NCBI RefSeq assembly: GCF_007741535.1
Contig: NZ_CP036525.1
Coordinates: forward strand, 7,750,001-7,814,000
Source: Rubripirellula lacrimiformis
GTDB lineage: Bacteria > Planctomycetota > Planctomycetia > Pirellulales > Pirellulaceae
Reading direction: 5' to 3'
Length of the DNA stretch: 64,000 nt
The notes beneath the pieces were generated by a model. It did no database searches, was not told where the DNA came from, and saw only the letters and a program-made list of their open reading frames with translations. The position numbers and the translations under genes are program-made. Shown one piece after another: positions 1 to 64,000 of this stretch (its first letter is position 1; each line of letters begins with the position of its first letter).

Positions 1-1175
1 GTAACGGCACTTGCCGCATCGTTCGTGTGCAGCGTGCTGAACACAAGGTGTCCCGTTAGCGCCGACTGAACCGCCATCACAGCTGTTTCTTCATCCCGGA
101 TCTCGCCCAGCATGATGATGTCGGGGTCCTGCCGGAGTACGCTTCGCAGTCCGCTTGCGAAAGTCATCCCCTTTTTTGTGTTGATTTGCGTCTGACTAAT
201 TCCGTCCAGCTGGTATTCGATCGGGTCTTCCAGGGTAACTGCGTTCCGCGTCGAAGTGTCGAGTTGAGTTAGTGCGCCATATAGCGTTGTACTTTTCCCA
301 CTGCCCGTAGGACCTGTGACGAGCACGAGTCCGTGCTCGGCATGGATGACGTCGTTGAACCGCCCCAGTGTCGCTGCGTCCATCCCGATTTCGGCCAAAG
401 AATAAAGCCGAGCACTCTTGTCCAGCAGCCGCACCACCACGCGTTCGCCATAGCTGGTTGGCATCGATGCGAGCCGCAGGTCGATAACACGATCACCGAC
501 ACAAACAGTCGCCCGACCGTCTTGCGGCAGCCTCTTTTCCGCAATATTCATCTGGCCTGCCACCTTCAGCCGGCTAACCACCTCGTCTTGGATGGACTTC
601 GGGATTTCGCGAACTTCAGTCAAAACGCCGTCGATTCGCATCCGCACGACCATGGAGTTTTCGAACGGCTGAAGATGGACATCCGACGCTCGCTGCTGGA
701 TCGCATCGAGCAGCAGGCTATTGACTAGCTGGACAACCGGACCCTGCGTGTCCGTTTCAAGCAAGTCGTCGCGACTGGCGGCATTTGAATTATCAAATAG
801 CTCGTCCAAGCTAACCGCATCAGTCGATCGCGACGGGGACTCACTCGCTTTCGCCTCGTATGCGTTGTTGATCAGCTGCCTTAGAAAATCAGCATCAACA
901 GCCTGGCGAAGGAGTGGCTGTCGAAGGATTCGGCCGACGTTGTCGGCGATCAGCGAAACTTGTTCGCCGCTATAGAGAAGACGAACTTGATTCTTTGAAT
1001 TGACTGCGGCGATTGCTTGATGGCGACGGCAATACTCAATCGGAAATCGCTCCACGAAATCCACCAATGGCTGCCAATCTTGGTTGCTCTCAATTTCGCA
1101 GTCCGATGCAGTCAAGGCGACTTGCTGTTTGCCCTCGCTACTGTTTGCACCTGTATGCTTGGCTTGGCTGCTCAT
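1..1175 (-). CDS. gspE: Type II secretion / type IV pilus assembly ATPase GspE (C-terminus beyond window)
   Basis: The minus strand is open from an ATG at 1175 to the left edge, giving the first 391 residues of a GspE/PulE-type traffic ATPase. This cytoplasmic hexameric ATPase powers pseudopilus assembly. The N-terminal part (about 1-140) is poorly conserved. The ATPase part shows the Walker A motif GPTGSGKST at about 288-296, the Asp-box region around DPIEYQ (318-323), the Walker B region IIMLGEIRDEET at 353-364 and the His-box region LVFSTLHTND near 378-387. The C-terminal part, usually with a CxxC zinc motif, lies outside the window. It is divergent from the glycosyltransferase/RHS operon. 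The pseudopilin and secretin genes it presumably serves are about 14 kb away on the other strand, so the secretion locus is split. gspF and gspG are not in the window and may lie to the left. Confidence 0.95.
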   Translation of the reverse strand, partial: MSSQAKHTGANSSEGKQQVALTASDCEIESNQDWQPLVDFVERFPIEYCRRHQAIAAVNSKNQVRLLYSGEQVSLIADNVGRILRQPLLRQAVDADFLRQLINNAYEAKASESPSRSTDAVSLDELFDNSNAASRDDLLETDTQGPVVQLVNSLLLDAIQQRASDVHLQPFENSMVVRMRIDGVLTEVREIPKSIQDEVVSRLKVAGQMNIAEKRLPQDGRATVCVGDRVIDLRLASMPTSYGERVVVRLLDKSARLYSLAEIGMDAATLGRFNDVIHAEHGLVLVTGPTGSGKSTTLYGALTQLDTSTRNAVTLEDPIEYQLDGISQTQINTKKGMTFASGLRSVLRQDPDIIMLGEIRDEETAVMAVQSALTGHLVFSTLHTNDAASAV

Positions 1176-1444
1176 TGTGACTGATCTCGCACCACGAAAT
1201 ATATCGAGCCTTATCGCAGGAAATAGAAACGCAATGCGTTCAGCGACAGTTGAACCACTTTAACATTCATGAATCCGAGAATGTGATCCGGTCTGCACAT
1301 CTTAATCTGGTGCATCGCAGAGATTCTCTCCAGAATTTTGTTGACACCACTGCGGGGCACCGCAATACTTCCCCCCCGCGGCAGATCAAGTGACGTGTCG
1401 CACGGCGAACCTAATCTTTTTTCTTTTTCACCCACGGGCACTAA
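1176..1444. other. Divergent intergenic region between gspE and the RHS operon
   Basis: This 269-bp gap separates the minus-strand gspE from the plus-strand GT-C gene and must hold both promoters. A 76-codon minus-strand frame (1211-1441) fills most of it. It has no recognisable domain and no convincing ribosome binding site, so I do not call it a gene. I see no clear consensus promoter or terminator hairpin. Confidence 0.4.
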
Positions 1445-3415
1445 GTGAACAAGTACGCAGTCAATGCGATCGTCAGTGGACTGCTTACGGTTCAGGCGTT
1501 ACTGCTTGTTCACTCCGCCAAAGTGCATAGCCCAACCTGGGATGAAGTCGGACATTTGGCTGCTGGCATTTCTCATTGGGAACTGGGAAGGTTCGAACTC
1601 TACAGCGTTAATCCGCCACTCGTACGCACGATTGCTGCGGCCCCCGTTTATTTCTTTTCCGATCCGCAAATGGATTGGGATTACTACCGCAGTGACCCGT
1701 CGCTTCGCAGCGAGGTTTACCTCGGCAGGCGGATGATTGACTTGAAGGGCGAAGACTCCTTCCATGACTTCTTCATTGCTCGGCTTGCAGTAATACCGAT
1801 CTCGCTAATCGGAGGCTGGCTTTGCTTTCTGTGGGCCAGAGATCTGTTCGGTGAAGTTTCCGGAATGATCGCATTAGCACTTTGGACCTTTTCACCCAAT
1901 GTACTTGGCTATGGGAGTGTAATCACTCCTGATCTGCCGTCCGTTGTCGCGTTTGCAGGTTCTTGCTACGTTTTCTGGAGATGGAAGCGAGAAGGCGGTT
2001 GGACCTGGACGCTTACGCTCGGTTCTGCCATGGCGATTGCGATGCTAACGAAAAGCATCTGGTTGATACTGCCAGGAGTTTTTGCGTTATTGTGGACGAC
2101 CGCACTCTTGTTCCAACGCAAATCGACAAGCGGAGCGTCGGTCGAGCCGGCAGACGGCTGGAAGGCCTCTATTGGCCAACTTGCGATGGCAACCGGCCTA
2201 GCAGTCTTATTGACAAATGGATTCTACGGCTTTGCTGGCAGCTTTCGCTCGCTTGGGTCGTTCGCGTTTGTGAGCACGACATTCTCTGGGCTAGAGGTCC
2301 GTGTCGACAAAAATCCCGATTGTGTCGACTGTGACCCGCGAATTATTACACCACCAAAAGGAAACCGATTCGCGCAATCTGCGTTGGGACGACTGCCAGT
2401 TCCATTGCCGTCCAACTACCTGCAAGGAATTGATATCCAAACCCGCGACTTCGAGCGCGGTCGATATGACCCAAGCTGGAAAAGCTATCTCCTCGGCGAA
2501 TGGAAGCAGGGCGGATGGTGGTACTACTACATCGTTGGACTATTCGTAAAAGTTCCGCTTGCCGCTTGGATGATGCTGGCCGCAGGATCGGCAGTCGCGT
2601 GCCTATGGAGACCTGATCAAAACTCAAAATTCGGGATTGCCTGCTTGCTGCTTCCTGCACTGATTTTCTTTGTGATTGTCAGCACGAGCACTGGCTTGAA
2701 CCGCTACGTGCGGTATGCCCTTCCCGTTCTGCCAGCGATCTTTGTGTGGGCTAGCCAGCTTGGGAGACTTATTGAGAAAGGTCGCTCGCTCGCAACACGC
2801 CGGTGGGCGACGGTCGTCACATCGGGTCTGGTGTGTTGGTTTGCAGTTACGTCGATTCGAAACGCCCCTGATCACCTTAGCTACTTCAGCCCGGTAGCCG
2901 GAGGCCCGTCGCGCGGCCACCTCGTGCTGTGCGACAGCAATATCGACTGGGGGCAGGACTTGATCCAGCTTCGCGATTGGCTTGATGCCAACCCGGACGC
3001 AAAGAAGGATTTGCGATTAGCGTACTTCGGATCTTATGACCCGGCGTCCATTGGGATTTCCTACACCGCACCAACTGCGCGTGATGCCAGCTCGTTTGCA
3101 CGCCATGACTCGAGAGATTTAATTCCGGGCTTCTACGTAATTAGCAAGAACTATGTCATGGGGCATACCATGCCGATGCCAACTGGCTCAGCTCGGATGC
3201 ACTTTCAGTTCATGAACCCAGCGGAACTGGCAAGATTTGCGGACGCCAGCGTATTCGATGAAATTGGACATTCAATGAACGTGTATTTTATTTCAGGAAG
3301 AATTAGCGCTGACGGTGTTGATCGAAATGAATCCAAGCGGGACGCCGCAACCGCCACGGCAAACGCTCATCGGCTTCTGACCCTCCTCACCTATGTTGAG
3401 AAGTTAACGAAATGA
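1445..3415 (+). CDS. GT-C family membrane glycosyltransferase (ArnT/PMT-like)
   Basis: A 656-residue polytopic membrane protein starting with GTG at 1445. The first hydrophobic segment (about 8-25) is followed by a loop containing DEVGHLAAG and VNPPL. This matches GT-C enzymes such as PMT and ArnT, where an acidic residue in the first extracytoplasmic loop is catalytic. Many further hydrophobic segments follow, then a soluble tail with DSNIDWGQDL. It is a paralogue of the protein at 13857-15608, which shares the DExGHLxAG, VNPPL and DSNIDWGQDL motifs. The expected role is transfer of a sugar from a polyprenyl-phosphate donor to an acceptor on the outer face of the cytoplasmic membrane. The substrate is unknown. 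Its stop overlaps the start of the next gene (ATGA at 3412-3415), so it is probably co-translated with the small anchored protein and RHS gene; glycosylation of those proteins is an inference. Confidence 0.8.
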   Translation: MNKYAVNAIVSGLLTVQALLLVHSAKVHSPTWDEVGHLAAGISHWELGRFELYSVNPPLVRTIAAAPVYFFSDPQMDWDYYRSDPSLRSEVYLGRRMIDLKGEDSFHDFFIARLAVIPISLIGGWLCFLWARDLFGEVSGMIALALWTFSPNVLGYGSVITPDLPSVVAFAGSCYVFWRWKREGGWTWTLTLGSAMAIAMLTKSIWLILPGVFALLWTTALLFQRKSTSGASVEPADGWKASIGQLAMATGLAVLLTNGFYGFAGSFRSLGSFAFVSTTFSGLEVRVDKNPDCVDCDPRIITPPKGNRFAQSALGRLPVPLPSNYLQGIDIQTRDFERGRYDPSWKSYLLGEWKQGGWWYYYIVGLFVKVPLAAWMMLAAGSAVACLWRPDQNSKFGIACLLLPALIFFVIVSTSTGLNRYVRYALPVLPAIFVWASQLGRLIEKGRSLATRRWATVVTSGLVCWFAVTSIRNAPDHLSYFSPVAGGPSRGHLVLCDSNIDWGQDLIQLRDWLDANPDAKKDLRLAYFGSYDPASIGISYTAPTARDASSFARHDSRDLIPGFYVISKNYVMGHTMPMPTGSARMHFQFMNPAELARFADASVFDEIGHSMNVYFISGRISADGVDRNESKRDAATATANAHRLLTLLTYVEKLTK

Positions 3416-4164
3416 AAAATATTGCGAAGGGACATGCACAATCGAACCCTGCAAGTTTGGCACTACTGCTGCTACTGCTGGTGCCCATAATTGTAGCTGG
3501 AGCGTTTTTTGTCCTGCGTGAGCGAGTGGACACGCCCTATGCGACGAGCGAGACGTCCCCTTCCCTACGAAACTCAACGGTCCAAGTTGGAGGGATCAAA
3601 CGCCCTCGTAGCGACATAGAAACAGGACAGCGTGCCTTGCAGGCCGGCAAAGACCTAAAGAGCAGCGGTTACGGCACAACTCCTCTGCGCGACCCCGACT
3701 TTAGCAGTGGAACCCGCGCCGCCTTTGACGCCCTAAGCAACAAGAATAGTCCTGAGCTTACTAGCCCTATGATTCCAGCCCCACCATTTGACGCCACTGA
3801 GTACCGGCGTCGCCCGGATCAGTATTTGGCGATATCTGTTCCCGGACGCGTCTGGCAATCGGCTCAGCCCGCTGAAGGCGTCCCTGTCATCGAGTCGCTG
3901 TCGAAGTCGTTGCAGCAAATCCAGCAAGGCGAAGCAGTGCGGCTAGAAGTGAAGGCGGTAGCGAACATGCCGGTGACGTTCACTTCGTTTGACCTTGGTG
4001 CTTTTGAAAATGGACTGGCAAGCGTTACCGTTGCGGCTGACGAAGACGGAATAGCGACAGCCACACTGACTGCGACACCGGGGTCGATCGCAAACATCAA
4101 AGTCCTTGCAGCCTCGCCAGAGGCATCGGGTCGCACCCGATTCATAGTCAATGTTGTCAAGTAG
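3412..4164 (+). CDS. Membrane-anchored protein with Ig-like (Big_1-type) domain, RHS-associated, copy A
   Basis: A 250-residue protein with one N-terminal hydrophobic segment (about 15-35, leucine-rich) that should act as a signal anchor. Next come a low-complexity linker and a short conserved region containing YLAISVPGRVWQSAQP (about 142-157). The C-terminal 80-90 residues are beta-rich, with FTSFDLGAFENGL followed by a GIATATLTAT-type strand, resembling invasin-type Ig-like domains. It is clearly homologous to the 254-residue protein at 24415-25179. Both copies sit directly upstream of an RHS gene, so the protein is probably a dedicated partner, for example a membrane tether, export factor or surface adaptor. 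The start overlaps the preceding stop by ATGA. No enzymatic motif is visible. The family is not one I can name. Confidence 0.75.
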   Translation: MKNIAKGHAQSNPASLALLLLLLVPIIVAGAFFVLRERVDTPYATSETSPSLRNSTVQVGGIKRPRSDIETGQRALQAGKDLKSSGYGTTPLRDPDFSSGTRAAFDALSNKNSPELTSPMIPAPPFDATEYRRRPDQYLAISVPGRVWQSAQPAEGVPVIESLSKSLQQIQQGEAVRLEVKAVANMPVTFTSFDLGAFENGLASVTVAADEDGIATATLTATPGSIANIKVLAASPEASGRTRFIVNVVK

Positions 4165-4234
4165 CATCCCATCTGGGAAATCAAAAATGAACCTTTGCCT
4201 TAGCGACAGACTCCCGAACTTGGAGACAGAGCAA

Positions 4235-7200
4235 ATGAAGAACGCACGCCTTGCTTCAGTCGAACCTCGGCTACTTTCAATTGCCTTCGTTCTAACGGCT
4301 TCTTTCCTTTTCACGTCGATGGCGATGGGGACAGATGGGGGCAGTACGTCTCCAACTATCAGCGAATCTGAAGCGGACGACATCGCTTCGACTGATGTTC
4401 CTTTGATGTGCTGGAACAGTTCATTCGACCTTGATGGGTGCCAAGGCGAGGACGGTGAGCCTGGATCTGGCTGTGGATGCGGGGGAGAAGTGGAAGCACC
4501 AAACCAAGATGCGATTCCTGCGATTCCGGGGAATACCAGCAAATCGATGAGCAATGACGCCTACTTCAGCCACGGGCAGTCACGCGTTTTCAACGTGACC
4601 TATAACTACTTCCACAATGCAACAGATTATTCGGCTCCAGACGGATATTCGACATCAATAAAGCGATTTCATCGAAGCCGTGATCTTACGGAGGTCAGCA
4701 GCTTCGGGCCCGGCGTATTTTCAAGCTGTGACATTCGATTTCAATTCAATTCACTAGGCGGAATTAACACCAGCATTTTCAAAGCGTCGATTTTCGACCC
4801 CAGTGCTGCGTCAAGAGTAGAGTTTCGCTATCAACTCAATCTGGCCGAGGATGCTGTCTCGTTGATTCCAAGCGATCGCTCGCGATTCAAAAAAATTGAG
4901 ATTTTGGATGACCAGCTCGCAGCCATCGAAGCTCCACTGCCTGGATACTACGACATTGATGCGGACGCGTTTGAATTTGCGGGTGCAGAGTTTGCGCGTG
5001 CAACGAGCTGGAATGGCGACATCTTTTTGTTTGAGTTGGTAGTCGCCGAAGCGTACCCGGGATTTGACCCCGCCGTTCACCATCCTCAGAATGGGCGACT
5101 TATCGAAGCTCACACTCGCGATGGCAATGGCTACACCATCAACTACAAAACATGGACTCAGCCGCAGATCGACGCGGCTCCCGACAGGCTGTGGCAAATC
5201 GATACAGTCGTAGACTCCCACGGCCAGACACTTACTTTCGACTACAACGCCCAACAGCAAAGCGGATTGTGGGCTGTGAGTCGCATCACGTTACCAAACA
5301 GCGACTACATCGATTACGGATACGCAGGCGGCTTTCTGAGCACAGTGGATTATCCGGACGGCACCCAGACGACCATTTCTTATGCTGCTGGGACTAACGG
5401 GCTGGTTGAAATGGATTTTGAGGACGTCGCAGCGGCACCAAAGCATCGTCGAAAGACTGTTTCGCTGACGGGATCGGTTGCGACAGTCAACGGTTCTGTC
5501 GTGCCGACGGCCGTGGGGCTCACACGCGTCGTAGTCAATGGCGAAGACGAGGTCACTTACCTCAACGGGGCAGGCGAGAGTAGTATCAAGGGAGTGATAT
5601 ACGAGGGTGGCGGTCGCTTGAAACAGACGGTCCAGAATCTTGACACCTTCGACTTTGCGCCAGAAATCTTTTACCAGGATGGTTGGTCAATTGCAGAAGA
5701 AATGGGGGAGATGACGCTTACAGGTCAGGCGGAACCCATTTTTCAGCTCGAGACCGGTATCTCGATGAAAACAGGCAACCCTGAGGCCTCACGTGATTCC
5801 CGTGGTGTCTTTCGCGAGTTCGAATACGACAGCAATGGCAGCTTGACTTTCATACATTACTCTGATGGGAGCACGTTTGAGGCTTTTTGCTATGACGGAG
5901 GCAACAACTTAATCCGCATGCGTGACCGCAATGGGAATGTGACGCGATACACCTACGATTCCGCCGGAAGGATGCTGACCAAAGCAGAGGGATTGGTTGA
6001 CGGCGTTTCCAATCCTGGTGACGTTTACAGCAGCGTGTACAACCGTTGCCCGACGGATGACGTGCAAACTGCGGAGTATGCAGTTGAAACGTTCACGTAC
6101 ATCTCGCCAGGAAATGATGGTGAGGGACGTATCGAAAGCAAGACGGACCCTCTTGGGAATGTGACAAACTACGAGTACGACTCACTAGACCGGTTGAAGA
6201 AAATCATTCAGCCGACAGCATCGCTCGGCGGATCGCGCCCCGAAACGGCCTACGCATACAAGTCCGATGGGAGACTTGATACCGTCGTGGATCCAGCTGG
6301 CCATACGACTCAGTTCTTCTACGACAGCCGAGGACGTGAAATCAGCCGTCTCTACGATGACGGCACATCTGACCGAACAATCTACGGCGTTACAGGCGAT
6401 TCTACTGGGCTGGTGGTAAAGCGAATCAACCGAGCCAAGGTGGTGTCCACATTCGAGTACGACAAAGCAGATCGGCTCGTAGAGGAAACCAAGGCGGCAG
6501 CGGTTATCGATGATTCCGATACTGAAGTTGCGACGTCAGACATTGCGATCGCGCAGACAATGGAATACCTGAACGGCACCGACTCTGTCGTTGCGGTGCG
6601 CCAAAGTGGCGACTTAACCGAATACCTGTACGATTCTCGTGGTCGCCGCATTGGCACCTTTGTGAATTCGAGCGACGGCGGCAAACAGGCCACTCAACTA
6701 GTGTTCCGCGATAACAAATTGCTCAGCCGCGAAGACTCATCGGGCAGAAAGACATTCCACGCCTACGACGCGACAGACGGACGCTTGATTCGAACGGTTA
6801 CCGGCCTAACAGCCGAATTCTCGTTGGCAGACTACGCTGCTGTCAATTCACTGGTCCGCGATAGCGGCCCCAACGCCGATTACTTAATTAGCGACCGCGT
6901 CTATCGAGCGAATGGCACACTAGAGTGGAGCTACGATGGCCGTAATTCAGCGACCACCACTGAATACGACAGCCGAAATCGCGCAATCGCAGTGATTGCG
7001 GATGCCGACTACGATGACCGCAGTACGCTATCAACCCTGCCCACCGCGATGGAATTGCGCACTGAAACCGACTGCGACCTGGCATCGAACGTCACCGAAG
7101 TTCGCTCTCCGCGCTATTTTGACTCTGGCGACAGCGAGGGCTACCAGAAAGCCAAAGAGACCTGGACCTACAACGGAAGGGGTCTGACTGCGACTCACAC

Positions 7201-10200
7201 CGAGGCGCCCGGCACCGCTGAAGCGGCGACTGAGTCGTTCGCTTACGACCTGCTGGGGCGCCGCATCGAGCGGACTGACTTTGCCGGGAAGGTTTGGAAA
7301 ACCCATTACGAGGATTGCTGCGGCCAAGTGATGGCCAGCGAGAACCCCCTGGGCCATGGCTCGATCGTTCGCAAAGACGCTGTTGGGCGGACGATTCACC
7401 AGGTATCGATCGAAGACTACACGTCACACGTGGCGTCGCTTGATGATCCGGTCAACGCCAAGACACTTCGTGAGATGACAACAAAGTACGATGGCCGAGG
7501 CCGGCCGGTCGCCCGAACGACTTGGCTGGTTGCGAGAGGGACGGTCGATGCGACCGATCCACCGATCGCCGGACTGGGCGGTGTATCGGCAACGGACGGG
7601 TTGACCGAACAGTTCCTATACGATGACGACCTGACCGATGACGTTGGCCTGGACAGCAGTGGAGGAATGACGCTTCTGATCGGCAGTGATCCGGTGTCGC
7701 TCTCGGCGGCCCTCACCAAGCTCGCCGATACAGAAGCCAATGGTGGTGCGGGCGTTAGCTTCGATGCTGATGCAACCGGTTCGGCCCGCGTGACGATCAA
7801 TCCGGAAGGGGAGGTGCGATACGCCATCTCCGACGCCGCCGGACGTAGCGTGATGAGCGGGGTGCTGAAAGCGAGCGACTCGTCACTGATCACATGGAAC
7901 TGTAGTGTCCATGACGCAACCACCACGGTCAGCGGATTCGGCACGGTGCTGGTCTCCAAAAGTGTCAACGCGCTCGGCAAAGTGAGCCAGCGGCACACCG
8001 ATGCGGCGGGCCGGACGATCCAAAGCCTTGATGCCCTCGGTAAAATCACCAGCTATGAGTTCGATGCAGCAGGAAACCAGCTGAAGGTGCGTGATCCGAA
8101 CGGTGTTGGCCAGGATTGCACCTACGATGCACTGGGCCGAGACCTGAGCTGCACCGACACCAGCAGCGCCGTGGTCAGCAGCAGCTACGATACGGCGGGC
8201 AACAAGATCGCAGCAACGGACACCAAGAGCGAGACGACGACCTACGCGTTCGATGCTCGGGGTCGTCAGGTGATGCAAACCGACCGACTTGGCGGCGAGA
8301 CCGAGTTCGCCTATTCGGCCACCGGCCAACTGCTCAGCCTGACAGATGCTCAGGATCAGGTGACCAGCTACACCTACGACGATGCTGGCACCAAACTGAC
8401 CGAGACGTATCCCGACCACGTCCCCAGCAGCACGCCAGGGCAAACCGGCTACGGCATCGTCAGCTTCACGCCGGACGCGACTGGGCGGACGGAGGCCCGC
8501 ATGGACCAGCAGGGTGATACCTGCACCTACGCCTACGACCTGGCCGGACGGTTGCTTGACAAGGTCTACGCGGCCAACGCTTCCGGGCCGCTTTCTGGCC
8601 AGGGGCATACCGACACGTTCACCTACGATGATGCCGGGCGGACCTTGACGGCGGTCAGTGGCCGATACGCGAACACCGTGACCTACACGTACGACGATGC
8701 GGGCAGAAAAGCGACCGAAGCCCTCACAATGGGTGGCCAAACCTACACGACCGCGACCGGTTACGACGCGGTTGGCCAAGTGTCCGGCTACACGTATCCC
8801 GACGGGACCGCGGTCGCCCGCACCTACAGCGACCGTGGCCAGTTGGCGACGATCGCATATGCAAGCACGACGGTGGATACCCGCACCTACGACGATGGTG
8901 GCCGGATGACGGGTTCTGCCTATAATAACGGAGTGAGCGCAACCCGAGCCTACAATACCGATAACACGCTCGCGTCGATTACCCACAGCGGCGCTGCGGT
9001 GGGGAACTACACCTACGGCTGGGATTCGAACAAGAACAAGACGTCTGAGGCAATCACTGGCACGCTATCCGGCTACGGGTTCGACGTGGGCTCCAGCGGC
9101 TACGATGACGAAGATCGCCTGGTCAACTGGGAGCGGGACGACAGCAGCCTCGACCAATCTTGGAACCTCAGCCTAGTAGGGGACTGGAACAGCTTTACCG
9201 AGAACGCCAGTTCTCAGGCACGCACCCACGGCCCAACGCACGAGATGCTGACTGTGGCTGGCCAAGCCGTGACGCATGACACCAAGGGGAACACAACGTC
9301 AATCCCGGCAGTGCTGCGTCCTGGCAGCGACCCACTGGCGATGAAGTGGGACTTCGAGAACAAACTGATCGGGGCGGATATCGACAACGACGCCACTGAT
9401 GACGTGACGTACCAGTGGGATGCGCTCCTTCGGCGCGTCGGGCGTGACGATGGCACAACGGCCAGCATCTATGTGCAGAACGGGCAGCAAACGGTTGCCG
9501 ATTACACCTCTGGTACGGCGGCTTCGAGCCCGACGTACAACTACGTCTACGCCAGCTATATCGACGAACCGGTGCTGCGTGGTGGCACCGGCGGGCTGCG
9601 GTACTACCATCGCAACCAACAATATAGCGTCACCGCTATGACTAACGGCGGCGGAACCGTCAGCGAACGCTACGCTTACGATGCGTACGGCACACCTACG
9701 ACCACCGACGCCAGTGGCACTTCACTTACGACCAGTACCGAGAACAATCGCTATACCTACACGGGACGCGAGTACGACGAGGCGCTTGGGCTGTATCACT
9801 ACCGCGCCCGCATGTACGACAGCGAGTCGGGCAGGTTCTGCTCCAGAGATCCGATTGGGCATGAGCTTTTAGATATTGTCAAGGATCGTCGCGTTAAAGA
9901 GTTTTTCCAAAACATAGATTGGTCCCTTGTCGACGATGATGTTTTTGAAAATTCAACATTTTTGAAAGTTGCTGAAGTTTACGGTGTGCATCGCGAAAGT
10001 CTCTCACTTGGTAATCCAGGGCAAGAGACTCCGTTGCAAAAGCACTCGTATGGTCTCTACGGATATGTTGAATCTAACCCAATAACGTGGGTCGATCCGT
10101 CTGGAAACTGGCCGCTTTGCTCTTGCGGATGCGTCCCAGCGGCTCCCGCGCCAGTACCTTTACCGCTACCGATGCCGTGGTGGTTGCCACCGGTAATGCC

Positions 10201-10357
10201 AGGAATCACTTTTTGCGGTGCTTTTTGTGGAAGCAACGGATTGTGCCCGCCGGCGATATGTTCAGTGATTCCGTGTGCGCGTGAATCAAATTGGATCTGG
10301 AGCAAATCAACGAACACCTGGACTCTTCTTGGTACCGGTGGAGGTTGTCAGATATGA
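4235..10357 (+). CDS. Exported RHS/YD-repeat protein A (polymorphic-toxin-like)
   Basis: The frame opens at 4151, but I choose ATG 4235. It follows GGAG (4222-4225) at good spacing and gives a normal signal peptide (hydrophobic stretch about 14-30), for 2040 residues. A Cys/Gly-rich segment (about 55-90) is followed by a conserved KRFHRSRD region. Long YD repeats then fill most of residues 550-1800 (motifs like YDxxGRxxxxxD). The RHS core ends at RFCSRDPIG (about 1865-1874). The last ~165 residues are a variable tip with an unusual ~50-residue insert before the VESNPITWVDPSGN element and a Pro/Cys-rich end. RHS proteins form a beta-cocoon that encloses a C-terminal effector. Unlike T6SS RHS proteins this one has a signal peptide and no PAAR domain. 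Bases 7062-9500 are nearly identical to the second RHS gene. The stop overlaps the next gene. Confidence 0.9.
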   Translation: MKNARLASVEPRLLSIAFVLTASFLFTSMAMGTDGGSTSPTISESEADDIASTDVPLMCWNSSFDLDGCQGEDGEPGSGCGCGGEVEAPNQDAIPAIPGNTSKSMSNDAYFSHGQSRVFNVTYNYFHNATDYSAPDGYSTSIKRFHRSRDLTEVSSFGPGVFSSCDIRFQFNSLGGINTSIFKASIFDPSAASRVEFRYQLNLAEDAVSLIPSDRSRFKKIEILDDQLAAIEAPLPGYYDIDADAFEFAGAEFARATSWNGDIFLFELVVAEAYPGFDPAVHHPQNGRLIEAHTRDGNGYTINYKTWTQPQIDAAPDRLWQIDTVVDSHGQTLTFDYNAQQQSGLWAVSRITLPNSDYIDYGYAGGFLSTVDYPDGTQTTISYAAGTNGLVEMDFEDVAAAPKHRRKTVSLTGSVATVNGSVVPTAVGLTRVVVNGEDEVTYLNGAGESSIKGVIYEGGGRLKQTVQNLDTFDFAPEIFYQDGWSIAEEMGEMTLTGQAEPIFQLETGISMKTGNPEASRDSRGVFREFEYDSNGSLTFIHYSDGSTFEAFCYDGGNNLIRMRDRNGNVTRYTYDSAGRMLTKAEGLVDGVSNPGDVYSSVYNRCPTDDVQTAEYAVETFTYISPGNDGEGRIESKTDPLGNVTNYEYDSLDRLKKIIQPTASLGGSRPETAYAYKSDGRLDTVVDPAGHTTQFFYDSRGREISRLYDDGTSDRTIYGVTGDSTGLVVKRINRAKVVSTFEYDKADRLVEETKAAAVIDDSDTEVATSDIAIAQTMEYLNGTDSVVAVRQSGDLTEYLYDSRGRRIGTFVNSSDGGKQATQLVFRDNKLLSREDSSGRKTFHAYDATDGRLIRTVTGLTAEFSLADYAAVNSLVRDSGPNADYLISDRVYRANGTLEWSYDGRNSATTTEYDSRNRAIAVIADADYDDRSTLSTLPTAMELRTETDCDLASNVTEVRSPRYFDSGDSEGYQKAKETWTYNGRGLTATHTEAPGTAEAATESFAYDLLGRRIERTDFAGKVWKTHYEDCCGQVMASENPLGHGSIVRKDAVGRTIHQVSIEDYTSHVASLDDPVNAKTLREMTTKYDGRGRPVARTTWLVARGTVDATDPPIAGLGGVSATDGLTEQFLYDDDLTDDVGLDSSGGMTLLIGSDPVSLSAALTKLADTEANGGAGVSFDADATGSARVTINPEGEVRYAISDAAGRSVMSGVLKASDSSLITWNCSVHDATTTVSGFGTVLVSKSVNALGKVSQRHTDAAGRTIQSLDALGKITSYEFDAAGNQLKVRDPNGVGQDCTYDALGRDLSCTDTSSAVVSSSYDTAGNKIAATDTKSETTTYAFDARGRQVMQTDRLGGETEFAYSATGQLLSLTDAQDQVTSYTYDDAGTKLTETYPDHVPSSTPGQTGYGIVSFTPDATGRTEARMDQQGDTCTYAYDLAGRLLDKVYAANASGPLSGQGHTDTFTYDDAGRTLTAVSGRYANTVTYTYDDAGRKATEALTMGGQTYTTATGYDAVGQVSGYTYPDGTAVARTYSDRGQLATIAYASTTVDTRTYDDGGRMTGSAYNNGVSATRAYNTDNTLASITHSGAAVGNYTYGWDSNKNKTSEAITGTLSGYGFDVGSSGYDDEDRLVNWERDDSSLDQSWNLSLVGDWNSFTENASSQARTHGPTHEMLTVAGQAVTHDTKGNTTSIPAVLRPGSDPLAMKWDFENKLIGADIDNDATDDVTYQWDALLRRVGRDDGTTASIYVQNGQQTVADYTSGTAASSPTYNYVYASYIDEPVLRGGTGGLRYYHRNQQYSVTAMTNGGGTVSERYAYDAYGTPTTTDASGTSLTTSTENNRYTYTGREYDEALGLYHYRARMYDSESGRFCSRDPIGHELLDIVKDRRVKEFFQNIDWSLVDDDVFENSTFLKVAEVYGVHRESLSLGNPGQETPLQKHSYGLYGYVESNPITWVDPSGNWPLCSCGCVPAAPAPVPLPLPMPWWLPPVMPGITFCGAFCGSNGLCPPAICSVIPCARESNWIWSKSTNTWTLLGTGGGCQI

Positions 10358-10716
10358 ATGAGGGTGTTAAGCCGCCAAATGCTTGGGGCTGGTCTTTTGT
10401 TTCGCGATGGTGGAGTTGTAGCTTAGGTTTCCTGCTTGCAATTCCTTGTCTATTCGTATTGGGCGCGTTCACAGCATCACTGCTTGACGTTGTGGGCGTG
10501 AACGTGACAAACCCGCTTCTTGGCATGCTTGGTGGCTTCATTTTACCAGCAGTGATAATTGGTTGCGTTTCAGCATTTGCCTTCCGGCGAAATCGTCAAT
10601 CAAGGTTCTTGTCTGGCGTTTTTGCGGGTTCATTCGCGTTGGCATTGGTTAGCCTTTTGAATTCGATCTTTTTGCTGGTAAGTGTCGCTATCACGGGGGC
10701 TCCCGGTTTACTCTAA
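10354..10716 (+). CDS. Small integral membrane protein coupled to RHS-A (candidate immunity protein)
   Basis: A 120-residue protein starting at ATG 10354, which overlaps the RHS-A stop as ATGA. A strong ribosome binding site, GGAGG at 10340-10344, lies inside the RHS gene. This supports 10354 over the in-frame codon at 10291. Three or four hydrophobic segments are visible (roughly 22-45, 52-75, 82-110), separated by a short basic stretch RRNRQSR. No family is recognised. Small membrane proteins translated directly after a polymorphic toxin often protect against it, so a cognate immunity role is a reasonable inference. RHS-B has a quite different protein in the same position, as expected if the small gene matches the tip. 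An unrelated membrane protein cannot be excluded. Confidence 0.7.
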   Translation: MNEGVKPPNAWGWSFVSRWWSCSLGFLLAIPCLFVLGAFTASLLDVVGVNVTNPLLGMLGGFILPAVIIGCVSAFAFRRNRQSRFLSGVFAGSFALALVSLLNSIFLLVSVAITGAPGLL

Positions 10717-11463
10717 GGACCGGAGAAATCAAATGAGCTAGGTCTCATTGACGAGTGCTCCAGGCGATGCACCGAAGTGAAATGACGCTTGACGAGGCCG
10801 CCGCAAGGCGGCCTTTTCTGTTGGCCTCGGGGAACGGCTTCGCCGGGGTCAGGCCTTGTGTTCGGTGTTCAACCGTGGGCAAGAGAAAGGCGCCAGGTAC
10901 CGAAAAGTCAAAATAGGCAAGTAACTTCCGATTGCATCGGAGCGAGGCGACGATAGGATTTCGTCGCAATCTTCGGCACGATGTCGCCACCCGGCAGACC
11001 GCCACTTTCCCGAGCGCAGCGAAGTAAGAGTGGACCGCGCACACTCGAGAATGACCAACGAGCGTAGCGCACGGCGACCTGGATGGTCGCCGCATGAACT
11101 AGCCCTGTCGCAGGATGCCGTCATCGTCCCAGTGATGCGCGAGCGAAGCGGGCCGGACGCGGTAGCAGGCAGGCGGAGCCGTGGAATACCATTCAAGTTG
11201 TAAGGCGGCGGCGAAGCGTTGACGTTCCGTGGGACAGTGAGGTACGAGCAAACGGACAAACGCGGGAGCGGCCCCCGCAACGATGGCCTCTCGAATCATG
11301 CCTCGCGGATCACGCACCTGCAGGCTGAACGATCCTCCAACAGGGAAAATCCCCGAGATGTCAGGGTCCGGCGTGCGAGGGGCGGAAAGTTGGCACGGCA
11401 AGCTCTCATTCCAATTGGCTTGTAGGTTCCCATCGGACGCATCGAATCCGCTACGATTGTTGC
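10717..11463. repeat. GC-rich dispersed intergenic repeat, copy 1, with terminator-like hairpin
   Basis: This 747-bp gap has no credible gene, although several overlapping GC-rich frames are open on the minus strand. It begins with CCGGAGAAATCAAATG, followed by AGGTCTC and GATGCACCG; the same order occurs at 32882 and, from GATGCGCCGGAG, at 44545. Shared blocks further in include TCGCAATCTTCGGCACGATG (10964-10983) and GGATGGTCGCCGCATGAAC. The copies are similar but not identical, and they follow unrelated genes. It therefore looks like a dispersed non-coding repeat family or a decayed mobile element. Confidence 0.7.
10795..10820 (+). terminator. Intrinsic terminator-like hairpin after RHS-A operon
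   Basis: A perfect 8-bp stem AGGCCGCC / GGCGGCCT with a GCAA tetraloop (10795-10814) runs into a short T tract (TTTTCTG). It lies about 80 bp after the small membrane protein gene. The same hairpin recurs in the other repeat copies at 32957 and 44574, so it travels with the repeat and may not have arisen as this operon's own terminator. Confidence 0.55.
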
Positions 11464-12231
11464 ATGCCACTCAAGACTGTTCTGATCGTGCCTTGCTTCA
11501 ATGAGGCAAGGCGTCTACCCGGCGAGAAATTCAGGGATTTTGCGCTGCATCATCCTGACTGCTCGTTCCTGTTCGTCAATGATGGCAGCACAGACCAGAC
11601 CGAGGCGATGCTGGCAACGGTGTGCGATGGAGCTAGCCCCCAATTCGATTACATCAACTGCGGTCAGAATATGGGAAAAGGCGGCGCGGTGCATCACGGC
11701 TTTCTTGCCGCGAGCAAACGGTCTCCCAAATACATCGGATACTGGGATAGCGATTTGTCCGCGCCGCTGAACGAGCTCGATCGTATGATTGCGTTGATGG
11801 ATGCTCAGCCAGCAACAACCTTGGTAATGGGCGCCCGCGAAAGATCAGCAACTGCAAATATCAGGCGGACACGCTTGCGATCGATTATTGGTCAAACGTT
11901 CCGGTGGCTTCGCAACCGATTGCTAGATACAGACCTGACGGACACTCAGTGTGGCGCGAAGCTGATGAGAGTTTGCCCACCTATTTGCTGTGCTTTACAA
12001 ACGCCGTTTTTGACTCGTTGGCTATTCGATATCGAGATCATCATGCGGCTGCAGTCATCGGATCCTGAACCGCCAGAGATTGTGACAATGCCGCTCAATC
12101 AATGGGCCGACAGCGGTGGATCTCGTGTCACGTTTTGGGAAATGATTCGGATCGTCTTCGAGCTCGCATCGCTTGTTCGGATTCATCGCGTTAAAATCGT
12201 GGCACCCACTGGAACGCTTCGATCAGAATAG
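11464..12231 (+). CDS. GT2 glycosyltransferase, polyprenyl-phosphate sugar synthase type (DPM1-like)
   Basis: A 255-residue GT-A fold protein with VLIVPCFNEARRL at the N-terminus, FVNDGSTDQT at about 35-44 (nucleotide-sugar binding), NMGKGGAV around 70-77 and the metal-binding DxD-type motif YWDSDLSAP near 97-105. A late TDTQCGAKL motif is also typical of dolichyl/polyprenyl-phosphate mannose or glucose synthases. It lacks C-terminal membrane helices, so it probably works at the membrane surface. The likely reaction is transfer of a sugar from an NDP-sugar to a polyprenyl phosphate. The two GT-C proteins that follow would use such a lipid-linked sugar as donor, which makes the three genes a coherent pathway. 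The sugar is unknown. Confidence 0.88.
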   Translation: MPLKTVLIVPCFNEARRLPGEKFRDFALHHPDCSFLFVNDGSTDQTEAMLATVCDGASPQFDYINCGQNMGKGGAVHHGFLAASKRSPKYIGYWDSDLSAPLNELDRMIALMDAQPATTLVMGARERSATANIRRTRLRSIIGQTFRWLRNRLLDTDLTDTQCGAKLMRVCPPICCALQTPFLTRWLFDIEIIMRLQSSDPEPPEIVTMPLNQWADSGGSRVTFWEMIRIVFELASLVRIHRVKIVAPTGTLRSE

Positions 12232-12276
12232 CGGTATTCGGGCACTCTTGTTTTGTTTTTTATCGGGCTGTTCGAA

Positions 12277-13812
12277 ATGCGGGAACATAGTCATAGCATT
12301 GCTCGCATAGCCGGCCCTGCGATCGTCGTCTTGGTGGGTGCAATCTTGCGATTGGCCTACATTGCTGAACGGCCGATTTGGTTCGATGAAGCATTCACGT
12401 GGAAGCTGACCAATGACTTCGGTTGGTCCGAAATGCTAACCCGGGCTGCCGGCGATGTGCACCCGCCATTGTATTACATGCTGTCGCGGGCTTTCCAGGG
12501 ATTGATTGGCGACTCCTTGTTTTCTCTTCGCTACCCCTCGTTCCTGTTTGGCACCGCGACAATCGGTTCGCTGATATGGCTTTCGAAGAAGACGTCAATG
12601 AATCATCCGATTGCCGACCGGATGCCATTAATTCTGTGGCCAGGAATCCTGCTTGCTTTGTTGGCTGTTCACGTGCGTTGGTCACAGGAAGCCAGGATGT
12701 ACGCATTGATGGTGATGCTGAGCGTTGCATCGACCCATTGCCTGTGGAACTTCATTCGATCCGATGGGGATCGACGAGTGAGCGCGACGGGTTTCATGAT
12801 CGCTTCGGTTTTGTTGATTTACACGCACAATTTTGGAGGGATTTTCTTTGCGAGCCAGCTTGGATACCTGTTTTACCGACTCCGGCAGGACGCTGGTCAG
12901 GAAAGCTGCGTTTCACTGAGGTGGATTGGGTTGTTCGCTGCGATACCAACGCTCGCTTACTTGCCTTGGCTACCGTCATTGCTGCATCAGATCGGCCAGG
13001 TCCGCAACGAATACTGGATTCCACCGCTGACGTTTGAACGCGTATCCTTGTTGTTTTCCGAACTGATTTTGTCCGAAGAGTACAACGCGACGACGCCGTT
13101 GATTTTTCGCGTGCTGCTGTCATTGCTATTCTTCGCCTCACTAGGGTACGCCATCATCCGCGGATCAGAGTTTGATCGATACTTGGTGGCAATGATCCTC
13201 GGGCCATATTTCATCGCGATCGCTATTTCGTTGGTCCTGACGCCGATTCTATGGCCACGTTATTTGCTGGCAAGTTTTGCGCTGTACCCCATTGTTCTGG
13301 TCAGCGTTCTTTACCGTCTGGTTGAGGCGAAAGCGGCGAACAGGGTGATGCTGCTGGTTGCGTTGGGGTTGTTGGTCGTGCTTTCCCGCCGCTCGCTCGA
13401 CTTCCAATGGCGGCGGGGGATGCAGCCAGTCGCTGCTTCGATCATTGAACACAGCAAGCCGAGCCATCCGGTAGTGGTTGCTCGTTCGTACCTGTTGTTT
13501 GAAACCGAACATTGGCTCCGAAATCAGACTCCAAAACGCAGGGTGTTTGTGCTGGACAATGGCGAAGCGGTTCGTTTTGACGGCGGACTTCCGCTACTGA
13601 GAGACTCGGACGTGATCAGCCCCGAAACGCTTCGCGAGCGTACCGAGCGAGCTTGGCTGATAGACTCGACAGCCTGGAATGCACCGCTACTTGACTCCCC
13701 ACCGCTCGGTTGGCGTTTCACTCGCCATCCGGCGATTGAAGGCTGGAGCCCCTACTCGGCGTGGGGACGAGTTCGATGCTGGGAAATCGTTCGAGAACAC
13801 TCGTCGAAGTAG
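12277..13812 (+). CDS. GT-C membrane glycosyltransferase (PMT_2/ArnT-like)
   Basis: A polytopic protein of 511 residues from ATG 12277; an upstream TTG at 12253 is possible but less likely. The first hydrophobic segment is followed by PIWFDEAFTWK, the acidic motif of the first periplasmic loop in GT-C enzymes, and then by DVHPPLYY, a classic PMT_2-type motif. About ten further hydrophobic segments follow, and a short soluble C-terminal part. It should transfer a sugar from a polyprenyl-phosphate donor supplied by the GT2 enzyme 45 bp upstream. The acceptor is unknown. Pseudopilins, the RHS proteins or a surface glycan are all possible from context. Confidence 0.85.
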   Translation: MREHSHSIARIAGPAIVVLVGAILRLAYIAERPIWFDEAFTWKLTNDFGWSEMLTRAAGDVHPPLYYMLSRAFQGLIGDSLFSLRYPSFLFGTATIGSLIWLSKKTSMNHPIADRMPLILWPGILLALLAVHVRWSQEARMYALMVMLSVASTHCLWNFIRSDGDRRVSATGFMIASVLLIYTHNFGGIFFASQLGYLFYRLRQDAGQESCVSLRWIGLFAAIPTLAYLPWLPSLLHQIGQVRNEYWIPPLTFERVSLLFSELILSEEYNATTPLIFRVLLSLLFFASLGYAIIRGSEFDRYLVAMILGPYFIAIAISLVLTPILWPRYLLASFALYPIVLVSVLYRLVEAKAANRVMLLVALGLLVVLSRRSLDFQWRRGMQPVAASIIEHSKPSHPVVVARSYLLFETEHWLRNQTPKRRVFVLDNGEAVRFDGGLPLLRDSDVISPETLRERTERAWLIDSTAWNAPLLDSPPLGWRFTRHPAIEGWSPYSAWGRVRCWEIVREHSSK

Positions 13813-13856
13813 TCAACTTAACGATCCGCCCGTCACCCACCGATCCCAACGAACGA

Positions 13857-15608
13857 ATGATGCTCGAGAGATTTAGAACAAGTCGTCTGCTGTGGTATCG
13901 AACGGTTGCGGTCGTTTGCATCGCAGTGCAGAGCATTTTTCTGATCTGGGGTGCGTGGAGGAACTCGCCAACGGCAGACGAGACCGGCCATCTTGTCGCC
14001 GGGGTAACCTACTGCAAGTACTGGGATTTTGACCTTTACAACGTCAATCCGCCGCTACCCAAGATCATCGCCGCCTTGCCGGTCGTGTTGATGGAACCCG
14101 CATTCGATGGGTCCAGCTGGGAGCGGAGCATCGGGGCTCGCCCAGAAGGAAAGCTGGGGCGTGATTTCGCGAGACTTAACAAAGACCGAATGCGGCAAAT
14201 CTTCTTCGTCGCGAGAACGGCGATGCTGCCTTTCGCTTGGCTGGGGGCCCTGGGGTGCTACTGGCTTGGCCGTCGCTTCTATGGCGAGGAGGCCGGACTT
14301 TTCTCATTGGTGATGTGGTGTTTCTCTCCAACCCTTCTTGGACACGGGTGCCTAGTGACCAGCGATGTCGCCTCGGCATCAGTGCTGATCATATTCATCT
14401 GCGTGTGGGACTACTTTCGCGAGCGTCCCTGCCTGGAGACCGCAATGAACTTAGGATTTGCACTGGGTGTCGCCGCACTGTGCAAGTTTAGCTTGATTGT
14501 ACTGATCCCGGCGATTGTGATCGTGGGGGTCGTCGATGCCTATTCTCGTGCACTGTCCACGCGAAAATCCTGTCTGTATTTCGTGGTCGGCGGGGTAGCA
14601 CTGTGCCTGCTAAACTTTGGCTATCTTTGCATGGGCTCACTGGAGCCAATCGGCAACTATCAATTTGTGAGTGAGAAGCTTGTAAACGTCCAGAGCCATT
14701 TACCACATGGCTTTCTGGTTCCGCTGCCCCACGATCTCGTAGAAGGCGTTGACCTCCAAGCAGCTGACTTTGAACGCGGGTGGCATGCCTATCTGATGGG
14801 CGAAACCCGAAAAGGTGGATTCGCGACGTATTATCTCTGGGCAAGTCTATTCAAAGTCCCAACAACGACGCTCGTTTTGCTGGGACTTGCGCTGTTTTGC
14901 CGTTGGCCAAATCGTCGGGAACTTCCGCTACTGGTAATTCCGCTATTGTTAATCCTGATCGCCAGCAAGCCACCAACGTTGAACATCGGCATTCGCTACG
15001 TGATTCCGCTGCTGCCGCTGGCGTTCGTTCTAATGGGCCGTCTGACTCTTCGCACGCCCCGCGTTAAGTCAGCTGCAGTCGCCCTGATGCTGGCAACCGT
15101 TGTCATCGTGTGCCTGCAAGCTCCAAATTGGCTTGGCTTTTTCAGCTTAGCGAGCCGTATGGCAGGAAAACCCGAATTGCTACTAGCAGATTCCAATATC
15201 GACTGGGGACAAGATCTGTATGCGCTGAGCGACTGGTGGAAAGAACGAGAGGAAACCGAACCATTGAACCTGGCGTTCTGGGGACCGGTGGATCCAGAAC
15301 TCGTTGGGATCCGACATCAGTTACCCCCTCAACAACGGGACCGTGCGGTGCCGATCAATCGAAGCCATCCGCAGATGGCTCGGTTAACGGCTGGCACTTA
15401 CGTGATCAGCGTCAATTTTCTACATGCGTTCTCCCCGGCGGAATGGCAGGACAAAATCGGCTTCGCAGGCGCAGATCGTCCATCTCTAGAGTACTTTAGT
15501 CGGTTGGATCCGGTCGAAAAAATTGGGACATCGCTGTTTGTGTACGAACTTGACCAAGTAACTTGTGACCAATTCAATAAAGAGCTGGGCTTGATCGGAC
15601 GTCGATAG
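13857..15608 (+). CDS. GT-C membrane glycosyltransferase, paralogue of the RHS-operon enzyme
   Basis: I place the start at ATG 13857 (583 residues; ATG 13860 is equivalent). The open frame begins at 13761, but an earlier start would overlap the previous gene by 52 bp. The first hydrophobic segment is followed by DETGHLVAG and NVNPPLPK. A late DSNIDWGQDLYAL occurs near residue 443. These three blocks match the 656-residue enzyme at 1445-3415, so the two are paralogues of one GT-C subgroup that differs from the enzyme at 12277. It is the last gene of the glycosyltransferase group and is followed at once by the pseudopilin genes on the same strand. No clear terminator separates them. Confidence 0.82.
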   Translation: MMLERFRTSRLLWYRTVAVVCIAVQSIFLIWGAWRNSPTADETGHLVAGVTYCKYWDFDLYNVNPPLPKIIAALPVVLMEPAFDGSSWERSIGARPEGKLGRDFARLNKDRMRQIFFVARTAMLPFAWLGALGCYWLGRRFYGEEAGLFSLVMWCFSPTLLGHGCLVTSDVASASVLIIFICVWDYFRERPCLETAMNLGFALGVAALCKFSLIVLIPAIVIVGVVDAYSRALSTRKSCLYFVVGGVALCLLNFGYLCMGSLEPIGNYQFVSEKLVNVQSHLPHGFLVPLPHDLVEGVDLQAADFERGWHAYLMGETRKGGFATYYLWASLFKVPTTTLVLLGLALFCRWPNRRELPLLVIPLLLILIASKPPTLNIGIRYVIPLLPLAFVLMGRLTLRTPRVKSAAVALMLATVVIVCLQAPNWLGFFSLASRMAGKPELLLADSNIDWGQDLYALSDWWKEREETEPLNLAFWGPVDPELVGIRHQLPPQQRDRAVPINRSHPQMARLTAGTYVISVNFLHAFSPAEWQDKIGFAGADRPSLEYFSRLDPVEKIGTSLFVYELDQVTCDQFNKELGLIGRR

Positions 15609-15694
15609 GTTCAAATGGAGTGCAGCTCCCGCCAGTCCCACGCAGGCAACAGACAGCTCGACTCCCAAGTCATTGAACGAAAGAACTAGACGTC

Positions 15695-16210
15695 ATGAGA
15701 CTGCGGCCGAGATTTGCCAGGGGCTTCACACTGGTCGAACTTTCCATCGTGCTGGTTTTGGTGTCAATCCTGTCAGCAACAGCCGCGATGATGGTCCGAT
15801 TGCCATTGGCCGAATCGCAGCGTCAGCACGGGATTTCGCAGGTGCGATCGATGGATGCGTTGGCGCGATTGCATGCACGCAGTGGCGACAAAATCGAGCT
15901 GGAGTTTGATCGTCAGGATCAGTCAGTTCGTGTGCTTAATCTCACGAAGCAGGAAACGATTTCACAAGTCTTGCTGGATAGTAATTCTCGCATTTTGAGC
16001 GTGGCTTTCGGCGACTCGCGTGCCAGTACAAGGTCAACCATAGCCTACGATCGCTTTGGCGTTTCCAAATCGTTTGCGGTCGCCTTGGGGCGACATGGCA
16101 GTGATCCGAAGTGGCTGCTGGTGCTGGGAATGACCGGTCAACAGTACATCGACGAATCAAAGGAGGCCGTCGATGCGATCATCCGCCGGGAACGGAATCA
16201 CTCTGGTTGA
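15695..16210 (+). CDS. gspH: GspH-like minor pseudopilin
   Basis: A 171-residue protein with a prepilin leader ending in RG/FTLVELS (about 9-16) and a following ~20-residue hydrophobic helix. The conserved Glu at +5 is present. The globular part is beta-rich, as in GspH, and has little sequence conservation. It would be cleaved and N-methylated by a prepilin peptidase (not in the window) and added to the pseudopilus tip. It is the first gene of an ordered H-I-J-K series. Its 3' end overlaps the next gene by 38 bp. Assignment to H rather than another minor pseudopilin rests mostly on order. Confidence 0.75.
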   Translation: MRLRPRFARGFTLVELSIVLVLVSILSATAAMMVRLPLAESQRQHGISQVRSMDALARLHARSGDKIELEFDRQDQSVRVLNLTKQETISQVLLDSNSRILSVAFGDSRASTRSTIAYDRFGVSKSFAVALGRHGSDPKWLLVLGMTGQQYIDESKEAVDAIIRRERNHSG

Positions 16211-16604
16211 GGTCATCGCTGGGCTAGCGTTGATGGGGACCCTGCTGACGACGGTTGTAATCAGCAGTTCACAGCATCTTCGTCAGTTGAAGGCTGCCGA
16301 GCGCAAACGCGAGTCTGTCGCGCGGCTGGATGACTTCTTGTCTAGCTGGTCGATCAGCAATTTCAGCCGAGATGGTGTTGGCGACGCGGTCCGGCGTTCG
16401 GGTCTCGCTGCGACGGGGGCATATGGGACTTACGGCGTGGATCGCACAGCGGGTCAAACGTCTGCACCATTTCAGGTCGATATACGAAAACATGCGTCGT
16501 CCGATTTCAAGTCAGGTGCAATCGTACGCCTTACCGTGTCGGTACCGAATGATGGCAACGCCCGCACTCGCACAGCATGGGCGGAAGTGCTGGTGCCCGA
16601 ATGA
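16173..16604 (+). CDS. gspI: GspI-like minor pseudopilin
   Basis: A 143-residue protein with a very short leader (MRSSAGNG) and the prepilin motif ITLVEVIAGLALMGTLL, the Glu being at +5 of the mature protein. The hydrophobic N-terminal helix is typical of class III signal sequences. The start lies inside the preceding pseudopilin gene, suggesting translational coupling. In T2SS, GspI joins J and K in the tip complex. The name is based on position and small size. Confidence 0.7.
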   Translation: MRSSAGNGITLVEVIAGLALMGTLLTTVVISSSQHLRQLKAAERKRESVARLDDFLSSWSISNFSRDGVGDAVRRSGLAATGAYGTYGVDRTAGQTSAPFQVDIRKHASSDFKSGAIVRLTVSVPNDGNARTRTAWAEVLVPE

Positions 16605-17164
16605 GAATGGCGGGAAACACCTGGACAAGACGGCCTAATACGCGACCAGGGATGACGCTGATCGAATTGATGGTTGCGGCCGCATTGTCAGCATTGCTGC
16701 TGGTAGCTTTGATCGGTGTGCTGCGTGGACTGAGTATGCAAATGCGATTGGCAAACCGGATGGATCAACCGGTTTGGCCAAGCCGATTCGTTCAGTTTCT
16801 GCGCCGCGACCTGTTGGCAGCCGACGCTGTTTGGGAACGGTCAGGAATCGTCTGGATTCGCACGGACGCACCTGCCTATTCGTCAGCGGGTAACACTCCA
16901 AGTGATATCACCGGAATTCGAGATATCGGATACCGCTGTGGCATGCTGCAAAACGGAAGGCGAGTGCTGGAAAGAATTGATTCGGACCGAGTCGATGTTC
17001 TGGCATTCGAGCCTTCGCGAATCGTTGTTGAACGGCTCGATTCGCAAGGGAACCCTCAGCCGCTACCTCCTTCGCCAGGCCCGGTACCTGCACAGGTCCG
17101 CGTCTGGGTTTGGGAGAACTCTGCTGGTCCACCAAAAGTCCTCAAGGACTTGGTCATACGATGA
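16601..17164 (+). CDS. gspJ: GspJ-like minor pseudopilin
   Basis: ATG 16601 overlaps the previous stop as ATGA and gives 187 residues. The prepilin motif is PG/MTLIELMVAAALSALLLVAL near residues 17-37, with the Glu at +5. The globular part (WPSRFVQFLRRDLLAADAV) resembles GspJ-type pseudopilins. It is part of the tip complex that interacts with the secretin-bound substrate. The spacing (ATGA at both ends) shows a tightly coupled operon. Confidence 0.75.
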   Translation: MRMAGNTWTRRPNTRPGMTLIELMVAAALSALLLVALIGVLRGLSMQMRLANRMDQPVWPSRFVQFLRRDLLAADAVWERSGIVWIRTDAPAYSSAGNTPSDITGIRDIGYRCGMLQNGRRVLERIDSDRVDVLAFEPSRIVVERLDSQGNPQPLPPSPGPVPAQVRVWVWENSAGPPKVLKDLVIR

Positions 17165-18039
17165 TCCGCTCCAAACGCAAACGCCGCTCACGAGACGGCT
17201 ATCTGCTGGTCACGGTGATCGTCATGATTGCTGTGGCGTCATTGATGCTATCTCGAATGGCATCGACGAGTATGCGAGTCGCATCAGCAGCCATCGAAGA
17301 GGAGAAAGATCTTCGCAACCGCTGGGCCGTGACCAGCTTGCGCCGATTTTCATTAGACAATGCACACAAAATCCTTGGTGGCAAATCAAGGGCAACAGCT
17401 GCTTCGGGCGACGGCGCTGTGGCGAAGCCTTTCCTTTGGAAAAACGCTCGGCTTGGAGGGCAGACGTGGCGAGTGATCATTGGTGATGAATCGGCAAAAC
17501 TGAATCTTGTTCACGCATCAAGGTCACTAGGTAAAGAGGCTGCAACGCGAATCATGGACGAGCTTGCCATGGACGGCGGATTGCTGAAGCCATCCAGTGA
17601 CACCTTATCGGCGGACCAGTCCGGCGCAACACGCTGGGAGCACTGGCTTTTGGAAACGAGTGGAGCCCCTGCATCATCACCACGCCACATGGCAGTCGCT
17701 ACACAGAGAATGACTCTTTGGGGCAGTGGGCGAGTGAACGTCCTGAGCAGCGAACGAGAGACCCTGGATGTGCTATGGCATCAATTGTTTGGCCGTGGTC
17801 TGCCACCAGCGTTCGACAGCATGCGAACTCAGTCGCTGTATTCCTCAAAAGAGCAGCTAATTCGATCACTGGCACTGCGAGAGTCACAGGCCCGGTTGGC
17901 GGAAGAATGGTTGGACATAGAGAGCGACTGTTTTTCAGTCTGGATTTTCTGCGAATCTGACCGTCGAGTTCCGTCATCGCTCTATGTAGACTGGGGGGAC
18001 AGCCAGGCCGCGCAGGAGCATCGCGGACATGAGTACTAG
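17161..18039 (+). CDS. gspK: GspK-like pseudopilin tip protein
   Basis: ATG 17161 overlaps the preceding stop as ATGA and gives 292 residues. A basic N-terminus (RSKRKRRSRDGYLL) leads into a hydrophobic segment VTVIVMIAVASLML. This resembles a prepilin leader, but the usual Glu at +5 is absent, as in many GspK proteins. GspK is the largest minor pseudopilin and caps the pseudopilus. Conserved features of the family include DESAKLNLVHAS at about 108-119 and a helical insert. Length matches usual GspK (about 300). Confidence 0.75.
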   Translation: MIRSKRKRRSRDGYLLVTVIVMIAVASLMLSRMASTSMRVASAAIEEEKDLRNRWAVTSLRRFSLDNAHKILGGKSRATAASGDGAVAKPFLWKNARLGGQTWRVIIGDESAKLNLVHASRSLGKEAATRIMDELAMDGGLLKPSSDTLSADQSGATRWEHWLLETSGAPASSPRHMAVATQRMTLWGSGRVNVLSSERETLDVLWHQLFGRGLPPAFDSMRTQSLYSSKEQLIRSLALRESQARLAEEWLDIESDCFSVWIFCESDRRVPSSLYVDWGDSQAAQEHRGHEY

Positions 18040-18084
18040 AAGCACAGCGTTTTACCGACTTGCTCGTTAGGAGTTATCGTAGCG

Positions 18085-18651
18085 ATGCCAGACCAACAAA
18101 AACGCTTACTGCTTTGGCTGGCCAGTGGACTGTTTTGCGCTGCAGGTGTCGCCACATTTGCGACGAGCCAATTGACCGAAATCGAACCAGATGACGTCAA
18201 TCTGGATCTGAGTTCAGTCACTATCCGTCAGCCGAGCGAGCCATCGCCCATCAAGATCCGGCTCGGAGAAAAGAACTTTCGATATGTTTGGGGAAAGCCG
18301 CTACGTCGGCAACTTTCTGATCCCATTCCGACCGAACCGCCTCCGGCCCCCATCGCGGCGCCCCCCGCACCTATCGTTCGAGTGCGACTTGATGCTCGGC
18401 TGATTGCAACTCTTGTCGATGCCGATCCCGCCTATTCAGCAGCGTGGATCTCCTGCAAAGACAAAATGCAAAAAGTGACCATAGGGGACTCGATCAAGAA
18501 CCATTCTGGCAGCCCCATTGTCACGGCGATCAAGGACCGGCTTGTCGAAATCGAGTTGACAGGTGAATCTCACCTATTGCACCTCGACGAAAATATCCTG
18601 CTTGCGTCTCGGTCGAACAGCGGAAGCTCGGAGGTTAAACATGGCAATTGA
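18085..18651 (+). CDS. Single-pass inner-membrane protein, GspC-like
   Basis: A 188-residue protein with a cytoplasmic basic start and one membrane segment (about 8-28). A periplasmic region follows with a Pro-rich linker (TEPPPAPIAAPPAPI, around 90-105) and a C-terminal beta-rich domain (RLIATLVDADPAYSAAW ... VTIGDSI) that resembles the HR domain of GspC or the PilP fold. In T2SS, GspC links the inner-membrane platform to the secretin. Its location between GspK and GspL fits this role. The call rests on topology and context rather than on a strong family match. Confidence 0.6.
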   Translation: MPDQQKRLLLWLASGLFCAAGVATFATSQLTEIEPDDVNLDLSSVTIRQPSEPSPIKIRLGEKNFRYVWGKPLRRQLSDPIPTEPPPAPIAAPPAPIVRVRLDARLIATLVDADPAYSAAWISCKDKMQKVTIGDSIKNHSGSPIVTAIKDRLVEIELTGESHLLHLDENILLASRSNSGSSEVKHGN

Positions 18652-19933
18652 AACGATTGAATCGCCAATGGTGATCGCTGACTGCCAACAGGAAACGCTC
18701 CGTTCCAAAATGCTTCACAGCGAAAGCGAAGCCGGTGACCAATCATTATCAGAAGGCCCGCTTGCCGGTGCTGTGGTCATCGCGTTGCGAACGTCTGATT
18801 GCTTTGGTTTTTCCAAGACTGTATCGGAACGAAAGAGGCTGAAGAATCGAAAACAGATCGTCTATGAACTCGAAGAGTATTTGCCGATTGATGCCGACGA
18901 TCTGTCAATCGCACGTGTCGAATCGCGTGGCGGACTGTTGATTGTGGCCACCGATTCGGAATCGATCAAACCGCTAGTAGCCCGCCTGGAGGCGACTGGA
19001 AAATACGTTGCATCCATCTCACCGATAGCGTTCCTAGCAGTTGCGTCGCTTCGGCGTCAGCTGTCACTTAAGACGGTTGACCACCTTGTCTGGCAATCAA
19101 GTGAAGGTCTCGACGTGATGGAACTTCATCAAGGCATTCCGATATCTTGGGAATGGCACGGTGACCATTTTGCTGTCGCCGATGGCAAGCTGAAGGAAAT
19201 CGTCAGCGGCCAAACAACGGGCCGTATTGCTGTGATAGACGGCGACGACAATCTGGTAGAGACATTCGCGAATGCGGAAAGTTGCGTCTCGATTGAATTG
19301 AATCGCGAGCAAGCCGCGGAGGCCGAGTGCGCCCGGATCGCTTTAGGGTCGACAAGTCCTATCGCCGACCTTCGTGATGGGCCGCTCGCGTCTAGCAATC
19401 CACACCAACCTATTTCAAGGTCTCTCAAGACTTTCGTAGCGGTTTTGCTGGCATTTCAGATCTGCGTTGTGGGATCACTGTTTCTGCTGCGAAAACGCTA
19501 CCAGCACCAGTCAGATGAGCACATCATTGCGTTAGAGCAAGCATTCCAGGAAACGTTTCCCGACGAAGCCATTCCGGTTGGCATTGTCGCCCGACTGGAG
19601 AGCGAACATCGAAGACTTGCTGGCACTCGGGGAGTAGCAGGCAGAAAATCCCCTGAGCTTCGATCTGCAATTCCGGTTACACACGCGTTCCTAGCTTCCA
19701 TGCCTGAGCCTGCTGATTCCACCTTTGTCATTGATCGGCTGGAGTTCGCGTCCGCTGGCGTGCTGAACTTGTCCGGGACAGCTAAATCTTACGCCGATTT
19801 GGAGTTCTTTGCCGAAAGGCTTCGGATTGGGGGGCTCGCCGTTCCACCGGTCTCCGCAACTGCAACGAGCGGCGGCGTATCCCTTCGCTTCGATTTCATT
19901 CCGCACATCCGCAGCCAGCGTGAAGGTCAATGA
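18641..19933 (+). CDS. gspL: GspL/PilM-like inner-membrane platform protein
   Basis: The start at ATG 18641 follows the strong site GGAGG (18630-18634) and overlaps the previous gene by 11 bp, giving 430 residues. The N-terminal ~250 residues form an actin-like cytoplasmic region as in GspL/PilM (ALRTSDCFGFSK, ELEEYLPIDADDLSIA). A single membrane segment KTFVAVLLAFQICVVGSLFLL lies near 263-285, then a periplasmic ferredoxin-like part. GspL binds GspE in the cytoplasm and GspM in the membrane. The gene order L-M-D and the 4-bp overlap with the next gene support the assignment. Confidence 0.72.
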   Translation: MAIETIESPMVIADCQQETLRSKMLHSESEAGDQSLSEGPLAGAVVIALRTSDCFGFSKTVSERKRLKNRKQIVYELEEYLPIDADDLSIARVESRGGLLIVATDSESIKPLVARLEATGKYVASISPIAFLAVASLRRQLSLKTVDHLVWQSSEGLDVMELHQGIPISWEWHGDHFAVADGKLKEIVSGQTTGRIAVIDGDDNLVETFANAESCVSIELNREQAAEAECARIALGSTSPIADLRDGPLASSNPHQPISRSLKTFVAVLLAFQICVVGSLFLLRKRYQHQSDEHIIALEQAFQETFPDEAIPVGIVARLESEHRRLAGTRGVAGRKSPELRSAIPVTHAFLASMPEPADSTFVIDRLEFASAGVLNLSGTAKSYADLEFFAERLRIGGLAVPPVSATATSGGVSLRFDFIPHIRSQREGQ

Positions 19934-20490
19934 GAAAGGACTTTCCAACTTTCATCTGGTTGATCATTGTCGAGTCAGCGTTATTCGTTGCGGTTCTTGT
20001 ATCACTACTACAGCTGATGGACGCTGAGGCAGCGTTCAATGACAGCACTAATAACGAATTGAAATGCAATCGCTTGACATCCGATATCGCTGTATTGAGA
20101 GAGATGTCATCGGTTGCGGACGATCGACAATCAGGCACTGAACTGACCAACTCGCAAATTGTTCGCATGGCGGCAGATTGTGGAATGGCCGAGAATCAAG
20201 TGACCTCGATCCAACGGATGGATCCGATGAAGATTGAAGAAACCGATTACCAACGAGAGGACATTGCGATCGATTTCCGGTCGGTGACGATGCAGGAACT
20301 GATTCAGTTTGGCCTGACTGCTGAACTTGCTCGAGGGGCGTCGAAAGTGACGCAAATCAGGCTAAATCACCAACCCGCATTGCCGAGTGCCGCGAAAGCT
20401 AGCCTTGCAGGAACAAAGGCTCGTGAAACATGGAACGCCAACCTGATCTTGACTCAGCTGGTTTTCGCTGCGACAAGAACCACCGAGTAG
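19930..20490 (+). CDS. GspM-like inner-membrane protein
   Basis: A 186-residue protein with one N-terminal membrane helix (FIWLIIVESALFVAVLVSLL, about 8-27). A coiled-coil-like stretch and a small alpha/beta periplasmic domain follow. The start overlaps the preceding stop as ATGA. Sequence identity to GspM is not obvious. The size, topology and position after the GspL-like gene are those expected of GspM, which forms the inner-membrane platform with GspL. A PilO-type protein is an equivalent reading. Confidence 0.6.
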   Translation: MRKDFPTFIWLIIVESALFVAVLVSLLQLMDAEAAFNDSTNNELKCNRLTSDIAVLREMSSVADDRQSGTELTNSQIVRMAADCGMAENQVTSIQRMDPMKIEETDYQREDIAIDFRSVTMQELIQFGLTAELARGASKVTQIRLNHQPALPSAAKASLAGTKARETWNANLILTQLVFAATRTTE

Positions 20491-20559
20491 CGGGGCCAGG
20501 AGGATCCTGGCGTCCGTTTGCCCAATCCTGTGGTTTAGCAGCACGTAACGCGGTCTCCT

Positions 20560-21516
20560 GTGGGAAGATTCACTCAACAAATCCGATGGGCTAGCGTTGC
20601 AGCGATCCTTTCCACGCCCCTGGTGGCAGGCTGCCACCGTTGGTTTCGCCCCCGAGCCACGACGGCGGTGTCCTACACGACGCAACCACCGTCAGATGGT
20701 GCGTTTGACGAACGGGCCAAGCACCTCAACAGCAAGGGGTTGCGGGCATTCGAGGCCGGACACCTCGTCAAGGCTGAACAGCTCTTTCGAGAAGCTTTGG
20801 ATGCCGATGTCAGCTTCGGGCCAGCTCACAACAATCTTGGACAGATCTATCTTGCCCGGCATCAACTCTACCTTGCCGCATGGGAGTTTGAGTACGCAGC
20901 CAATCTAATGCCCGAACTGGCCGAACCGATCATCAACGAAGGCCTCGCTTACGAAACCGGCGAACACATTGATCGAGCCGCCGAATTCTATCAGGACGCG
21001 TACGACCGACATCCGCACCATCCGGTCGCAATAGCCAGCCTGGTGCGAGTTCGAATCAAGCAGGACGCTGATGCAGACGAGATCGGTTTCCTACTGGATG
21101 AGCTGATCATGCACGATGGCCGCCAGCCATGGGTCGAGTGGGCGAAGGAACTGCGGGCAACCAAGTATCGAAGCCAATGCGACACTTGCCCGCCTGAAGT
21201 TGCGATGGAGGTTGCAAAGGGGACCGCCAACTTCGAGTTTTTGGAAACCCCCAGAAATATGATCGATCTGCGGAATGAACTTATTCCGATGCAGGAATCA
21301 CCTGGTATTGAGCTAGTGCCGACACCGATCGAAGACCTAGGATCGCCGAATTCAAGCATCTTGATCCCGCCGGTCAATGGAACGCCATCCGACGTAGATT
21401 TGTCATCCGATCTTGATCCCAATCGGCCCGTAAGAATTCCGTTCGAGACAACATTCCGAGCCGCTTCAGCGGTAGAAACCGTCTCGTTTGAACTCCCCAG
21501 CGAGTGGCAACCGTGA
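20560..21516 (+). CDS. TPR-repeat lipoprotein of the secretion cluster
   Basis: A GTG start at 20560 gives 318 residues. The N-terminus carries a lipoprotein signal ending in the lipobox LVAGC (about 21-25). Residues 52-165 contain about three TPR-like repeats (AFEAGHLVKAEQLFREAL, then AHNNLGQIYLARHQLYLAA, then EGLAYETGEHIDRAAEFYQDA). The last 100 residues are low complexity. TPR lipoproteins of this kind (PilF/PilW-like, pilotins) help secretins insert in the outer membrane, and this gene is directly upstream of the secretin. A pilotin-like role is therefore likely but is an inference. Confidence 0.7.
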   Translation: MGRFTQQIRWASVAAILSTPLVAGCHRWFRPRATTAVSYTTQPPSDGAFDERAKHLNSKGLRAFEAGHLVKAEQLFREALDADVSFGPAHNNLGQIYLARHQLYLAAWEFEYAANLMPELAEPIINEGLAYETGEHIDRAAEFYQDAYDRHPHHPVAIASLVRVRIKQDADADEIGFLLDELIMHDGRQPWVEWAKELRATKYRSQCDTCPPEVAMEVAKGTANFEFLETPRNMIDLRNELIPMQESPGIELVPTPIEDLGSPNSSILIPPVNGTPSDVDLSSDLDPNRPVRIPFETTFRAASAVETVSFELPSEWQP

Positions 21517-23900
21517 TCAGCTTCCCAAACCAGCAAGAACATCGAAATGCGTGGTCAGGAATCCTGTTTCTCACAGCGCTGCTTGTCCTCGTGCTGTCGT
21601 TCAGCGATCAAGCGGTGGGCCAAGAAGCTGTCTTGCCGGCGACACGTCCGGCTGCCGAAGCGCCCATGCTTCGATTGTCGACCCAAGGCGAGGTGCCACT
21701 GACGGACTTTGTCGACTACGTGTCACAGCGACTCGGTATCCAAATCCTGTACGACAACTCGCTACGTCAAAAAAAAGTCAACCTGATCGCACCCGACCCG
21801 ATCCCGGTTGGCAGTCTTTCAGAGATCCTTCAGAGCATCTTGATCAACGAGGGACTGGTCGTTACCGACGCCAACCAACAAGGGTTCCGAAGGATCACAA
21901 CCAACGATCAGATCCCGCGTGTCGCCCGGCCAAGCGAAGGCAATGAAGACTTGTCCGGAGTCGACGCGGCCGTTCCTCTGACACGAGTGTTCGTGCTCAC
22001 GAAAAGCCTTCCGAGCGCAGCTGCTGAGTTGATCACCCCCTTCCTGACTCCCCAGGGCGCCTCCGCAATCCCGCTAGACCGCAGCAGGTTGCTGATCGTC
22101 ACCGACGTAGCTCAAAATATTCGTCGCGCAGAACAGCTGATGAAGATTGTTGATGGCGACGAGGCTCAAGTCGAGGTCGAGTTCATTCAGGCAAAATACG
22201 TTGCACCCGCCGAATTGATGGAGCAGCTTCGCGAGATTCTGTCGGCTAAACAAAGAGCTATGGGGCGAGGCGAAGAGGACCTGGGCGGAGTAGAAATCTC
22301 TGTCGATTCGCGAACAAGCAGCTTGATTTTGATCGGGACCAAGCGGGATCTCGATGTCGCAAAAGCCCTCTTAGAAAGGCTCGACCAAGGACTTAAAACG
22401 GACCAGCAGACATTTACGCTACGCTATTTTTCGCCCGCTCGACTTGATGAGATCGTTCGCGAAGTGTTACAGGGGCGCCCCATCAAGCCGCCCTATCAAT
22501 CGCGAGTGGAAGGCAATCTTCTGATCGTCAATTCGACCGAAGAAGTGCTTCTGCTAGTCGATCGAACCCAGCGTCAGGTCGATACACGCGAAGCGCCCGA
22601 AGGCCAAAGCCCAGTTCGATTTTACAAAATCAAGAATGTCCCCGCGCAAGAGCTAGTGGAGACAATTCGGGGAGTGGGCGCCAATGTCACATCCATATCA
22701 CGACGCAACACGTTGCCCGAGCGGAGACGGACGACAAATGACCTGGCCGTTCCCGGCCCCAATCAGCTTCCACGCTTGGCTCAGCCAATGCAGGGTCTGC
22801 CCACACCTCCGGCAATGCGTGATCAACGTGCTGCTGGCTTGAACGACCCGCTTGCGATGGCGCTACCGGAGGACATTGCCGGGATATTCGACGAGGGTGG
22901 ATTCAATCGCGGCTTTCCCGAGGATTTGATCGACGATTCAAACGGTTCTGAATCGCAGGCGGACAGCCTGATCGGTGAAGCCACCGTAACGGTCGATGTG
23001 CACACAAACACGATCATTGTCGTGGCTCCACCGGAGGTTCAGCGTATTTACGCGGACCTGATATCGCGACTCGATCAACGAAGACCTCAGGTCCTCGTTG
23101 AGGCCCAGGTGGTGATCATTGATACGTCAGACGACTACTCTCTGGGCGTCGAAATTTCCGGAGGAGATCGAACTGGGGCCAAACGGCTATTCAGTTTTTC
23201 GAGCTATGGACTCAGCACGGTTGATCCGACTTCCGGCGCGCTGAGCATCCTGCCAGGAGTCGGATTTAACGGCACGCTCGTCGACCCGAGCACCGCCGAT
23301 GTCGTGGTGAGAGCACTTACGAATCACCGCCGAGCCCGTGTTCTGTCGACTCCAAGGATCTTGGTCAATGACAATGCTGAAGGGCAGCTCACAAGCGTCC
23401 TTGAAGTTCCTTTCACAAGCGTGAATGCATCGCAGACGGTTGCAACGACAAGCTTTGCGGGGTTCGCCGAAGCCGGGACAACGATCACGGTGACACCCAC
23501 CATCAGCGAAGACAACTACCTGAACCTCGACTACGTCGTCACACTCAACTCGTTTACCGGAACGGGATCTGATGGGGTCCCTCCACCTCGGCAAACCAAC
23601 GAAGTTCGCAGCCGAGTCACCGTTCCTGACGGCTACACCGTCATCGTCGGAGGGCTGACTTCAAAGAATGAGTCATACGAGATCGACTCAATCCCATTCC
23701 TCGAACTGATCCCAATCATCAAGGATCTGGCAAGCCTTCAAACGGATAGCTGGTCACAAACGTCATTGTTTGTGTTTCTGAAGCCAGTGATCCTTCGGGA
23801 AGACAAGTTCAAAGACTTGCGTTTTCTAAGTGATGTGAATCTTCGCAAGTCGGGCCAAGCAACGAACTTCCCTGAAAACATACCGCTGACCATTGAGTGA
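21504..23900 (+). CDS. gspD: Type II secretion secretin GspD
   Basis: About 795 residues. A GTG at 21504 or at 21513 (overlapping the previous stop as GTGA) can serve as start; both keep the signal peptide (hydrophobic stretch about 18-33). An N0/STN-like domain (about 55-120) is followed by three N1-N3-like repeats (about 145-400) and a Gln/Pro-rich linker. The secretin beta-barrel domain spans about 510-780, with VLVEAQVVIIDTS, RVLSTPRILVNDN, TITVTPTIS and the hallmark TVPDGYTVIVGGL. It forms the outer-membrane channel of the system. It is the last gene of the cluster and the strongest evidence that the cluster is a true T2SS-like apparatus. Confidence 0.92.
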   Translation: MATVISFPNQQEHRNAWSGILFLTALLVLVLSFSDQAVGQEAVLPATRPAAEAPMLRLSTQGEVPLTDFVDYVSQRLGIQILYDNSLRQKKVNLIAPDPIPVGSLSEILQSILINEGLVVTDANQQGFRRITTNDQIPRVARPSEGNEDLSGVDAAVPLTRVFVLTKSLPSAAAELITPFLTPQGASAIPLDRSRLLIVTDVAQNIRRAEQLMKIVDGDEAQVEVEFIQAKYVAPAELMEQLREILSAKQRAMGRGEEDLGGVEISVDSRTSSLILIGTKRDLDVAKALLERLDQGLKTDQQTFTLRYFSPARLDEIVREVLQGRPIKPPYQSRVEGNLLIVNSTEEVLLLVDRTQRQVDTREAPEGQSPVRFYKIKNVPAQELVETIRGVGANVTSISRRNTLPERRRTTNDLAVPGPNQLPRLAQPMQGLPTPPAMRDQRAAGLNDPLAMALPEDIAGIFDEGGFNRGFPEDLIDDSNGSESQADSLIGEATVTVDVHTNTIIVVAPPEVQRIYADLISRLDQRRPQVLVEAQVVIIDTSDDYSLGVEISGGDRTGAKRLFSFSSYGLSTVDPTSGALSILPGVGFNGTLVDPSTADVVVRALTNHRRARVLSTPRILVNDNAEGQLTSVLEVPFTSVNASQTVATTSFAGFAEAGTTITVTPTISEDNYLNLDYVVTLNSFTGTGSDGVPPPRQTNEVRSRVTVPDGYTVIVGGLTSKNESYEIDSIPFLELIPIIKDLASLQTDSWSQTSLFVFLKPVILREDKFKDLRFLSDVNLRKSGQATNFPENIPLTIE

Positions 23901-24414
23901 TGGTCGATGCCGAGCTTGCAAACTGACCTGCTCGACGCGAACGTCTCGAGCAAACCCTTTCAATCGTGATAATTTCTTCAACAGGCACGAGCAGCAAGGT
24001 TCTGTAGTACAGCGTCGTTGATTGCCAGCTGCTTTTGTGCCTAGAACAACATTGGAAGACGTTGACTTGATAAACCGCTGCTAGTCCCACGTCTGGGCAG
24101 CGCATTCGGCTGCCGAGCAACCGAATGGCGAAGGGTTTTAGCCAGGCAGCGGTTCAACCATCAGATACTGATCGAGCATTCCCGCGCAATCTTCGTCCGG
24201 CGATTTGGCTCTCCACTTAGCGGTACACGCCCAATCAATAACAAAGTTGTCGAGATCTCTCGAAATTTCTTGACCGGGGGAACTAAACCGCTACCATCTC
24301 CCGTACCGCCGCAGTTTGGGCGGCTTACTACCCGTTCGGACAACTCGACGGGTAGCCATTGCTTGCCTGTGATGGCGATTGCATTAGCAGCTTGAACTTC
24401 GTGGTGCGGGGCGA
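23901..24414. other. 514-bp intergenic region between gspD and the second RHS module
   Basis: No credible gene, tRNA or dispersed repeat is seen. Two neighbouring hairpins occur shortly before the next gene: CCGCC/GGCGG at 24307-24324 and CTACCCGT/ACGGGTAG at 24328-24355. Neither has a T tract, so they may be leader structures of the RHS-B operon rather than terminators. The promoter of that operon should lie in this region. Confidence 0.45.
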
Positions 24415-25179
24415 ATGACAGATTTAGGGGCGAAACGATGGTCGCCAGTACTGGTCGCAGTGCTGTTCTTCATACCGTTTGTTGCGGTTAGCGTTTACGT
24501 TGGCACGCGTGAGGAAGTGGATTTGCCGAACGCAGATTCGAGTTCGTTCGACGAGATGGCCAATGCTGAAGTCGAAATAGGCGGGGTCAGGCGTCCGCTC
24601 TCAGATGTTACTCCGCTACGCAAATTCGCAGTTCCGGATTTAGAGAGGCAGCCTCCTGGCCTTGTGACCCCGATTGCCCGAGATGCGAATAAGGCAACCG
24701 AGTCGGTGTTCGAGGCAGCGAGGTCGAAGAAACACCCAGAACGATTGAGCGCGGCATTCATGCCTGAGCCCTTTGATCGTCAAGCATATGAAGAATCGCC
24801 AGAAGCATATCTTTCACTCCACGTACCAGGTCGCGTGTGGCAGTCGGCTCAGCCGGGCCCCGACGTTCCGGTGGTCGAGTCGTTCGGCAAACGGAACCAC
24901 CGGATGCGTCACGGTGAATCTGTTCGCCTTCAGCTAAAGACGCAGGCTGCGATGCCAGCGACGTTCACATCATTTGATAATGGTGTGTTCAGCAATGGGC
25001 TGACAAGCATCACAGTGAAGGCCGACAAGGATGGCGTAGCAACCGCGAACTTCCGGGCGTCGTCGGGAACGGCGGGTGAGATCAATATCATCGCCGCGTC
25101 GCCGGTCGCGACGGAACGCGTAGTTTACCGAGTCAATGTGGTTTCACCCGCGCCATCGGTGTCCGTCACATCGCCATAG
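24415..25179 (+). CDS. Membrane-anchored protein with Ig-like domain, RHS-associated, copy B
   Basis: A 254-residue paralogue of the protein at 3412-4164. One membrane segment (about 10-28) is followed by the shared EVEIGGVRRPLSD block and the diagnostic YLSLHVPGRVWQSAQPGPDV (about 136-155). The C-terminal Ig-like domain contains FTSFDNGVFSNGLTSITV. As in copy A it is immediately upstream of an RHS gene, here with a 39-bp gap. Conservation of this pairing in two separate modules suggests a functional link, for instance anchoring or presenting the RHS protein. In contrast to copy A there is no GT-C gene directly upstream; the T2SS cluster lies there instead. Confidence 0.75.
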   Translation: MTDLGAKRWSPVLVAVLFFIPFVAVSVYVGTREEVDLPNADSSSFDEMANAEVEIGGVRRPLSDVTPLRKFAVPDLERQPPGLVTPIARDANKATESVFEAARSKKHPERLSAAFMPEPFDRQAYEESPEAYLSLHVPGRVWQSAQPGPDVPVVESFGKRNHRMRHGESVRLQLKTQAAMPATFTSFDNGVFSNGLTSITVKADKDGVATANFRASSGTAGEINIIAASPVATERVVYRVNVVSPAPSVSVTSP

Positions 25180-25218
25180 CATTTACCTTTCTAGTTCTCG
25201 ACACCGTGGTCTCTAACC

Positions 25219-28200
25219 ATGTCCAGAAGAATCGTTTTGTTGATCAGGTTGTTTGGTTTTGCGTTGCTGTTCTGTTCGAGCGGGCTGCTATTGCCGTACG
25301 CGGCATCAGGCCAGGGCGGGACCACGAGCCCTGGCTTTTGGGACTATGACCTTGAAACCTACCCCGAGGATTACCCTGACCTCCATTGCCGTCCGAGGGC
25401 CTGCTCTTGCGATGATCCTGGAGGAGCCGCCGCGTTTTGCGGTCCCGGTGGAACTGGCAGTGGAGCAGGCGGTGGCCCCGGTACTGGTGCGGGCGGCGGA
25501 GCGCCCGGGAGCGGGTGTGGATCGCAGTGTGTTCTTAACAGTTCCTCCGCTGTTCCTGGATGGCCGGGGGGCGGCGGATGGCCTGGCGGCGGTGGCCCGG
25601 GCAGCAATGGAGCAGGTGGTGGCGGAGTAGGAAGCAGCGGTCCAGGCGGAGGTGTGGGGGCGTGCATTCCACCGGATTCACCCTGTGGGTGCAAATCGGG
25701 CAGCGGCGATGACAGTGGCGGCGCAGATGGCGGCCAAACATCGACTTTCGTTAGCCTGGCCGGTTCGTACGTCGACAACTCGTTTTATAGTTACGTGCAT
25801 TGGTGCCAAGACATGCCGGCCGGAAGTGATGCGATGTTTCAATGGAAACGGTTTCATCGCTCGCGGGATTTCTTCCGATCCGGCAATCTCGGTCAGGGCG
25901 TGCTTAGCTCCTTCGATATGCGACTATTCCTTGAGTACGACGGTGAGTCCGCGTACGACGTCGAAACCCATTCGGATGGAATGGGTGGATACAACGTCAA
26001 CGATAATTTCAGTAGCTACATCGAAATTCCGGAATCATCCATTAAGCTCGGGCTCGGAACCTATTCTGGAAACGTCTGGTATCCGGAAAACCGAAACCGG
26101 GCGGAGAAGCTTGAGATTTTCGACGACCAGATGCAGCCGGTCAGCGCGGTCGTCATCTCATACTCTCCCATGGACTACCCCAGCTTCCCGGGTGCAAAAT
26201 ACGCCAAGCTGACGACCTGGGACGGAGGAACCTTTCTGTTCGAGCTGACGATGGCACACGCCGATTCCAATTGGGACGCGACGGACAATCATCCGACCGA
26301 TGGGCGATTGATCGAAGCGAAGGATCGCTACGGCATCGGATATGACATCACCTACAAGACTTGGACACCAGCCCAGATCACGGCCTCTCCCTCGCGTCAG
26401 TGGCAAATCGATAACGTCACCGACACCAACGGCCGGACGATTTCTTTTACGTACGACACCGTTCAGCACGCCGGTTTGTGGGTCGTTGAAAAGGTCACTC
26501 TTCCGAACAGCGATGAGATCGAGTACCGATATTTGAACGGCTTTCTAAATGAGATCGAGTATCCCGACGGAACGATCAGCACGATCACGTTCTCAGACAG
26601 TGCCAACGGCATGTTCAAAATGAGTTTCAGCGAAAAGGCGGCTGAGCCCGGCCACCGGAACAAGACCGTTCTGTTTGCCGGTATGGCATCTGTGTACCAG
26701 GGCGACGTCATCCCCAGCACCTTCGGTGTAGTTCGAATGGTGAGCAACGGGGAAGATGAACCAACGTATTACAGTTTCACGACTCCCCAAGGGCCCCACG
26801 ATCCCACGACAAGTACATCTGGGCACCACGCAGGCAGCTGGGTATATGAAGGCGGGGGAAGGTTATTTGCAGAAGTTGAGCTGTCCTCCGCGAACAGCCT
26901 CAACTACCTCACCCCGCGACGTCACCTCAAGGATGGTTGGCTTGCGAATCTTGACGAGCTGGGTAACCCGATGACAACACTCTCAGCAAGTCAACTTTTT
27001 GCGGGCACTTTCGAAACGCACTTTGAACAGTTTGCGGCCGGAACTCATGCCGACGTTTTCCGGGGTAAGGCAAGGCGAACGATTGATGCACAGGGTCACG
27101 AAGTGATCCATGCCTTTTCGTCCGGATCGCGATCAACCGGGCAAGCGGTGGACAATCGACTGCGCAGCGACTACGCCGACAATTCATTCGAAACGTACTG
27201 CTACAACAGCCGCAACCAAGTGACCCGCTACCGCGATCGTGCTGGTCACGTCACGCATACGGATTACGATTCTTCGGGCCGCGTGACATCGTACGAGGTC
27301 GGGCTGGAAGACTCATCCTCTAACGTTGAAACAAGCGACCCATATACCGGCACCTCGACGTATGACCGCTGTGCGACCGATGATGTTCAGACGACGGAGC
27401 ATGCGACGTACCAATGGACCTACTACAGTTCGGGAACTAGCGTCGGGCTCGTGGAAACATATACTGACGCACGCGGGAACGTCACTGACTACGAATACGA
27501 CGCTAAACGTCGCTTATATAAAGTAATCGCCCCTCCCGAAGCTTCTGGTGGCACGCGTGCAGAGCTAGTGTATACGTACGATAGCCAGGGCCGCGTCGAA
27601 AAAATCACCAACCCGATCGGCGACGACATTCAATATGTCTACGACGACCGCAACCGAATCATCAGCACGATCTACGATGACGGGACCACTGAACGGGTAA
27701 TCTATGGCACCGGGAACGATCTTGCCCTGATGCTCAAGACAATCGACCGAAACGGGGTTGTAACCACCTACGACTACGATAGTGCAGACCGCATGGTAAC
27801 GCGGGTTACTGCGGCGGCCCAAATGACCGGAGGCATAGAGACCGCCACGCCCGACTTAGCGGCTACCGAAACGTTTGCCTACCTCAACGGAACTTTCGAT
27901 GTCATCGAGCGAAACGCTCGTGGATCCAAGTCTTACACGGTTTACGACTATCGCGGTCGCCCGGTCGAGAAAACAAGGTCGCCTCGCGACGGGAAAACAC
28001 TCGAAACCGTTCGGGTTTACGTCAACAACCAACTTTTCAAGAGCGAAGATCCCTTTGGGCGAAACACTTATTTCGCCTACGATGCAACCGATGGAAGGTT
28101 GATCCGTACAGTCGCCGGCACCGTTCCAGGATTCAGCCTGACGAACGCTTCAGCGGTGATCAGTCTACTCCGTGACACCTCGGCGAACGCGGACTATGTG

Positions 28201-31200
28201 GTCAGCGATACGATCTATGACTCCGAAGGAAACATCGAGCGTCGGCACGACGGTCGCAACATGGCGACGGCATACGAGCACGACTCGCGCGACCGGCAAG
28301 TTGCCTCTGTGGCTGACGCGAACTACACCGACCGCGGAACGCTCTCAAGCCTACCGACCGCACTTTCGCTGCGCACCGAAACCGACTACGACCTTGCATC
28401 GAACGTCACCGAAGTTCGCTCTCCGCGCTACTTTGACTCCGGCGATAGCGAGGGCTACCAGAAAGCCAAAGAGACCTGGACCTACAACGGAAGGGGTCTG
28501 ATTGCGACTCACACCGAGGCGCCCGGCACCGCTGAAGCGGCGACTGAGTCGTTCGCTTACGACCTGCTGGGGCGCCGCATCGAGCGGACTGACTTTGCTG
28601 GGAAGGTTTGGAAAACCCATTACGAGGATTGCTGCGGCCAAGTGATGGCCAGCGAGAACCCACTGGGCCATGGCTCGATCGTTCGCAAAGACGCTGTTGG
28701 GCGGACGATTCACCAGGTATCGACCGAAGACTACACGTCACACGTGGCGTCGCTTGATAATCCTGTCGATGCCAAGACGCTTCGTGAGATGACGACTAAA
28801 TATGATGGTCGAGGCCGACCGATCGCCCGAACGACTTGGCTGGTTGCGAGAGGGACGGTCGATGCGACCGATCCGCCGATCGCCGGACTGGGCGGGGTGT
28901 CGGCAGCGGACGGACTGACCGAACAGTTCCTGTACGACGACGATCTAACCGATGACGTGGGCCTGGACAGCAGTGGCGGGATGTCGCTTCTGATCGGCAG
29001 CGATCCAGTGTCGCTCTCGGCGGCCCTCACCAAGCTCGCCGATACAGAAGCCAATGGTGGTGCGGGTGTTACCTTCGATGCTGATGCGACCGGTTCGGCC
29101 CGCGTGACGATCAATCCGGAAGGGGAGGTGCGATACGCCATCTCCGATGCTGCTGGACGTAGCGTGATGAGCGGGGTGCTGAAAGCCAGCGACTCTTCAC
29201 TGATCACATGGAACTGCAGTGTCCATGACGCAACCACCACGGTCAGCGGCTTCGGCACGGTGCTGGTTTCAAAGAGCGTCAATGCGCTTGGTAAGGTGAA
29301 CCAGCAGTATACCGATGCGGCGGGGCGGACGATCCAAAGCCTTGATGCCCTCGGCAAAATCACCAGCTATGAGTTCGACGCGGCAGGCAACCAGCTGAAG
29401 GTGCGTGATCCGAACGGTGTTGGCCAGGACTGCACCTACGATGCGTTAGGCCGAGACCTGACATGCACCGACACCAGCAGCGCCGTGGTCAGCAGCAGCT
29501 ACGATACGGCGGGCAACAAGATCGCAGCAACGGACGCCAAGAGCGAGACGACGACCTACGCGTTCGATGCTCGGGGTCGTCAGGTGATGCAAACTGACCG
29601 ACTCGGCGGCGAGACTGAGTTCGCCTATTCGGCAACCGGCCAGCTGCTTAGCCTGACAGATGCTCAGGATCAAGTGACCAGCTACACCTACAACGACGCT
29701 GGCACCAAGCTGACCGAGACGTACCCGGACCACGTCCCCAGCAGTACGCCAGGGCAAACCGGCTACGGCATCGTCAGCTTCACCCCAGATGCGACTGGGC
29801 GGACGGAGGTCCGCATGGACCAGCAGGGTGACACCTGCACCTACGCCTACGACTTGGCCGGGCGGTTGCTTGACAAGGTCTACGCGGCCAACGCTTCCGG
29901 ACCACTTTCTGGCCAGGGGCATACGGACACGTTCACCTACGATGATGCCGGGCGGACCTTGACGGCGGTCAGTGGCCGATACACGAACACCGTGACCTAC
30001 ACCTACGACGATGCGGGCCGCAAGGCGACCGAAGCCCTCACAATGGGTGGCCAGACCTACACGACCGCGACCGATTACGACGCGGTTGGTCAAGTGTCCG
30101 GCTACACGTATCCCGATGGGACCGCGGTCGCCCGCACCTACAGCGACCGCGGCCAGTTGGCCACGATCGCATATGCAAGCACGACGGTGGATACCCGCAG
30201 CTACGACGATGGTGGCCGGATGACGGGTTCTGCCTATAATAACGGAGTGAGCGCAATCCGAGCCTACAATACCGATAACACGCTAGCGTCGATTACCCAT
30301 AGCGGCGCTGCGGTGGGGAACTACACCTACGGCTGGGACTCGAACAAGAACAAGACGTCAGAGGCAATCACTGGCACGCTATCCGGCTACGGGTTCGACG
30401 TGGGCTCCAGCGGCTACGATGACGAAGATCGCCTGGTCAACTGGGAGCGGGACGACAGCAGCCTTGATCAATCCTGGAACCTCAGCCTAGTAGGGGACTG
30501 GAACAGCTTTACGGAGAACGCCAGTTCTCAGGCACGCACCCACGGCCCAACGCACGAGATGCTGACTGTGGCTGGCCAAGCCGTGACACATGACACCAAG
30601 GGGAACACAACGTCGATCCCGGCGGTGCTGCGTGCTGGCAGCGACCCACTGGCGATGAAGTGGGACTTCGAGAACAAACTGATCGGGGCGGATATCGACA
30701 ATGATGCCACTGATGATGTGACGTACCAATGGGATGCGCTGCTTCGGCGCGTCGGGCGTGACGATGGCACAACGGCCAGCATCTATGTGCAGAACGGGCA
30801 GCAAACGGTGGCCGACTATACGTCCGGCACGGCGGCAACGAGTCCGACCTATACCTACATCTACGCCAGCTACGTTGATGAACCGGTCGTCCGCGCCGGT
30901 GGCAGCGGTCTGCGGTACTACCACCGCAACCAACAGTACAGCATCATCGCCCTGACCAACGCCAGCGGCACCGTGATGGAGCGCTACGCCTACTCGGCCT
31001 ACGGCACGCCCACGATCATGGATGCGTCGGGAACGGTGCTTGCAGCCAGTGCCGAGAACAACCGCTACCTCTACACGGGCCGCGAGTACGACGAGGTACT
31101 CGATCTGTACCACTACCGTGCTCGCATGTATGACTCGGCCAGTGGTAGGTTCTGCTCCAGAGATCCAATTGGGTACGAGGGAAGTCCGTGGAACGTGTAC

Positions 31201-31506
31201 GAGTATGTTGGCGGCCGCTCGACAAACGACGTTGATCCATCTGGGCTCGTCAGACTCGCGAATTGTCAAGCAATCTTTATTCTGTGCGCAAGAGCTGCTC
31301 AGGCCGCTCATAAAGCATGCATGAGAACACGGAAAGCATCTATACAATGCGGAATTGAAAAAGCATTGTTCATCGGAATTTGCTCTGCTGCAAAACAAAC
31401 GTGTTGGGCGGTAAACGCTGGAAGAGTTGGCAGAGGATGCGTGATAATCATGATCGTTCCGCCGGACATGGACCCGGACAATCCCCTCCCTCCTGGCGTG
31501 ACCTAA
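25219..31506 (+). CDS. Exported RHS/YD-repeat protein B (polymorphic-toxin-like)
   Basis: A 2095-residue protein starting at ATG 25219 with a clear signal peptide (hydrophobic about 5-28, AASG near the cleavage site). Residues 50-165 are extremely Gly/Pro/Cys-rich (GGPGTGAGGGAPGSGCG and similar), probably a flexible or cross-linked spacer. The conserved KRFHRSRDF block and long YD repeats follow. The RHS core ends at RFCSRDPIGYEG (about 1980). The ~110-residue tip keeps the VDPSG element and then has a cysteine-containing helical sequence (CARAAQAAHKACM). From 28376 to about 30815 the DNA is almost identical to RHS-A 7062-9500, while N-terminal halves are only moderately similar. The tip toxin activity cannot be assigned from sequence. 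Confidence 0.9.
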   Translation: MSRRIVLLIRLFGFALLFCSSGLLLPYAASGQGGTTSPGFWDYDLETYPEDYPDLHCRPRACSCDDPGGAAAFCGPGGTGSGAGGGPGTGAGGGAPGSGCGSQCVLNSSSAVPGWPGGGGWPGGGGPGSNGAGGGGVGSSGPGGGVGACIPPDSPCGCKSGSGDDSGGADGGQTSTFVSLAGSYVDNSFYSYVHWCQDMPAGSDAMFQWKRFHRSRDFFRSGNLGQGVLSSFDMRLFLEYDGESAYDVETHSDGMGGYNVNDNFSSYIEIPESSIKLGLGTYSGNVWYPENRNRAEKLEIFDDQMQPVSAVVISYSPMDYPSFPGAKYAKLTTWDGGTFLFELTMAHADSNWDATDNHPTDGRLIEAKDRYGIGYDITYKTWTPAQITASPSRQWQIDNVTDTNGRTISFTYDTVQHAGLWVVEKVTLPNSDEIEYRYLNGFLNEIEYPDGTISTITFSDSANGMFKMSFSEKAAEPGHRNKTVLFAGMASVYQGDVIPSTFGVVRMVSNGEDEPTYYSFTTPQGPHDPTTSTSGHHAGSWVYEGGGRLFAEVELSSANSLNYLTPRRHLKDGWLANLDELGNPMTTLSASQLFAGTFETHFEQFAAGTHADVFRGKARRTIDAQGHEVIHAFSSGSRSTGQAVDNRLRSDYADNSFETYCYNSRNQVTRYRDRAGHVTHTDYDSSGRVTSYEVGLEDSSSNVETSDPYTGTSTYDRCATDDVQTTEHATYQWTYYSSGTSVGLVETYTDARGNVTDYEYDAKRRLYKVIAPPEASGGTRAELVYTYDSQGRVEKITNPIGDDIQYVYDDRNRIISTIYDDGTTERVIYGTGNDLALMLKTIDRNGVVTTYDYDSADRMVTRVTAAAQMTGGIETATPDLAATETFAYLNGTFDVIERNARGSKSYTVYDYRGRPVEKTRSPRDGKTLETVRVYVNNQLFKSEDPFGRNTYFAYDATDGRLIRTVAGTVPGFSLTNASAVISLLRDTSANADYVVSDTIYDSEGNIERRHDGRNMATAYEHDSRDRQVASVADANYTDRGTLSSLPTALSLRTETDYDLASNVTEVRSPRYFDSGDSEGYQKAKETWTYNGRGLIATHTEAPGTAEAATESFAYDLLGRRIERTDFAGKVWKTHYEDCCGQVMASENPLGHGSIVRKDAVGRTIHQVSTEDYTSHVASLDNPVDAKTLREMTTKYDGRGRPIARTTWLVARGTVDATDPPIAGLGGVSAADGLTEQFLYDDDLTDDVGLDSSGGMSLLIGSDPVSLSAALTKLADTEANGGAGVTFDADATGSARVTINPEGEVRYAISDAAGRSVMSGVLKASDSSLITWNCSVHDATTTVSGFGTVLVSKSVNALGKVNQQYTDAAGRTIQSLDALGKITSYEFDAAGNQLKVRDPNGVGQDCTYDALGRDLTCTDTSSAVVSSSYDTAGNKIAATDAKSETTTYAFDARGRQVMQTDRLGGETEFAYSATGQLLSLTDAQDQVTSYTYNDAGTKLTETYPDHVPSSTPGQTGYGIVSFTPDATGRTEVRMDQQGDTCTYAYDLAGRLLDKVYAANASGPLSGQGHTDTFTYDDAGRTLTAVSGRYTNTVTYTYDDAGRKATEALTMGGQTYTTATDYDAVGQVSGYTYPDGTAVARTYSDRGQLATIAYASTTVDTRSYDDGGRMTGSAYNNGVSAIRAYNTDNTLASITHSGAAVGNYTYGWDSNKNKTSEAITGTLSGYGFDVGSSGYDDEDRLVNWERDDSSLDQSWNLSLVGDWNSFTENASSQARTHGPTHEMLTVAGQAVTHDTKGNTTSIPAVLRAGSDPLAMKWDFENKLIGADIDNDATDDVTYQWDALLRRVGRDDGTTASIYVQNGQQTVADYTSGTAATSPTYTYIYASYVDEPVVRAGGSGLRYYHRNQQYSIIALTNASGTVMERYAYSAYGTPTIMDASGTVLAASAENNRYLYTGREYDEVLDLYHYRARMYDSASGRFCSRDPIGYEGSPWNVYEYVGGRSTNDVDPSGLVRLANCQAIFILCARAAQAAHKACMRTRKASIQCGIEKALFIGICSAAKQTCWAVNAGRVGRGCVIIMIVPPDMDPDNPLPPGVT

Positions 31507-31526
31507 ACTCTGCTCTAAAACAACTC

Positions 31527-32276
31527 ATGTCCAGTTTGGAGATTTGGATGCCGTTCCCTAGTGACGTTCAACGACGTGTCGCGCACATTGATGTCTTGAG
31601 TGAAAATGTGTTTGCAGAATCCATATTATATTGGAATCACGGTTTTGAAGTAGAGCAGCGATGGATGAAAGTGAATGCTGCCTCGCGACCGATGCGAATA
31701 GGTTCTGGAGACGCACTCGATCTTGACTGTGATTGCGACGTGGTGATCTCTGCACCAGAAGGCGGAGTAGTTCATGTCAACGGCAATTTAGGATGCGACA
31801 TTGTCGCTGGTGGACGCCTAGAATTGGTTGTTCGGGGAAACGTGTTAGAAAACTCCACAATTCGCGTCAATGGATTCCTGCACATTTACGTCAGAGGATC
31901 ACTATACGGTCAAATCGAGGCAACTGATTCTTCAAAGATCTGGATTGACGGAGACGTGTCGGGCCATATCAAAACCGGTGATCCGTCGACAAATCTAAAC
32001 ATTGCTGGCAATTATTTCGGGGGAATAACATCGAAAGACGTTGATGCTGGAATGCTTTTTCTGTGTATCGAAGGCTTTGCATCTGACGAATCGATGTGTT
32101 CGCTTGCGACAATAGGCTACAGCGTTTTCACTGCAAGTGTTGGATCTAGTAATGTCGAGCCAGGATTCTATCCAAACGGATCAATCGCATGTCAAACACA
32201 GTTTGGCTATAGCTCAAGTCGGTGGTGCGTTCATAGGCAAAACAATCGCGGAACCGATCAAAGAGGACGGAGGTGA
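31527..32276 (+). CDS. Hypothetical beta-helix-like protein after RHS-B (candidate tip partner)
   Basis: The frame is open from 31380 inside RHS-B; I prefer ATG 31527, 21 bp after the RHS stop, giving 249 residues. No strong ribosome binding site is visible, so coupling to RHS translation is possible. Residues about 65-165 contain short repeating beta-strands with regular Gly/Asn turns (VVHVNGNLGCDIVAGG, LELVVRGNVLENSTI, LYGQIEATDSSKIWIDGDV). This resembles a small right-handed beta-helix of the bactofilin/DUF342 type. No signal peptide is visible, so it should be cytoplasmic, where an immunity protein could act. It is unrelated to the membrane protein after RHS-A. Immunity function is inferred from position only. 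Confidence 0.6.
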   Translation: MSSLEIWMPFPSDVQRRVAHIDVLSENVFAESILYWNHGFEVEQRWMKVNAASRPMRIGSGDALDLDCDCDVVISAPEGGVVHVNGNLGCDIVAGGRLELVVRGNVLENSTIRVNGFLHIYVRGSLYGQIEATDSSKIWIDGDVSGHIKTGDPSTNLNIAGNYFGGITSKDVDAGMLFLCIEGFASDESMCSLATIGYSVFTASVGSSNVEPGFYPNGSIACQTQFGYSSSRWCVHRQNNRGTDQRGRR

Positions 32277-32415
32277 ATGGCACGGGCGTAAGCGGGAACG
32301 TCAATATGTAGTCGGAACAGTATTTTGCTGGCGGAACCGGTAGTGCAAGCAAACCGTTTGGGCATTTCGTGCACCACGAATCGGATGAAATGCACGGCAG
32401 AATCCAGTTGAATGA

Positions 32416-32916
32416 GTGGTGATATCGCTACCCATTCATGGAGACCCTGCCGTGCTCAAAAAGCTTACCCAGTCCGATGCCCAACTGCAAAGCAAGATCC
32501 GCTCAGCCTCGCAGCTTGTTGACGAATTTCTCTCTCCCAATCCCCACGTCTTGCGAGTCTGCGATGAACTTGGCTACGAGTTCCGTGATCGAGTTTTTAA
32601 TCCAATGATCACCGTTTGGATGTTTGTCACGCAGGTCATCTCTGCGGATAAGAGTTGCCAGAAGGCCGTTGCCCGTTTGAATGCTTTCCGCATTGCCAAA
32701 GGGCTATCCAAAGTCAGCAGCGAAACCACGTCGTACTGCAAAGCACGATGCCGGCTTCCCGAAGTTCTCTTTGAACGACTGCTTCGCTGGACCGCCTCGT
32801 GCTGCGAAGAAGCAACCAGTGATACTTGGCTATTTCGCGATCGCGTCGTCGAGATGGTCGACGGTTGGACGGTCACGATGGCCGGAGAAATCAAATGGGT
32901 CAGGTCTCTTTGCTGA
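32416..32916 (+). pseudogene. IS4-family transposase, N-terminal fragment
   Basis: A 166-codon frame (GTG 32416; GTG 32452 is another candidate start). It encodes the helical N-terminal region of an IS4-type transposase (VCDELGYEFRDRVFNP ... ARLNAFRIAKGL ... YCKARCRLP) and reaches the first catalytic Asp context VEMVDGWTVTM. The rest of the DDE domain is missing. The frame is cut at about 32882, where the GC-rich dispersed repeat begins (CCGGAGAAATCAAATG). This is therefore a broken element, not a working transposase. The left end of the IS was not located with certainty; it should lie between 32277 and 32415. Confidence 0.75.
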
Positions 32917-33702
32917 GTAATCCACGCGATGCACCGGAGTGAAACGATGTTGGAACAGGCCGCCGCAAGGCGGCCTTTCTCATTGGCGGGCAGGATGCCC
33001 GCCGGTTCTTCGGCGGGATGCCGACCACGCGCAACGACCGCGCAAGCTTCGAGCGCACTGGAGCGAAGCGACAGCGACGACAGGAAGTCGTCGCAATCTT
33101 CGGCACGATGCCGCCACGCTGGGCGTAGAGCGCACTCGCCGAAGGCACGGCGCCCCGGATGGTCGCCGCATGAACCAGCCCGGTGGCATGGATGCCGCCC
33201 GGCGAAGGCGGCATGGAGCGAGGAACGAGCGGGGCGCCTTCGCCGGGTCGTAGCGACCAAACGTAGGGAAGGCGCAGTGACGAGGGACGAGGAACGGAGA
33301 CCGCACCGGAGTGCCCGAGCGGAGACCGGGCGCCCGAGAGCGAAGCCGACGCGCAGCCATGGATGGCGAAGTGTCGGCGCAGCGAACCGAGGCAGGATGC
33401 CGATAAAGACGGGAGGCAGGATGCCGTACACCGCTCAGTGAACACCGTAGCGAACGGGCCGGCCGCTCAAAGGCCGGGCAGGTGAGCGGTGGGCAACCGA
33501 ACGACATGCAAGGCGGCGGCGGAGCGACGAGCGACAGCGAAGTAAGTGCAGTCCGTTCCGCGAAATGCCCGTAACCCAACCGACAGGCTCCGCGCACCGA
33601 CCGCGCACCGGCGCTCCGAACGATCCTCCACCGCCAGAAATCGTGGCAGCACGAAAACGTTAACCACCGATGCGGCTCCCAAGCCGCCCGCACCGCGAGC
33701 GA
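32882..33702. repeat. GC-rich dispersed intergenic repeat, copy 2
   Basis: An 820-bp GC-rich block without a credible gene, although three long overlapping minus-strand frames are open across it. It starts with CCGGAGAAATCAAATGGG and contains GATGCACCGGAGTGAAACGA, the AGGCCGCC-GCAA-GGCGGCCT hairpin (32957-32976), CAATCTTCGGCACGATG and GGATGGTCGCCGCATGAAC, all shared with copy 1. It also contains GTCGTAGCGACCAAACG, which is found again beside the insertion sequence at 50.4 kb. Its left edge truncates a transposase gene. Confidence 0.7.
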
Positions 33703-34107
33703 TCACGACGCCTTTTTCGTTCGTGACAGCGAGTTGATTAACCGAGTGACGGCGCGTCGATCGTGTTCGGGCAACTTACTGAACTGCTGAAACTTCTTCC
33801 AAAGCTTCTTGGTCTCCTCGTCCATCTCCTGCGCGTTCTTCTTGACGGCTTCCAATCCAAGAAGTTCATCGGCTGAAACACCGATCGCGGCGGCGAAGTC
33901 GGCCAGCAATTCTGACGGAATGCGTCGTTCGCCGTTCTCGTACCGGCTCATCATCGACTGAGTTAAACCTAGCTTCTCACAAAGCTCGTTCTGGCTAATG
34001 CCTTGACTCTTGCGCATCGACGCCAATCGTCGTGCAATCCGGCGCGTCTTGTCGGTCGGTTCTCTGCGGTTCTCGTCGGCCACGGTGGTGATCTGCTGAG
34101 TGGTCAT
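33703..34107 (-). CDS. XRE-family helix-turn-helix regulator
   Basis: A 134-residue protein with a classical Cro/C1-type HTH at about 25-80. The region RLASMRKSQGISQNELCEKLGLTQSMMSRYENGERRIPSELL has the expected helix spacing and the Q-S-M-S-R-Y-E recognition motif. The C-terminal part is Lys/Glu-rich and helical, probably for dimerisation. It is divergent from the primase gene at 34234, and the 126-bp spacer holds a perfect 12-bp palindrome, a likely operator. It probably represses itself and the primase-recombinase genes, as immunity repressors of mobile elements do. Confidence 0.88.
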   Translation of the reverse strand: MTTQQITTVADENRREPTDKTRRIARRLASMRKSQGISQNELCEKLGLTQSMMSRYENGERRIPSELLADFAAAIGVSADELLGLEAVKKNAQEMDEETKKLWKKFQQFSKLPEHDRRAVTRLINSLSRTKKAS

Positions 34108-34233
34108 GAATCGAAAACCTTAAATCTGAATATTGATCAAGTTGACAGCTACCCTGAGTATGCCCTATGGCCATAGTTAAATGACAGTCGGAATGTCCAG
34201 AATACTTACCGCCAACTCCCGAGGCACTCTCAG
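34108..34233 (+). promoter_or_regulatory. Divergent promoter/operator with 12-bp palindrome
   Basis: The spacer between the XRE regulator and the primase gene contains TTGACA at 34142-34147. A perfect palindrome CTATGGCCATAG at 34165-34176 lies where the -10 element would be, 17 bp further on. A repressor bound there would block transcription toward the primase. The -10 itself is a poor match, as expected for a regulated promoter. Confidence 0.5.
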
Positions 34234-37200
34234 ATGGCACGATTCGACGATGAAACGCTTGCGAAAATCAAATCCGAAACCGACATCGTGGCTCTGATCG
34301 AGAGCTACGGGACGAAGCTCAAGCCGCGCGGCGCCAGCGGTGAACTGATCGGGCTGTGTCCGATCCATGACGACAAGTCGCCGTCACTGGTCGTCAATCG
34401 AAACAAGAACGTGTGGAACTGTCTGGGCGCGTGCGGACGCGGCGGCGACGTGATCGAGTTCGTGATGGCGGCCGAGAAGACCAGCTTCCGCCACGCCGTC
34501 GAACTCTTAGACGAAGGGAAAGTCGGCGCGATGGCCGCGCAAGGAACCAAAGCGGCCAACACTCGCCGTCTGTCTTCTCCCATCGCCCAAACCGCCGAAG
34601 GGGCAGCGCTGCTCGCGGACGTTGCGGCGTATTATCACGAACGATTGAAGGAATCACCCGACGCGCTCGACTACTTGCGAAAACGTTGCATCGAAAACGC
34701 CGAAGCGATCGAGCATTTTAAAATCGGGTTCAGCGATCGGACGTTGGGGCTGCGGCTGCCGACCAATCGCACCAAAGCCGGTAAGGACATGCGGTCACGT
34801 CTGGAAGAAGTCGGCGTGTTGAAAGCAAGCGGCCACGAGTTGATGCGCGGCTGCATCACGTTCCCGATCTTCGCCGCCGACGATCACGAGCGCGCGGGAG
34901 TCGGTGAAATCTATGGTCGACGGATCGACAACGCAGCCAAGTCCAAACACTTCTACTTGCCTGGACCGCATCAAGGCGTCTTCAACGCCGAGGCGCTCAC
35001 AGCCAGTGATGAAATCATCTTGTGCGAATCACCGATCGATGCGGTCACGTTCTGGGCTGCCGGATATCGAAACGTGACGGCGTGTTTCGGAACTAATGGT
35101 TTTACTGATGATCTTCGCAAAGCATTTCGATCGCACGACATCAAACGCATTCTGATCGCCTTCGACAGCGACGAGGCCGGCAACAACGGCGCCGAGCGGA
35201 TCGGCAAAGAACTGATCGACGAAGGATATGAAGTCTTTCGCATCCGCTTCCCGCGCGAGATGGATGCCAACAGCTACGCCGCTACGGCGGCCAAGTCCGG
35301 TGGCGGTGAAAGCAATCTTCACAACTGGATGGGCTTGGTGATCCGCAACGCCGACTGGATCGGCAAAGGCGCCGCGCCGGTGATGACCACACCGGTTCCC
35401 GACTTCTTGGCGGATGCCCGCAAACAGATCGCGGCGAAGCGAGCCGAGGAGGAAGCGGCTAAAGAAAAAACGGTGGCTGTTGACGACGGGCAAAGCAAAT
35501 CCGAGCCCCAGCCTTCTTCTTTAGCTGCCGATCGCGCGTGCGAACCGGCCAAGCCTGTGGCGGCGGAGCCGCCTGCGGCTTCGCCCGTTCCCGCGATGCA
35601 GGAGCCACAAACGCTCGACGCCGAGATCACGCAAACCGGTATCGTGATGACGATCGGCAACCGGGTTTATCGTGTTCGCGGCCTGGACCGGAACACGTCG
35701 ATCGACTCGATGAAACTCAACGTGATGGTTCGCCGTGAAGACGCGGAGCGGTTCTTCGTCGATACGCTGGATCTGTACGCCGCTCGGGTTCGCAACACGT
35801 TCACGAAAGAGGCGGCGACCGAGCTGGGCTTCGATGTCGACGTGATTAAACGCGATCTAGGACGCGTCTTGATGACGCTCGAAACCATCCAAGAAAACAA
35901 GCTCGGCGAGCTGGAGCCCAAAGACAAACCCATTGAAATCGACGAGGCTGACAGGGCGGCCGCGATGGAACTGCTTCGCGATCCAAAGCTCGTTGACCGA
36001 GTGTTAGCTGACTTCGACGCCTGTGGTGTCGTGGGCGAAGAAAACAACAAGCTTGTCGGTTACTTGGCCGCGACCAGTCGCAAGTTAAAAGCACCGCTGG
36101 CGGTGCTGATTCAATCCTCGTCCGCAGCGGGCAAGTCATCGTTGATGGAGGCGGTGCTGGCGTTCATGCCGCCCGAAGAAACGATTAAGTATTCGGCAAT
36201 GACCGGGCAAAGTCTGTTCTACATGGGCGAAACCAACCTCAAGCATCGCATCTTGGCGATCGCCGAAGAGCAAGGCGTCGAGCAAGCCGCTTACGCGCTG
36301 AAGCTGTTGCAAAGCGAAGGGCAACTCAACATCGCGTCGACCGGCAAAGACCCTGGTACCGGTCGGATGGAAACACAAGAGTATCACGTCGAAGGCCCGG
36401 TGATGATCTTTCTCACAACGACCAGCGACCAAACCGACCCAGAACTAAAGAATCGTTGTGTGACGCTGGGTGTCTGTGAACACGCACAACACACCGAAGC
36501 GATCCACCGTCAACAGCGAGCACGGCGCACGCTTGGCGGTCGCCAAGTCGGGCACGAGCGCCAGGCGATTCGTTCGCTACATCAAAACGCGCAGCGCTGC
36601 CTGCGTCCGTTAACGGTCGTCAATAACTACGCTACGCAACTGACCTTCCGCAGCGACAAGACCAAGAGCCGCCGCGCCCACGATCATTACTTGACGCTGA
36701 TTGAATCGGTCACGCTGCTGCACCAATACCAAAGAACAGAAGGCACGTTCACCAATGAAGCGGACGAGCCATGCACGTTCATTGAAACAACGCTCCAAGA
36801 CATCGAACTGGCCAACCGGCTAGCTGATCACTTTCTAGAACGCTCGTTCGCCGAGCTTCCTGAACGCACGCAAATCCTGCTGGAACAACTCATCGTTGGG
36901 CTTCGCAATCTCTGCGAGTTCCAAGGCATCGACTTATGGGAACAACGCTTCTCGCGCAAGGACGTTCGTCGCTGGAGTACGTTCGGCGACACGCAGTTGA
37001 AAGAACACCTGGCCCGCCTCGTCGATTACGAATACCTCCGCGTTGAAGCGGGCGGCGGGAAGGGTCGCGTGATGGAATACACGTTGTCTTACGATCCCGA
37101 CCACGATCAAACCACCTCGATCCACTCCGGCCTGATCGATGTGAAGCAACTGCGAAGCCCCGACAACCCACCTTCGACCCCCGACAACTCAGCCGAGAAG

Positions 37201-37326
37201 TCGGCAGAAGTCGGGGAGAAAACGGGAGAAGTCGCCCCGGACGAAAATGGATCGACTCGGCAAACGCCGCCACTTCCGCCAAGTAGTCGGGAAAACGACG
37301 AAAACGAACAAGCGGACGCCGCTTAG
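34234..37326 (+). CDS. Mobile-element primase-helicase (CHC2 zinc finger, TOPRIM, P-loop domain)
   Basis: A 1030-residue protein. The N-terminus has a DnaG-type CHC2 zinc finger (C42, H45, C63, C67). A TOPRIM domain follows with the acidic residues ILCESPIDAV near 262-271 and AFDSDEAG near 309-316. A Pro/Ala/Glu-rich linker (about 400-460) separates these from a C-terminal P-loop domain, with Walker-A-like SSAAGKSS near 630-637 and AIAEEQG as a probable Walker B region. This combination resembles primase-helicases of phages and integrative elements that start element replication. The gene is followed by a tyrosine recombinase 125 bp downstream and is divergent from an XRE regulator, so the three form an element module. 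Length is above that of DnaG (about 600) because of the added ATPase part. Confidence 0.85.
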   Translation: MARFDDETLAKIKSETDIVALIESYGTKLKPRGASGELIGLCPIHDDKSPSLVVNRNKNVWNCLGACGRGGDVIEFVMAAEKTSFRHAVELLDEGKVGAMAAQGTKAANTRRLSSPIAQTAEGAALLADVAAYYHERLKESPDALDYLRKRCIENAEAIEHFKIGFSDRTLGLRLPTNRTKAGKDMRSRLEEVGVLKASGHELMRGCITFPIFAADDHERAGVGEIYGRRIDNAAKSKHFYLPGPHQGVFNAEALTASDEIILCESPIDAVTFWAAGYRNVTACFGTNGFTDDLRKAFRSHDIKRILIAFDSDEAGNNGAERIGKELIDEGYEVFRIRFPREMDANSYAATAAKSGGGESNLHNWMGLVIRNADWIGKGAAPVMTTPVPDFLADARKQIAAKRAEEEAAKEKTVAVDDGQSKSEPQPSSLAADRACEPAKPVAAEPPAASPVPAMQEPQTLDAEITQTGIVMTIGNRVYRVRGLDRNTSIDSMKLNVMVRREDAERFFVDTLDLYAARVRNTFTKEAATELGFDVDVIKRDLGRVLMTLETIQENKLGELEPKDKPIEIDEADRAAAMELLRDPKLVDRVLADFDACGVVGEENNKLVGYLAATSRKLKAPLAVLIQSSSAAGKSSLMEAVLAFMPPEETIKYSAMTGQSLFYMGETNLKHRILAIAEEQGVEQAAYALKLLQSEGQLNIASTGKDPGTGRMETQEYHVEGPVMIFLTTTSDQTDPELKNRCVTLGVCEHAQHTEAIHRQQRARRTLGGRQVGHERQAIRSLHQNAQRCLRPLTVVNNYATQLTFRSDKTKSRRAHDHYLTLIESVTLLHQYQRTEGTFTNEADEPCTFIETTLQDIELANRLADHFLERSFAELPERTQILLEQLIVGLRNLCEFQGIDLWEQRFSRKDVRRWSTFGDTQLKEHLARLVDYEYLRVEAGGGKGRVMEYTLSYDPDHDQTTSIHSGLIDVKQLRSPDNPPSTPDNSAEKSAEVGEKTGEVAPDENGSTRQTPPLPPSSRENDENEQADAA

Positions 37327-37451
37327 CTCGACAAATCGTAACCGCACTCAATCGTAAATCACTCACGGCTTCTGGTCCTTGGCAAAGGATCCGAAGCCGC
37401 TGTCGTTACTACCCGTCGCTTGTGTCTCTCTCCGCTTCCTTCCAAGGTGAA

Positions 37452-38489
37452 ATGATGTCTCGTAAACGCAACCGAAAACCTGTTCCGCCCGTCGATGAAA
37501 TCAAGTTCGGCTTCCAGCACTTCATCAACGTTCACATCGATGACCTTCGCGCCCGCAACTACTCCGAACTCACCATCGACAACCGCTCGAAGTACATCCG
37601 GCGGTTCGCGCTGTGGTGCATCGCTCGTGGGATCACGCAGCCCAACGAGATCACCAAACCGATCCTTGAACGGTTCCAACGTCACCTCTACCAGCACCGC
37701 ACCGAGCAGGACAAACCGCTGTCGTTCCGATCGCAATACACGCATCTCTCCAGCCTGCGTGCGTGGTTCAAATGGCTGGCCCGTAAAAACTACTTGCTGT
37801 TCAATCCCGCCAGTGAACTTGATCTACCCAAGCTGGGCCATCGTCTTCCCAAAGCCGTTTTAACCGCGGGCGAGGCCGAGCAAGTCTTAGCCCAACCCAA
37901 CATCGCCGAACCGCTTGGCATCCGCGACAGGGCCATCTTGGAAACGTTCTACAGCACCGGCATCCGTCGCGGCGAACTGGCGAACCTTCGCATCGACGAC
38001 ATCGACAGCGAGCGACGAACGATCATGATTCGAGAAGGCAAAGGCAAGCGAGACCGAATCATCCCGATCGGAAAACGAGCGTTGTCATGGATCACGGTCT
38101 ACATCGAATCGGCGCGCGGCGAACTGCTCTGCAATCAAGCCGAACCGACGCTGTTCTTGACCAACGAAGGCGGGCCGATCAATCCCGACAGCCTTACCGA
38201 ATACGTCCGCCGCTACATCGACCAAAGCGAAATCGGCAAACGTGGTTCATGTCACCTGTTCCGTCACACGATGGCCACGCTGATGCTCGAACACGGGGCC
38301 GACATCCGGTACATCCAAGCCATGCTCGGCCACGCAAAGTTAACGACGACTGAAATCTACACTCAAGTCAGCATCCGAAAGCTGCGTCAAATCCACGAGC
38401 TGACGCACCCGGCGGACCACGACCGAGAAGAACCAGACCCCGACGACTTGAAGGCCAACAGCGGCGACGACAACGACGCGGACGACTGA
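37452..38489 (+). CDS. Tyrosine recombinase / integrase (XerC/D-like)
   Basis: The start is ATG 37452 (or 37455) after AAGGTGAA, giving 345 residues. An N-terminal SAM-like core-binding domain (about 20-115) precedes the catalytic domain. All active-site residues are visible: R172 in TGIRRGEL, K197 in EGKGKRDR, H268 and R271 in HLFRH, H294 in MLGH and the nucleophile Y303 in TEIYTQ. It is likely to be active and to catalyse site-specific integration or excision of the primase-carrying element. It may also act on the hairpin site right after the gene. The acidic C-terminal tail is unusual for Xer proteins. Confidence 0.92.
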   Translation: MMSRKRNRKPVPPVDEIKFGFQHFINVHIDDLRARNYSELTIDNRSKYIRRFALWCIARGITQPNEITKPILERFQRHLYQHRTEQDKPLSFRSQYTHLSSLRAWFKWLARKNYLLFNPASELDLPKLGHRLPKAVLTAGEAEQVLAQPNIAEPLGIRDRAILETFYSTGIRRGELANLRIDDIDSERRTIMIREGKGKRDRIIPIGKRALSWITVYIESARGELLCNQAEPTLFLTNEGGPINPDSLTEYVRRYIDQSEIGKRGSCHLFRHTMATLMLEHGADIRYIQAMLGHAKLTTTEIYTQVSIRKLRQIHELTHPADHDREEPDPDDLKANSGDDNDADD

Positions 38490-38530
38490 AATCAAAGCGC
38501 CCACGCCCGCGCCATCGCGCTCAACTTCTT

Positions 38531-38586
38531 CTCTTTAGCTGCTTTTAGCTGCTCGTTCCGCACTCGAACGGGCAGCTAAAGAAAAA
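38531..38586. promoter_or_regulatory. Hairpin with repeated TTTAGCTGC arms after the integrase gene
   Basis: A 15-bp stem with one G-T type mismatch is formed by 38544-38558 (TTTAGCTGCTCGTTC) and 38566-38580 (GAACGGGCAGCTAAA), with a 7-base loop. A further direct copy of TTTAGCTGC lies just before the left arm (38534-38542). The right arm is followed by GAAAAAAC. It may be a terminator for the integrase gene. Its place between an integrase and an orphan RHS cassette also fits a recombination site. A related pair of arms (GCTAAAGAAAAAAC and TTCTTTAGCTGCC) occurs inside the primase linker at about 35457-35530. Confidence 0.5.
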
Positions 38587-38769
38587 ACTTCTTGGGCTTC
38601 GTTCTCGCCCCCACCGTCGCGCCGCCGGTTACAATCGAGCTTGTGAAAACCGCATCTACGATCCGCCGCCGCACCTTCAAAAACCGCACTCGCGCACGCG
38701 CGAGGTGTTCAGGCGTCAACACGCGCCGAGCTTGCATCGAAACCACCGCAAAACGCACCACAAAACTGA

Positions 38770-39437
38770 CTTGCATTTACGACGATCGCCGACGATTGGA
38801 GTCTTGCTCCAGAGACCCCATCGGGTACTTCGATGAGCTAGCAAGTCTGTATCTTTTTTGCAAACTGAATCCCGCGAGGTATGTCGACTGGTCTGGCAAT
38901 TCGCCGCAACTCCCAGGCAAGGGGCTGAACGCCAATTCAAAGTGTGGCGAGAAGTTTGCGTGGAAGTCACCGAACTTGGATTTGGATAGCTACAGTGAGA
39001 AGCTCAAAAAGTTCCTGAACTGCATAGCTGGTTCTGACCCAGCCGACTTTAAGAAATTCAGGGATAAGGTTAAGACGTGCATGGGGACGTCTGGTCTCGG
39101 TGATATCGTTGACAAAGGCAGCGCTGCTGTAGATGCAATGTCGCACATGATTTGCTGCGAAATTGGCCAGAAGAACAAGACTCCTGGCCACGGCGATCCA
39201 TGTTCATACGGGACTGAAGGAGGCTCTCCACCAGGGAAACCTCCGCGCAGACCGTGTTGGAAGCCCACAGATCCGGGCCGTCCACCACAGTTTTGCGGAG
39301 AATGTTGTAATTTTCGAGCATGCGTTCAAGGCATTAACAAAGTACTATCGAAGTCTTGGAAAGACTGGTTGGATCCTGGAACTGCACGGGATCACGGAAT
39401 CTGCCGCGCAAAATGCAACGAAAATGGAAATGGCTAA
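38770..39437 (+). pseudogene. Orphan RHS C-terminal tip with cysteine-rich domain
   Basis: The frame is open from 38592, but similarity to RHS starts at about 38770. It reads YDDRRRLESCSRDPIGYFDELASLYL, then NPARYVDWSGN, the standard end of an RHS core, directly followed by a ~180-residue unique domain with at least twelve cysteines. The domain includes ICCEIG, CGECC and a final CNENGNG. The base stretch TTGCTCCAGAGACCCCATCGGG matches the core ends of RHS-A and RHS-B. No YD-repeat body is present upstream, so this is a displaced tip or the remnant of a third RHS gene. It could be a silent cassette for tip exchange. The next gene starts 5 bp after its stop, as in the full modules. Confidence 0.75.
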
Positions 39438-39442
39438 GTCCT

Positions 39443-40669
39443 ATGAACAGATCAGCCTATCTAGCTGTCAGCAGCTTGCTTGTGTTTTCATGTGTATCAA
39501 TCAATGCTCAGGACACCACAATACGAAAATCGCATGGACCGCTTTCGTCGGAACTTGCGGAGTCGTGGCTTAATAGCTCTGTATCCCACGGGCTAACTGA
39601 ATCGCAAATTTCGTCATTCGTCGATAGTGCCACAGGCAATGCGATTCAACGATGTGAACTGTTTTCTATTATTCTGCCGGCGGTAACTGCTGATGAAGTC
39701 TTTTTAGGAGAGTTCTCGGATGAGTCTCCCGAAAGTAGTGCTTGTTCGAGAGACGCGCTGGATAGTAACATAGCGTCGTTGAAAGACCTCGCTCTCAAGC
39801 TATCCAAGTTAAAGGCGGTCACCTCAGAACTACGGACCGCGTCGCTCCACTTCAGTCGCAGGTCGAGTTCCGAAGCAGCGCTGTGTAGCTTGTTGGCTGC
39901 GGCATTTCTCGAATCACTTGTTCGAGAGAACGAGAATACGGCAGATGTCCAGGCGCTGTTCGAGTGTGTTGCAGGATTCGACAACGTTCCGGAGAGAACT
40001 CTTCAATTGTTAATGCAATTAAGGACGACCGCATATATTCGGGATGCAGCCGGCAAGAGCGTTCCACAACTTGCGATGGTTCCGCGAGATATTGTGTCTG
40101 CAATCGCGACTGGGATCAGTCGAGGAAAACATAAAACCCACTCAATTCCGAAATGGTGCTTTGTTCCGCCGGGTGATCCAGAATTGTTTTATGAACTTGC
40201 GATGGTGGTTGACGATAGCAACATTGATATCACTCGCAGTATTGAGCTGCGACCGAGCCAAAGGGACATTTTCAATGCTTTTCGAAAAGGCGAAGCAAAG
40301 TCATTTAGCAGAAAACTGAGAAGTGATTTGTTTCGAGTCGCTTTCAATGATGCTCTGATTGCGTTTGGCGAAGGAGACAATGCCGATTCGCTGCTGTCGG
40401 CTTCAATGGACCTCGGTCTCAAAGCACTTGGTTCGGACGACTTGGAGTTGGCTTCGCGTGCAATGGTTTTCTTTGCCGACTTTTCACGTGTCGCGGAAAA
40501 TCAGAATGTCAACTTGAGCCTACCTCCTGGCTTTGACCAAATTCGGAAAACTGCTAAACCGATTTTTGCCGAACGTGTTTCCGTTTTTGGAGTAGATATT
40601 GTTAATGAATACGCTTTGTGTCAGAAGTTGCATGTTTTGTGTCTAGAGGCGATGGCGAGTCAAGAATAA
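39443..40669 (+). CDS. Secreted protein of unknown function following the orphan RHS tip
   Basis: ATG 39443 gives 408 residues with a standard signal peptide (AYLAVSSLLVFSCVSINAQ, cleavage near 23). The codon at 39356 would overlap the tip by 82 bp and spoil the signal. The mature protein is mostly helical with no motif I recognise. The gene is 5 bp downstream of the orphan RHS tip and has the same AT-richer composition, so the two probably moved together. It could be the tip's immunity protein, acting in the periplasm, or simply a passenger. Composition differs clearly from the GC-rich recombinase gene upstream. Confidence 0.6.
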   Translation: MNRSAYLAVSSLLVFSCVSINAQDTTIRKSHGPLSSELAESWLNSSVSHGLTESQISSFVDSATGNAIQRCELFSIILPAVTADEVFLGEFSDESPESSACSRDALDSNIASLKDLALKLSKLKAVTSELRTASLHFSRRSSSEAALCSLLAAAFLESLVRENENTADVQALFECVAGFDNVPERTLQLLMQLRTTAYIRDAAGKSVPQLAMVPRDIVSAIATGISRGKHKTHSIPKWCFVPPGDPELFYELAMVVDDSNIDITRSIELRPSQRDIFNAFRKGEAKSFSRKLRSDLFRVAFNDALIAFGEGDNADSLLSASMDLGLKALGSDDLELASRAMVFFADFSRVAENQNVNLSLPPGFDQIRKTAKPIFAERVSVFGVDIVNEYALCQKLHVLCLEAMASQE

Positions 40670-41056
40670 AACCGATCAAAGGGGAAGGGGGTAGATCCCT
40701 GTGAATTCAAATCCGAAACGCAATTTTGACGGAAATGCAAATTTCGGTTACCCACGTGACTTGAGAAAGGTGAACTGAGCAAGAAGGATGTTTGGAATCT
40801 AACCGCCAAGCAGCCTCAACCTGCTCAGTCACCATGTCTCATCTTAGCATCGAAGAACGTATTGTCATCTCTGGATTACATCGCAAGGGCTATTCGCAGA
40901 AAGATATTGCTCGAGAGATTGAGCGGAACCCATCGGTCGTCTGTCGTGAACTTCAACGCGATCGAAATCTAGGCGGCGGGTATAACGCGATGCTCGCGCA
41001 CCGAAAGGCGGTTCACCGTAACCGTACACCAGCACCAGTTGGGCGCTTGGGGTTGG

Positions 41057-42823
41057 TTACTTTTTGCGGGTTCGGCGGCGGGCGCGGCGAGTTTTCTTGC
41101 GGTCGGCGGCTTGGCGACGTTCGTCGTCGCGGTATTGCCGGATCGATTCGGGATGTTCTGCCTTCCAGGCATGGGGCGTCATTGATTGCCAGTCGGTTTC
41201 GCCGGATAGCGCACGCCGCAGGACATCATCCAAGTACGCTCGCACGTCCAAGTTGTTGCGGATCGCGCTCCCGATGATTGTCATTAAGTTTGCAGCCCGT
41301 TCGCCCGCGGCCACCGAGCCTTTGAACATCCAGTTCTTGCGACCCGTCGCCACCCGCTTCATCAACTGCTCGCAGTCGTTGTTGTCCAGCGGGATCGATA
41401 CATCTTCGGTAAAACGATGGAGTGCCTCCCAGTGCCGACGGACGTAGGCCGCCGCCATCCCAAGGTTGCTCTTGGGAAGCACCTTCGGTGACTGCATCGC
41501 TTCACTGGAAAGATAGGCTTCGATCTGATCCAGAACATGACGTGACAGGCTTTGGCGTCGCGAAAGTTGCTCCGGCGCAGTAAGGTGTTTGCATTGATCC
41601 TCCACGTCGTAAAGATTTCCAATCAACGACTCAAGTTTCGCCACTTGGATCGGGAACGCACTGCGGCACTCGTCGATCTTGCGACGCGCATGTGCCCAGC
41701 ACGCTGCGAAAGTGATTCGCGAGTCGCTTCGTATTTGGATCTTCTGAAATCCCGACCAACAGTCGCCAATCAGGTTACCTTCAAAGTCACTCAGCACGTC
41801 GTCCGGACCATCACGGTGACGGCTAACCGTGAAGTCGAAAGCGACAACCGGAAGCCGTGAAGCGTAGTAGCCCCAGAAGTTCGCTTTGATGCTTGGCTTG
41901 CCTGTGGTCATCGCCTTCTCGAGGACCTCGGTGATACGTTTACCGCGCGGGTGATCCGATAAGTCCGGCATCGCGGCGGGCGTAATCAACAGCACGCCGG
42001 TGTCATCACAGCCAACGGTGGGATCTTGTTTCAGAATGCTCTGCAAGTGCTCGGCGAGCGGACGCAGGGCGAACTCGACGGCCGTTTCGATGTTCTGCAG
42101 TGTGCTGCGACTGGGCGTCCAGCCGCTGGCCCCGAACATGTCTTGTTGACGATAGAACGGCAGGTGATAGAAGTACTTCCAGGCCACCACCTCGACACCG
42201 ATCGAGGCGTCGAAGCGATCCCATTCGACGAGGCCCGTGGGCCGCTCGGGGCTGACGATGCCTTGCGCTTTGTCGGTTGGGTGGACGTATTTGGCATACT
42301 TGGTTAGTCGGACTTTGAGATCCGCGGGAACCCACTCCAGCGTTTCAACTTCGTCATAGCCGATCAGGGTCAAGCCTTCGCGTTTTCCTTCGGGCACATC
42401 GACGATGCGTTCATAGCGCGGCAAATGTTCGGGGAACTTGCGGTCGCCGGTTGCGGAGCGATTTCGTCGTCGCTTCTTCTTGTCTTCTTCGGCATCGTCA
42501 ACAATTTGTCGAGCGTCGCAGATCGCTTCTTCGAGTGCGCTGATGACTTCGGGCGTGGGCTCTTCGCCCAAGTCGAAATGCAGCTGGCCGTCACAGTCGA
42601 TGCGTCGCTCACTCTTGCGACCAAAAAGTTGCTTGAGAAGTTTCTCGATCGTCAGGTTCAGCTCGATGTTCTTCTCGTCGAGTTTGTCACGGTCGGACTT
42701 AAGTTCTAAGACGCTGTGGGCTTGTTCCTCAATCAGCTTGTCTTTCAACTCCAGTGCGACGGCTTGTTTTTGAATCAACGCATGAGCAGCATCGAGGTCG
42801 GCGGGGAGTGGTTTGGGATCCAT
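41057..42823 (-). CDS. tnpC: IS66-family transposase (TnpC)
   Basis: I start at ATG 42823 (588 residues). The longer open frame begins at 43036 inside tnpB and is not needed. The N-terminus is a leucine-rich coiled coil (LEQ... LNLTIEKLLKQLFGRKSERR, the IS66 signature). A zinc-binding-like middle and the DDE domain follow, with TVGCDDTGVLLI, LIGDCWSGFQKI, a CWAHARRKIDE block and the final NNDCEQLMKR motif with the catalytic Glu. It ends in a basic tail (KTRRARRRTRKK). This is the cut-and-join enzyme of the element. Confidence 0.95.
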   Translation of the reverse strand: MDPKPLPADLDAAHALIQKQAVALELKDKLIEEQAHSVLELKSDRDKLDEKNIELNLTIEKLLKQLFGRKSERRIDCDGQLHFDLGEEPTPEVISALEEAICDARQIVDDAEEDKKKRRRNRSATGDRKFPEHLPRYERIVDVPEGKREGLTLIGYDEVETLEWVPADLKVRLTKYAKYVHPTDKAQGIVSPERPTGLVEWDRFDASIGVEVVAWKYFYHLPFYRQQDMFGASGWTPSRSTLQNIETAVEFALRPLAEHLQSILKQDPTVGCDDTGVLLITPAAMPDLSDHPRGKRITEVLEKAMTTGKPSIKANFWGYYASRLPVVAFDFTVSRHRDGPDDVLSDFEGNLIGDCWSGFQKIQIRSDSRITFAACWAHARRKIDECRSAFPIQVAKLESLIGNLYDVEDQCKHLTAPEQLSRRQSLSRHVLDQIEAYLSSEAMQSPKVLPKSNLGMAAAYVRRHWEALHRFTEDVSIPLDNNDCEQLMKRVATGRKNWMFKGSVAAGERAANLMTIIGSAIRNNLDVRAYLDDVLRRALSGETDWQSMTPHAWKAEHPESIRQYRDDERRQAADRKKTRRARRRTRKK

Positions 42824-42975
42824 GATGGCGACATTATAAAGTTCGCCACCAAAAGCGCAAGTGCGTCCCCACGAAAGTCCAAAAGAAAACCGGCCCCGCG
42901 AGAATGTTCTCACGAAGCCGGTTGATGCGAAGTGGAACTGATTGATGCGAAGTGGAACTGGCCGGCCAGACGGCC

Positions 42976-43326
42976 CTACGCCACCATTCGCTTGCGTCTT
43001 GTCTTGGCCGATTTCAGTGAGACGCCTGCGATCCACATGGCCAGTTCGACCGAATCGATCGTGACGTGCGTTTGATCACAGGGAGGCGTTGGCAGCTCGA
43101 CGGTGCCTTGCTCGAGTCGCCTGTACCACAAGGTCAATCCACCAGTCTCCCACCAGAGGGCTTTGATGCGGTCTCGCTTTCGATTGACAAACAGAAACAG
43201 CGAACCGTCGGTGACGCTCTTGCCCAACGAGGTGGTGACGATTCCGGTCAGACCATCAAAGCCTTTTCGAAAGTCGACCGGCTCGGTGCACAGATAGATC
43301 GGCATGCCATCAGGCAATCCGATCAT
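42976..43326 (-). CDS. tnpB: IS66 accessory protein TnpB (Orf2)
   Basis: A 116-residue protein with the unmistakable IS66 Orf2 sequence PVDFRKGFDGLTGIV, LFLFVNRKRDRIKALWWETGGLTLWYRRLEQG. It is required for transposition in IS66-type elements but has no known catalytic activity. Its start codon overlaps the tnpA stop (ATGA at 43323-43326), showing translational coupling. A 20-bp direct repeat (TTGATGCGAAGTGGAACTG twice) lies between it and tnpC at 42920-42960. Confidence 0.95.
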   Translation of the reverse strand: MIGLPDGMPIYLCTEPVDFRKGFDGLTGIVTTSLGKSVTDGSLFLFVNRKRDRIKALWWETGGLTLWYRRLEQGTVELPTPPCDQTHVTIDSVELAMWIAGVSLKSAKTRRKRMVA

Positions 43327-43649
43327 GGTTGATCCTTGCGCAGTGGATTCGGCTGAGAATCAGTTGGCACTTCGATACGAATGCGGATGCCACCGGGAAG
43401 TTCAATCGTCGCGTTCGCGAGATTGGCTGCGGGAGCGGGGCGATCCGGTGTGGCTTGAAACGAGACGGGCACAAACTTGGCCACGACGGGGACTTTCGGA
43501 TCCCGCGTCGACCGCAGCTTGCGTTTCCAGTTGTAGAAAGACGGCTGCGAAACACCTTCGGCGGAACAGAATTGAGCGACCGTCATCTGAGCTTGCTCAA
43601 ATCGTTGCAGACGCTCCGTCCAAAGCTTCGCGGTTTCGGCTCGATTCAT
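43323..43649 (-). CDS. tnpA: IS66 accessory protein TnpA (helix-turn-helix)
   Basis: ATG 43649, preceded by GGAG, gives 108 residues; upstream codons at 43661 and 43682 are alternatives. The HTH is in TVAQFCSAEGVSQPSFYNWKRKL (about 24-46), typical of IS66 TnpA/IS3 OrfA-like DNA-binding proteins. The C-terminal half is Pro-rich, with a short beta region IELPGGIRIRIEV. It is the first gene of the three-gene transposition operon. Confidence 0.92.
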   Translation of the reverse strand: MNRAETAKLWTERLQRFEQAQMTVAQFCSAEGVSQPSFYNWKRKLRSTRDPKVPVVAKFVPVSFQATPDRPAPAANLANATIELPGGIRIRIEVPTDSQPNPLRKDQP

Positions 43650-44527
43650 AGGGTTCTCCATTGGGAAGCAAGGTAAACCCAATAGCCTAAAACCTGCGCC
43701 TACAATGGTTTTGGTGTACGGTTACGGTTCACCGACGATCCCAGCCCACCTCTCCTCTCAAGATGGACCGTCCCGAAGTGTTCGGAGCCGTGGCCCAAAT
43801 GCTAGAGGAGACATTGTCACCCGAGCAGATCAGTGGAGTCCTGAAGGGCAATGGTGGTGCTGTCAGAATCAGTCATCAGACAATCTACAAGTACGTGTGG
43901 ACATTGCCCAAAGATCACCCTCACCGACGGGCTTTAAGGCGTCGGGGAAGGCGCCCACGCAGGGCGAAACCTGGCTTTATCAACAAGGCCATCAAGAACC
44001 GGGTCTCCATTCACACAGCGTCCCAAAGTTGCCAACCATCGCAAGCGGTGCGGTGACTGGGAGCTCGACCTGATGACCTGCGCAAAGCTGAGTAGTTATC
44101 TGATCACGGCTGTCGACAGGAGGTCTCGGTACACACTGATCAGAAGGGTTCGCAACAAGCAAAGCGGAAGGGTGATGGAAGGTATCCTGAAGATGTTCGA
44201 GGACATCGACCCGTCGATCATCAAGACGATGACGTTCGACAATGGAAACGAGTTCTATTACCACCGCATGCTGACAGAGCAACTGGGAGTGAAAGTATAC
44301 TTTGCAGACCCGTACAAGAGTGGCCAACGAGGAACCAACGAAAACACGAACGGATTGATTCGACAGTTCTTTCCAAAGACCATGACCTATGCAATGATAA
44401 ACCCTCAAGCGGTGCGTCGCGTACAGGACCTACTTAACGACCGTCCACGAAAAACTCACGGATACAAGCCTCCTTCTGCATTCATCGGATGACACACGAA
44501 AATTGCGTTTCGGATTTGAATTCACAG

Positions 44528-44940
44528 TTTCTGGTTTACTAGCCGATGCGCCGGAGTTAAACGACGCTCGACGAGGCCGCCGCAAGTCGGCCTTTCTCAT
44601 TGGCGGGCAGACGGCCCGTCACACTCTTCGGCTGGATGCAGCCATGTGCATCGTTTCGAGCGGGCGTGAGCTCGAGCGTTAGCGAATGGCGAACGAGCGC
44701 AGCGACAGAAAGGGAATCCTGGAATTGCCCACGACCATCTTGACTTCCCGTGCTCGAGTTCAGACTGCTTGCCTCGCCTGAGCCGTTTCGGTTCTTTCGG
44801 TTGGTGTATGATGGCAATCGCGAAGAATGCTCGCCAACACGATTGCTGCCGGTTCTTCTGTTAACGACTTATTAGTCAATGAAACGCAAAGAGTGCTGGC
44901 GGCGAACTACTGCATTTCCTGAGTCCAACGGCAGACGGTA
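44528..44940. repeat. GC-rich dispersed repeat, copy 3 (partial), plus gap to next gene
   Basis: Immediately after the IS30-like right end the sequence reads AGCCGATGCGCCGGAGTTAA, then the hairpin 44574-44593 (AGGCCGCC-GCAA-GTCGGCCT, one mismatch) and CTCATTGGCGGGCAG. The last block is identical to copy 2. The left part seen in copies 1 and 2 (GGAGAAATCAAATG) is absent, so the IS30-like insertion has probably cut off the start. The remaining ~300 bp show no gene. Confidence 0.6.
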
Positions 44941-44984
44941 TGCAAGGCGGCCCTCCCGAGAAACCAATAACAGAAGCATACCTG

Positions 44985-47900
44985 ATGCCACTTCGTATCC
45001 TTGGCTTTGTTGCATTGTGTTTGGCAGTCACTACCATCGCAATGGTCGTTTTTCCCCGCACGCCAGTGCGAGCTCCTTACGTCATTGGTAAAGACGGGCA
45101 GATTGTGGTTCAAGCGGAGCAATACCATGCCAAAACGGCGGCCAACGGCAACGAGTGGATCGAGGCGCCGACAAATTCAGTGCTACCGAATGGAGTAAAT
45201 TTCGAAAACGCTTCGGGCAGCGGAAACAAGAAACGGTTCATGCAATTGCAGTCGAGTAATGGATCGTTTCCTGCGACATACCGCGGCACAGGGTCGGGCG
45301 CTTCGATGGACTATGAGATCCATTTTGAGATCCCTGGCATCTACCGACTGTACTTGCGTTGGGACGGATACGATGGTGCATCGGACTCGATTTATGCTGG
45401 ATTCGTAGAACTCGCGGATGGCGTCGGCGGTGAAAACGCTGATTGGTACGAGGACAGCGGGCATGTCGCTTCCGACTTCGAACAGTCAAGCTGGGATGGT
45501 CTTGGCGAGGCAGAGGTCGATGCTGCCGTTGCTTCTCAAAATGCCATGAAGTTCACGATCCCATCCAGCGGGACCTACACGCTACGAATTGTGGGGCGAG
45601 AAAATGGAGTTAGCTTGGATGCGCTCCGCATACAATTAGCGTCGCTCGGCGATCCAAATTCGCTGTCCGCGAACGGTGAGAATATCGTCATTGGCAAGGA
45701 AGACTTTAGTTACAACGATGGCCCTATTGCGGATCAATCGGGTGGCCTGAACTGGGACTTCAACAATTCGGTCCGAAGCGATAGCCTCAACGGATCTAAC
45801 CAGAGACCGTCAAAATGGGAGGCGGTAGAGGGTGTATCATGGATCGCCACAAACCAGCTCAACACACAGGAATCGGCCGTCATTCGCGCATATGGCTTCC
45901 CCGACGACGGCATTGCATCTGTGAACCAAGGTAGCAGCACTCGTTGGAAATCAGTTTATTACCGCGTCTCTCTGACCCGCGCCTCGGGTGCTACATGGTG
46001 TGGAATCAGTTCCTGCGATTCAATGAAAAAACGAGTTTTCTTTGGTGTCCCGTCAGACCCAGACCCAGCTTCTGGCGTACGAGCCTTCGCCGTTTCAACG
46101 CTCGACACGAATTACTCAGCCATCGTCGCGGAGGACGATAAGAGCCATACGTTGGTCACGAAAGTCGACTTTGCGAATGATGTCGTTTGCCTCTGGGTTG
46201 ATCCCGATCTCTCGCAGCCTGAGCCTAAACCAGATGCCGCCTGGCCGTACCTTGGTGAGGATTCGAGTTCCGCTGTCAGCCTGAGTTCTGGGGGTAGCGC
46301 GCCGACGAGTTGGGATGATCTGTGTGTCGGCACAAGTTGGAGTGCGATCCAGCGAGCGTTCCCACAGAGAACTCCGGCTTCCAATCCAGATGTTGTGATT
46401 GCCAATGAGAATTTCGACTATCGGGGTGGCACCATCAGTGGCCTGAACGGCGGAGTGGGATGGGATTTTGACAATGAGAATGGCGATGGCTTCGTGGGAC
46501 ACACCCAGCAGGTTTCAGCATGGAGCAATGTGTATGGCAAGCCGTTTCTCTTCTCGGGTCGTCTCGGCACAGAGCACTCTAGTGCCAAACGCGGATATGG
46601 AAGCTCAAACGATGACTGTCTATTCAGCAGCAATCCATCATCAGCATTTCAAACGCTCTATTACCGGTTCGAGATGCAGCGCACTGGCGCAAATATCACC
46701 TGGAGCGGCATGAGCGTTTATGATGACGATACTGAGCGGTTCTTAGTCGGCGTACCGTTCGCAGCCAACTCCAGCAGTGGTCAGCGTGAGCTTGGAATTC
46801 ACGATCTCGGCAACAATACTTACTCCTACTCTGGCATTGAACCGGAGCCTGACAAAAAGTTCCAAATCGTTGCCAAGGTAAACTTCGCTACGAACCTGGT
46901 TTCCATGTTCGTAAATCCCGATTTCACTCAAGAAGAACCGACAAAGCCGTCGGCCAGGTTGGCTATCGCTGACTTGAAAAGTAACGCAATCAGATTCGGT
47001 TCGGACAGCGACGAAGCTACTTATTGGGACAGAGTCGTCGTCGCGACGAGCTGGAAATCGCTGCAGAGCGTTTCCTATCCTGTCAGTTTGCCTACCGAGG
47101 GCTTGGATCTGACTATTGGCAGCGAAAAATTTGACTATCTCGACGGATCGATTGGCACTCAAGAAGGCGGTCAGCACTGGGACTTCCAAAATACTAAATC
47201 ATCTGAATTCTCCAACGACTTTTCGGACTGGGATGTGTCGTTTGGGTCACCTACCGTCGAAGGCGGCATCCTACGCACTCGGGAAGCCGGCGCACTGCGG
47301 CAGTTCAACGGTGTGGAATCGGAGGGCGCGATCAATGCTAGTGAAAAAACATCATTCCAGAAAGTCTACGTTCGCTTTGACATGACGCGTTCCGCGGGTG
47401 CATCCTGGAGCGGCATGTCCTTGTTCGACTTTGAGAATGAACGTCTTCTATTTGGTGTCCCCACTGCAAAAAACCCCGCGTCGAACGCATTCGAGTTCGC
47501 AGTCCTTGACACATCAGCAGGTCACACCTACTCAGGCGTCAGACCCACCGATGGCGAGAGCTGCACCATCGTCGCAAAGCTTGATTATGTTGCCGACACG
47601 CTTTCGATGTGGATTGAACCGGACATGAGTCTACCGGAAGACTCCAATACTCCTGCAATCGTTCGATCTTTCGCGGGTGACTACTGGACTACTGCGCTAC
47701 GCCTTGGATCTGGCGGTCCAGGTCCGGTCGACTGGGATAACTTGGCGGTAGGTACGTCTTGGCGTGGCATCCAGAATGCGATTGGCCCATTACAGGCAAT
47801 GGCCGATTCGATCACCATGCGACACTCGGAAAAGGTTCGCCTGGATGTTCTACAAAATGACGTTGGCGCTGGCACAATTGAAATCGTTGATCCACCAGCA

Positions 47901-50312
47901 AACGGCGATGCTTCCATCGACTCCCAAGGACGCGTCAGCTATCATCACATTAACGGCACCCCTGCCAATGATTCTCTCACCTACCGCCTGGTCGGCGTCG
48001 ATGGCGAAAAATCTGCGGCCAGTACTGTCACATTTGATTTTGCACCGGATCAGCGGATTCAGAACGTTACATCCATTGTTCCGCTTCTGCCACCGGCCAC
48101 CGAAATGGCTGTCATTGACGCGATTCCTGGTGTGAAATTCGCATCCCCGACTTGCTTCGCCTTCGTTCCAGATACGAACAAGCTCGTGGTGGGAGAGCGC
48201 GGTGGCAAGATTTGGATGGTCCCGAGCGTCATCCCGACTGGGGCCTCTAGGCAACTTTTTCTTGATCTAGCCATGATCGTCAATTCCCGAGCCGGAGAGG
48301 AGTTTACGGACGACGGCAACGAACTTTGCCTTAAAAGCATCGCCTTTCATCCGGACTTCACAACCAACCGACAGTTCTTTGTCGCTTACTGCTTGAAGGT
48401 CAACGGCCAGCCTCATGTAAGAATCTCTCGATTCACCGCGAGAGACGAAAACGTTGACTTCGCTGATCCGACCAGCGAACAGCCCTTGATTTCACAGTTT
48501 AATCCTTCGCCAATACATAACCTCAATTCTTGTCGCTTCGGACCAGACGGATACTTTTATTTTAGCAGCGGCGATGCTGGAGGTCTCGGTGACGATAATG
48601 ATAACGCTCAACATATCGACAAGGATTTCTGGGCGGGCATCTTCCGTATTGATGTCGATCGACTACCGACTAATCTCGAACCAAACGCGCATCCGTCCAT
48701 AGCCCTCGATCAAGATCACCATGCGTTTTTCAAGGTCCCTGTCGACAACCCATTCGTCGACGCTGCGACCTTCAACGGCCTGCCTCTGTCTGGCAATGTC
48801 CGCACCGAATTCCAGGCCGTTGGCTTCCGCAATCCTTGGCAGTTTAGTTTTGACCCCAACCCGCCTCATCAAGTTTGGGTCGCGGACGTCGGCCTCCACG
48901 GCTGGGAAGAAATCGATCTTGTCGATGCTGGCGGCAACTACGGCTGGCCTTATCTAGAGGGCAGGAGTGCGGGCGTCAAGCCAAATCCGCCCGCCGGGTT
49001 GCGCCCTTCCGCCCCAATTTGGACTTATCTCCACGGCAACAACGCTCTGGAGGGCAACAGTGTTACCGGCGGTTTGGTCTATCGCGGCAACAACTACAAT
49101 CGTCTCGGTGACAAGTACATTTTCGCTGATTTCGGGCGAGGCCACATCTGGGCACTCAGCAGGAACGGCGATCATCCACCGACCGTCGAGCGAATTACGG
49201 GCCAGTCCGGAATCGTCGCGTTCACTCTTGACCCGAATAGCGGCGACATTCTGTTGCTCGACTATCTAGCAGGGAGGGTTCGCCGCTTAATTTCTCAAAC
49301 TGTCGACACGGTATTCCCAGTCAAGCTAAGCGATACTGGCCTATTCGCGGACCTTGGCGACCTAAGCGTCAACCCAGGGATTGAACGCTACGATATCAAC
49401 CTGCCATTTTGGAGCGACTTCGCTCACAAAACCCGTTGGTTTATGCTGCCCAACGAGACCGACACCTTTGGTTATGCCGAAAATGGAGCTTGGTCTGCGC
49501 CGACTGGCGCTTTGTGGATTAAGCATTTCGCCATTGATCAAACACGAGGAGACGCCAGCACTGAAAAGCGTCTTGAAACTCGCCTCCTGGTCCGTACCAG
49601 TGACGGTGTTTATGGTGTCAGCTATCGTTGGAATGACGACGAAAGCGACGCTTACCTCGTGAGTGATCAAGGTGCTAACTTTGATTTGATGATTGATGTG
49701 GATGGCAGTTACACTCCACAGCACTGGCGAATCCCCAGTCGTTCGGAGTGCCTTACGTGCCACACCAGTCAAGCCGGGTACTCGCTGAGTTTCGAGACCC
49801 GACAACTCAATCGTTCGGGAATTCTAGGTAATGAGGAGGGGAACTACATTCAGCTCCTCGCTGATACCGGTTACCTCAGCGTACCTGCCGGCCCTGTCGA
49901 ATTCGACAACCTTCCGATCTACGTCACGCCGACCGACGCGTCTTCGACGCTGGAGGCTCGTGCTCGATCATGGCTAGCTGTGAATTGTGCTTACTGTCAC
50001 CAAGCCGGCGGCACGGGGCGGGCCAAATTCGACCTTCGGGCCCAGCTCTCACTTGCTGCCACCGACATCATCAATGGCGACTTAAATATTGTGCATGACC
50101 CAGCCGACCGAGCGATCGTACCTGGCGATATCCCCCATAGCGCCATTCTGCGTCGTATTGCCGGGACCAGTGGCTTCACTCGCATGCCTCCACTCGCCAC
50201 GAGCGTAGTGGATGCGAGCGGGATTCAGTGCATCTCCGACTGGATCAATCAGGGTGCCGATCTACCGAGCAGCGCCCAATCAAAAAGCCTGGACGAAATG
50301 TTGCCCCAATAA
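44985..50312 (+). CDS. Large exported multidomain protein: carbohydrate-binding-like repeats, sugar dehydrogenase beta-propeller, cytochrome c-like module
   Basis: ATG 44985 (1775 residues) places a signal segment ILGFVALCLAVTTIAMVVF at the N-terminus; ATG 44940 is the alternative. Residues about 30-215 resemble a carbohydrate-binding module (VQAEQYHAK, YRLYLRWDGYDG). Three tandem ~240-residue repeats follow, each beginning like GxExFxYxxGxIxxxxGGxxWDF and ending in WDxLxVGTSW. A short beta domain is next. A glucose/sorbosone dehydrogenase-type propeller (about 1030-1440) contains SIAFHPDF, FGPDGYFYFSSGDAGG and GGNYGWPYLEG. The C-terminal region has two CxxCH motifs, CLTCH and CAYCH, expected to bind haem. 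It is probably a periplasmic or surface quinone-dependent carbohydrate oxidase passing electrons to its own cytochrome part. It is flanked by insertion sequences on both sides. Confidence 0.8.
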   Translation: MPLRILGFVALCLAVTTIAMVVFPRTPVRAPYVIGKDGQIVVQAEQYHAKTAANGNEWIEAPTNSVLPNGVNFENASGSGNKKRFMQLQSSNGSFPATYRGTGSGASMDYEIHFEIPGIYRLYLRWDGYDGASDSIYAGFVELADGVGGENADWYEDSGHVASDFEQSSWDGLGEAEVDAAVASQNAMKFTIPSSGTYTLRIVGRENGVSLDALRIQLASLGDPNSLSANGENIVIGKEDFSYNDGPIADQSGGLNWDFNNSVRSDSLNGSNQRPSKWEAVEGVSWIATNQLNTQESAVIRAYGFPDDGIASVNQGSSTRWKSVYYRVSLTRASGATWCGISSCDSMKKRVFFGVPSDPDPASGVRAFAVSTLDTNYSAIVAEDDKSHTLVTKVDFANDVVCLWVDPDLSQPEPKPDAAWPYLGEDSSSAVSLSSGGSAPTSWDDLCVGTSWSAIQRAFPQRTPASNPDVVIANENFDYRGGTISGLNGGVGWDFDNENGDGFVGHTQQVSAWSNVYGKPFLFSGRLGTEHSSAKRGYGSSNDDCLFSSNPSSAFQTLYYRFEMQRTGANITWSGMSVYDDDTERFLVGVPFAANSSSGQRELGIHDLGNNTYSYSGIEPEPDKKFQIVAKVNFATNLVSMFVNPDFTQEEPTKPSARLAIADLKSNAIRFGSDSDEATYWDRVVVATSWKSLQSVSYPVSLPTEGLDLTIGSEKFDYLDGSIGTQEGGQHWDFQNTKSSEFSNDFSDWDVSFGSPTVEGGILRTREAGALRQFNGVESEGAINASEKTSFQKVYVRFDMTRSAGASWSGMSLFDFENERLLFGVPTAKNPASNAFEFAVLDTSAGHTYSGVRPTDGESCTIVAKLDYVADTLSMWIEPDMSLPEDSNTPAIVRSFAGDYWTTALRLGSGGPGPVDWDNLAVGTSWRGIQNAIGPLQAMADSITMRHSEKVRLDVLQNDVGAGTIEIVDPPANGDASIDSQGRVSYHHINGTPANDSLTYRLVGVDGEKSAASTVTFDFAPDQRIQNVTSIVPLLPPATEMAVIDAIPGVKFASPTCFAFVPDTNKLVVGERGGKIWMVPSVIPTGASRQLFLDLAMIVNSRAGEEFTDDGNELCLKSIAFHPDFTTNRQFFVAYCLKVNGQPHVRISRFTARDENVDFADPTSEQPLISQFNPSPIHNLNSCRFGPDGYFYFSSGDAGGLGDDNDNAQHIDKDFWAGIFRIDVDRLPTNLEPNAHPSIALDQDHHAFFKVPVDNPFVDAATFNGLPLSGNVRTEFQAVGFRNPWQFSFDPNPPHQVWVADVGLHGWEEIDLVDAGGNYGWPYLEGRSAGVKPNPPAGLRPSAPIWTYLHGNNALEGNSVTGGLVYRGNNYNRLGDKYIFADFGRGHIWALSRNGDHPPTVERITGQSGIVAFTLDPNSGDILLLDYLAGRVRRLISQTVDTVFPVKLSDTGLFADLGDLSVNPGIERYDINLPFWSDFAHKTRWFMLPNETDTFGYAENGAWSAPTGALWIKHFAIDQTRGDASTEKRLETRLLVRTSDGVYGVSYRWNDDESDAYLVSDQGANFDLMIDVDGSYTPQHWRIPSRSECLTCHTSQAGYSLSFETRQLNRSGILGNEEGNYIQLLADTGYLSVPAGPVEFDNLPIYVTPTDASSTLEARARSWLAVNCAYCHQAGGTGRAKFDLRAQLSLAATDIINGDLNIVHDPADRAIVPGDIPHSAILRRIAGTSGFTRMPPLATSVVDASGIQCISDWINQGADLPSSAQSKSLDEMLPQ

Positions 50313-50417
50313 TTCTTACGTCGTGCTTGCTGGCACAGCCGGAAACCCACCTCTCGTCCGTACCCTCAACGCAGTTTGCACCTGGACCGTAGCGACCAAA
50401 CGATAGGAAGAAACATT

Positions 50418-51951
50418 GTAACTGTTCACGGGTTTGAAATTGATGTTCGTGGAATCGGCGATGCTGGATAGAATCGGCGGCCATGAGCACGGGAAATGGA
50501 TGTCCGGACTGCGAACGTTGGGAGCGACGCTTCACCGACTTGGAGCGGAAGTTTGAAGCCCTTGCCAAGCAGCTCGACGAAGTGGCGGCCAAGCTGGCGG
50601 CTGCGACCAAAAACTCCTCCAATAGCTCCAAGCCGCCATCTTCGGACATTGTCAAACCGATCCGGCCTCGAGAGCCTGCCGGCAAACGCAAGAAAGGCGG
50701 CCAGAAAGGTCATCAGCGGACGATCCGACCGGCGGTGCCCGAAGACGAACTGGACTGGTTGGCCCAGTATGCCTTTGAGCAATGCCCATGTTGTGGCGGA
50801 CCGGTGACGACCGATTCCGAGAATCCGGTCTCCATCGTGCAGCAGATCGAAATTGTCAGCCGCTCCGAAACAACCGAACACCGATCGCTCGCCAGCCACT
50901 GTGCCGCTTGTGACAAAACGCATGTTTGCACAATCCCACCGGAGATCCGCAGAGCCGGACTCTGCGGCGTCGAACTCTCCAGCATCATCGGCTTCCTCAA
51001 AGGTGCCTGCCACGCCTCGCTGGCAACCATCCGAAAGTACCTTCGCGACGTCTACGACTTGAAGCTTTCTCGTGGCCTGCTGGCCAAAGTCATAGCAAAA
51101 GTCAGTCAGGCCATCGCGCCGCTTTACGAGGATCTGTTTGGCAAGCTGAAAGCCGAGCGAATCCTGAACATCGACGAGACCGGGCACCGTGACAGCGGAA
51201 AGCGAATGTGGACATGGTGCTTTCGTGGTTCTGGCTTCACCGTGTTTAGGATCGACCCGTCTCGCGGCAGTGGGGTACTGCTCGATGTACTGGGCGAAGA
51301 ATTCAACGGAATCATCGGCTGCGATTACTTCAGTGCGTATCACAAGTATCGGGGCCTGACCGATTGCAGTATCCAGTTCTGCTTCGCCCATTTGATTCGG
51401 GAGTTGCGTTTTCTCAAAGAACATTCGACGGGCCGCACCCACGGTTGGTCGAGTCGGCTGCTCGATGCGATTCGGGACATGTTCGGTGTCATTCACCGGC
51501 GTGACGAGTTGGGTGGTCGCTTCGACGGAGAACTGGAGGATGCGGCGATGGAGGTGCTCACGCGGGCTCGGCTTCGCGTTCCAGGTGACAAGAAGGCTCA
51601 CAACCTTTCGGCTCGGTTCGCTAATGATGGTGAAAGCTACCTGAAGTTTCTTACGACGCCGGGTCTGGAGCCAACCAACAACATTGCAGAACAGGCCATT
51701 CGTTTCGTGGTGATCGATCGCAAGGTGACCCAGGGCAGCAAAAGCGAAGGCGGGCAACGATGGCTCGAACGCATTTGGACAGTCATGGCGACGTGTTCGG
51801 ATCATGACAAATCACTACTGAATGTCCTGCGGAGCTCCCTCAATCACTTCTTTCGCGGTGAGCGTCCACCGCCGCTGCTTCCCGTCGGCTAGAATCGATC
51901 GTCTTTCCAAGTCAGCTGTCTCAACGTTCGCGCCAAGCCGTGAACAGTTAC
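50418..51951. mobile_element. Single-gene IS66-type element (ISBst12-like) with 8-bp target duplication
   Basis: The element is 1534 bp. Its ends are the 14-bp inverted repeats GTAACTGTTCACGG (50418-50431) and CCGTGAACAGTTAC (51938-51951). The perfect duplication GAAACATT flanks it at 50410-50417 and 51952-51959. It contains one transposase gene. The target resembles the GC-rich repeat family: CGTAGCGACCAAACG just left of the element also occurs at 33.25 kb. Confidence 0.9.
50483..51892 (+). CDS. IS66-family transposase, ISBst12-type
   Basis: A 469-residue protein with an N-terminal coiled coil and the KNSSNSSKPPSSD signature (about 43-55). A CPCCGG / CAAC zinc-binding region (about 99-148) follows. 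The DDE domain includes LNIDETGHRDSG, IGCDYFSAYHKY, FCFAHLIRELRFL and the final EPTNNIAEQAIR with the catalytic Glu. No tnpA or tnpB genes are present, as in the ISBst12 group. The frame is intact and the target duplication is perfect, so it may be active. Confidence 0.93.
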   Translation: MSTGNGCPDCERWERRFTDLERKFEALAKQLDEVAAKLAAATKNSSNSSKPPSSDIVKPIRPREPAGKRKKGGQKGHQRTIRPAVPEDELDWLAQYAFEQCPCCGGPVTTDSENPVSIVQQIEIVSRSETTEHRSLASHCAACDKTHVCTIPPEIRRAGLCGVELSSIIGFLKGACHASLATIRKYLRDVYDLKLSRGLLAKVIAKVSQAIAPLYEDLFGKLKAERILNIDETGHRDSGKRMWTWCFRGSGFTVFRIDPSRGSGVLLDVLGEEFNGIIGCDYFSAYHKYRGLTDCSIQFCFAHLIRELRFLKEHSTGRTHGWSSRLLDAIRDMFGVIHRRDELGGRFDGELEDAAMEVLTRARLRVPGDKKAHNLSARFANDGESYLKFLTTPGLEPTNNIAEQAIRFVVIDRKVTQGSKSEGGQRWLERIWTVMATCSDHDKSLLNVLRSSLNHFFRGERPPPLLPVG

Positions 51952-51959
51952 GAAACATT

Positions 51960-52240
51960 GAGGCCGGGCCACGAGCGAACCGAAGCAAGCCGTAACAGGA
52001 GCTGGTAATAAACGAGATGCCGTCTTCTACTCAGTCGCTGCGCGATCGGCTCCATCAACCTACAAGTGAATGACGCGGATCTAAGGTCAAGCGACGCATC
52101 ATTTTTCATAATCTATATTATCACACAACGTTACGTGAAATATAAGCATGCCCTTCTCGCCAACTTTTTCATGAGTTTTGGCGGCTCATCGCACGAACGT
52201 GCCCACGGGGCCGAAATGGACCACTTCTCTGAACTGCCAG
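51960..52240. other. Intergenic remnant right of the IS66-type element
   Basis: The first ~100 bp (GAGGCCGGGCCACGAGCGAAC...) continue the GC-rich repeat that was split by the insertion sequence. After about 52070 the base composition becomes AT-rich (TTTTCATAATCTATATTATC), marking a junction near the convergent YhcG-type gene. No gene is seen. Confidence 0.4.
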
Positions 52241-53338
52241 TCATTCACCATCCGTTTCCCCAAACTCCGCTTCGATCTGCTCGATCGTCGGTAGTGATGA
52301 ACGCAGGTCATCGGGTAGGTGTTCCGTGATCTGATACTCGCTGACGCCAATCGGCTTGGTGATGTTGCGGAGCGAATACTCGACTTTGATGTCGCTCTTG
52401 CTCTTGCAAATCAGAATGCCGAGCGTTGGAGCGTCCGCATCGGTGCGGATCTGGCTGTCGACAGCAGAAATGTAGAAATTGAGTTTGCCCGCGAACTCAG
52501 GCTTAAATTTATCGACTTTCAACTCGATGACGATGTAGCAGTGCAATCGGACGTGATAGAACAGCAGGTCAATGCTGTAGTCATCGCCGTCGACGTTGAT
52601 TTTGTATTGACGCCCGACAAACGCAAAGCCAGCGCCGAGTTCGAGCAGAAATTTGGTTAAGTGGTCGATCAAACCGTCTTCGAGTTCCCGTTCGTTGTGC
52701 CGCTGGGTCAGTGTGAGGAAGTCGAAGTTGTAGGGATCACGTAGCAGTTGGCGGGCGAAGTCGCTTTCAGGCTGCGGTAAGGTCGCGTCGAAGTTGTCGA
52801 TCGCTTTTCCTTCACGCAGGTGCAAGCCAGATTCGATCTGGTGCGTCAACACTGCTCGGGACCAGTTGTTCTCGATCGTCTTTTTCACGTAGAACAGCGC
52901 GTCGGCGCGGTCGTCGAGTTTGTCCAGAAGGACCAAATTGTGGCCCCACGGAATTTGTGAAACAGCCCGTATCGCGGAAAGCGGCAATTGTGCAGCAAGC
53001 TGTTGCACTTTTTCCGAGCCGGGTGCAGCAACCTGCTGCACTTTCTCGCCTCCCCCCTGCCAGAAGCGAACCCACTTTCGCATGTAGAAGAGGTTTCGCC
53101 GCGAAAACCCCTTCAACGCAGGGAATTCGGCGGTGAGATCTTTACTCATCTGCTTCAGGACTCCATCGCCCCATTTGGCAGTCTGCTGCTTTGCGACGAT
53201 CTGCTCACCAATGAACCAGTACAGATCCATCATCGCATGGTTCACAGCGACTGCGGCTTTGATCTGGGATGCCTGAACCTGGCTCTTGATCGAAACAATC
53301 CAATCGCGGTAATCGTCGTTTGAAGTTAGATCATTCAT
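52241..53338 (-). CDS. DUF1016/YhcG-type PDDEXK nuclease family protein
   Basis: ATG 53338 gives 365 residues beginning MNDLTSND; an upstream codon at 53425 would add 29 unlikely residues. The N-terminal helical domain (VNHAMMDLYWFIGEQIVAKQQ, LKGFSRRNLFYMRKWVRFW) and the C-terminal PD-(D/E)xK domain (GDDYSIDLLFYHVRLHCYIVIELKVDKFKPEFAGKLNFY, about 265-303) are characteristic of the YhcG family. The catalytic-type residues D, E and K in YSIDLLFYH and IELKVDKF are present. The cellular role is not settled; members occur near restriction systems and on mobile elements. A short Gln-rich repeat (EKVQQVAAPGSEKVQQLAAQ) lies between the domains. Confidence 0.9.
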   Translation of the reverse strand: MNDLTSNDDYRDWIVSIKSQVQASQIKAAVAVNHAMMDLYWFIGEQIVAKQQTAKWGDGVLKQMSKDLTAEFPALKGFSRRNLFYMRKWVRFWQGGGEKVQQVAAPGSEKVQQLAAQLPLSAIRAVSQIPWGHNLVLLDKLDDRADALFYVKKTIENNWSRAVLTHQIESGLHLREGKAIDNFDATLPQPESDFARQLLRDPYNFDFLTLTQRHNERELEDGLIDHLTKFLLELGAGFAFVGRQYKINVDGDDYSIDLLFYHVRLHCYIVIELKVDKFKPEFAGKLNFYISAVDSQIRTDADAPTLGILICKSKSDIKVEYSLRNITKPIGVSEYQITEHLPDDLRSSLPTIEQIEAEFGETDGE

Positions 53339-53566
53339 TTGACTTCTATTTTCGTCGTTCGCGTTTTGGCCATGCGGGTTCGCATCCTGCCTAATTGCAG
53401 TGTCGATTTGGTTTAACGCATTCACTTTCGAAACTCAATCATTCTTCACCGCGTTTTGCCGGCCAGTCAATGAATCTCTCCGCACGATGGTGCGGTTGCA
53501 AGCAATCTATAGCGAACTTGCTCCAACCGGAGAGCTCTCAACGGCGCCACGTCAGGACCTTCGGAA

Positions 53567-53836
53567 TCAACTCGTGCCGGGTTCAGGTTTGGGACGCTGG
53601 GCTTCGGCTTGCTGTTGTTCATGGATCCAAGTGTTGGCTTGGTCAGCGAGCTTGGACAGGTTCAGCAAGTCATCACGTCCGTAATTGTGACTGCGTTTCC
53701 ATTCGTTGCCGTCTTTGTAGCTCCGGTCGAACGTGGCATTGTAGCTGACGTGGCCATCTTCGCTGACGTTGCGAAAAACCGCCGCTGCGATCGTGCTCAG
53801 GCGGAGCCGGTGAACAGGTTTGTTTTCGTTAGACAT
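53567..53836 (-). CDS. Small protein near relaxase, paralogue of the protein at 58.4 kb
   Basis: ATG 53836 follows GAAAGGAATCGAT, a good ribosome binding site, and gives 89 residues. The longer frame from 53938 has none. The sequence (AAAVFRNVSEDG ... FDRSYKDGNEWKRSHNYG) aligns with the small protein at 58408-58689 (KATIWSNPGKDG ... YVRSYTDDNGDWHDTTSLG). Both look like a compact beta-sheet domain followed by a helix. The function is unknown. Both flank the MobF relaxase operon, so they are probably element accessory proteins, perhaps single-strand DNA binding. Confidence 0.7.
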   Translation of the reverse strand: MSNENKPVHRLRLSTIAAAVFRNVSEDGHVSYNATFDRSYKDGNEWKRSHNYGRDDLLNLSKLADQANTWIHEQQQAEAQRPKPEPGTS

Positions 53837-54095
53837 ATCGATTCCTTTCGTTGTCATTGGTTCAGACCCTGGTAGCACGACGGCTTCTCGAATCAAAGCA
53901 CAATCGACACGATCCATGAGCACCAGTGGTCGCGTCATGGCTGTGGACGAATCGGTTCTTTGCGTTCCGGATGACTTGCCATGAACGGCGCAGTCGTGTC
54001 AGGGTTGAACGGTCCAAAGCAGTGCTTAGGGGACAAGCCTATCTAAATATTTTGTTTCAATTTGCCCTCTTCTGGGTTCAGCCATATCGTTTCAC

Positions 54096-56978
54096 ATGCT
54101 CATCGCGACCCAAGGCAAATCCGTTTCAAGTACCGTTCAATACTTCGATCAAGTGTTGACCCAGGGTGACTACTACCTCGGCCAGGAAGTGAACGGTCAA
54201 TGGCACGGCAAAGGTGCAGATGCACTCGGGCTCGGACGGGGTACGGATGTCACCAAACAGCAATTCAGCGACCTCCTCCAAGGCAAACATCCGATCGATG
54301 GCACGGCGCTGGCACAACGTAACCGCAGCGACCGACGCCCTGGGATGGACCTGACGTTCTCGGTGCCCAAGAGCGTGTCATTGGCCTGGGCAATCAACGA
54401 GGATGAGCGTGTCGTCGACGCGCTTCGCGCCGCCGTCCATGAAACCATGACACGGGACGTTGAACCACTGATGCAACGCCGCGTTCGCGGTGGCAAGCAC
54501 GCGAATTCCGAGCAGAAGACGACGACCGGCAAGCTGATCTATGCCGACTTCCTGCACAAAACTTCCAGGCCGGTAAAAGGCGAAGCCGATCCGCACCTGC
54601 ACATTCATGCCTTCGTCATCAATTGGACGCAGGATAAAGGCCGCCACTACGCGGGCCAAATGGAAGAGATCGTTCGCCAGCGACCAAGTTTGCAGGCAAA
54701 ATTTGAGTCTCGGCTGGCCAGAAAGCTACAGAATGACCTCGGCTATGCGGTTCGGCGAACACGATTCGCGCAGTCTGGACGCACCAAGGCTGGTTGGGAG
54801 ATCGTGGGCATCGATCGCTCCACGATCGAAAAGTTCAGCCGCCGCACCGCTCAGGTCGAAAAGCACGCATTGGAAAAGGGCGTCTCAAACGCGACCGAGA
54901 AAAGCAAGCTTGGCAAATTGACGCGTGAGAAGAAAGACAAGGGCGCCACCGTCGAGACGCTGAGAGACCGCTGGCAACAGCGGTTGACGCCAGCGGAGCG
55001 AAAAGCGTTCGCTGCCCTGCGTGGTGGCAAAGCTCGCAGTAATGGCGAACCCGAACAAACGCGAGCCAATGCGTCAGTGAAGCATTCCCTGGATCACCAT
55101 CTTTACCGCCAGTCGACGGTCGAGCGTCACCAGGTCGTTGGCACCGCATTGGAACACGGCCTGACGCTCACGCCTGAACAAATTGAGCAAGCGGTCGACC
55201 GAGCTGGCTTGATTGAGCGATCGACTGATGAGAATGGAGCCAAACGCCACCGTGTGACGACCAAAGAAGTGCTCGCCGCCGAGAAGAAGATGATCGACTT
55301 TGCTCGCGATGGCAGGGGAACGCGGAAAGCGATCGGCAAAGACGCCCATTCATTCAAGCGGGAATGGCTGAACGACCAGCAACGATCCGCGGTTACGCAT
55401 GTGATCGAGTCCCGCGACACGGTCATGGCGGTTACCGGTGGCGCTGGTACGGGAAAGTCGTCGCTGATGCAGGAAGCTGCCGAAGCGATTCGCGGCAATG
55501 GGAAGCAGGTCTTTGCGTTTGCTCCCAGCACCGGTGCGAAGGAGGTGCTTCAAACGAAAGGCTTCGACAACGCACAGACGGTCGAGCACTTGATCCGAAA
55601 TACGGATTTGCATTCGAAGGTCGAGAACCAGGTTCTTTGGATCGACGAAGCTGGATTGATGGACGTTCGTTCGATGAACGCCGTATTCAAGATTGCCGAG
55701 GAACGAAATGCTCGCGTTGTGCTTTCCGGTGACACCCGGCAACACGCATCGCCCCGTCGCGGGGAAGCGATGCGGTTGCTCGAAAAGGAATCCGGTCTAA
55801 ACGTCGCCCGCGTTGAAGCGATCCAGCGACAGAAAGGGCAATACAAAGCCGCCGTTGAAATGATTAGCCACGGCCATGCGGTGATCGATCCACAAACCGG
55901 AAAGACCGGTTTGCTGGCGGGGTTCGACCGACTTGACGCGATGGGAAAGATTAAGGAGATCAGTCACGACGAACGACACCAGAAGCTGGCCGAGGCCTAC
56001 CTATCGGCCGAGAGCAGCGGAAAGTCCACGCTGATCGTAGCACCAACCCACGCGGAGGCGCGGGCGGTCACGGACGAGATTCGTGGTTCGCTCCGCAGCG
56101 AAGGAAAGCTGGCAACCGAAGAGCAAACGATCACGCAGCTACGATCCCAGAACTTGACCGACGCAGAGAAGGGCGAAGCCCTCACCTACTCCGCCCACGT
56201 CGGATCGATTGTGCAGTTCCATCAGAACGCCAAGGGTGGCTTCAAAAAGGGCGAACGCTTCCGTGTCGCGGGGGCAATTGGAGACGAGGTTCGGGTTGAG
56301 TCGCTTGATGATGGCAGCGCGAAGAATTTGCCACTTGATGCGACGGAACGTTTCGACGTTTACAGCCAACGTGACGTTTCGATGGCTGCAGGCGACAAGA
56401 TTCGATTCACCGCTGGCGGAACAGCCCAGGACGGCAAGAAACGGATCAGTAACGGGCGCCTCGACGAACTGAAAGGATTCGACCGCAACGGCAATCTGAT
56501 CCTGAAAGGCGGCACGGTCGTCGACCAATCCTATGGTCACGTTGACTTCGGATACGTCGTTACCAGCCACGCCAGCCAGGGCAAAGATCGTCACATCGCA
56601 ATCGCCGCAATGGGGTCGGAGTCTCTGCCCGCAATCAACGCGAAACAGTTTTACGTGACGGTTTCTCGCGGTAGCGAAGATGTCGCAATCTACGTTGACG
56701 ACAAGGCAAAGGTCCGGCGTGCCATCGCGAGAAGCGGTGAACAGCTCTCCGCGACCGAGATGATTCGGTCAGATACCCAGGAACAAACGCGGCCTGAGCT
56801 ACGTGATCGCATGCACGAGTACTTCCACCAAGGGCGGCGGGCCGTCCAATCGTTTCAAGATCGCTTATCGACCTGGTGGAACGATCAATCGAAAAATCGC
56901 GAAACGAACCAGGTTGGACCTGGCACCGGTCTTCGCGGTGGTTTTGGTATGACCCCTGATTTGGGAAGGAGCAGATAA
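54096..56978 (+). CDS. MobF-family conjugative relaxase-helicase (TraI/TrwC-like)
   Basis: A 960-residue protein. The relaxase domain (about 1-290) starts MLIATQGKSVSSTVQYF and has paired tyrosines at about 26-27, the motif LTFSVPKSVSLAWA and the metal-binding triad in DPHLHIHAFVIN (H167, H169, H171). The helicase domain (about 420-900) has Walker A GGAGTGKSS near 448-456, Walker B LWIDEAGL near 514-521 and LSGDTRQH. A late motif YVTSHASQGKD and VTVSRGSED match RecD-type helicases. It would nick oriT and unwind DNA during conjugation. The gene runs into a small gene 1 bp after its stop. No coupling protein or mating-pair genes are in the window, so the element may be mobilisable rather than self-transmissible. 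Confidence 0.95.
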   Translation: MLIATQGKSVSSTVQYFDQVLTQGDYYLGQEVNGQWHGKGADALGLGRGTDVTKQQFSDLLQGKHPIDGTALAQRNRSDRRPGMDLTFSVPKSVSLAWAINEDERVVDALRAAVHETMTRDVEPLMQRRVRGGKHANSEQKTTTGKLIYADFLHKTSRPVKGEADPHLHIHAFVINWTQDKGRHYAGQMEEIVRQRPSLQAKFESRLARKLQNDLGYAVRRTRFAQSGRTKAGWEIVGIDRSTIEKFSRRTAQVEKHALEKGVSNATEKSKLGKLTREKKDKGATVETLRDRWQQRLTPAERKAFAALRGGKARSNGEPEQTRANASVKHSLDHHLYRQSTVERHQVVGTALEHGLTLTPEQIEQAVDRAGLIERSTDENGAKRHRVTTKEVLAAEKKMIDFARDGRGTRKAIGKDAHSFKREWLNDQQRSAVTHVIESRDTVMAVTGGAGTGKSSLMQEAAEAIRGNGKQVFAFAPSTGAKEVLQTKGFDNAQTVEHLIRNTDLHSKVENQVLWIDEAGLMDVRSMNAVFKIAEERNARVVLSGDTRQHASPRRGEAMRLLEKESGLNVARVEAIQRQKGQYKAAVEMISHGHAVIDPQTGKTGLLAGFDRLDAMGKIKEISHDERHQKLAEAYLSAESSGKSTLIVAPTHAEARAVTDEIRGSLRSEGKLATEEQTITQLRSQNLTDAEKGEALTYSAHVGSIVQFHQNAKGGFKKGERFRVAGAIGDEVRVESLDDGSAKNLPLDATERFDVYSQRDVSMAAGDKIRFTAGGTAQDGKKRISNGRLDELKGFDRNGNLILKGGTVVDQSYGHVDFGYVVTSHASQGKDRHIAIAAMGSESLPAINAKQFYVTVSRGSEDVAIYVDDKAKVRRAIARSGEQLSATEMIRSDTQEQTRPELRDRMHEYFHQGRRAVQSFQDRLSTWWNDQSKNRETNQVGPGTGLRGGFGMTPDLGRSR

Positions 56979-56979
56979 A

Positions 56980-57393
56980 GTGGCACACGCATCCAGTGCT
57001 TTCGATCGAAACCGAGGCGGCAACCTTCGCAGCGTCTCGCCCCTGCCCGCTCGCCAGGACGACGACGGGCTACCGTGGCTCCAAGTACGCAACGGCGAGC
57101 TTCCCCCGATGATGTTCCAGCTTCGCTTCCGCGATGGCCGGATCATGAGTTTCGCCTATAGCGACATACGGGAAATTCAAAGTCGTGATGCTGGCCAGAT
57201 CACGCTCGGCATCTTTGCCATGAGCCGAGTGCTCGTGACGATACGAGGCCGGCATCTTCGCGACCTAATGACACTACTGGGCACCGGAAGGATACGGTGG
57301 CTTGAAGAAGACGACACGCGTGACGTGGGTCGCCCCGAGACTTTGCCTCTGATTTTAAGCATCGAAATCGAAGCCTTCCCACCGGCTGGATAA
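56980..57393 (+). CDS. Small conserved protein co-transcribed with the relaxase
   Basis: A GTG start at 56980 follows GGAAGGAG and the relaxase stop by one base, giving 137 residues. The sequence has a beta-rich core (LPWLQVRNGELPPMMFQLRF, IMSFAYSDIREIQSRDAGQITLGI) that ends in RPETLPLILSIEIEAFPPAG. I do not recognise the family. The tight spacing makes it a co-translated partner of the relaxase. Its stop lies 16 bp before the first copy of the palindrome array, so it could bind or regulate that site. Confidence 0.72.
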   Translation: MAHASSAFDRNRGGNLRSVSPLPARQDDDGLPWLQVRNGELPPMMFQLRFRDGRIMSFAYSDIREIQSRDAGQITLGIFAMSRVLVTIRGRHLRDLMTLLGTGRIRWLEEDDTRDVGRPETLPLILSIEIEAFPPAG

Positions 57394-57408
57394 GCTTACC
57401 AAAGCACG

Positions 57409-58352
57409 ATTACCAAATTTGGTAATGGGATCCATCGCGGCTGATTTGCAGTCGGCAGTACTTCGATCCGCAGCGGTCGGAAGCAGTTCCAAGCTGCGAT
57501 TACCAAATTTGGTAATCGCGATTGCAGGCCAGGTCGATGACCCGAGGTCCGACAAACTCACGGTGATGAAACGCCAGAAGTGCGGTTCCGGCGTTGGAAA
57601 CCAGTGAACCCCAAACATCGTGAAATCGCATCGTCGTGGTTGCGGCAGTGGTCGAGTGGTCGGACGACTATTGACGAACAATTCCTAATTACCAAATTTG
57701 GGAATCACATCGATCGCGATTGGTTTGCAGTTGGTAAAACGTCGATCGGCAACATTCCTAAACGGTTCCGAGGACCTATTACCAAATTTGGTAATGGCGA
57801 TCAAACACTGGTTCGCCGGCCAGAGGTTCGGCAAATTCACGGCGACCGATCGCCACGAGTGCGGTTTCTGACTTGGAAACCAGCGAACTCAAAACGTCGT
57901 GAAATCGCATCGTCGTGATTGCGGCGGCGGTCGAGTGGTCGGACGAGGATTGGCGATGCATTCGTGATTACCAAATTTGGTAATCGCATCGATCGCGAAC
58001 GGTTTGCAGTTGGTAAAACGTCGATCGGCAACATTCCTAAACGGTTCCGAGGCCCCATTACCAAATTTGGTAATGGCGATCAAAGGCTGGTTCGCCGGCC
58101 AGAGGTTCGGCAAATTCACGGCGACCGATCGCCACGAGTGCGGTTTCTGACTTGGAAACCAGTGAACTCAAAACGTCGTGAAATCGCATCGTCGTGATTG
58201 CGGCAGCGGTCGAGTGGTCGGACGACTGTTGACGAAGCTTTCCCAATTACCAAATTTGGTAATCGCATTGATCGTGATTGATTTGCAGTTGGCTAAATTT
58301 TGATCGTTAACCGACAGAATCCGTTTCGAAGACGATTACCAAATTTGGGAAT
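57409..58352. repeat. Array of eight 18-bp palindromes in 279-bp tandem units
   Basis: The perfect palindrome ATTACCAAATTTGGTAAT starts at 57409, 57499, 57778, 57967, 58057 and 58246. A one-base variant (ATTACCAAATTTGGGAAT) starts at 57688 and 58335. Start-to-start distances are 90, 189, 90, 189, 90, 189 and 89 bp, giving a strict two-site 279-bp unit repeated about 3.4 times. Between sites the units are also conserved, for example GTTGGTAAAACGTCGATCGG and AACGGTTCCGAGG. Such spaced palindromes are typical of DNA-protein assembly sites: plasmid iterons, partition centromeres or multi-operator control regions. Position after the relaxase operon suggests an origin, partition or oriT function, which is inference. 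No gene is credible inside the array. Confidence 0.9.
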
Positions 58353-58407
58353 CACGGAATCGGGGCCGCCTCGAAGTGAAGGCAGCCCCGCTCGCCGGTT
58401 GCGGTGT

Positions 58408-58689
58408 TTAGGCCGCGTCTGCTTGGGCTTTCGCAGCGTTGCGGTCGTCGGCCTTCAGCTCCTCGATGCGGTCGGTCACCTTCGGGATCAAGTGTCCCAG
58501 CTTTAGGTTGTCGATTTCGCCTAGAGAAGTCGTATCGTGCCAGTCTCCGTTGTCGTCGGTATAGCTGCGGACGTAAACGGCCGAGTAGCGAGGAGGTTTC
58601 CCGTCTTTGCCGGGATTGCTCCAGATGGTTGCCTTCAGTTGTCCGAAGCGGATTGTGTCGGCAGGCTTGTTTGCGTTGGTTTGGGTCAT
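58408..58689 (-). CDS. Small protein after the palindrome array, paralogue of the protein at 53.6 kb
   Basis: ATG 58689 follows AAAGGAAACTACC and gives 93 residues; the longer frame from 58818 is unsupported. The sequence (TIRFGQLKATIWSN, RYSAVYVRSYTDDNGDWHDTTSLGEIDNLKLGHLI) resembles the protein at 53567-53836. An Ala-rich tail follows (DRNAAKAQADAA). It may be a small DNA-binding or regulatory protein of the element. Its place directly beside the array makes it a candidate array-binding factor, without direct evidence. Confidence 0.75.
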   Translation of the reverse strand: MTQTNANKPADTIRFGQLKATIWSNPGKDGKPPRYSAVYVRSYTDDNGDWHDTTSLGEIDNLKLGHLIPKVTDRIEELKADDRNAAKAQADAA

Positions 58690-58891
58690 GGTAGTTTCCT
58701 TTCGTTTTGGGTTGACCTGGTCCGCGTCCCCGCTACGGTGAAGATCCCGTCCGCATGGGGTTGGTGCGGCACGCAGGCGAAGCCGAGTACACGGCCCCAT
58801 TGCGGTCGGGATAAGCATCGTGGCAGCGTGTCCAATGAGTCATCCCATCACGACAAGGAATTCACGAACCCCCTACTCCATCGCACGCCTG

Positions 58892-59734
58892 CTAGAACAA
58901 ATCAAGCTGCGATGATGGACCGGACATCTGGGATGCGTCCCCTGACGAGGTGATATCTCCTGCTTGGCCGTTGCTGTGATCCGCCACCGGCGCCTCGGGA
59001 GTGGCTTGCGTCGGCTTGGCTGCTATCGGCACTGAGGCATGGTTGAAAGGTGATTGTGCGACCGGAACTTCGCGGATCACGCCACGACTCGCTCCGTTAA
59101 AGAACAGGCCAATGCGGTAGACGCGGTGGCATTCGAGGGTCAGCGTGTTCTGCCAAACAGCCCAGCCCCTTAGTCCGTGCAGTCCCATGTTGACGGCTGC
59201 CATCTGCGTGCAGCGGTGATCGACATCTTGCCCAGTGAACTCGGCGTTCGGATTGTCCTTTGCCATCGAAAGCAGGAACCGTCCTGATCCACAGGCGGGA
59301 TCATTGATTGTGCGGGGCGGCGCTCCTGCACTAACGTCAGCCCCCTCCTCCGTGTTGCCGGGTGACATTAAGGCAGCCATTAAGTCACAAACGGAGTCCG
59401 GCGTGAAGAACTGGCCACGTTCGCCGTAGGTGATCGCGCCAGTAAAGATGTCGCCAAGTATGTCTGCGTCGGTGTTTACCATCTCGGCGATCAGACGTCC
59501 GCCCGCTTGAACCATCGTGTCGATCCCCCGACTACCGACCTTGCCTTTGTCGTAGCCTTTGGCGACGGTAGCCAGATATTCGTCCTCCATGGTTTTGCCA
59601 GCCAGTTCGCAGCGAAGCAGCGTCAGAAAGTCCTCAAACGCCTGGCCGCGGCCGAAGCCGGCCAAATCACCAGCCCTGTCGACTAAATCGACGATGGGTT
59701 TGCTAGCTGCATTGAAAAACTGTTCCTTCGCCAT
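58892..59734 (-). CDS. Short N6-adenine DNA methylase-like protein lacking NPPY
   Basis: A 280-residue protein. It has the N6-methylase signature of type I HsdM-like enzymes: YGERGQFFTPDSVCDLMA (about 103-120) and the SAM-binding DPACGSGRFLLSM (145-157), then FTGQDVDHRC. The catalytic NPPY/NPPF motif expected 40-60 residues later is absent; the sequence instead ends in a Pro/Ala/Ser-rich tail terminating in QLDLF. It may bind SAM without methylating, or work with another subunit. No restriction or specificity gene is nearby. Similar short proteins are known on plasmids and integrative elements. Confidence 0.82.
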   Translation of the reverse strand: MAKEQFFNAASKPIVDLVDRAGDLAGFGRGQAFEDFLTLLRCELAGKTMEDEYLATVAKGYDKGKVGSRGIDTMVQAGGRLIAEMVNTDADILGDIFTGAITYGERGQFFTPDSVCDLMAALMSPGNTEEGADVSAGAPPRTINDPACGSGRFLLSMAKDNPNAEFTGQDVDHRCTQMAAVNMGLHGLRGWAVWQNTLTLECHRVYRIGLFFNGASRGVIREVPVAQSPFNHASVPIAAKPTQATPEAPVADHSNGQAGDITSSGDASQMSGPSSQLDLF

Positions 59735-59851
59735 TCCGCACTATTGGCACAGAACGAAGCTGAGCGTCAACGAAAATCGTCAACGCTCAGTAGAGGGATG
59801 CGGTGAGTTCATCTTCCCAGTCGCAGTGTTCTGAGCAGAAAGTTTTGCGAG

Positions 59852-60082
59852 TCATCGCGTTGCTTCTTTCAGACCATTGAGATCGACGTTGTCGTCGATC
59901 AACCGATGCAATTGCTCGTAGTGAATGTCTCGTTCGAAGCCGACTTCGCGATCGAAACCAAGTTCTTTTGCGATCCGATCAAGTGCGTTTTGCATGATTG
60001 GATGTCCATAAATCTTGTTGTCCATGATCGCAACGCCCTCCGCGTACCAGTTGTCTCCTTCGAGTTGAATGATTGTAGTCAT
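59852..60082 (-). CDS. Small hypothetical protein (76 residues)
   Basis: ATG 60082 follows GAAAGGAAACACACG, a good ribosome binding site of the same type as the neighbouring small genes. The protein is acidic and mixed alpha/beta (IIQLEGDNWYAEGVAI ... IHYEQLHRLIDDNVDLNGL). The family is unknown. It belongs to the run of small minus-strand genes between the methylase-like gene and 61.5 kb, which look like accessory genes of the element. Confidence 0.65.
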   Translation of the reverse strand: MTTIIQLEGDNWYAEGVAIMDNKIYGHPIMQNALDRIAKELGFDREVGFERDIHYEQLHRLIDDNVDLNGLKEATR

Positions 60083-60138
60083 CGTGTGTTTCCTTTCGTG
60101 TCGATGAATCGGGGCATGATTGCCCCGATTCGGTGGTG

Positions 60139-60534
60139 TCAGTGCTCACTCGGTAGATAGAGCGTCCAGTGCTGACCGTCGTAGGCTGCCCAGACTTCGA
60201 CTCGGGGCAATGGGAAGTCGGTGAACTCGATTTCCTGAATGATGAAGGGTTCGCAGGGGCTATCCGCCCTTGCTGCAAGTTTTGCGGTGTTTCCTTCGTC
60301 AACTTCGAGCGTCCAAAAGTGCATGTCGCAGATGCGGTAGTCTTTCGCTTTGGCTGCGTTGAATTCGGCACTTCCGATCCATGATGCGATCGCATCAATC
60401 AGCCAGTAGGCCTGCCCAATTTCGGCCAAGTACTGAATCCCTGGTGTGTAGATCACGTTGGGATTGAGCGAATGGCGGAATCGTTCAAGATCTCCTTGGA
60501 ATTGTCGTAGGTCGGTTTGGGTAAGTTTCGGCAT
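60139..60534 (-). CDS. DUF6876-like protein
   Basis: ATG 60534 follows AAAGGAGAACACC and gives 131 residues; the longer frame to 60822 is not supported. The sequence LRQFQGDLERFRHSLNPNVIYTPGIQYLAEIGQAYWLIDAIASW is typical of small plasmid and element proteins grouped as DUF6876. A C-terminal beta region (FWTLEVDEGNTAKL, VEVWAAYDGQHWTLYLPSEH) follows. The function is unknown. The family name is from memory of the pattern and should be checked. Confidence 0.7.
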   Translation of the reverse strand: MPKLTQTDLRQFQGDLERFRHSLNPNVIYTPGIQYLAEIGQAYWLIDAIASWIGSAEFNAAKAKDYRICDMHFWTLEVDEGNTAKLAARADSPCEPFIIQEIEFTDFPLPRVEVWAAYDGQHWTLYLPSEH

Positions 60535-60810
60535 GGTGTTCTCCTTTCGCCTGGTTGAACTTGCAGACGAATCAGCCACCCGTACGACGATTCGGGGGCA
60601 AGGGTTTTCGCGGCAGCGATTGACCGAAACCAAGCGAAGCGAAGAGTTGCAGGGCAACCCTTGTGGCCGGATTGGCAGGGTGGCAGACTGCAAACAGTTC
60701 AAACAGCGAATGGAGACCATCTGCCTCTCACCAACACGTTCGACAAGGCCGTCAGCAAATGAACGGCTTTCACAGTGATCGCCACCGTGATCCGACCATT
60801 GACGAATCGG

Positions 60811-60846
60811 TTGACACGGCATGCATGCGGTGGCATTGTCGCCGCC
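60811..60846 (+). promoter_or_regulatory. Promoter with leaderless start, copy 1
   Basis: TTGACA (60811-60816), a 17-bp spacer and CATTGT (60834-60839) lie so close to the ATG at 60847 that transcription should begin at or next to the start codon. GCGGTGGCATTGTC (60827-60840) is shared with the promoter at 61664. No ribosome binding site is present. Confidence 0.6.
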
Positions 60847-61092
60847 ATGGATCCGACCGAAACGTTCAACGCAATGATGGAAGCTTTCGCACTTGGATTG
60901 CGCGACGACGCGATCCAGAGTGCCGAGGATTTGGCCGCTTGGCTAGATCGAGGCGGTTTCCCGCCCGTGATTCATATCTCGACTGACGGAATGAAAGTGT
61001 TCGTCGTCGACGAGCGGATAGCCAGAGAGATTTGCGTGGCGTCCTGCCGACAGGTCCAAACTGCGTGTCAAACCCAATCTCCATCGCCTTAA
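60847..61092 (+). CDS. Small hypothetical protein with leaderless promoter
   Basis: ATG 60847 gives 81 residues; the longer frame from 60775 includes the promoter and is rejected. The protein is helical in its first half (MDPTETFNAMMEAFALGLRDDAI) and has a short beta-rich segment (PVIHISTDGMKVFVVDERIA). No family is recognised. It is read on the plus strand, opposite to the neighbouring small genes. Confidence 0.62.
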   Translation: MDPTETFNAMMEAFALGLRDDAIQSAEDLAAWLDRGGFPPVIHISTDGMKVFVVDERIAREICVASCRQVQTACQTQSPSP

Positions 61093-61253
61093 CGTCGTTT
61101 CAGTACGCCGCCAGCACGGTTACCGGGAACGAATTCGCGGCCCTCATTTTGCCGCGGTTGAATACCATTCTGGCCTGGCATTTCGGCGAGAATCCGGCGA
61201 GACCCACTTGAGAGGCCGCACCGGATCGATGAACGTTGCGAGTCACGAACGAC

Positions 61254-61451
61254 CTACGCTTCCTCGAAGATCATGCACGTATCATGAATACCTGGAATGA
61301 ACGATGACCGGTAGCCGCCACAGTTGCGTCGGTATCGGTTTGATCCGTAGGGTCCACGGCGGGTGGTTGCATGAATGCCGGTGAGGTGTGGAGCGGGACT
61401 GCTCGTAATCGGCGCGGCCGGTAGTTGTACTTTTTGAGTGAGGGCTTGCAT
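61254..61451 (-). CDS. Small hypothetical protein (65 residues)
   Basis: ATG 61451 follows AAAAGGAGAACACACC, the same translation signal as the DUF6876-like gene. The product is short and rich in Pro, Gly, Arg and Tyr (GPYGSNRYRRNCGGYRSS). No family is recognised. Coding status depends mainly on the good ribosome binding site, so it is uncertain. Confidence 0.45.
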   Translation of the reverse strand: MQALTQKVQLPAAPITSSPAPHLTGIHATTRRGPYGSNRYRRNCGGYRSSFIPGIHDTCMIFEEA

Positions 61452-61663
61452 GGTGTGTTCTCCTTTTGTTGATTGACCATGCAAGCGGATGACGCTGCCT
61501 GGTCGCCCGTCGGGGGTGCAAGGGTTCCGCGACAGCGACCGGCCGAAGCCTAGCGTAGCGACGCGCTACAGGCCGGCCCTTGCCACCGCCGATGGCAAGG
61601 CGGGACGCTGCAAGGACAGTCAATCACGCGAAAGGGAACGCAACTCTGACGCATCAAAATGTG

Positions 61664-61700
61664 TTGACATACGCATGAGCGCGGTGGCAATGTCCGCTGC
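61664..61700 (+). promoter_or_regulatory. Promoter with leaderless start, copy 2
   Basis: TTGACA (61664-61669), an 18-bp spacer and CAATGT (61688-61693) are followed by the ATG at 61701 after seven bases. The block GCGGTGGCAATGTC (61681-61694) matches copy 1 at 60827 in 13 of 14 bases, at the same distance from the start codon. Confidence 0.6.
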
Positions 61701-62045
61701 ATGGAAAAGCAATTCGAATGCGATCAGTGCGGAGCATGCTGTCAGGGGCACTTAATCGTAGAGGTTTACGACATCGACGTCCTGCGCGAACCCAAACTGG
61801 AGAACGCAGATCAAAAATACGCACGCATCGATCCGAATTTGCCATTGGCCTACGAACTGGATCAGGAAGGCAACTGCCTGATCATTGCATGCGGGAGTGC
61901 ATGCTCGTTCCTGAAAGAAAATTTCGATTGTGCAATCTATCCGACACGTCCCAATGTATGCGTTGCGATGCAAGCAGGTAGCGAACAGTGCCAGAGTGCG
62001 CGGCAATCCGCCGACCTTGACGCACTTCAGCCAGTTCAGGGTTGA
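61701..62045 (+). CDS. YkgJ-family cysteine cluster protein
   Basis: A 114-residue protein with CDQCGACCQGH near the start (C8, C11, C14, C15). Later come CGSACSFL, CAIYPTRPNVC and a final C. This is the UPF0153/YkgJ metal-binding pattern, thought to bind zinc or an iron-sulphur cluster. The biochemical role is unknown. It starts at the leaderless promoter described above and ends next to the following gene, probably forming a two-gene unit. Confidence 0.88.
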   Translation: MEKQFECDQCGACCQGHLIVEVYDIDVLREPKLENADQKYARIDPNLPLAYELDQEGNCLIIACGSACSFLKENFDCAIYPTRPNVCVAMQAGSEQCQSARQSADLDALQPVQG

Positions 62046-62053
62046 TCTGCACC

Positions 62054-62533
62054 ATGACCAGTAGCGAGATTCAAGACCTAACCGATCAAGTCGTCAGGCT
62101 CACTGACGAAGTAAAGGTGCTACGTGAGAGCGTCGACGACCTGAAAACGGCACTCGAATGGGCGATCCGCAATGCTCGACTGACCATCGAGTTTGAAGAC
62201 GCTGTCCAACCTTTCGCTGCGCCCCCTCCTCCCGTCGAACTTTTTGAGATTGGCGACGCTGTCACTTTCGAAATCGACGGAGAAGAATACTTCGGCGAAA
62301 TTGTCGACCTGCACGACGGCGAGAACATCGCAATGATTCAGCTGATCGATTCACACACGATCATTCCCGTTAATCAGGATCATCTGACGCGGCTGGAGAA
62401 CGATCCGCTCAGTCATCGCAATGACGAGCCAATTCTCGGCGACGAGCCAATTCTCGGCGACGAGCCAATTCGTGAAACGGGGCAATGGGAGGTCAACGAC
62501 AGGAGGCCAGCGTCGCCGGGTGAACTGTTCTGA
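62054..62533 (+). CDS. Coiled-coil protein with DEPILG repeats
   Basis: ATG 62054 gives 159 residues; a TTG at 62042 overlapping the preceding stop is an alternative. Residues 1-50 form a coiled coil (LTDQVVRLTDEVKVLRESVDDLKTALEW). A small beta domain (GDAVTFEIDGEEYFGEIVDLHDGENIAMIQL) follows. Near 125-140 the 18-bp unit for DEPILG is repeated two and a half times. The family is unknown. It is probably translated with the cysteine cluster gene, which ends 8 bp earlier. Confidence 0.7.
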   Translation: MTSSEIQDLTDQVVRLTDEVKVLRESVDDLKTALEWAIRNARLTIEFEDAVQPFAAPPPPVELFEIGDAVTFEIDGEEYFGEIVDLHDGENIAMIQLIDSHTIIPVNQDHLTRLENDPLSHRNDEPILGDEPILGDEPIRETGQWEVNDRRPASPGELF

Positions 62534-62568
62534 CGAAATCGGATGAATGCCCCAATTGCAGCCAAAAC

Positions 62569-62618
62569 TTGACTTCTCCCAAGAATTTGGGCATGTTGAT
62601 CAAGGAGGAACTTAGACA
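62569..62618 (+). promoter_or_regulatory. VapBC promoter/operator and ribosome binding site
   Basis: TTGACT at 62569-62574 is followed by the small palindrome CCCAA-GAAT-TTGGG (62578-62591), a likely autoregulatory operator. The antitoxin gene is preceded by AAGGAGG (62601-62607). Confidence 0.5.
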
Positions 62619-62870
62619 ATGAACATTGAAATCACCAAAACGACCGAGCAAGCGATCAAGCAGGCCCTCGCTACGGGGCAGTTTTCGACGGCGGAAGCAT
62701 TTCTGGAAGCTGCCAGTCAGGACTTTGTCTTGAGGCACCCTTCAGCGACCGCGGACCAGCAATCTCAATCCGCATTCGAAGCCTTTGATGCGATTGGCGC
62801 GATCGGTTGCGTTAATGGCCCGGACGATCTCTCGACCAATCCTGAGCATATGGAAGGTTTCGGGCGGTGA
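62619..62870 (+). CDS. Antitoxin of type II toxin-antitoxin pair (VapB/ParD-like)
   Basis: An 83-residue protein with a ribbon-helix-helix-like start (MNIEITKTTEQAIKQALATGQFSTAEAFLEAASQDF), typical of ParD-like antitoxins. It is followed by a low-complexity toxin-binding tail. The stop overlaps the GTG of the toxin gene (GTGA at 62867-62870), so the two are co-translated. It would neutralise the PIN toxin and repress the operon. Confidence 0.82.
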   Translation: MNIEITKTTEQAIKQALATGQFSTAEAFLEAASQDFVLRHPSATADQQSQSAFEAFDAIGAIGCVNGPDDLSTNPEHMEGFGR

Positions 62871-63304
62871 AAGAAGGCCTTTGCGTGCTGTTCGATACGT
62901 CTGCGCTCGTCGCCATTCTCTCAGCGACCGACGTACATCACGCTGATTGCATCGCCGAACTTCGGAAGATGGTTGGTCCCCGCGTGACGACATGGCCTGT
63001 GATCACTGAAGCCCACTACTTACTTCGTCGAGAGCCGAAAGCACAGGAGAAGCTTCTGGATATTGTGTCGTCCAGAACGGTGCTGGCACATGCGTTGGAC
63101 GCTTCGTTTTTGAATTGGATGAAACCCTTCGTGAACCGGTACCAAGATCAAGAAGTGCAGATCGCCGACGCATCGCTTGTCTGGCTAGCCGAAAAGCTAA
63201 AGACCAACGCCGTGTTTACCCTTGATCGCCGTGATTTTTCCACGTTTCAAATTCACAGAGGCTACGCCAGTGAAGCATTTGCGATCATTCCCGAATTGGG
63301 TTGA
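62867..63304 (+). CDS. vapC: PIN-domain toxin (VapC-like)
   Basis: A 145-residue PIN nuclease starting GTG at 62867. The acidic active-site residues are visible: FDTSALVAIL (D9), PVITEAHYLLRR (E near 48) and the late IADASLVWLAEKL and FTLDRRDF (two Asp). VapC toxins cut tRNA or rRNA and stop growth when free of antitoxin. The overlap with the antitoxin gene and the correct length support a complete pair. It probably stabilises the surrounding element. Confidence 0.88.
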   Translation: MKEGLCVLFDTSALVAILSATDVHHADCIAELRKMVGPRVTTWPVITEAHYLLRREPKAQEKLLDIVSSRTVLAHALDASFLNWMKPFVNRYQDQEVQIADASLVWLAEKLKTNAVFTLDRRDFSTFQIHRGYASEAFAIIPELG

Positions 63305-64000
63305 CGCGACAGATGGCGTCGAGCCCGACGATTGGTTTCTCTGGTGGCTGAATGACGCCAAATTGCAACGCTTCCCAGGATGCAATTGAGAATGGCTCAG
63401 TGTTGCATTTACTGCCCGATCTCTCGATCTGGCCGAGGAAGTCACCAAAGCCAGCGGATTGCCCAGGAGCTGCAACGACATGCCCAGTTATCGGACGGTC
63501 TGAACACCGGTGTCGGCCGCCGGTTCCCGTCGGTCAGGTGGCGAAACGGGCTCTGCCCTAAGGAGCACGTCTAGTTTTAGTGGCTCCAGGCGTCTTGTCT
63601 CAGGTGAATTCGAAGCGACTGCCAATATTTGAGTCCTGGAACCTTTGTCCTTTCCAAAAAGATTACCTTGGTCTTCACCCATCGCGTGATTCCTTGCTGT
63701 GTTTAACCGTTAAACGTAGCGTTTCACGCGATGGCTTTTCAATTCACGAAGTTCCCGGTGAATAGTGCGGGCTGAAGCAAGTTTTCAAGAAGGTTTTGCC
63801 ACCTATGTCGACGCAACCGACTTTGCGAGGAGAGTTCCGCAAGCCGCTTCGGTCGCGTTTGCTGCGACAACTGGCGACCTCAATTCAGGTCGGTTCGTGC
63901 GCCGTCAGTCGGGCATTCGAGTCGCAGTCAATTCACTGCCTGTATCTGCCCTCAAGACGGAGGCACAAAACATTCGGCCTCGCAATCGCAATCCTACCGA
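63305..64000. other. Right-end region without a recognised gene
   Basis: No strong coding sequence is seen. A frame open from GTG 63765 to the window edge (AEASFQEGFATYVDATDFARRVPQ...) could be the start of a gene but lacks a ribosome binding site. Nested inverted repeats occur at 63679-63734: outer arms CCATCGCGTGA and TCACGCGATGG enclose a perfect 15-bp palindrome GTTTAACCGTTAAAC at 63701-63715. Confidence 0.4.

What the first reader, a model, noticed from the sequence alone, without database searches (positions are those of the whole stretch)
57409..58352. Eight-copy palindrome array with strict alternating spacing next to a relaxase
ATTACCAAATTTGGTAAT occurs eight times (two with one base changed) at distances 90, 189, 90, 189, 90, 189 and 89 bp. 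Random repeats would not keep two fixed spacings. The array lies between a relaxase operon and a minus-strand small gene. It may be a partition centromere, iteron-type origin or multi-operator switch of an integrated element, with a specific binding protein among the neighbouring small genes. I know of no described site with this sequence.
Basis: partly seen in the sequence, partly recalled or inferred. Interest (0 to 1): 0.82.

Follow-up and report, generated by a model that had tools for sequence, protein, structure and literature searches.

The report
Palindrome cluster in mobile element family
Eight copies of a short DNA palindrome sit at one fixed place, next to a DNA-transfer gene, in a mobile element of a planctomycete; related elements carry one to several altered copies at the same place, so it looks like a conserved docking site of unknown role.

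Summary
In detail: eight copies, two with one changed base. The alternating spacing is a by-product of a 279-bp tandem repeat with two palindromes per unit; relatives do not keep it. Unit 1 spacers are only 72-75% identical to units 2 and 3, yet among the six palindromes of units 1-3 one base differs, so the palindromes look selected.

The array lies in a ~108-kb element inserted in a tRNA-Val gene. Of 17 close relaxase loci (window included), 14 have such a dyad, 12 of them 14-94 bp past the gene after the relaxase, two inside the operon. On the relaxase tree the 14 fall on one side of one weakly supported branch. Arms change between elements but stay complementary; the AT centre may be asymmetric.

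It is not an iteron origin (iterons lie before rep), not the nic site (an oriT-like hairpin lies before the relaxase), and no terminator or promoter was seen in it. Best guess: a centromere-like cluster of dimer-binding sites; chief rival: a hairpin read on single-stranded DNA. The binding protein is unknown.

The parts
57409..58352 (.). array of eight 18-bp palindromes (ATTACC-AAATTT-GGTAAT) in 279-bp tandem units
57409..57687 (.). tandem unit 1 (palindromes 57409-57426, 57499-57516)
   Evidence: 72% and 75% identical to units 2 and 3 outside the palindromes
57688..57966 (.). tandem unit 2 (palindromes 57688-57705 with T>G, 57778-57795)
57967..58245 (.). tandem unit 3 (palindromes 57967-57984, 58057-58074)
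   Evidence: 93% identical to unit 2 outside the palindromes
58246..58352 (.). partial unit 4 (palindromes 58246-58263 and 58335-58352, the latter with T>G; spacing 89)
54096..56978 (+). MobF (TrwC-type) relaxase-helicase, 960 aa
   Evidence: PF08751 E 3e-68; NF041492 MobF over its cut-off
56980..57393 (+). conserved 137-aa gene directly after the relaxase; its 3' end borders the array
   Evidence: a homologue follows the relaxase in all 16 relative loci L126-L141; no Pfam or NCBIfam hit; AlphaFold model pLDDT 85.5 without a significant PDB match
58408..58689 (-). 93-aa small gene convergent to the relaxase operon; b-b-b-b-a predicted secondary structure
   Evidence: no significant PDB match
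54017..54043 (+). putative oriT/nic region: hairpin (family consensus CCTAAGC..GCTTAGG; one mismatch in the window) followed by GGACAAGCCTATC
   Evidence: recognisable in 15 of 16 aligned relaxase upstream regions, with small differences (L133 left out as too short)
53567..53938 (-). paralogue of the 93-aa protein upstream of the oriT-like region
   Evidence: 32% identity

Best explanation
The array is a single-locus, multi-copy cluster of dyad-symmetric sites belonging to a group of MobF-bearing integrative elements of Pirellulaceae-like planctomycetes. Shown by comparison: half-site about NTCCCAAA (TTACCAAA in the window), an AT-rich 6-bp centre, arms that stay complementary, a fixed place at the 3' end of the relaxase operon, several copies in some elements, tandem amplification in the window. 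Inferred: a dimeric protein of the element binds each dyad, several bound dimers make one nucleoprotein platform, and this serves upkeep of the element while it is extrachromosomal (partition or tethering, centromere-like, as sopC does for plasmid F). Which protein binds is not known; the ParG-like ribbon-helix-helix protein beside a ParA ATPase (95.1 kb, outside the window) is the best-placed candidate, but one test went against it.
For: One locus: in stretches of 90-110 kb around the relaxase of 8 relatives and the window, dyads with an AAATTT-like centre and one of four half-site types start at +2.7 to +3.4 kb from the relaxase start in all nine; further ones lie up to +4.2 kb, at +6.4 to +10.1 kb in G473, G888 and G887a, and one weaker match at -15.3 kb in G888 (the half-site types were set after seeing the data). 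Grouping: the 14 elements with a dyad need one change on the relaxase tree, though that branch has weak support (55/68; 54% of bootstrap trees; no shuffle of 500 as low). Copies within an element mostly share a half-site while lineages differ (TTACC, GTCCC, TTCCC, TTCCA, GTCTC and others), as expected if sites track a changing protein. The centre tolerates asymmetry (16 of 126 cells), the arms hardly (4 of 210), as in a spacer between half-sites. Sites inside coding sequence in G858 and G692 fit DNA sites with a loose position. sopC is built of 43-bp repeats each with a 16-bp inverted repeat (PMC9178275, passages). ParA and ParG-like genes are in 9 of 10 site-bearing elements with at least 90 kb examined (window, G833, G692, G473, G888, G861, G887a, G576, G858; not G866); in some they lie 21-39 kb away, so that they belong to the same element is inferred.
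Against: No binder shown. No ParA/ParG-like gene or ParA Walker motif was found in the 100 kb around the G866 relaxase, which has a site. In 9 parA upstream regions the best half-site match is 5 or 6 of 8 bases, no better than shuffles (means 5.7-6.0), although ParG of TP228 also binds the operator of its own genes (PMC7308502, passage). Two-sided changes within single elements (5, against 4 one-sided) and complementarity-only pairing at positions 8-10 fit a hairpin better than a plain dimer site. ParA lies 36 kb from the array in the window element. The coupling-protein operon also tracks the sites, so co-occurrence does not single out ParA/ParG.
Confidence: 0.38

Rival explanations
1. The dyads work as hairpins in single-stranded or cruciform DNA, for example as second-strand or primase initiation sites during transfer or replication of the element; the loop-near part is recognised by sequence and the outer stem only needs to pair.
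For:: 24 sites (8 of them from the window) picked only by the 10-mer core pair at position 8 in 24 of 24 (three pair types; shuffles 11.1), at 9 in 18, at 10 in 13; without the window 16, 10 and 9 of 16 (shuffles 8.6, 5.3, 4.9); one site per element, positions 4-8 pair 14 of 14 each, position 9 11 of 14; 5 two-sided against 4 one-sided changes within elements; none of the 4 asymmetric arm cells is G.T. A TOPRIM/DUF3991 protein (70278-71246) has homologues in all 8 relatives.
Against: Window stems are short, two of eight carry an A.G mismatch, and one of these folds at only -1.9 kcal/mol as RNA. Covariation between lineages can also arise from a protein changing its preference. No strand bias is visible because the core is self-complementary.
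Confidence: 0.25
2. A multi-operator or roadblock cluster: a regulator bound at the 3' end of the relaxase operon controls antisense transcription or insulates the convergent operons.
For: The array lies between convergent genes; 12 of 14 elements have the first site 14-94 bp past the end of the 137-aa gene match.
Against: No promoter-like and no terminator-like site within the array by consensus scan; sites inside the operon's coding sequence in G858 and G692; sites of these half-site types are few elsewhere in the stretches; the secondary sites were not checked against promoters.
Confidence: 0.15
3. Core sites of a site-specific (tyrosine-type) recombinase, with 6-bp spacers, used for resolution or cassette exchange; the order of the small genes beside the sites differs between elements.
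For: Dyad arms with a freely varying 6-bp centre; different order of small genes; a XerC-like recombinase gene in the window element at 37452-38489.
Against: A diverged eight-site array has persisted, which an active recombinase would be expected to delete; the XerC-like gene had a match in only 2 of 8 relatives' stretches and also in the two site-less ones.
Confidence: 0.08
4. RNA hairpin at the end of the relaxase mRNA (terminator, stability element or protein sponge).
For: Position just past the 137-aa gene in 12 of 14 elements; RNA hairpins of -5.3 to -18.3 kcal/mol for five of six sites folded.
Against: No terminator-like site in the array, no Rfam family near its threshold, no G.U pair among the asymmetric arm cells, sites within the ORFs in two elements, weak stems in the window.
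Confidence: 0.07

Closest known systems
F plasmid sopC centromere (type Ia partition)
   Same: tandem repeats, each unit with a roughly 16-bp inverted repeat bound by a dimer; many copies at one locus (PMC9178275 passages)
   Different: sopC stands downstream of sopAB and is bound by a ParB-type protein; here ParA is 36 kb away, the gene after ParA is ParG-like (RHH), and the relatives have fewer sites, often 1-4
TP228 parFGH and pSM19035 delta/omega (type Ib, RHH centromere-binding proteins)
   Same: small ParA ATPase (213 aa) and 76-aa RHH protein in the same element; omega binds pairs of direct or inverted 7-bp repeats, its sites overlap several promoters (PMC9499535 passage)
   Different: no half-site in the parA upstream regions; sites sit at the relaxase operon's end
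R388 oriT / TrwC nic site (MobF; PMC4176350 passages)
   Same: inverted repeat near a MobF relaxase gene
   Different: an oriT-like conserved hairpin with a nic-like tail lies upstream of the relaxase; the array is at the other end of the operon
IncQ ssiA/ssiB primase hairpins (recalled, not looked up)
   Same: hairpin sites of a mobilizable element in which pairing of the stem matters
   Different: shorter dyads here, up to eight copies, no strand orientation

Membership tests
type Ia plasmid centromere (sopC-like) | array of ~16-bp inverted repeats at one locus | tested here: met
type Ia plasmid centromere (sopC-like) | ParB-type binding protein encoded with ParA, centromere beside the operon | tested here: not met
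   ParA at 94473-95114 is followed by a ParG-like RHH gene, 36 kb from the array; not every gene of the element was scanned
type Ib partition (ParF/ParG) | small ParA plus RHH protein in the element | tested here: met
   (AAA_31 E 4e-24; ParG E 1e-5); 7 of 8 relatives
type Ib partition (ParF/ParG) | the binding protein's site also occurs upstream of the par genes | tested here: not met
   best half-site match 5-6 of 8 in 9 parA upstream regions, as in shuffles
type Ib partition (ParF/ParG) | RHH protein binds the dyad; array confers segregation | not testable with these tools
   needs binding and stability assays
iteron-type replication origin | direct repeats beside the rep gene bound by Rep | tested here: not met
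   rep (RPA, PF10134) is at 73179-74300 with its own five iteron-like repeats at 73026-73169
MobF oriT | inverted repeat with adjacent nic region | tested here: not met
   such a region is conserved upstream of the relaxase; no shared tail is seen beside the dyads as printed (by eye)
intrinsic terminator | G+C-rich stem and T run | tested here: not met
   the two terminator-like hits lie outside the array
tyrosine recombinase core site | inverted arms around a 6-8 bp spacer | tested here: met
tyrosine recombinase core site | cognate recombinase present in all elements that have the site | tested here: inconclusive
   homologue of the tRNA-site integrase in 6 of 8 relatives' stretches, of the XerC-like gene in 2 of 8
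ssDNA initiation hairpin (ssi-like) | stem kept by compensatory changes | tested here: met
ssDNA initiation hairpin (ssi-like) | primase or transfer protein initiates at the hairpin | not testable with these tools
   needs in vitro priming assay

The most novel reading that the evidence does not exclude
A lineage-specific cis site of integrative elements in which identity is read at a short core (TCCCAAATTTGGGA) while the outer arms are kept only by complementarity: a DNA hairpin signal, repeated up to eight times, that an element-encoded protein reads on the single strand during transfer or replication. It would be a transfer or priming signal separate from oriT.
Probability: 0.2. Interest if true: 0.72.

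Novelty: new variant of a known kind. Interest (0 to 1): 0.5.

Why it matters
It gives a family of 14 related elements of planctomycetes with a conserved cis site beside the relaxase operon, an oriT candidate, and, for the window element, iterons and integration site. The site's binder could be found by one pull-down and its role tested by deletion. The covarying arms make the question 'double-stranded dimer site or hairpin' directly testable. Two literature searches on planctomycete or Rhodopirellula conjugative elements listed 3 and 6 papers, none with such an element in its title; I did not read them.

Tried and rejected
Spacing as signal: rejected, because the 90/189 pattern is the 279-bp tandem repeat and relatives have other spacings. 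Widespread repeat: rejected for the exact 18-mer (only the window's own genome among 392 phylum genomes, up to 1 mismatch; 21 viral contigs with one exact place each). Plasmid collection: no match to the array; relaxase matches there are all under 60% identity. Iteron origin, nic site, terminator: see membership test. Known RNA family: best hit 20.6 bits against a threshold of 66.5. Neighbour proteins as known DNA binders: no Pfam/NCBIfam family, no Foldseek match with E <= 0.001 (that the b-b-b-b-a order of the 93-aa model recalls PC4/PUR folds is from memory). ParG-like protein as binder: promoter test negative. VirB4 (PF03135): no match in the whole genome, but the same model was found in only 1 of 14 control genomes, so 'probably mobilizable rather than conjugative' is tentative. 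A second motif near the sites in relatives (GCGGGGCRATGGGAAA) was followed only in part. Literature: listings without direct hits; background searches; passages only of PMC9178275, PMC4176350, PMC9499535, PMC7308502.

Full report
What is there. Eight palindromes are confirmed with the stated spacings. They come from a 279-bp tandem repeat, three full units and a partial fourth, each with two palindromes. Outside the palindromes unit 1 is 72% and 75% identical to units 2 and 3, and units 2 and 3 are 93% identical; of the six palindromes of units 1-3 only one has a change, of one base. At 25-28% divergence nine or ten changes would be expected in the 36 palindrome bases of a unit (my arithmetic), so the palindromes are kept by selection or conversion. 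No other copy with up to 2 mismatches exists in the 8.54-Mb genome.

The element. A 48-bp direct repeat at window positions -2319 to -2272 and 105539-105586, the second in a tRNA-Val(CAC) gene next to a tyrosine integrase (104476-105465), bounds an element of about 107.9 kb. It carries the MobF relaxase, a TraG/VirD4-type coupling protein (88124-89668), a PF10134 replication protein (73179-74300) with five iteron-like repeats just upstream, a small ParA with a ParG-like RHH protein (94473-95341), and a TOPRIM/DUF3991 protein. No PF03135 (VirB4) match was found in the genome, with a weak control. A hairpin with a conserved tail (consensus CCTAAGC..GCTTAGGGGACAAGCCTATC; one stem mismatch in the window) ends about 50 bp before the relaxase and is recognisable in 15 of 16 aligned upstream regions (L133 left out as too short, and the printed alignment was cut in its middle); this is the oriT candidate. 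The array lies at the other end of the relaxase operon, between it and a convergent 93-aa gene.

Relatives. Relaxase searches gave 17 close full-length loci (54% identity or more, window included) in 16 of 241 family genomes (two short relaxase fragments, in G692 and G759, are not counted). The 14-mer TMCCAAATTTGGKA is in 19 of 241 genomes: 11 of the 16 with a close relaxase, 8 of the other 225; the control pattern (read backwards) is in 4 of 241. All places of the 8 others were fetched and show no relaxase match; G841 has four copies of a separate dispersed repeat. With variant centres and arms, 14 of the 17 loci have such dyads (11 with the exact core; G576, G564 and G780 with variants); G887b, G753 and G785 have none. 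On a relaxase tree of 22 rows the 14 need one change, on a weakly supported branch (55/68; 54% of bootstrap trees; no shuffle of 500 as low). The eight rows without are those three, Adhaeretor (no dyad of this kind) and four distant ones, for which only the exact core and repeated dyads were looked for.

Place. In 12 of 14 elements the first site starts 14-94 bp after the end of the 137-aa gene match (the end of the alignment match can fall up to about 30 bp short of the stop codon). In the sister elements G858 and G692 sites are inside the 137-aa gene, where they encode VPNLGQ in both, and in G692 also in the 3' end of the relaxase gene. In stretches of 90-110 kb and of 40-120 kb, sites with an AAATTT-like centre lie at +2.7 to +4.2 kb from the relaxase start, with further ones at +6.4 to +10.1 kb in G473, G888 and G887a and one weaker match at -15.3 kb in G888; G849 has a second site about 5.6 kb further on and one on another contig.

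Form. Choosing sites only by the inner 10-mer, position 8 from the centre pairs in 24 of 24 through three pair types (shuffles 11.1), position 9 in 18 of 24, position 10 in 13 of 24, and positions 11 onward are at chance; without the eight window sites the counts are 16, 10 and 9 of 16 (shuffles 8.6, 5.3, 4.9). With one site per element, positions 4 to 8 pair in 14 of 14 each and position 9 in 11 of 14, with more than one pair type at 4, 5, 6, 8 and 9; these representatives come from scans that favour symmetric arms, which inflates this count. In the scan that did not require symmetry, 37 of 44 hits near the operon are symmetric at all five arm positions. In 42 sites of 14 elements (hits with fewer than 4 of 5 symmetric arm positions left out) the arms are asymmetric in 4 of 210 cells, none of them G.T, and the centre in 16 of 126; within elements there are 5 two-sided and 4 one-sided departures, not all independent.

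Reading. The facts fit two mechanisms. A dimer-binding cluster explains multiplicity, half-site sharing within elements and the loose centre. A hairpin explains arms that vary yet stay complementary, also within single elements. I put the first ahead because an array of inverted repeats of this size at one locus of a mobile element is known as a centromere (sopC; PMC9178275 passage), and because the window stems are weak and two of eight are mismatched. I give it 0.38, since the best candidate binder, the ParG-like protein, failed the promoter test and was not found near the G866 site (no ParA Walker motif either).

Limits. Several relatives are short contigs (G564, G753, G785, G780), and in G739 the locus lies near a contig end, so absences there are weak. 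Gene calls are from my own script.

Noticed in passing
L126, L127, L129, L132, L133 downstream of the relaxase operon; window 60203: A second motif, GCGGGGCRATGGGAAA in either orientation, recurs within about 100 bp of the dyads in several relatives; a near copy at window 60203 is one of only two exact matches to CGGGGCRATGGGAAR in the whole genome.
   Followed up: partly
window 54017-54043: Conserved oriT-like hairpin and tail upstream of the relaxase, with a TGTGGA motif about 75 bp further upstream at 53942.
   Followed up: partly
97045-99208 (beyond the window, L032): Adjacent genes for ThiF/JAB, E2-like and Multi_ubiq proteins beside IrrE-type peptidases in the element, perhaps a ubiquitin-like module.
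   Followed up: no
window 52241-53425: YhcG/DUF1016 nuclease next to the relaxase; homologues also stand before the relaxase in G888 and G564 and before relaxase fragments in G692 and G759.
   Followed up: no
window 41057-43649; 76074-78666; 79465-82057: Three three-gene blocks with the same gene lengths and protein starts inside the element, probably transposon copies (family not searched).
   Followed up: no
G841 (L143, L144, L147, L148): Four dispersed copies of a separate repeat around CTCCCAAATTTGGGAG with no relaxase match nearby.
   Followed up: no
G719 (L142) 7102-7111: TACCAAATTTGGTA, the window's own variant, 5-7 kb from two homologues of the small 93-aa/123-aa proteins but without a relaxase match in the stretch.
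   Followed up: no
window 60106-60131: 26-bp hairpin GAATCGGGGC-ATGATT-GCCCCGATTC between two small minus-strand genes.
   Followed up: no
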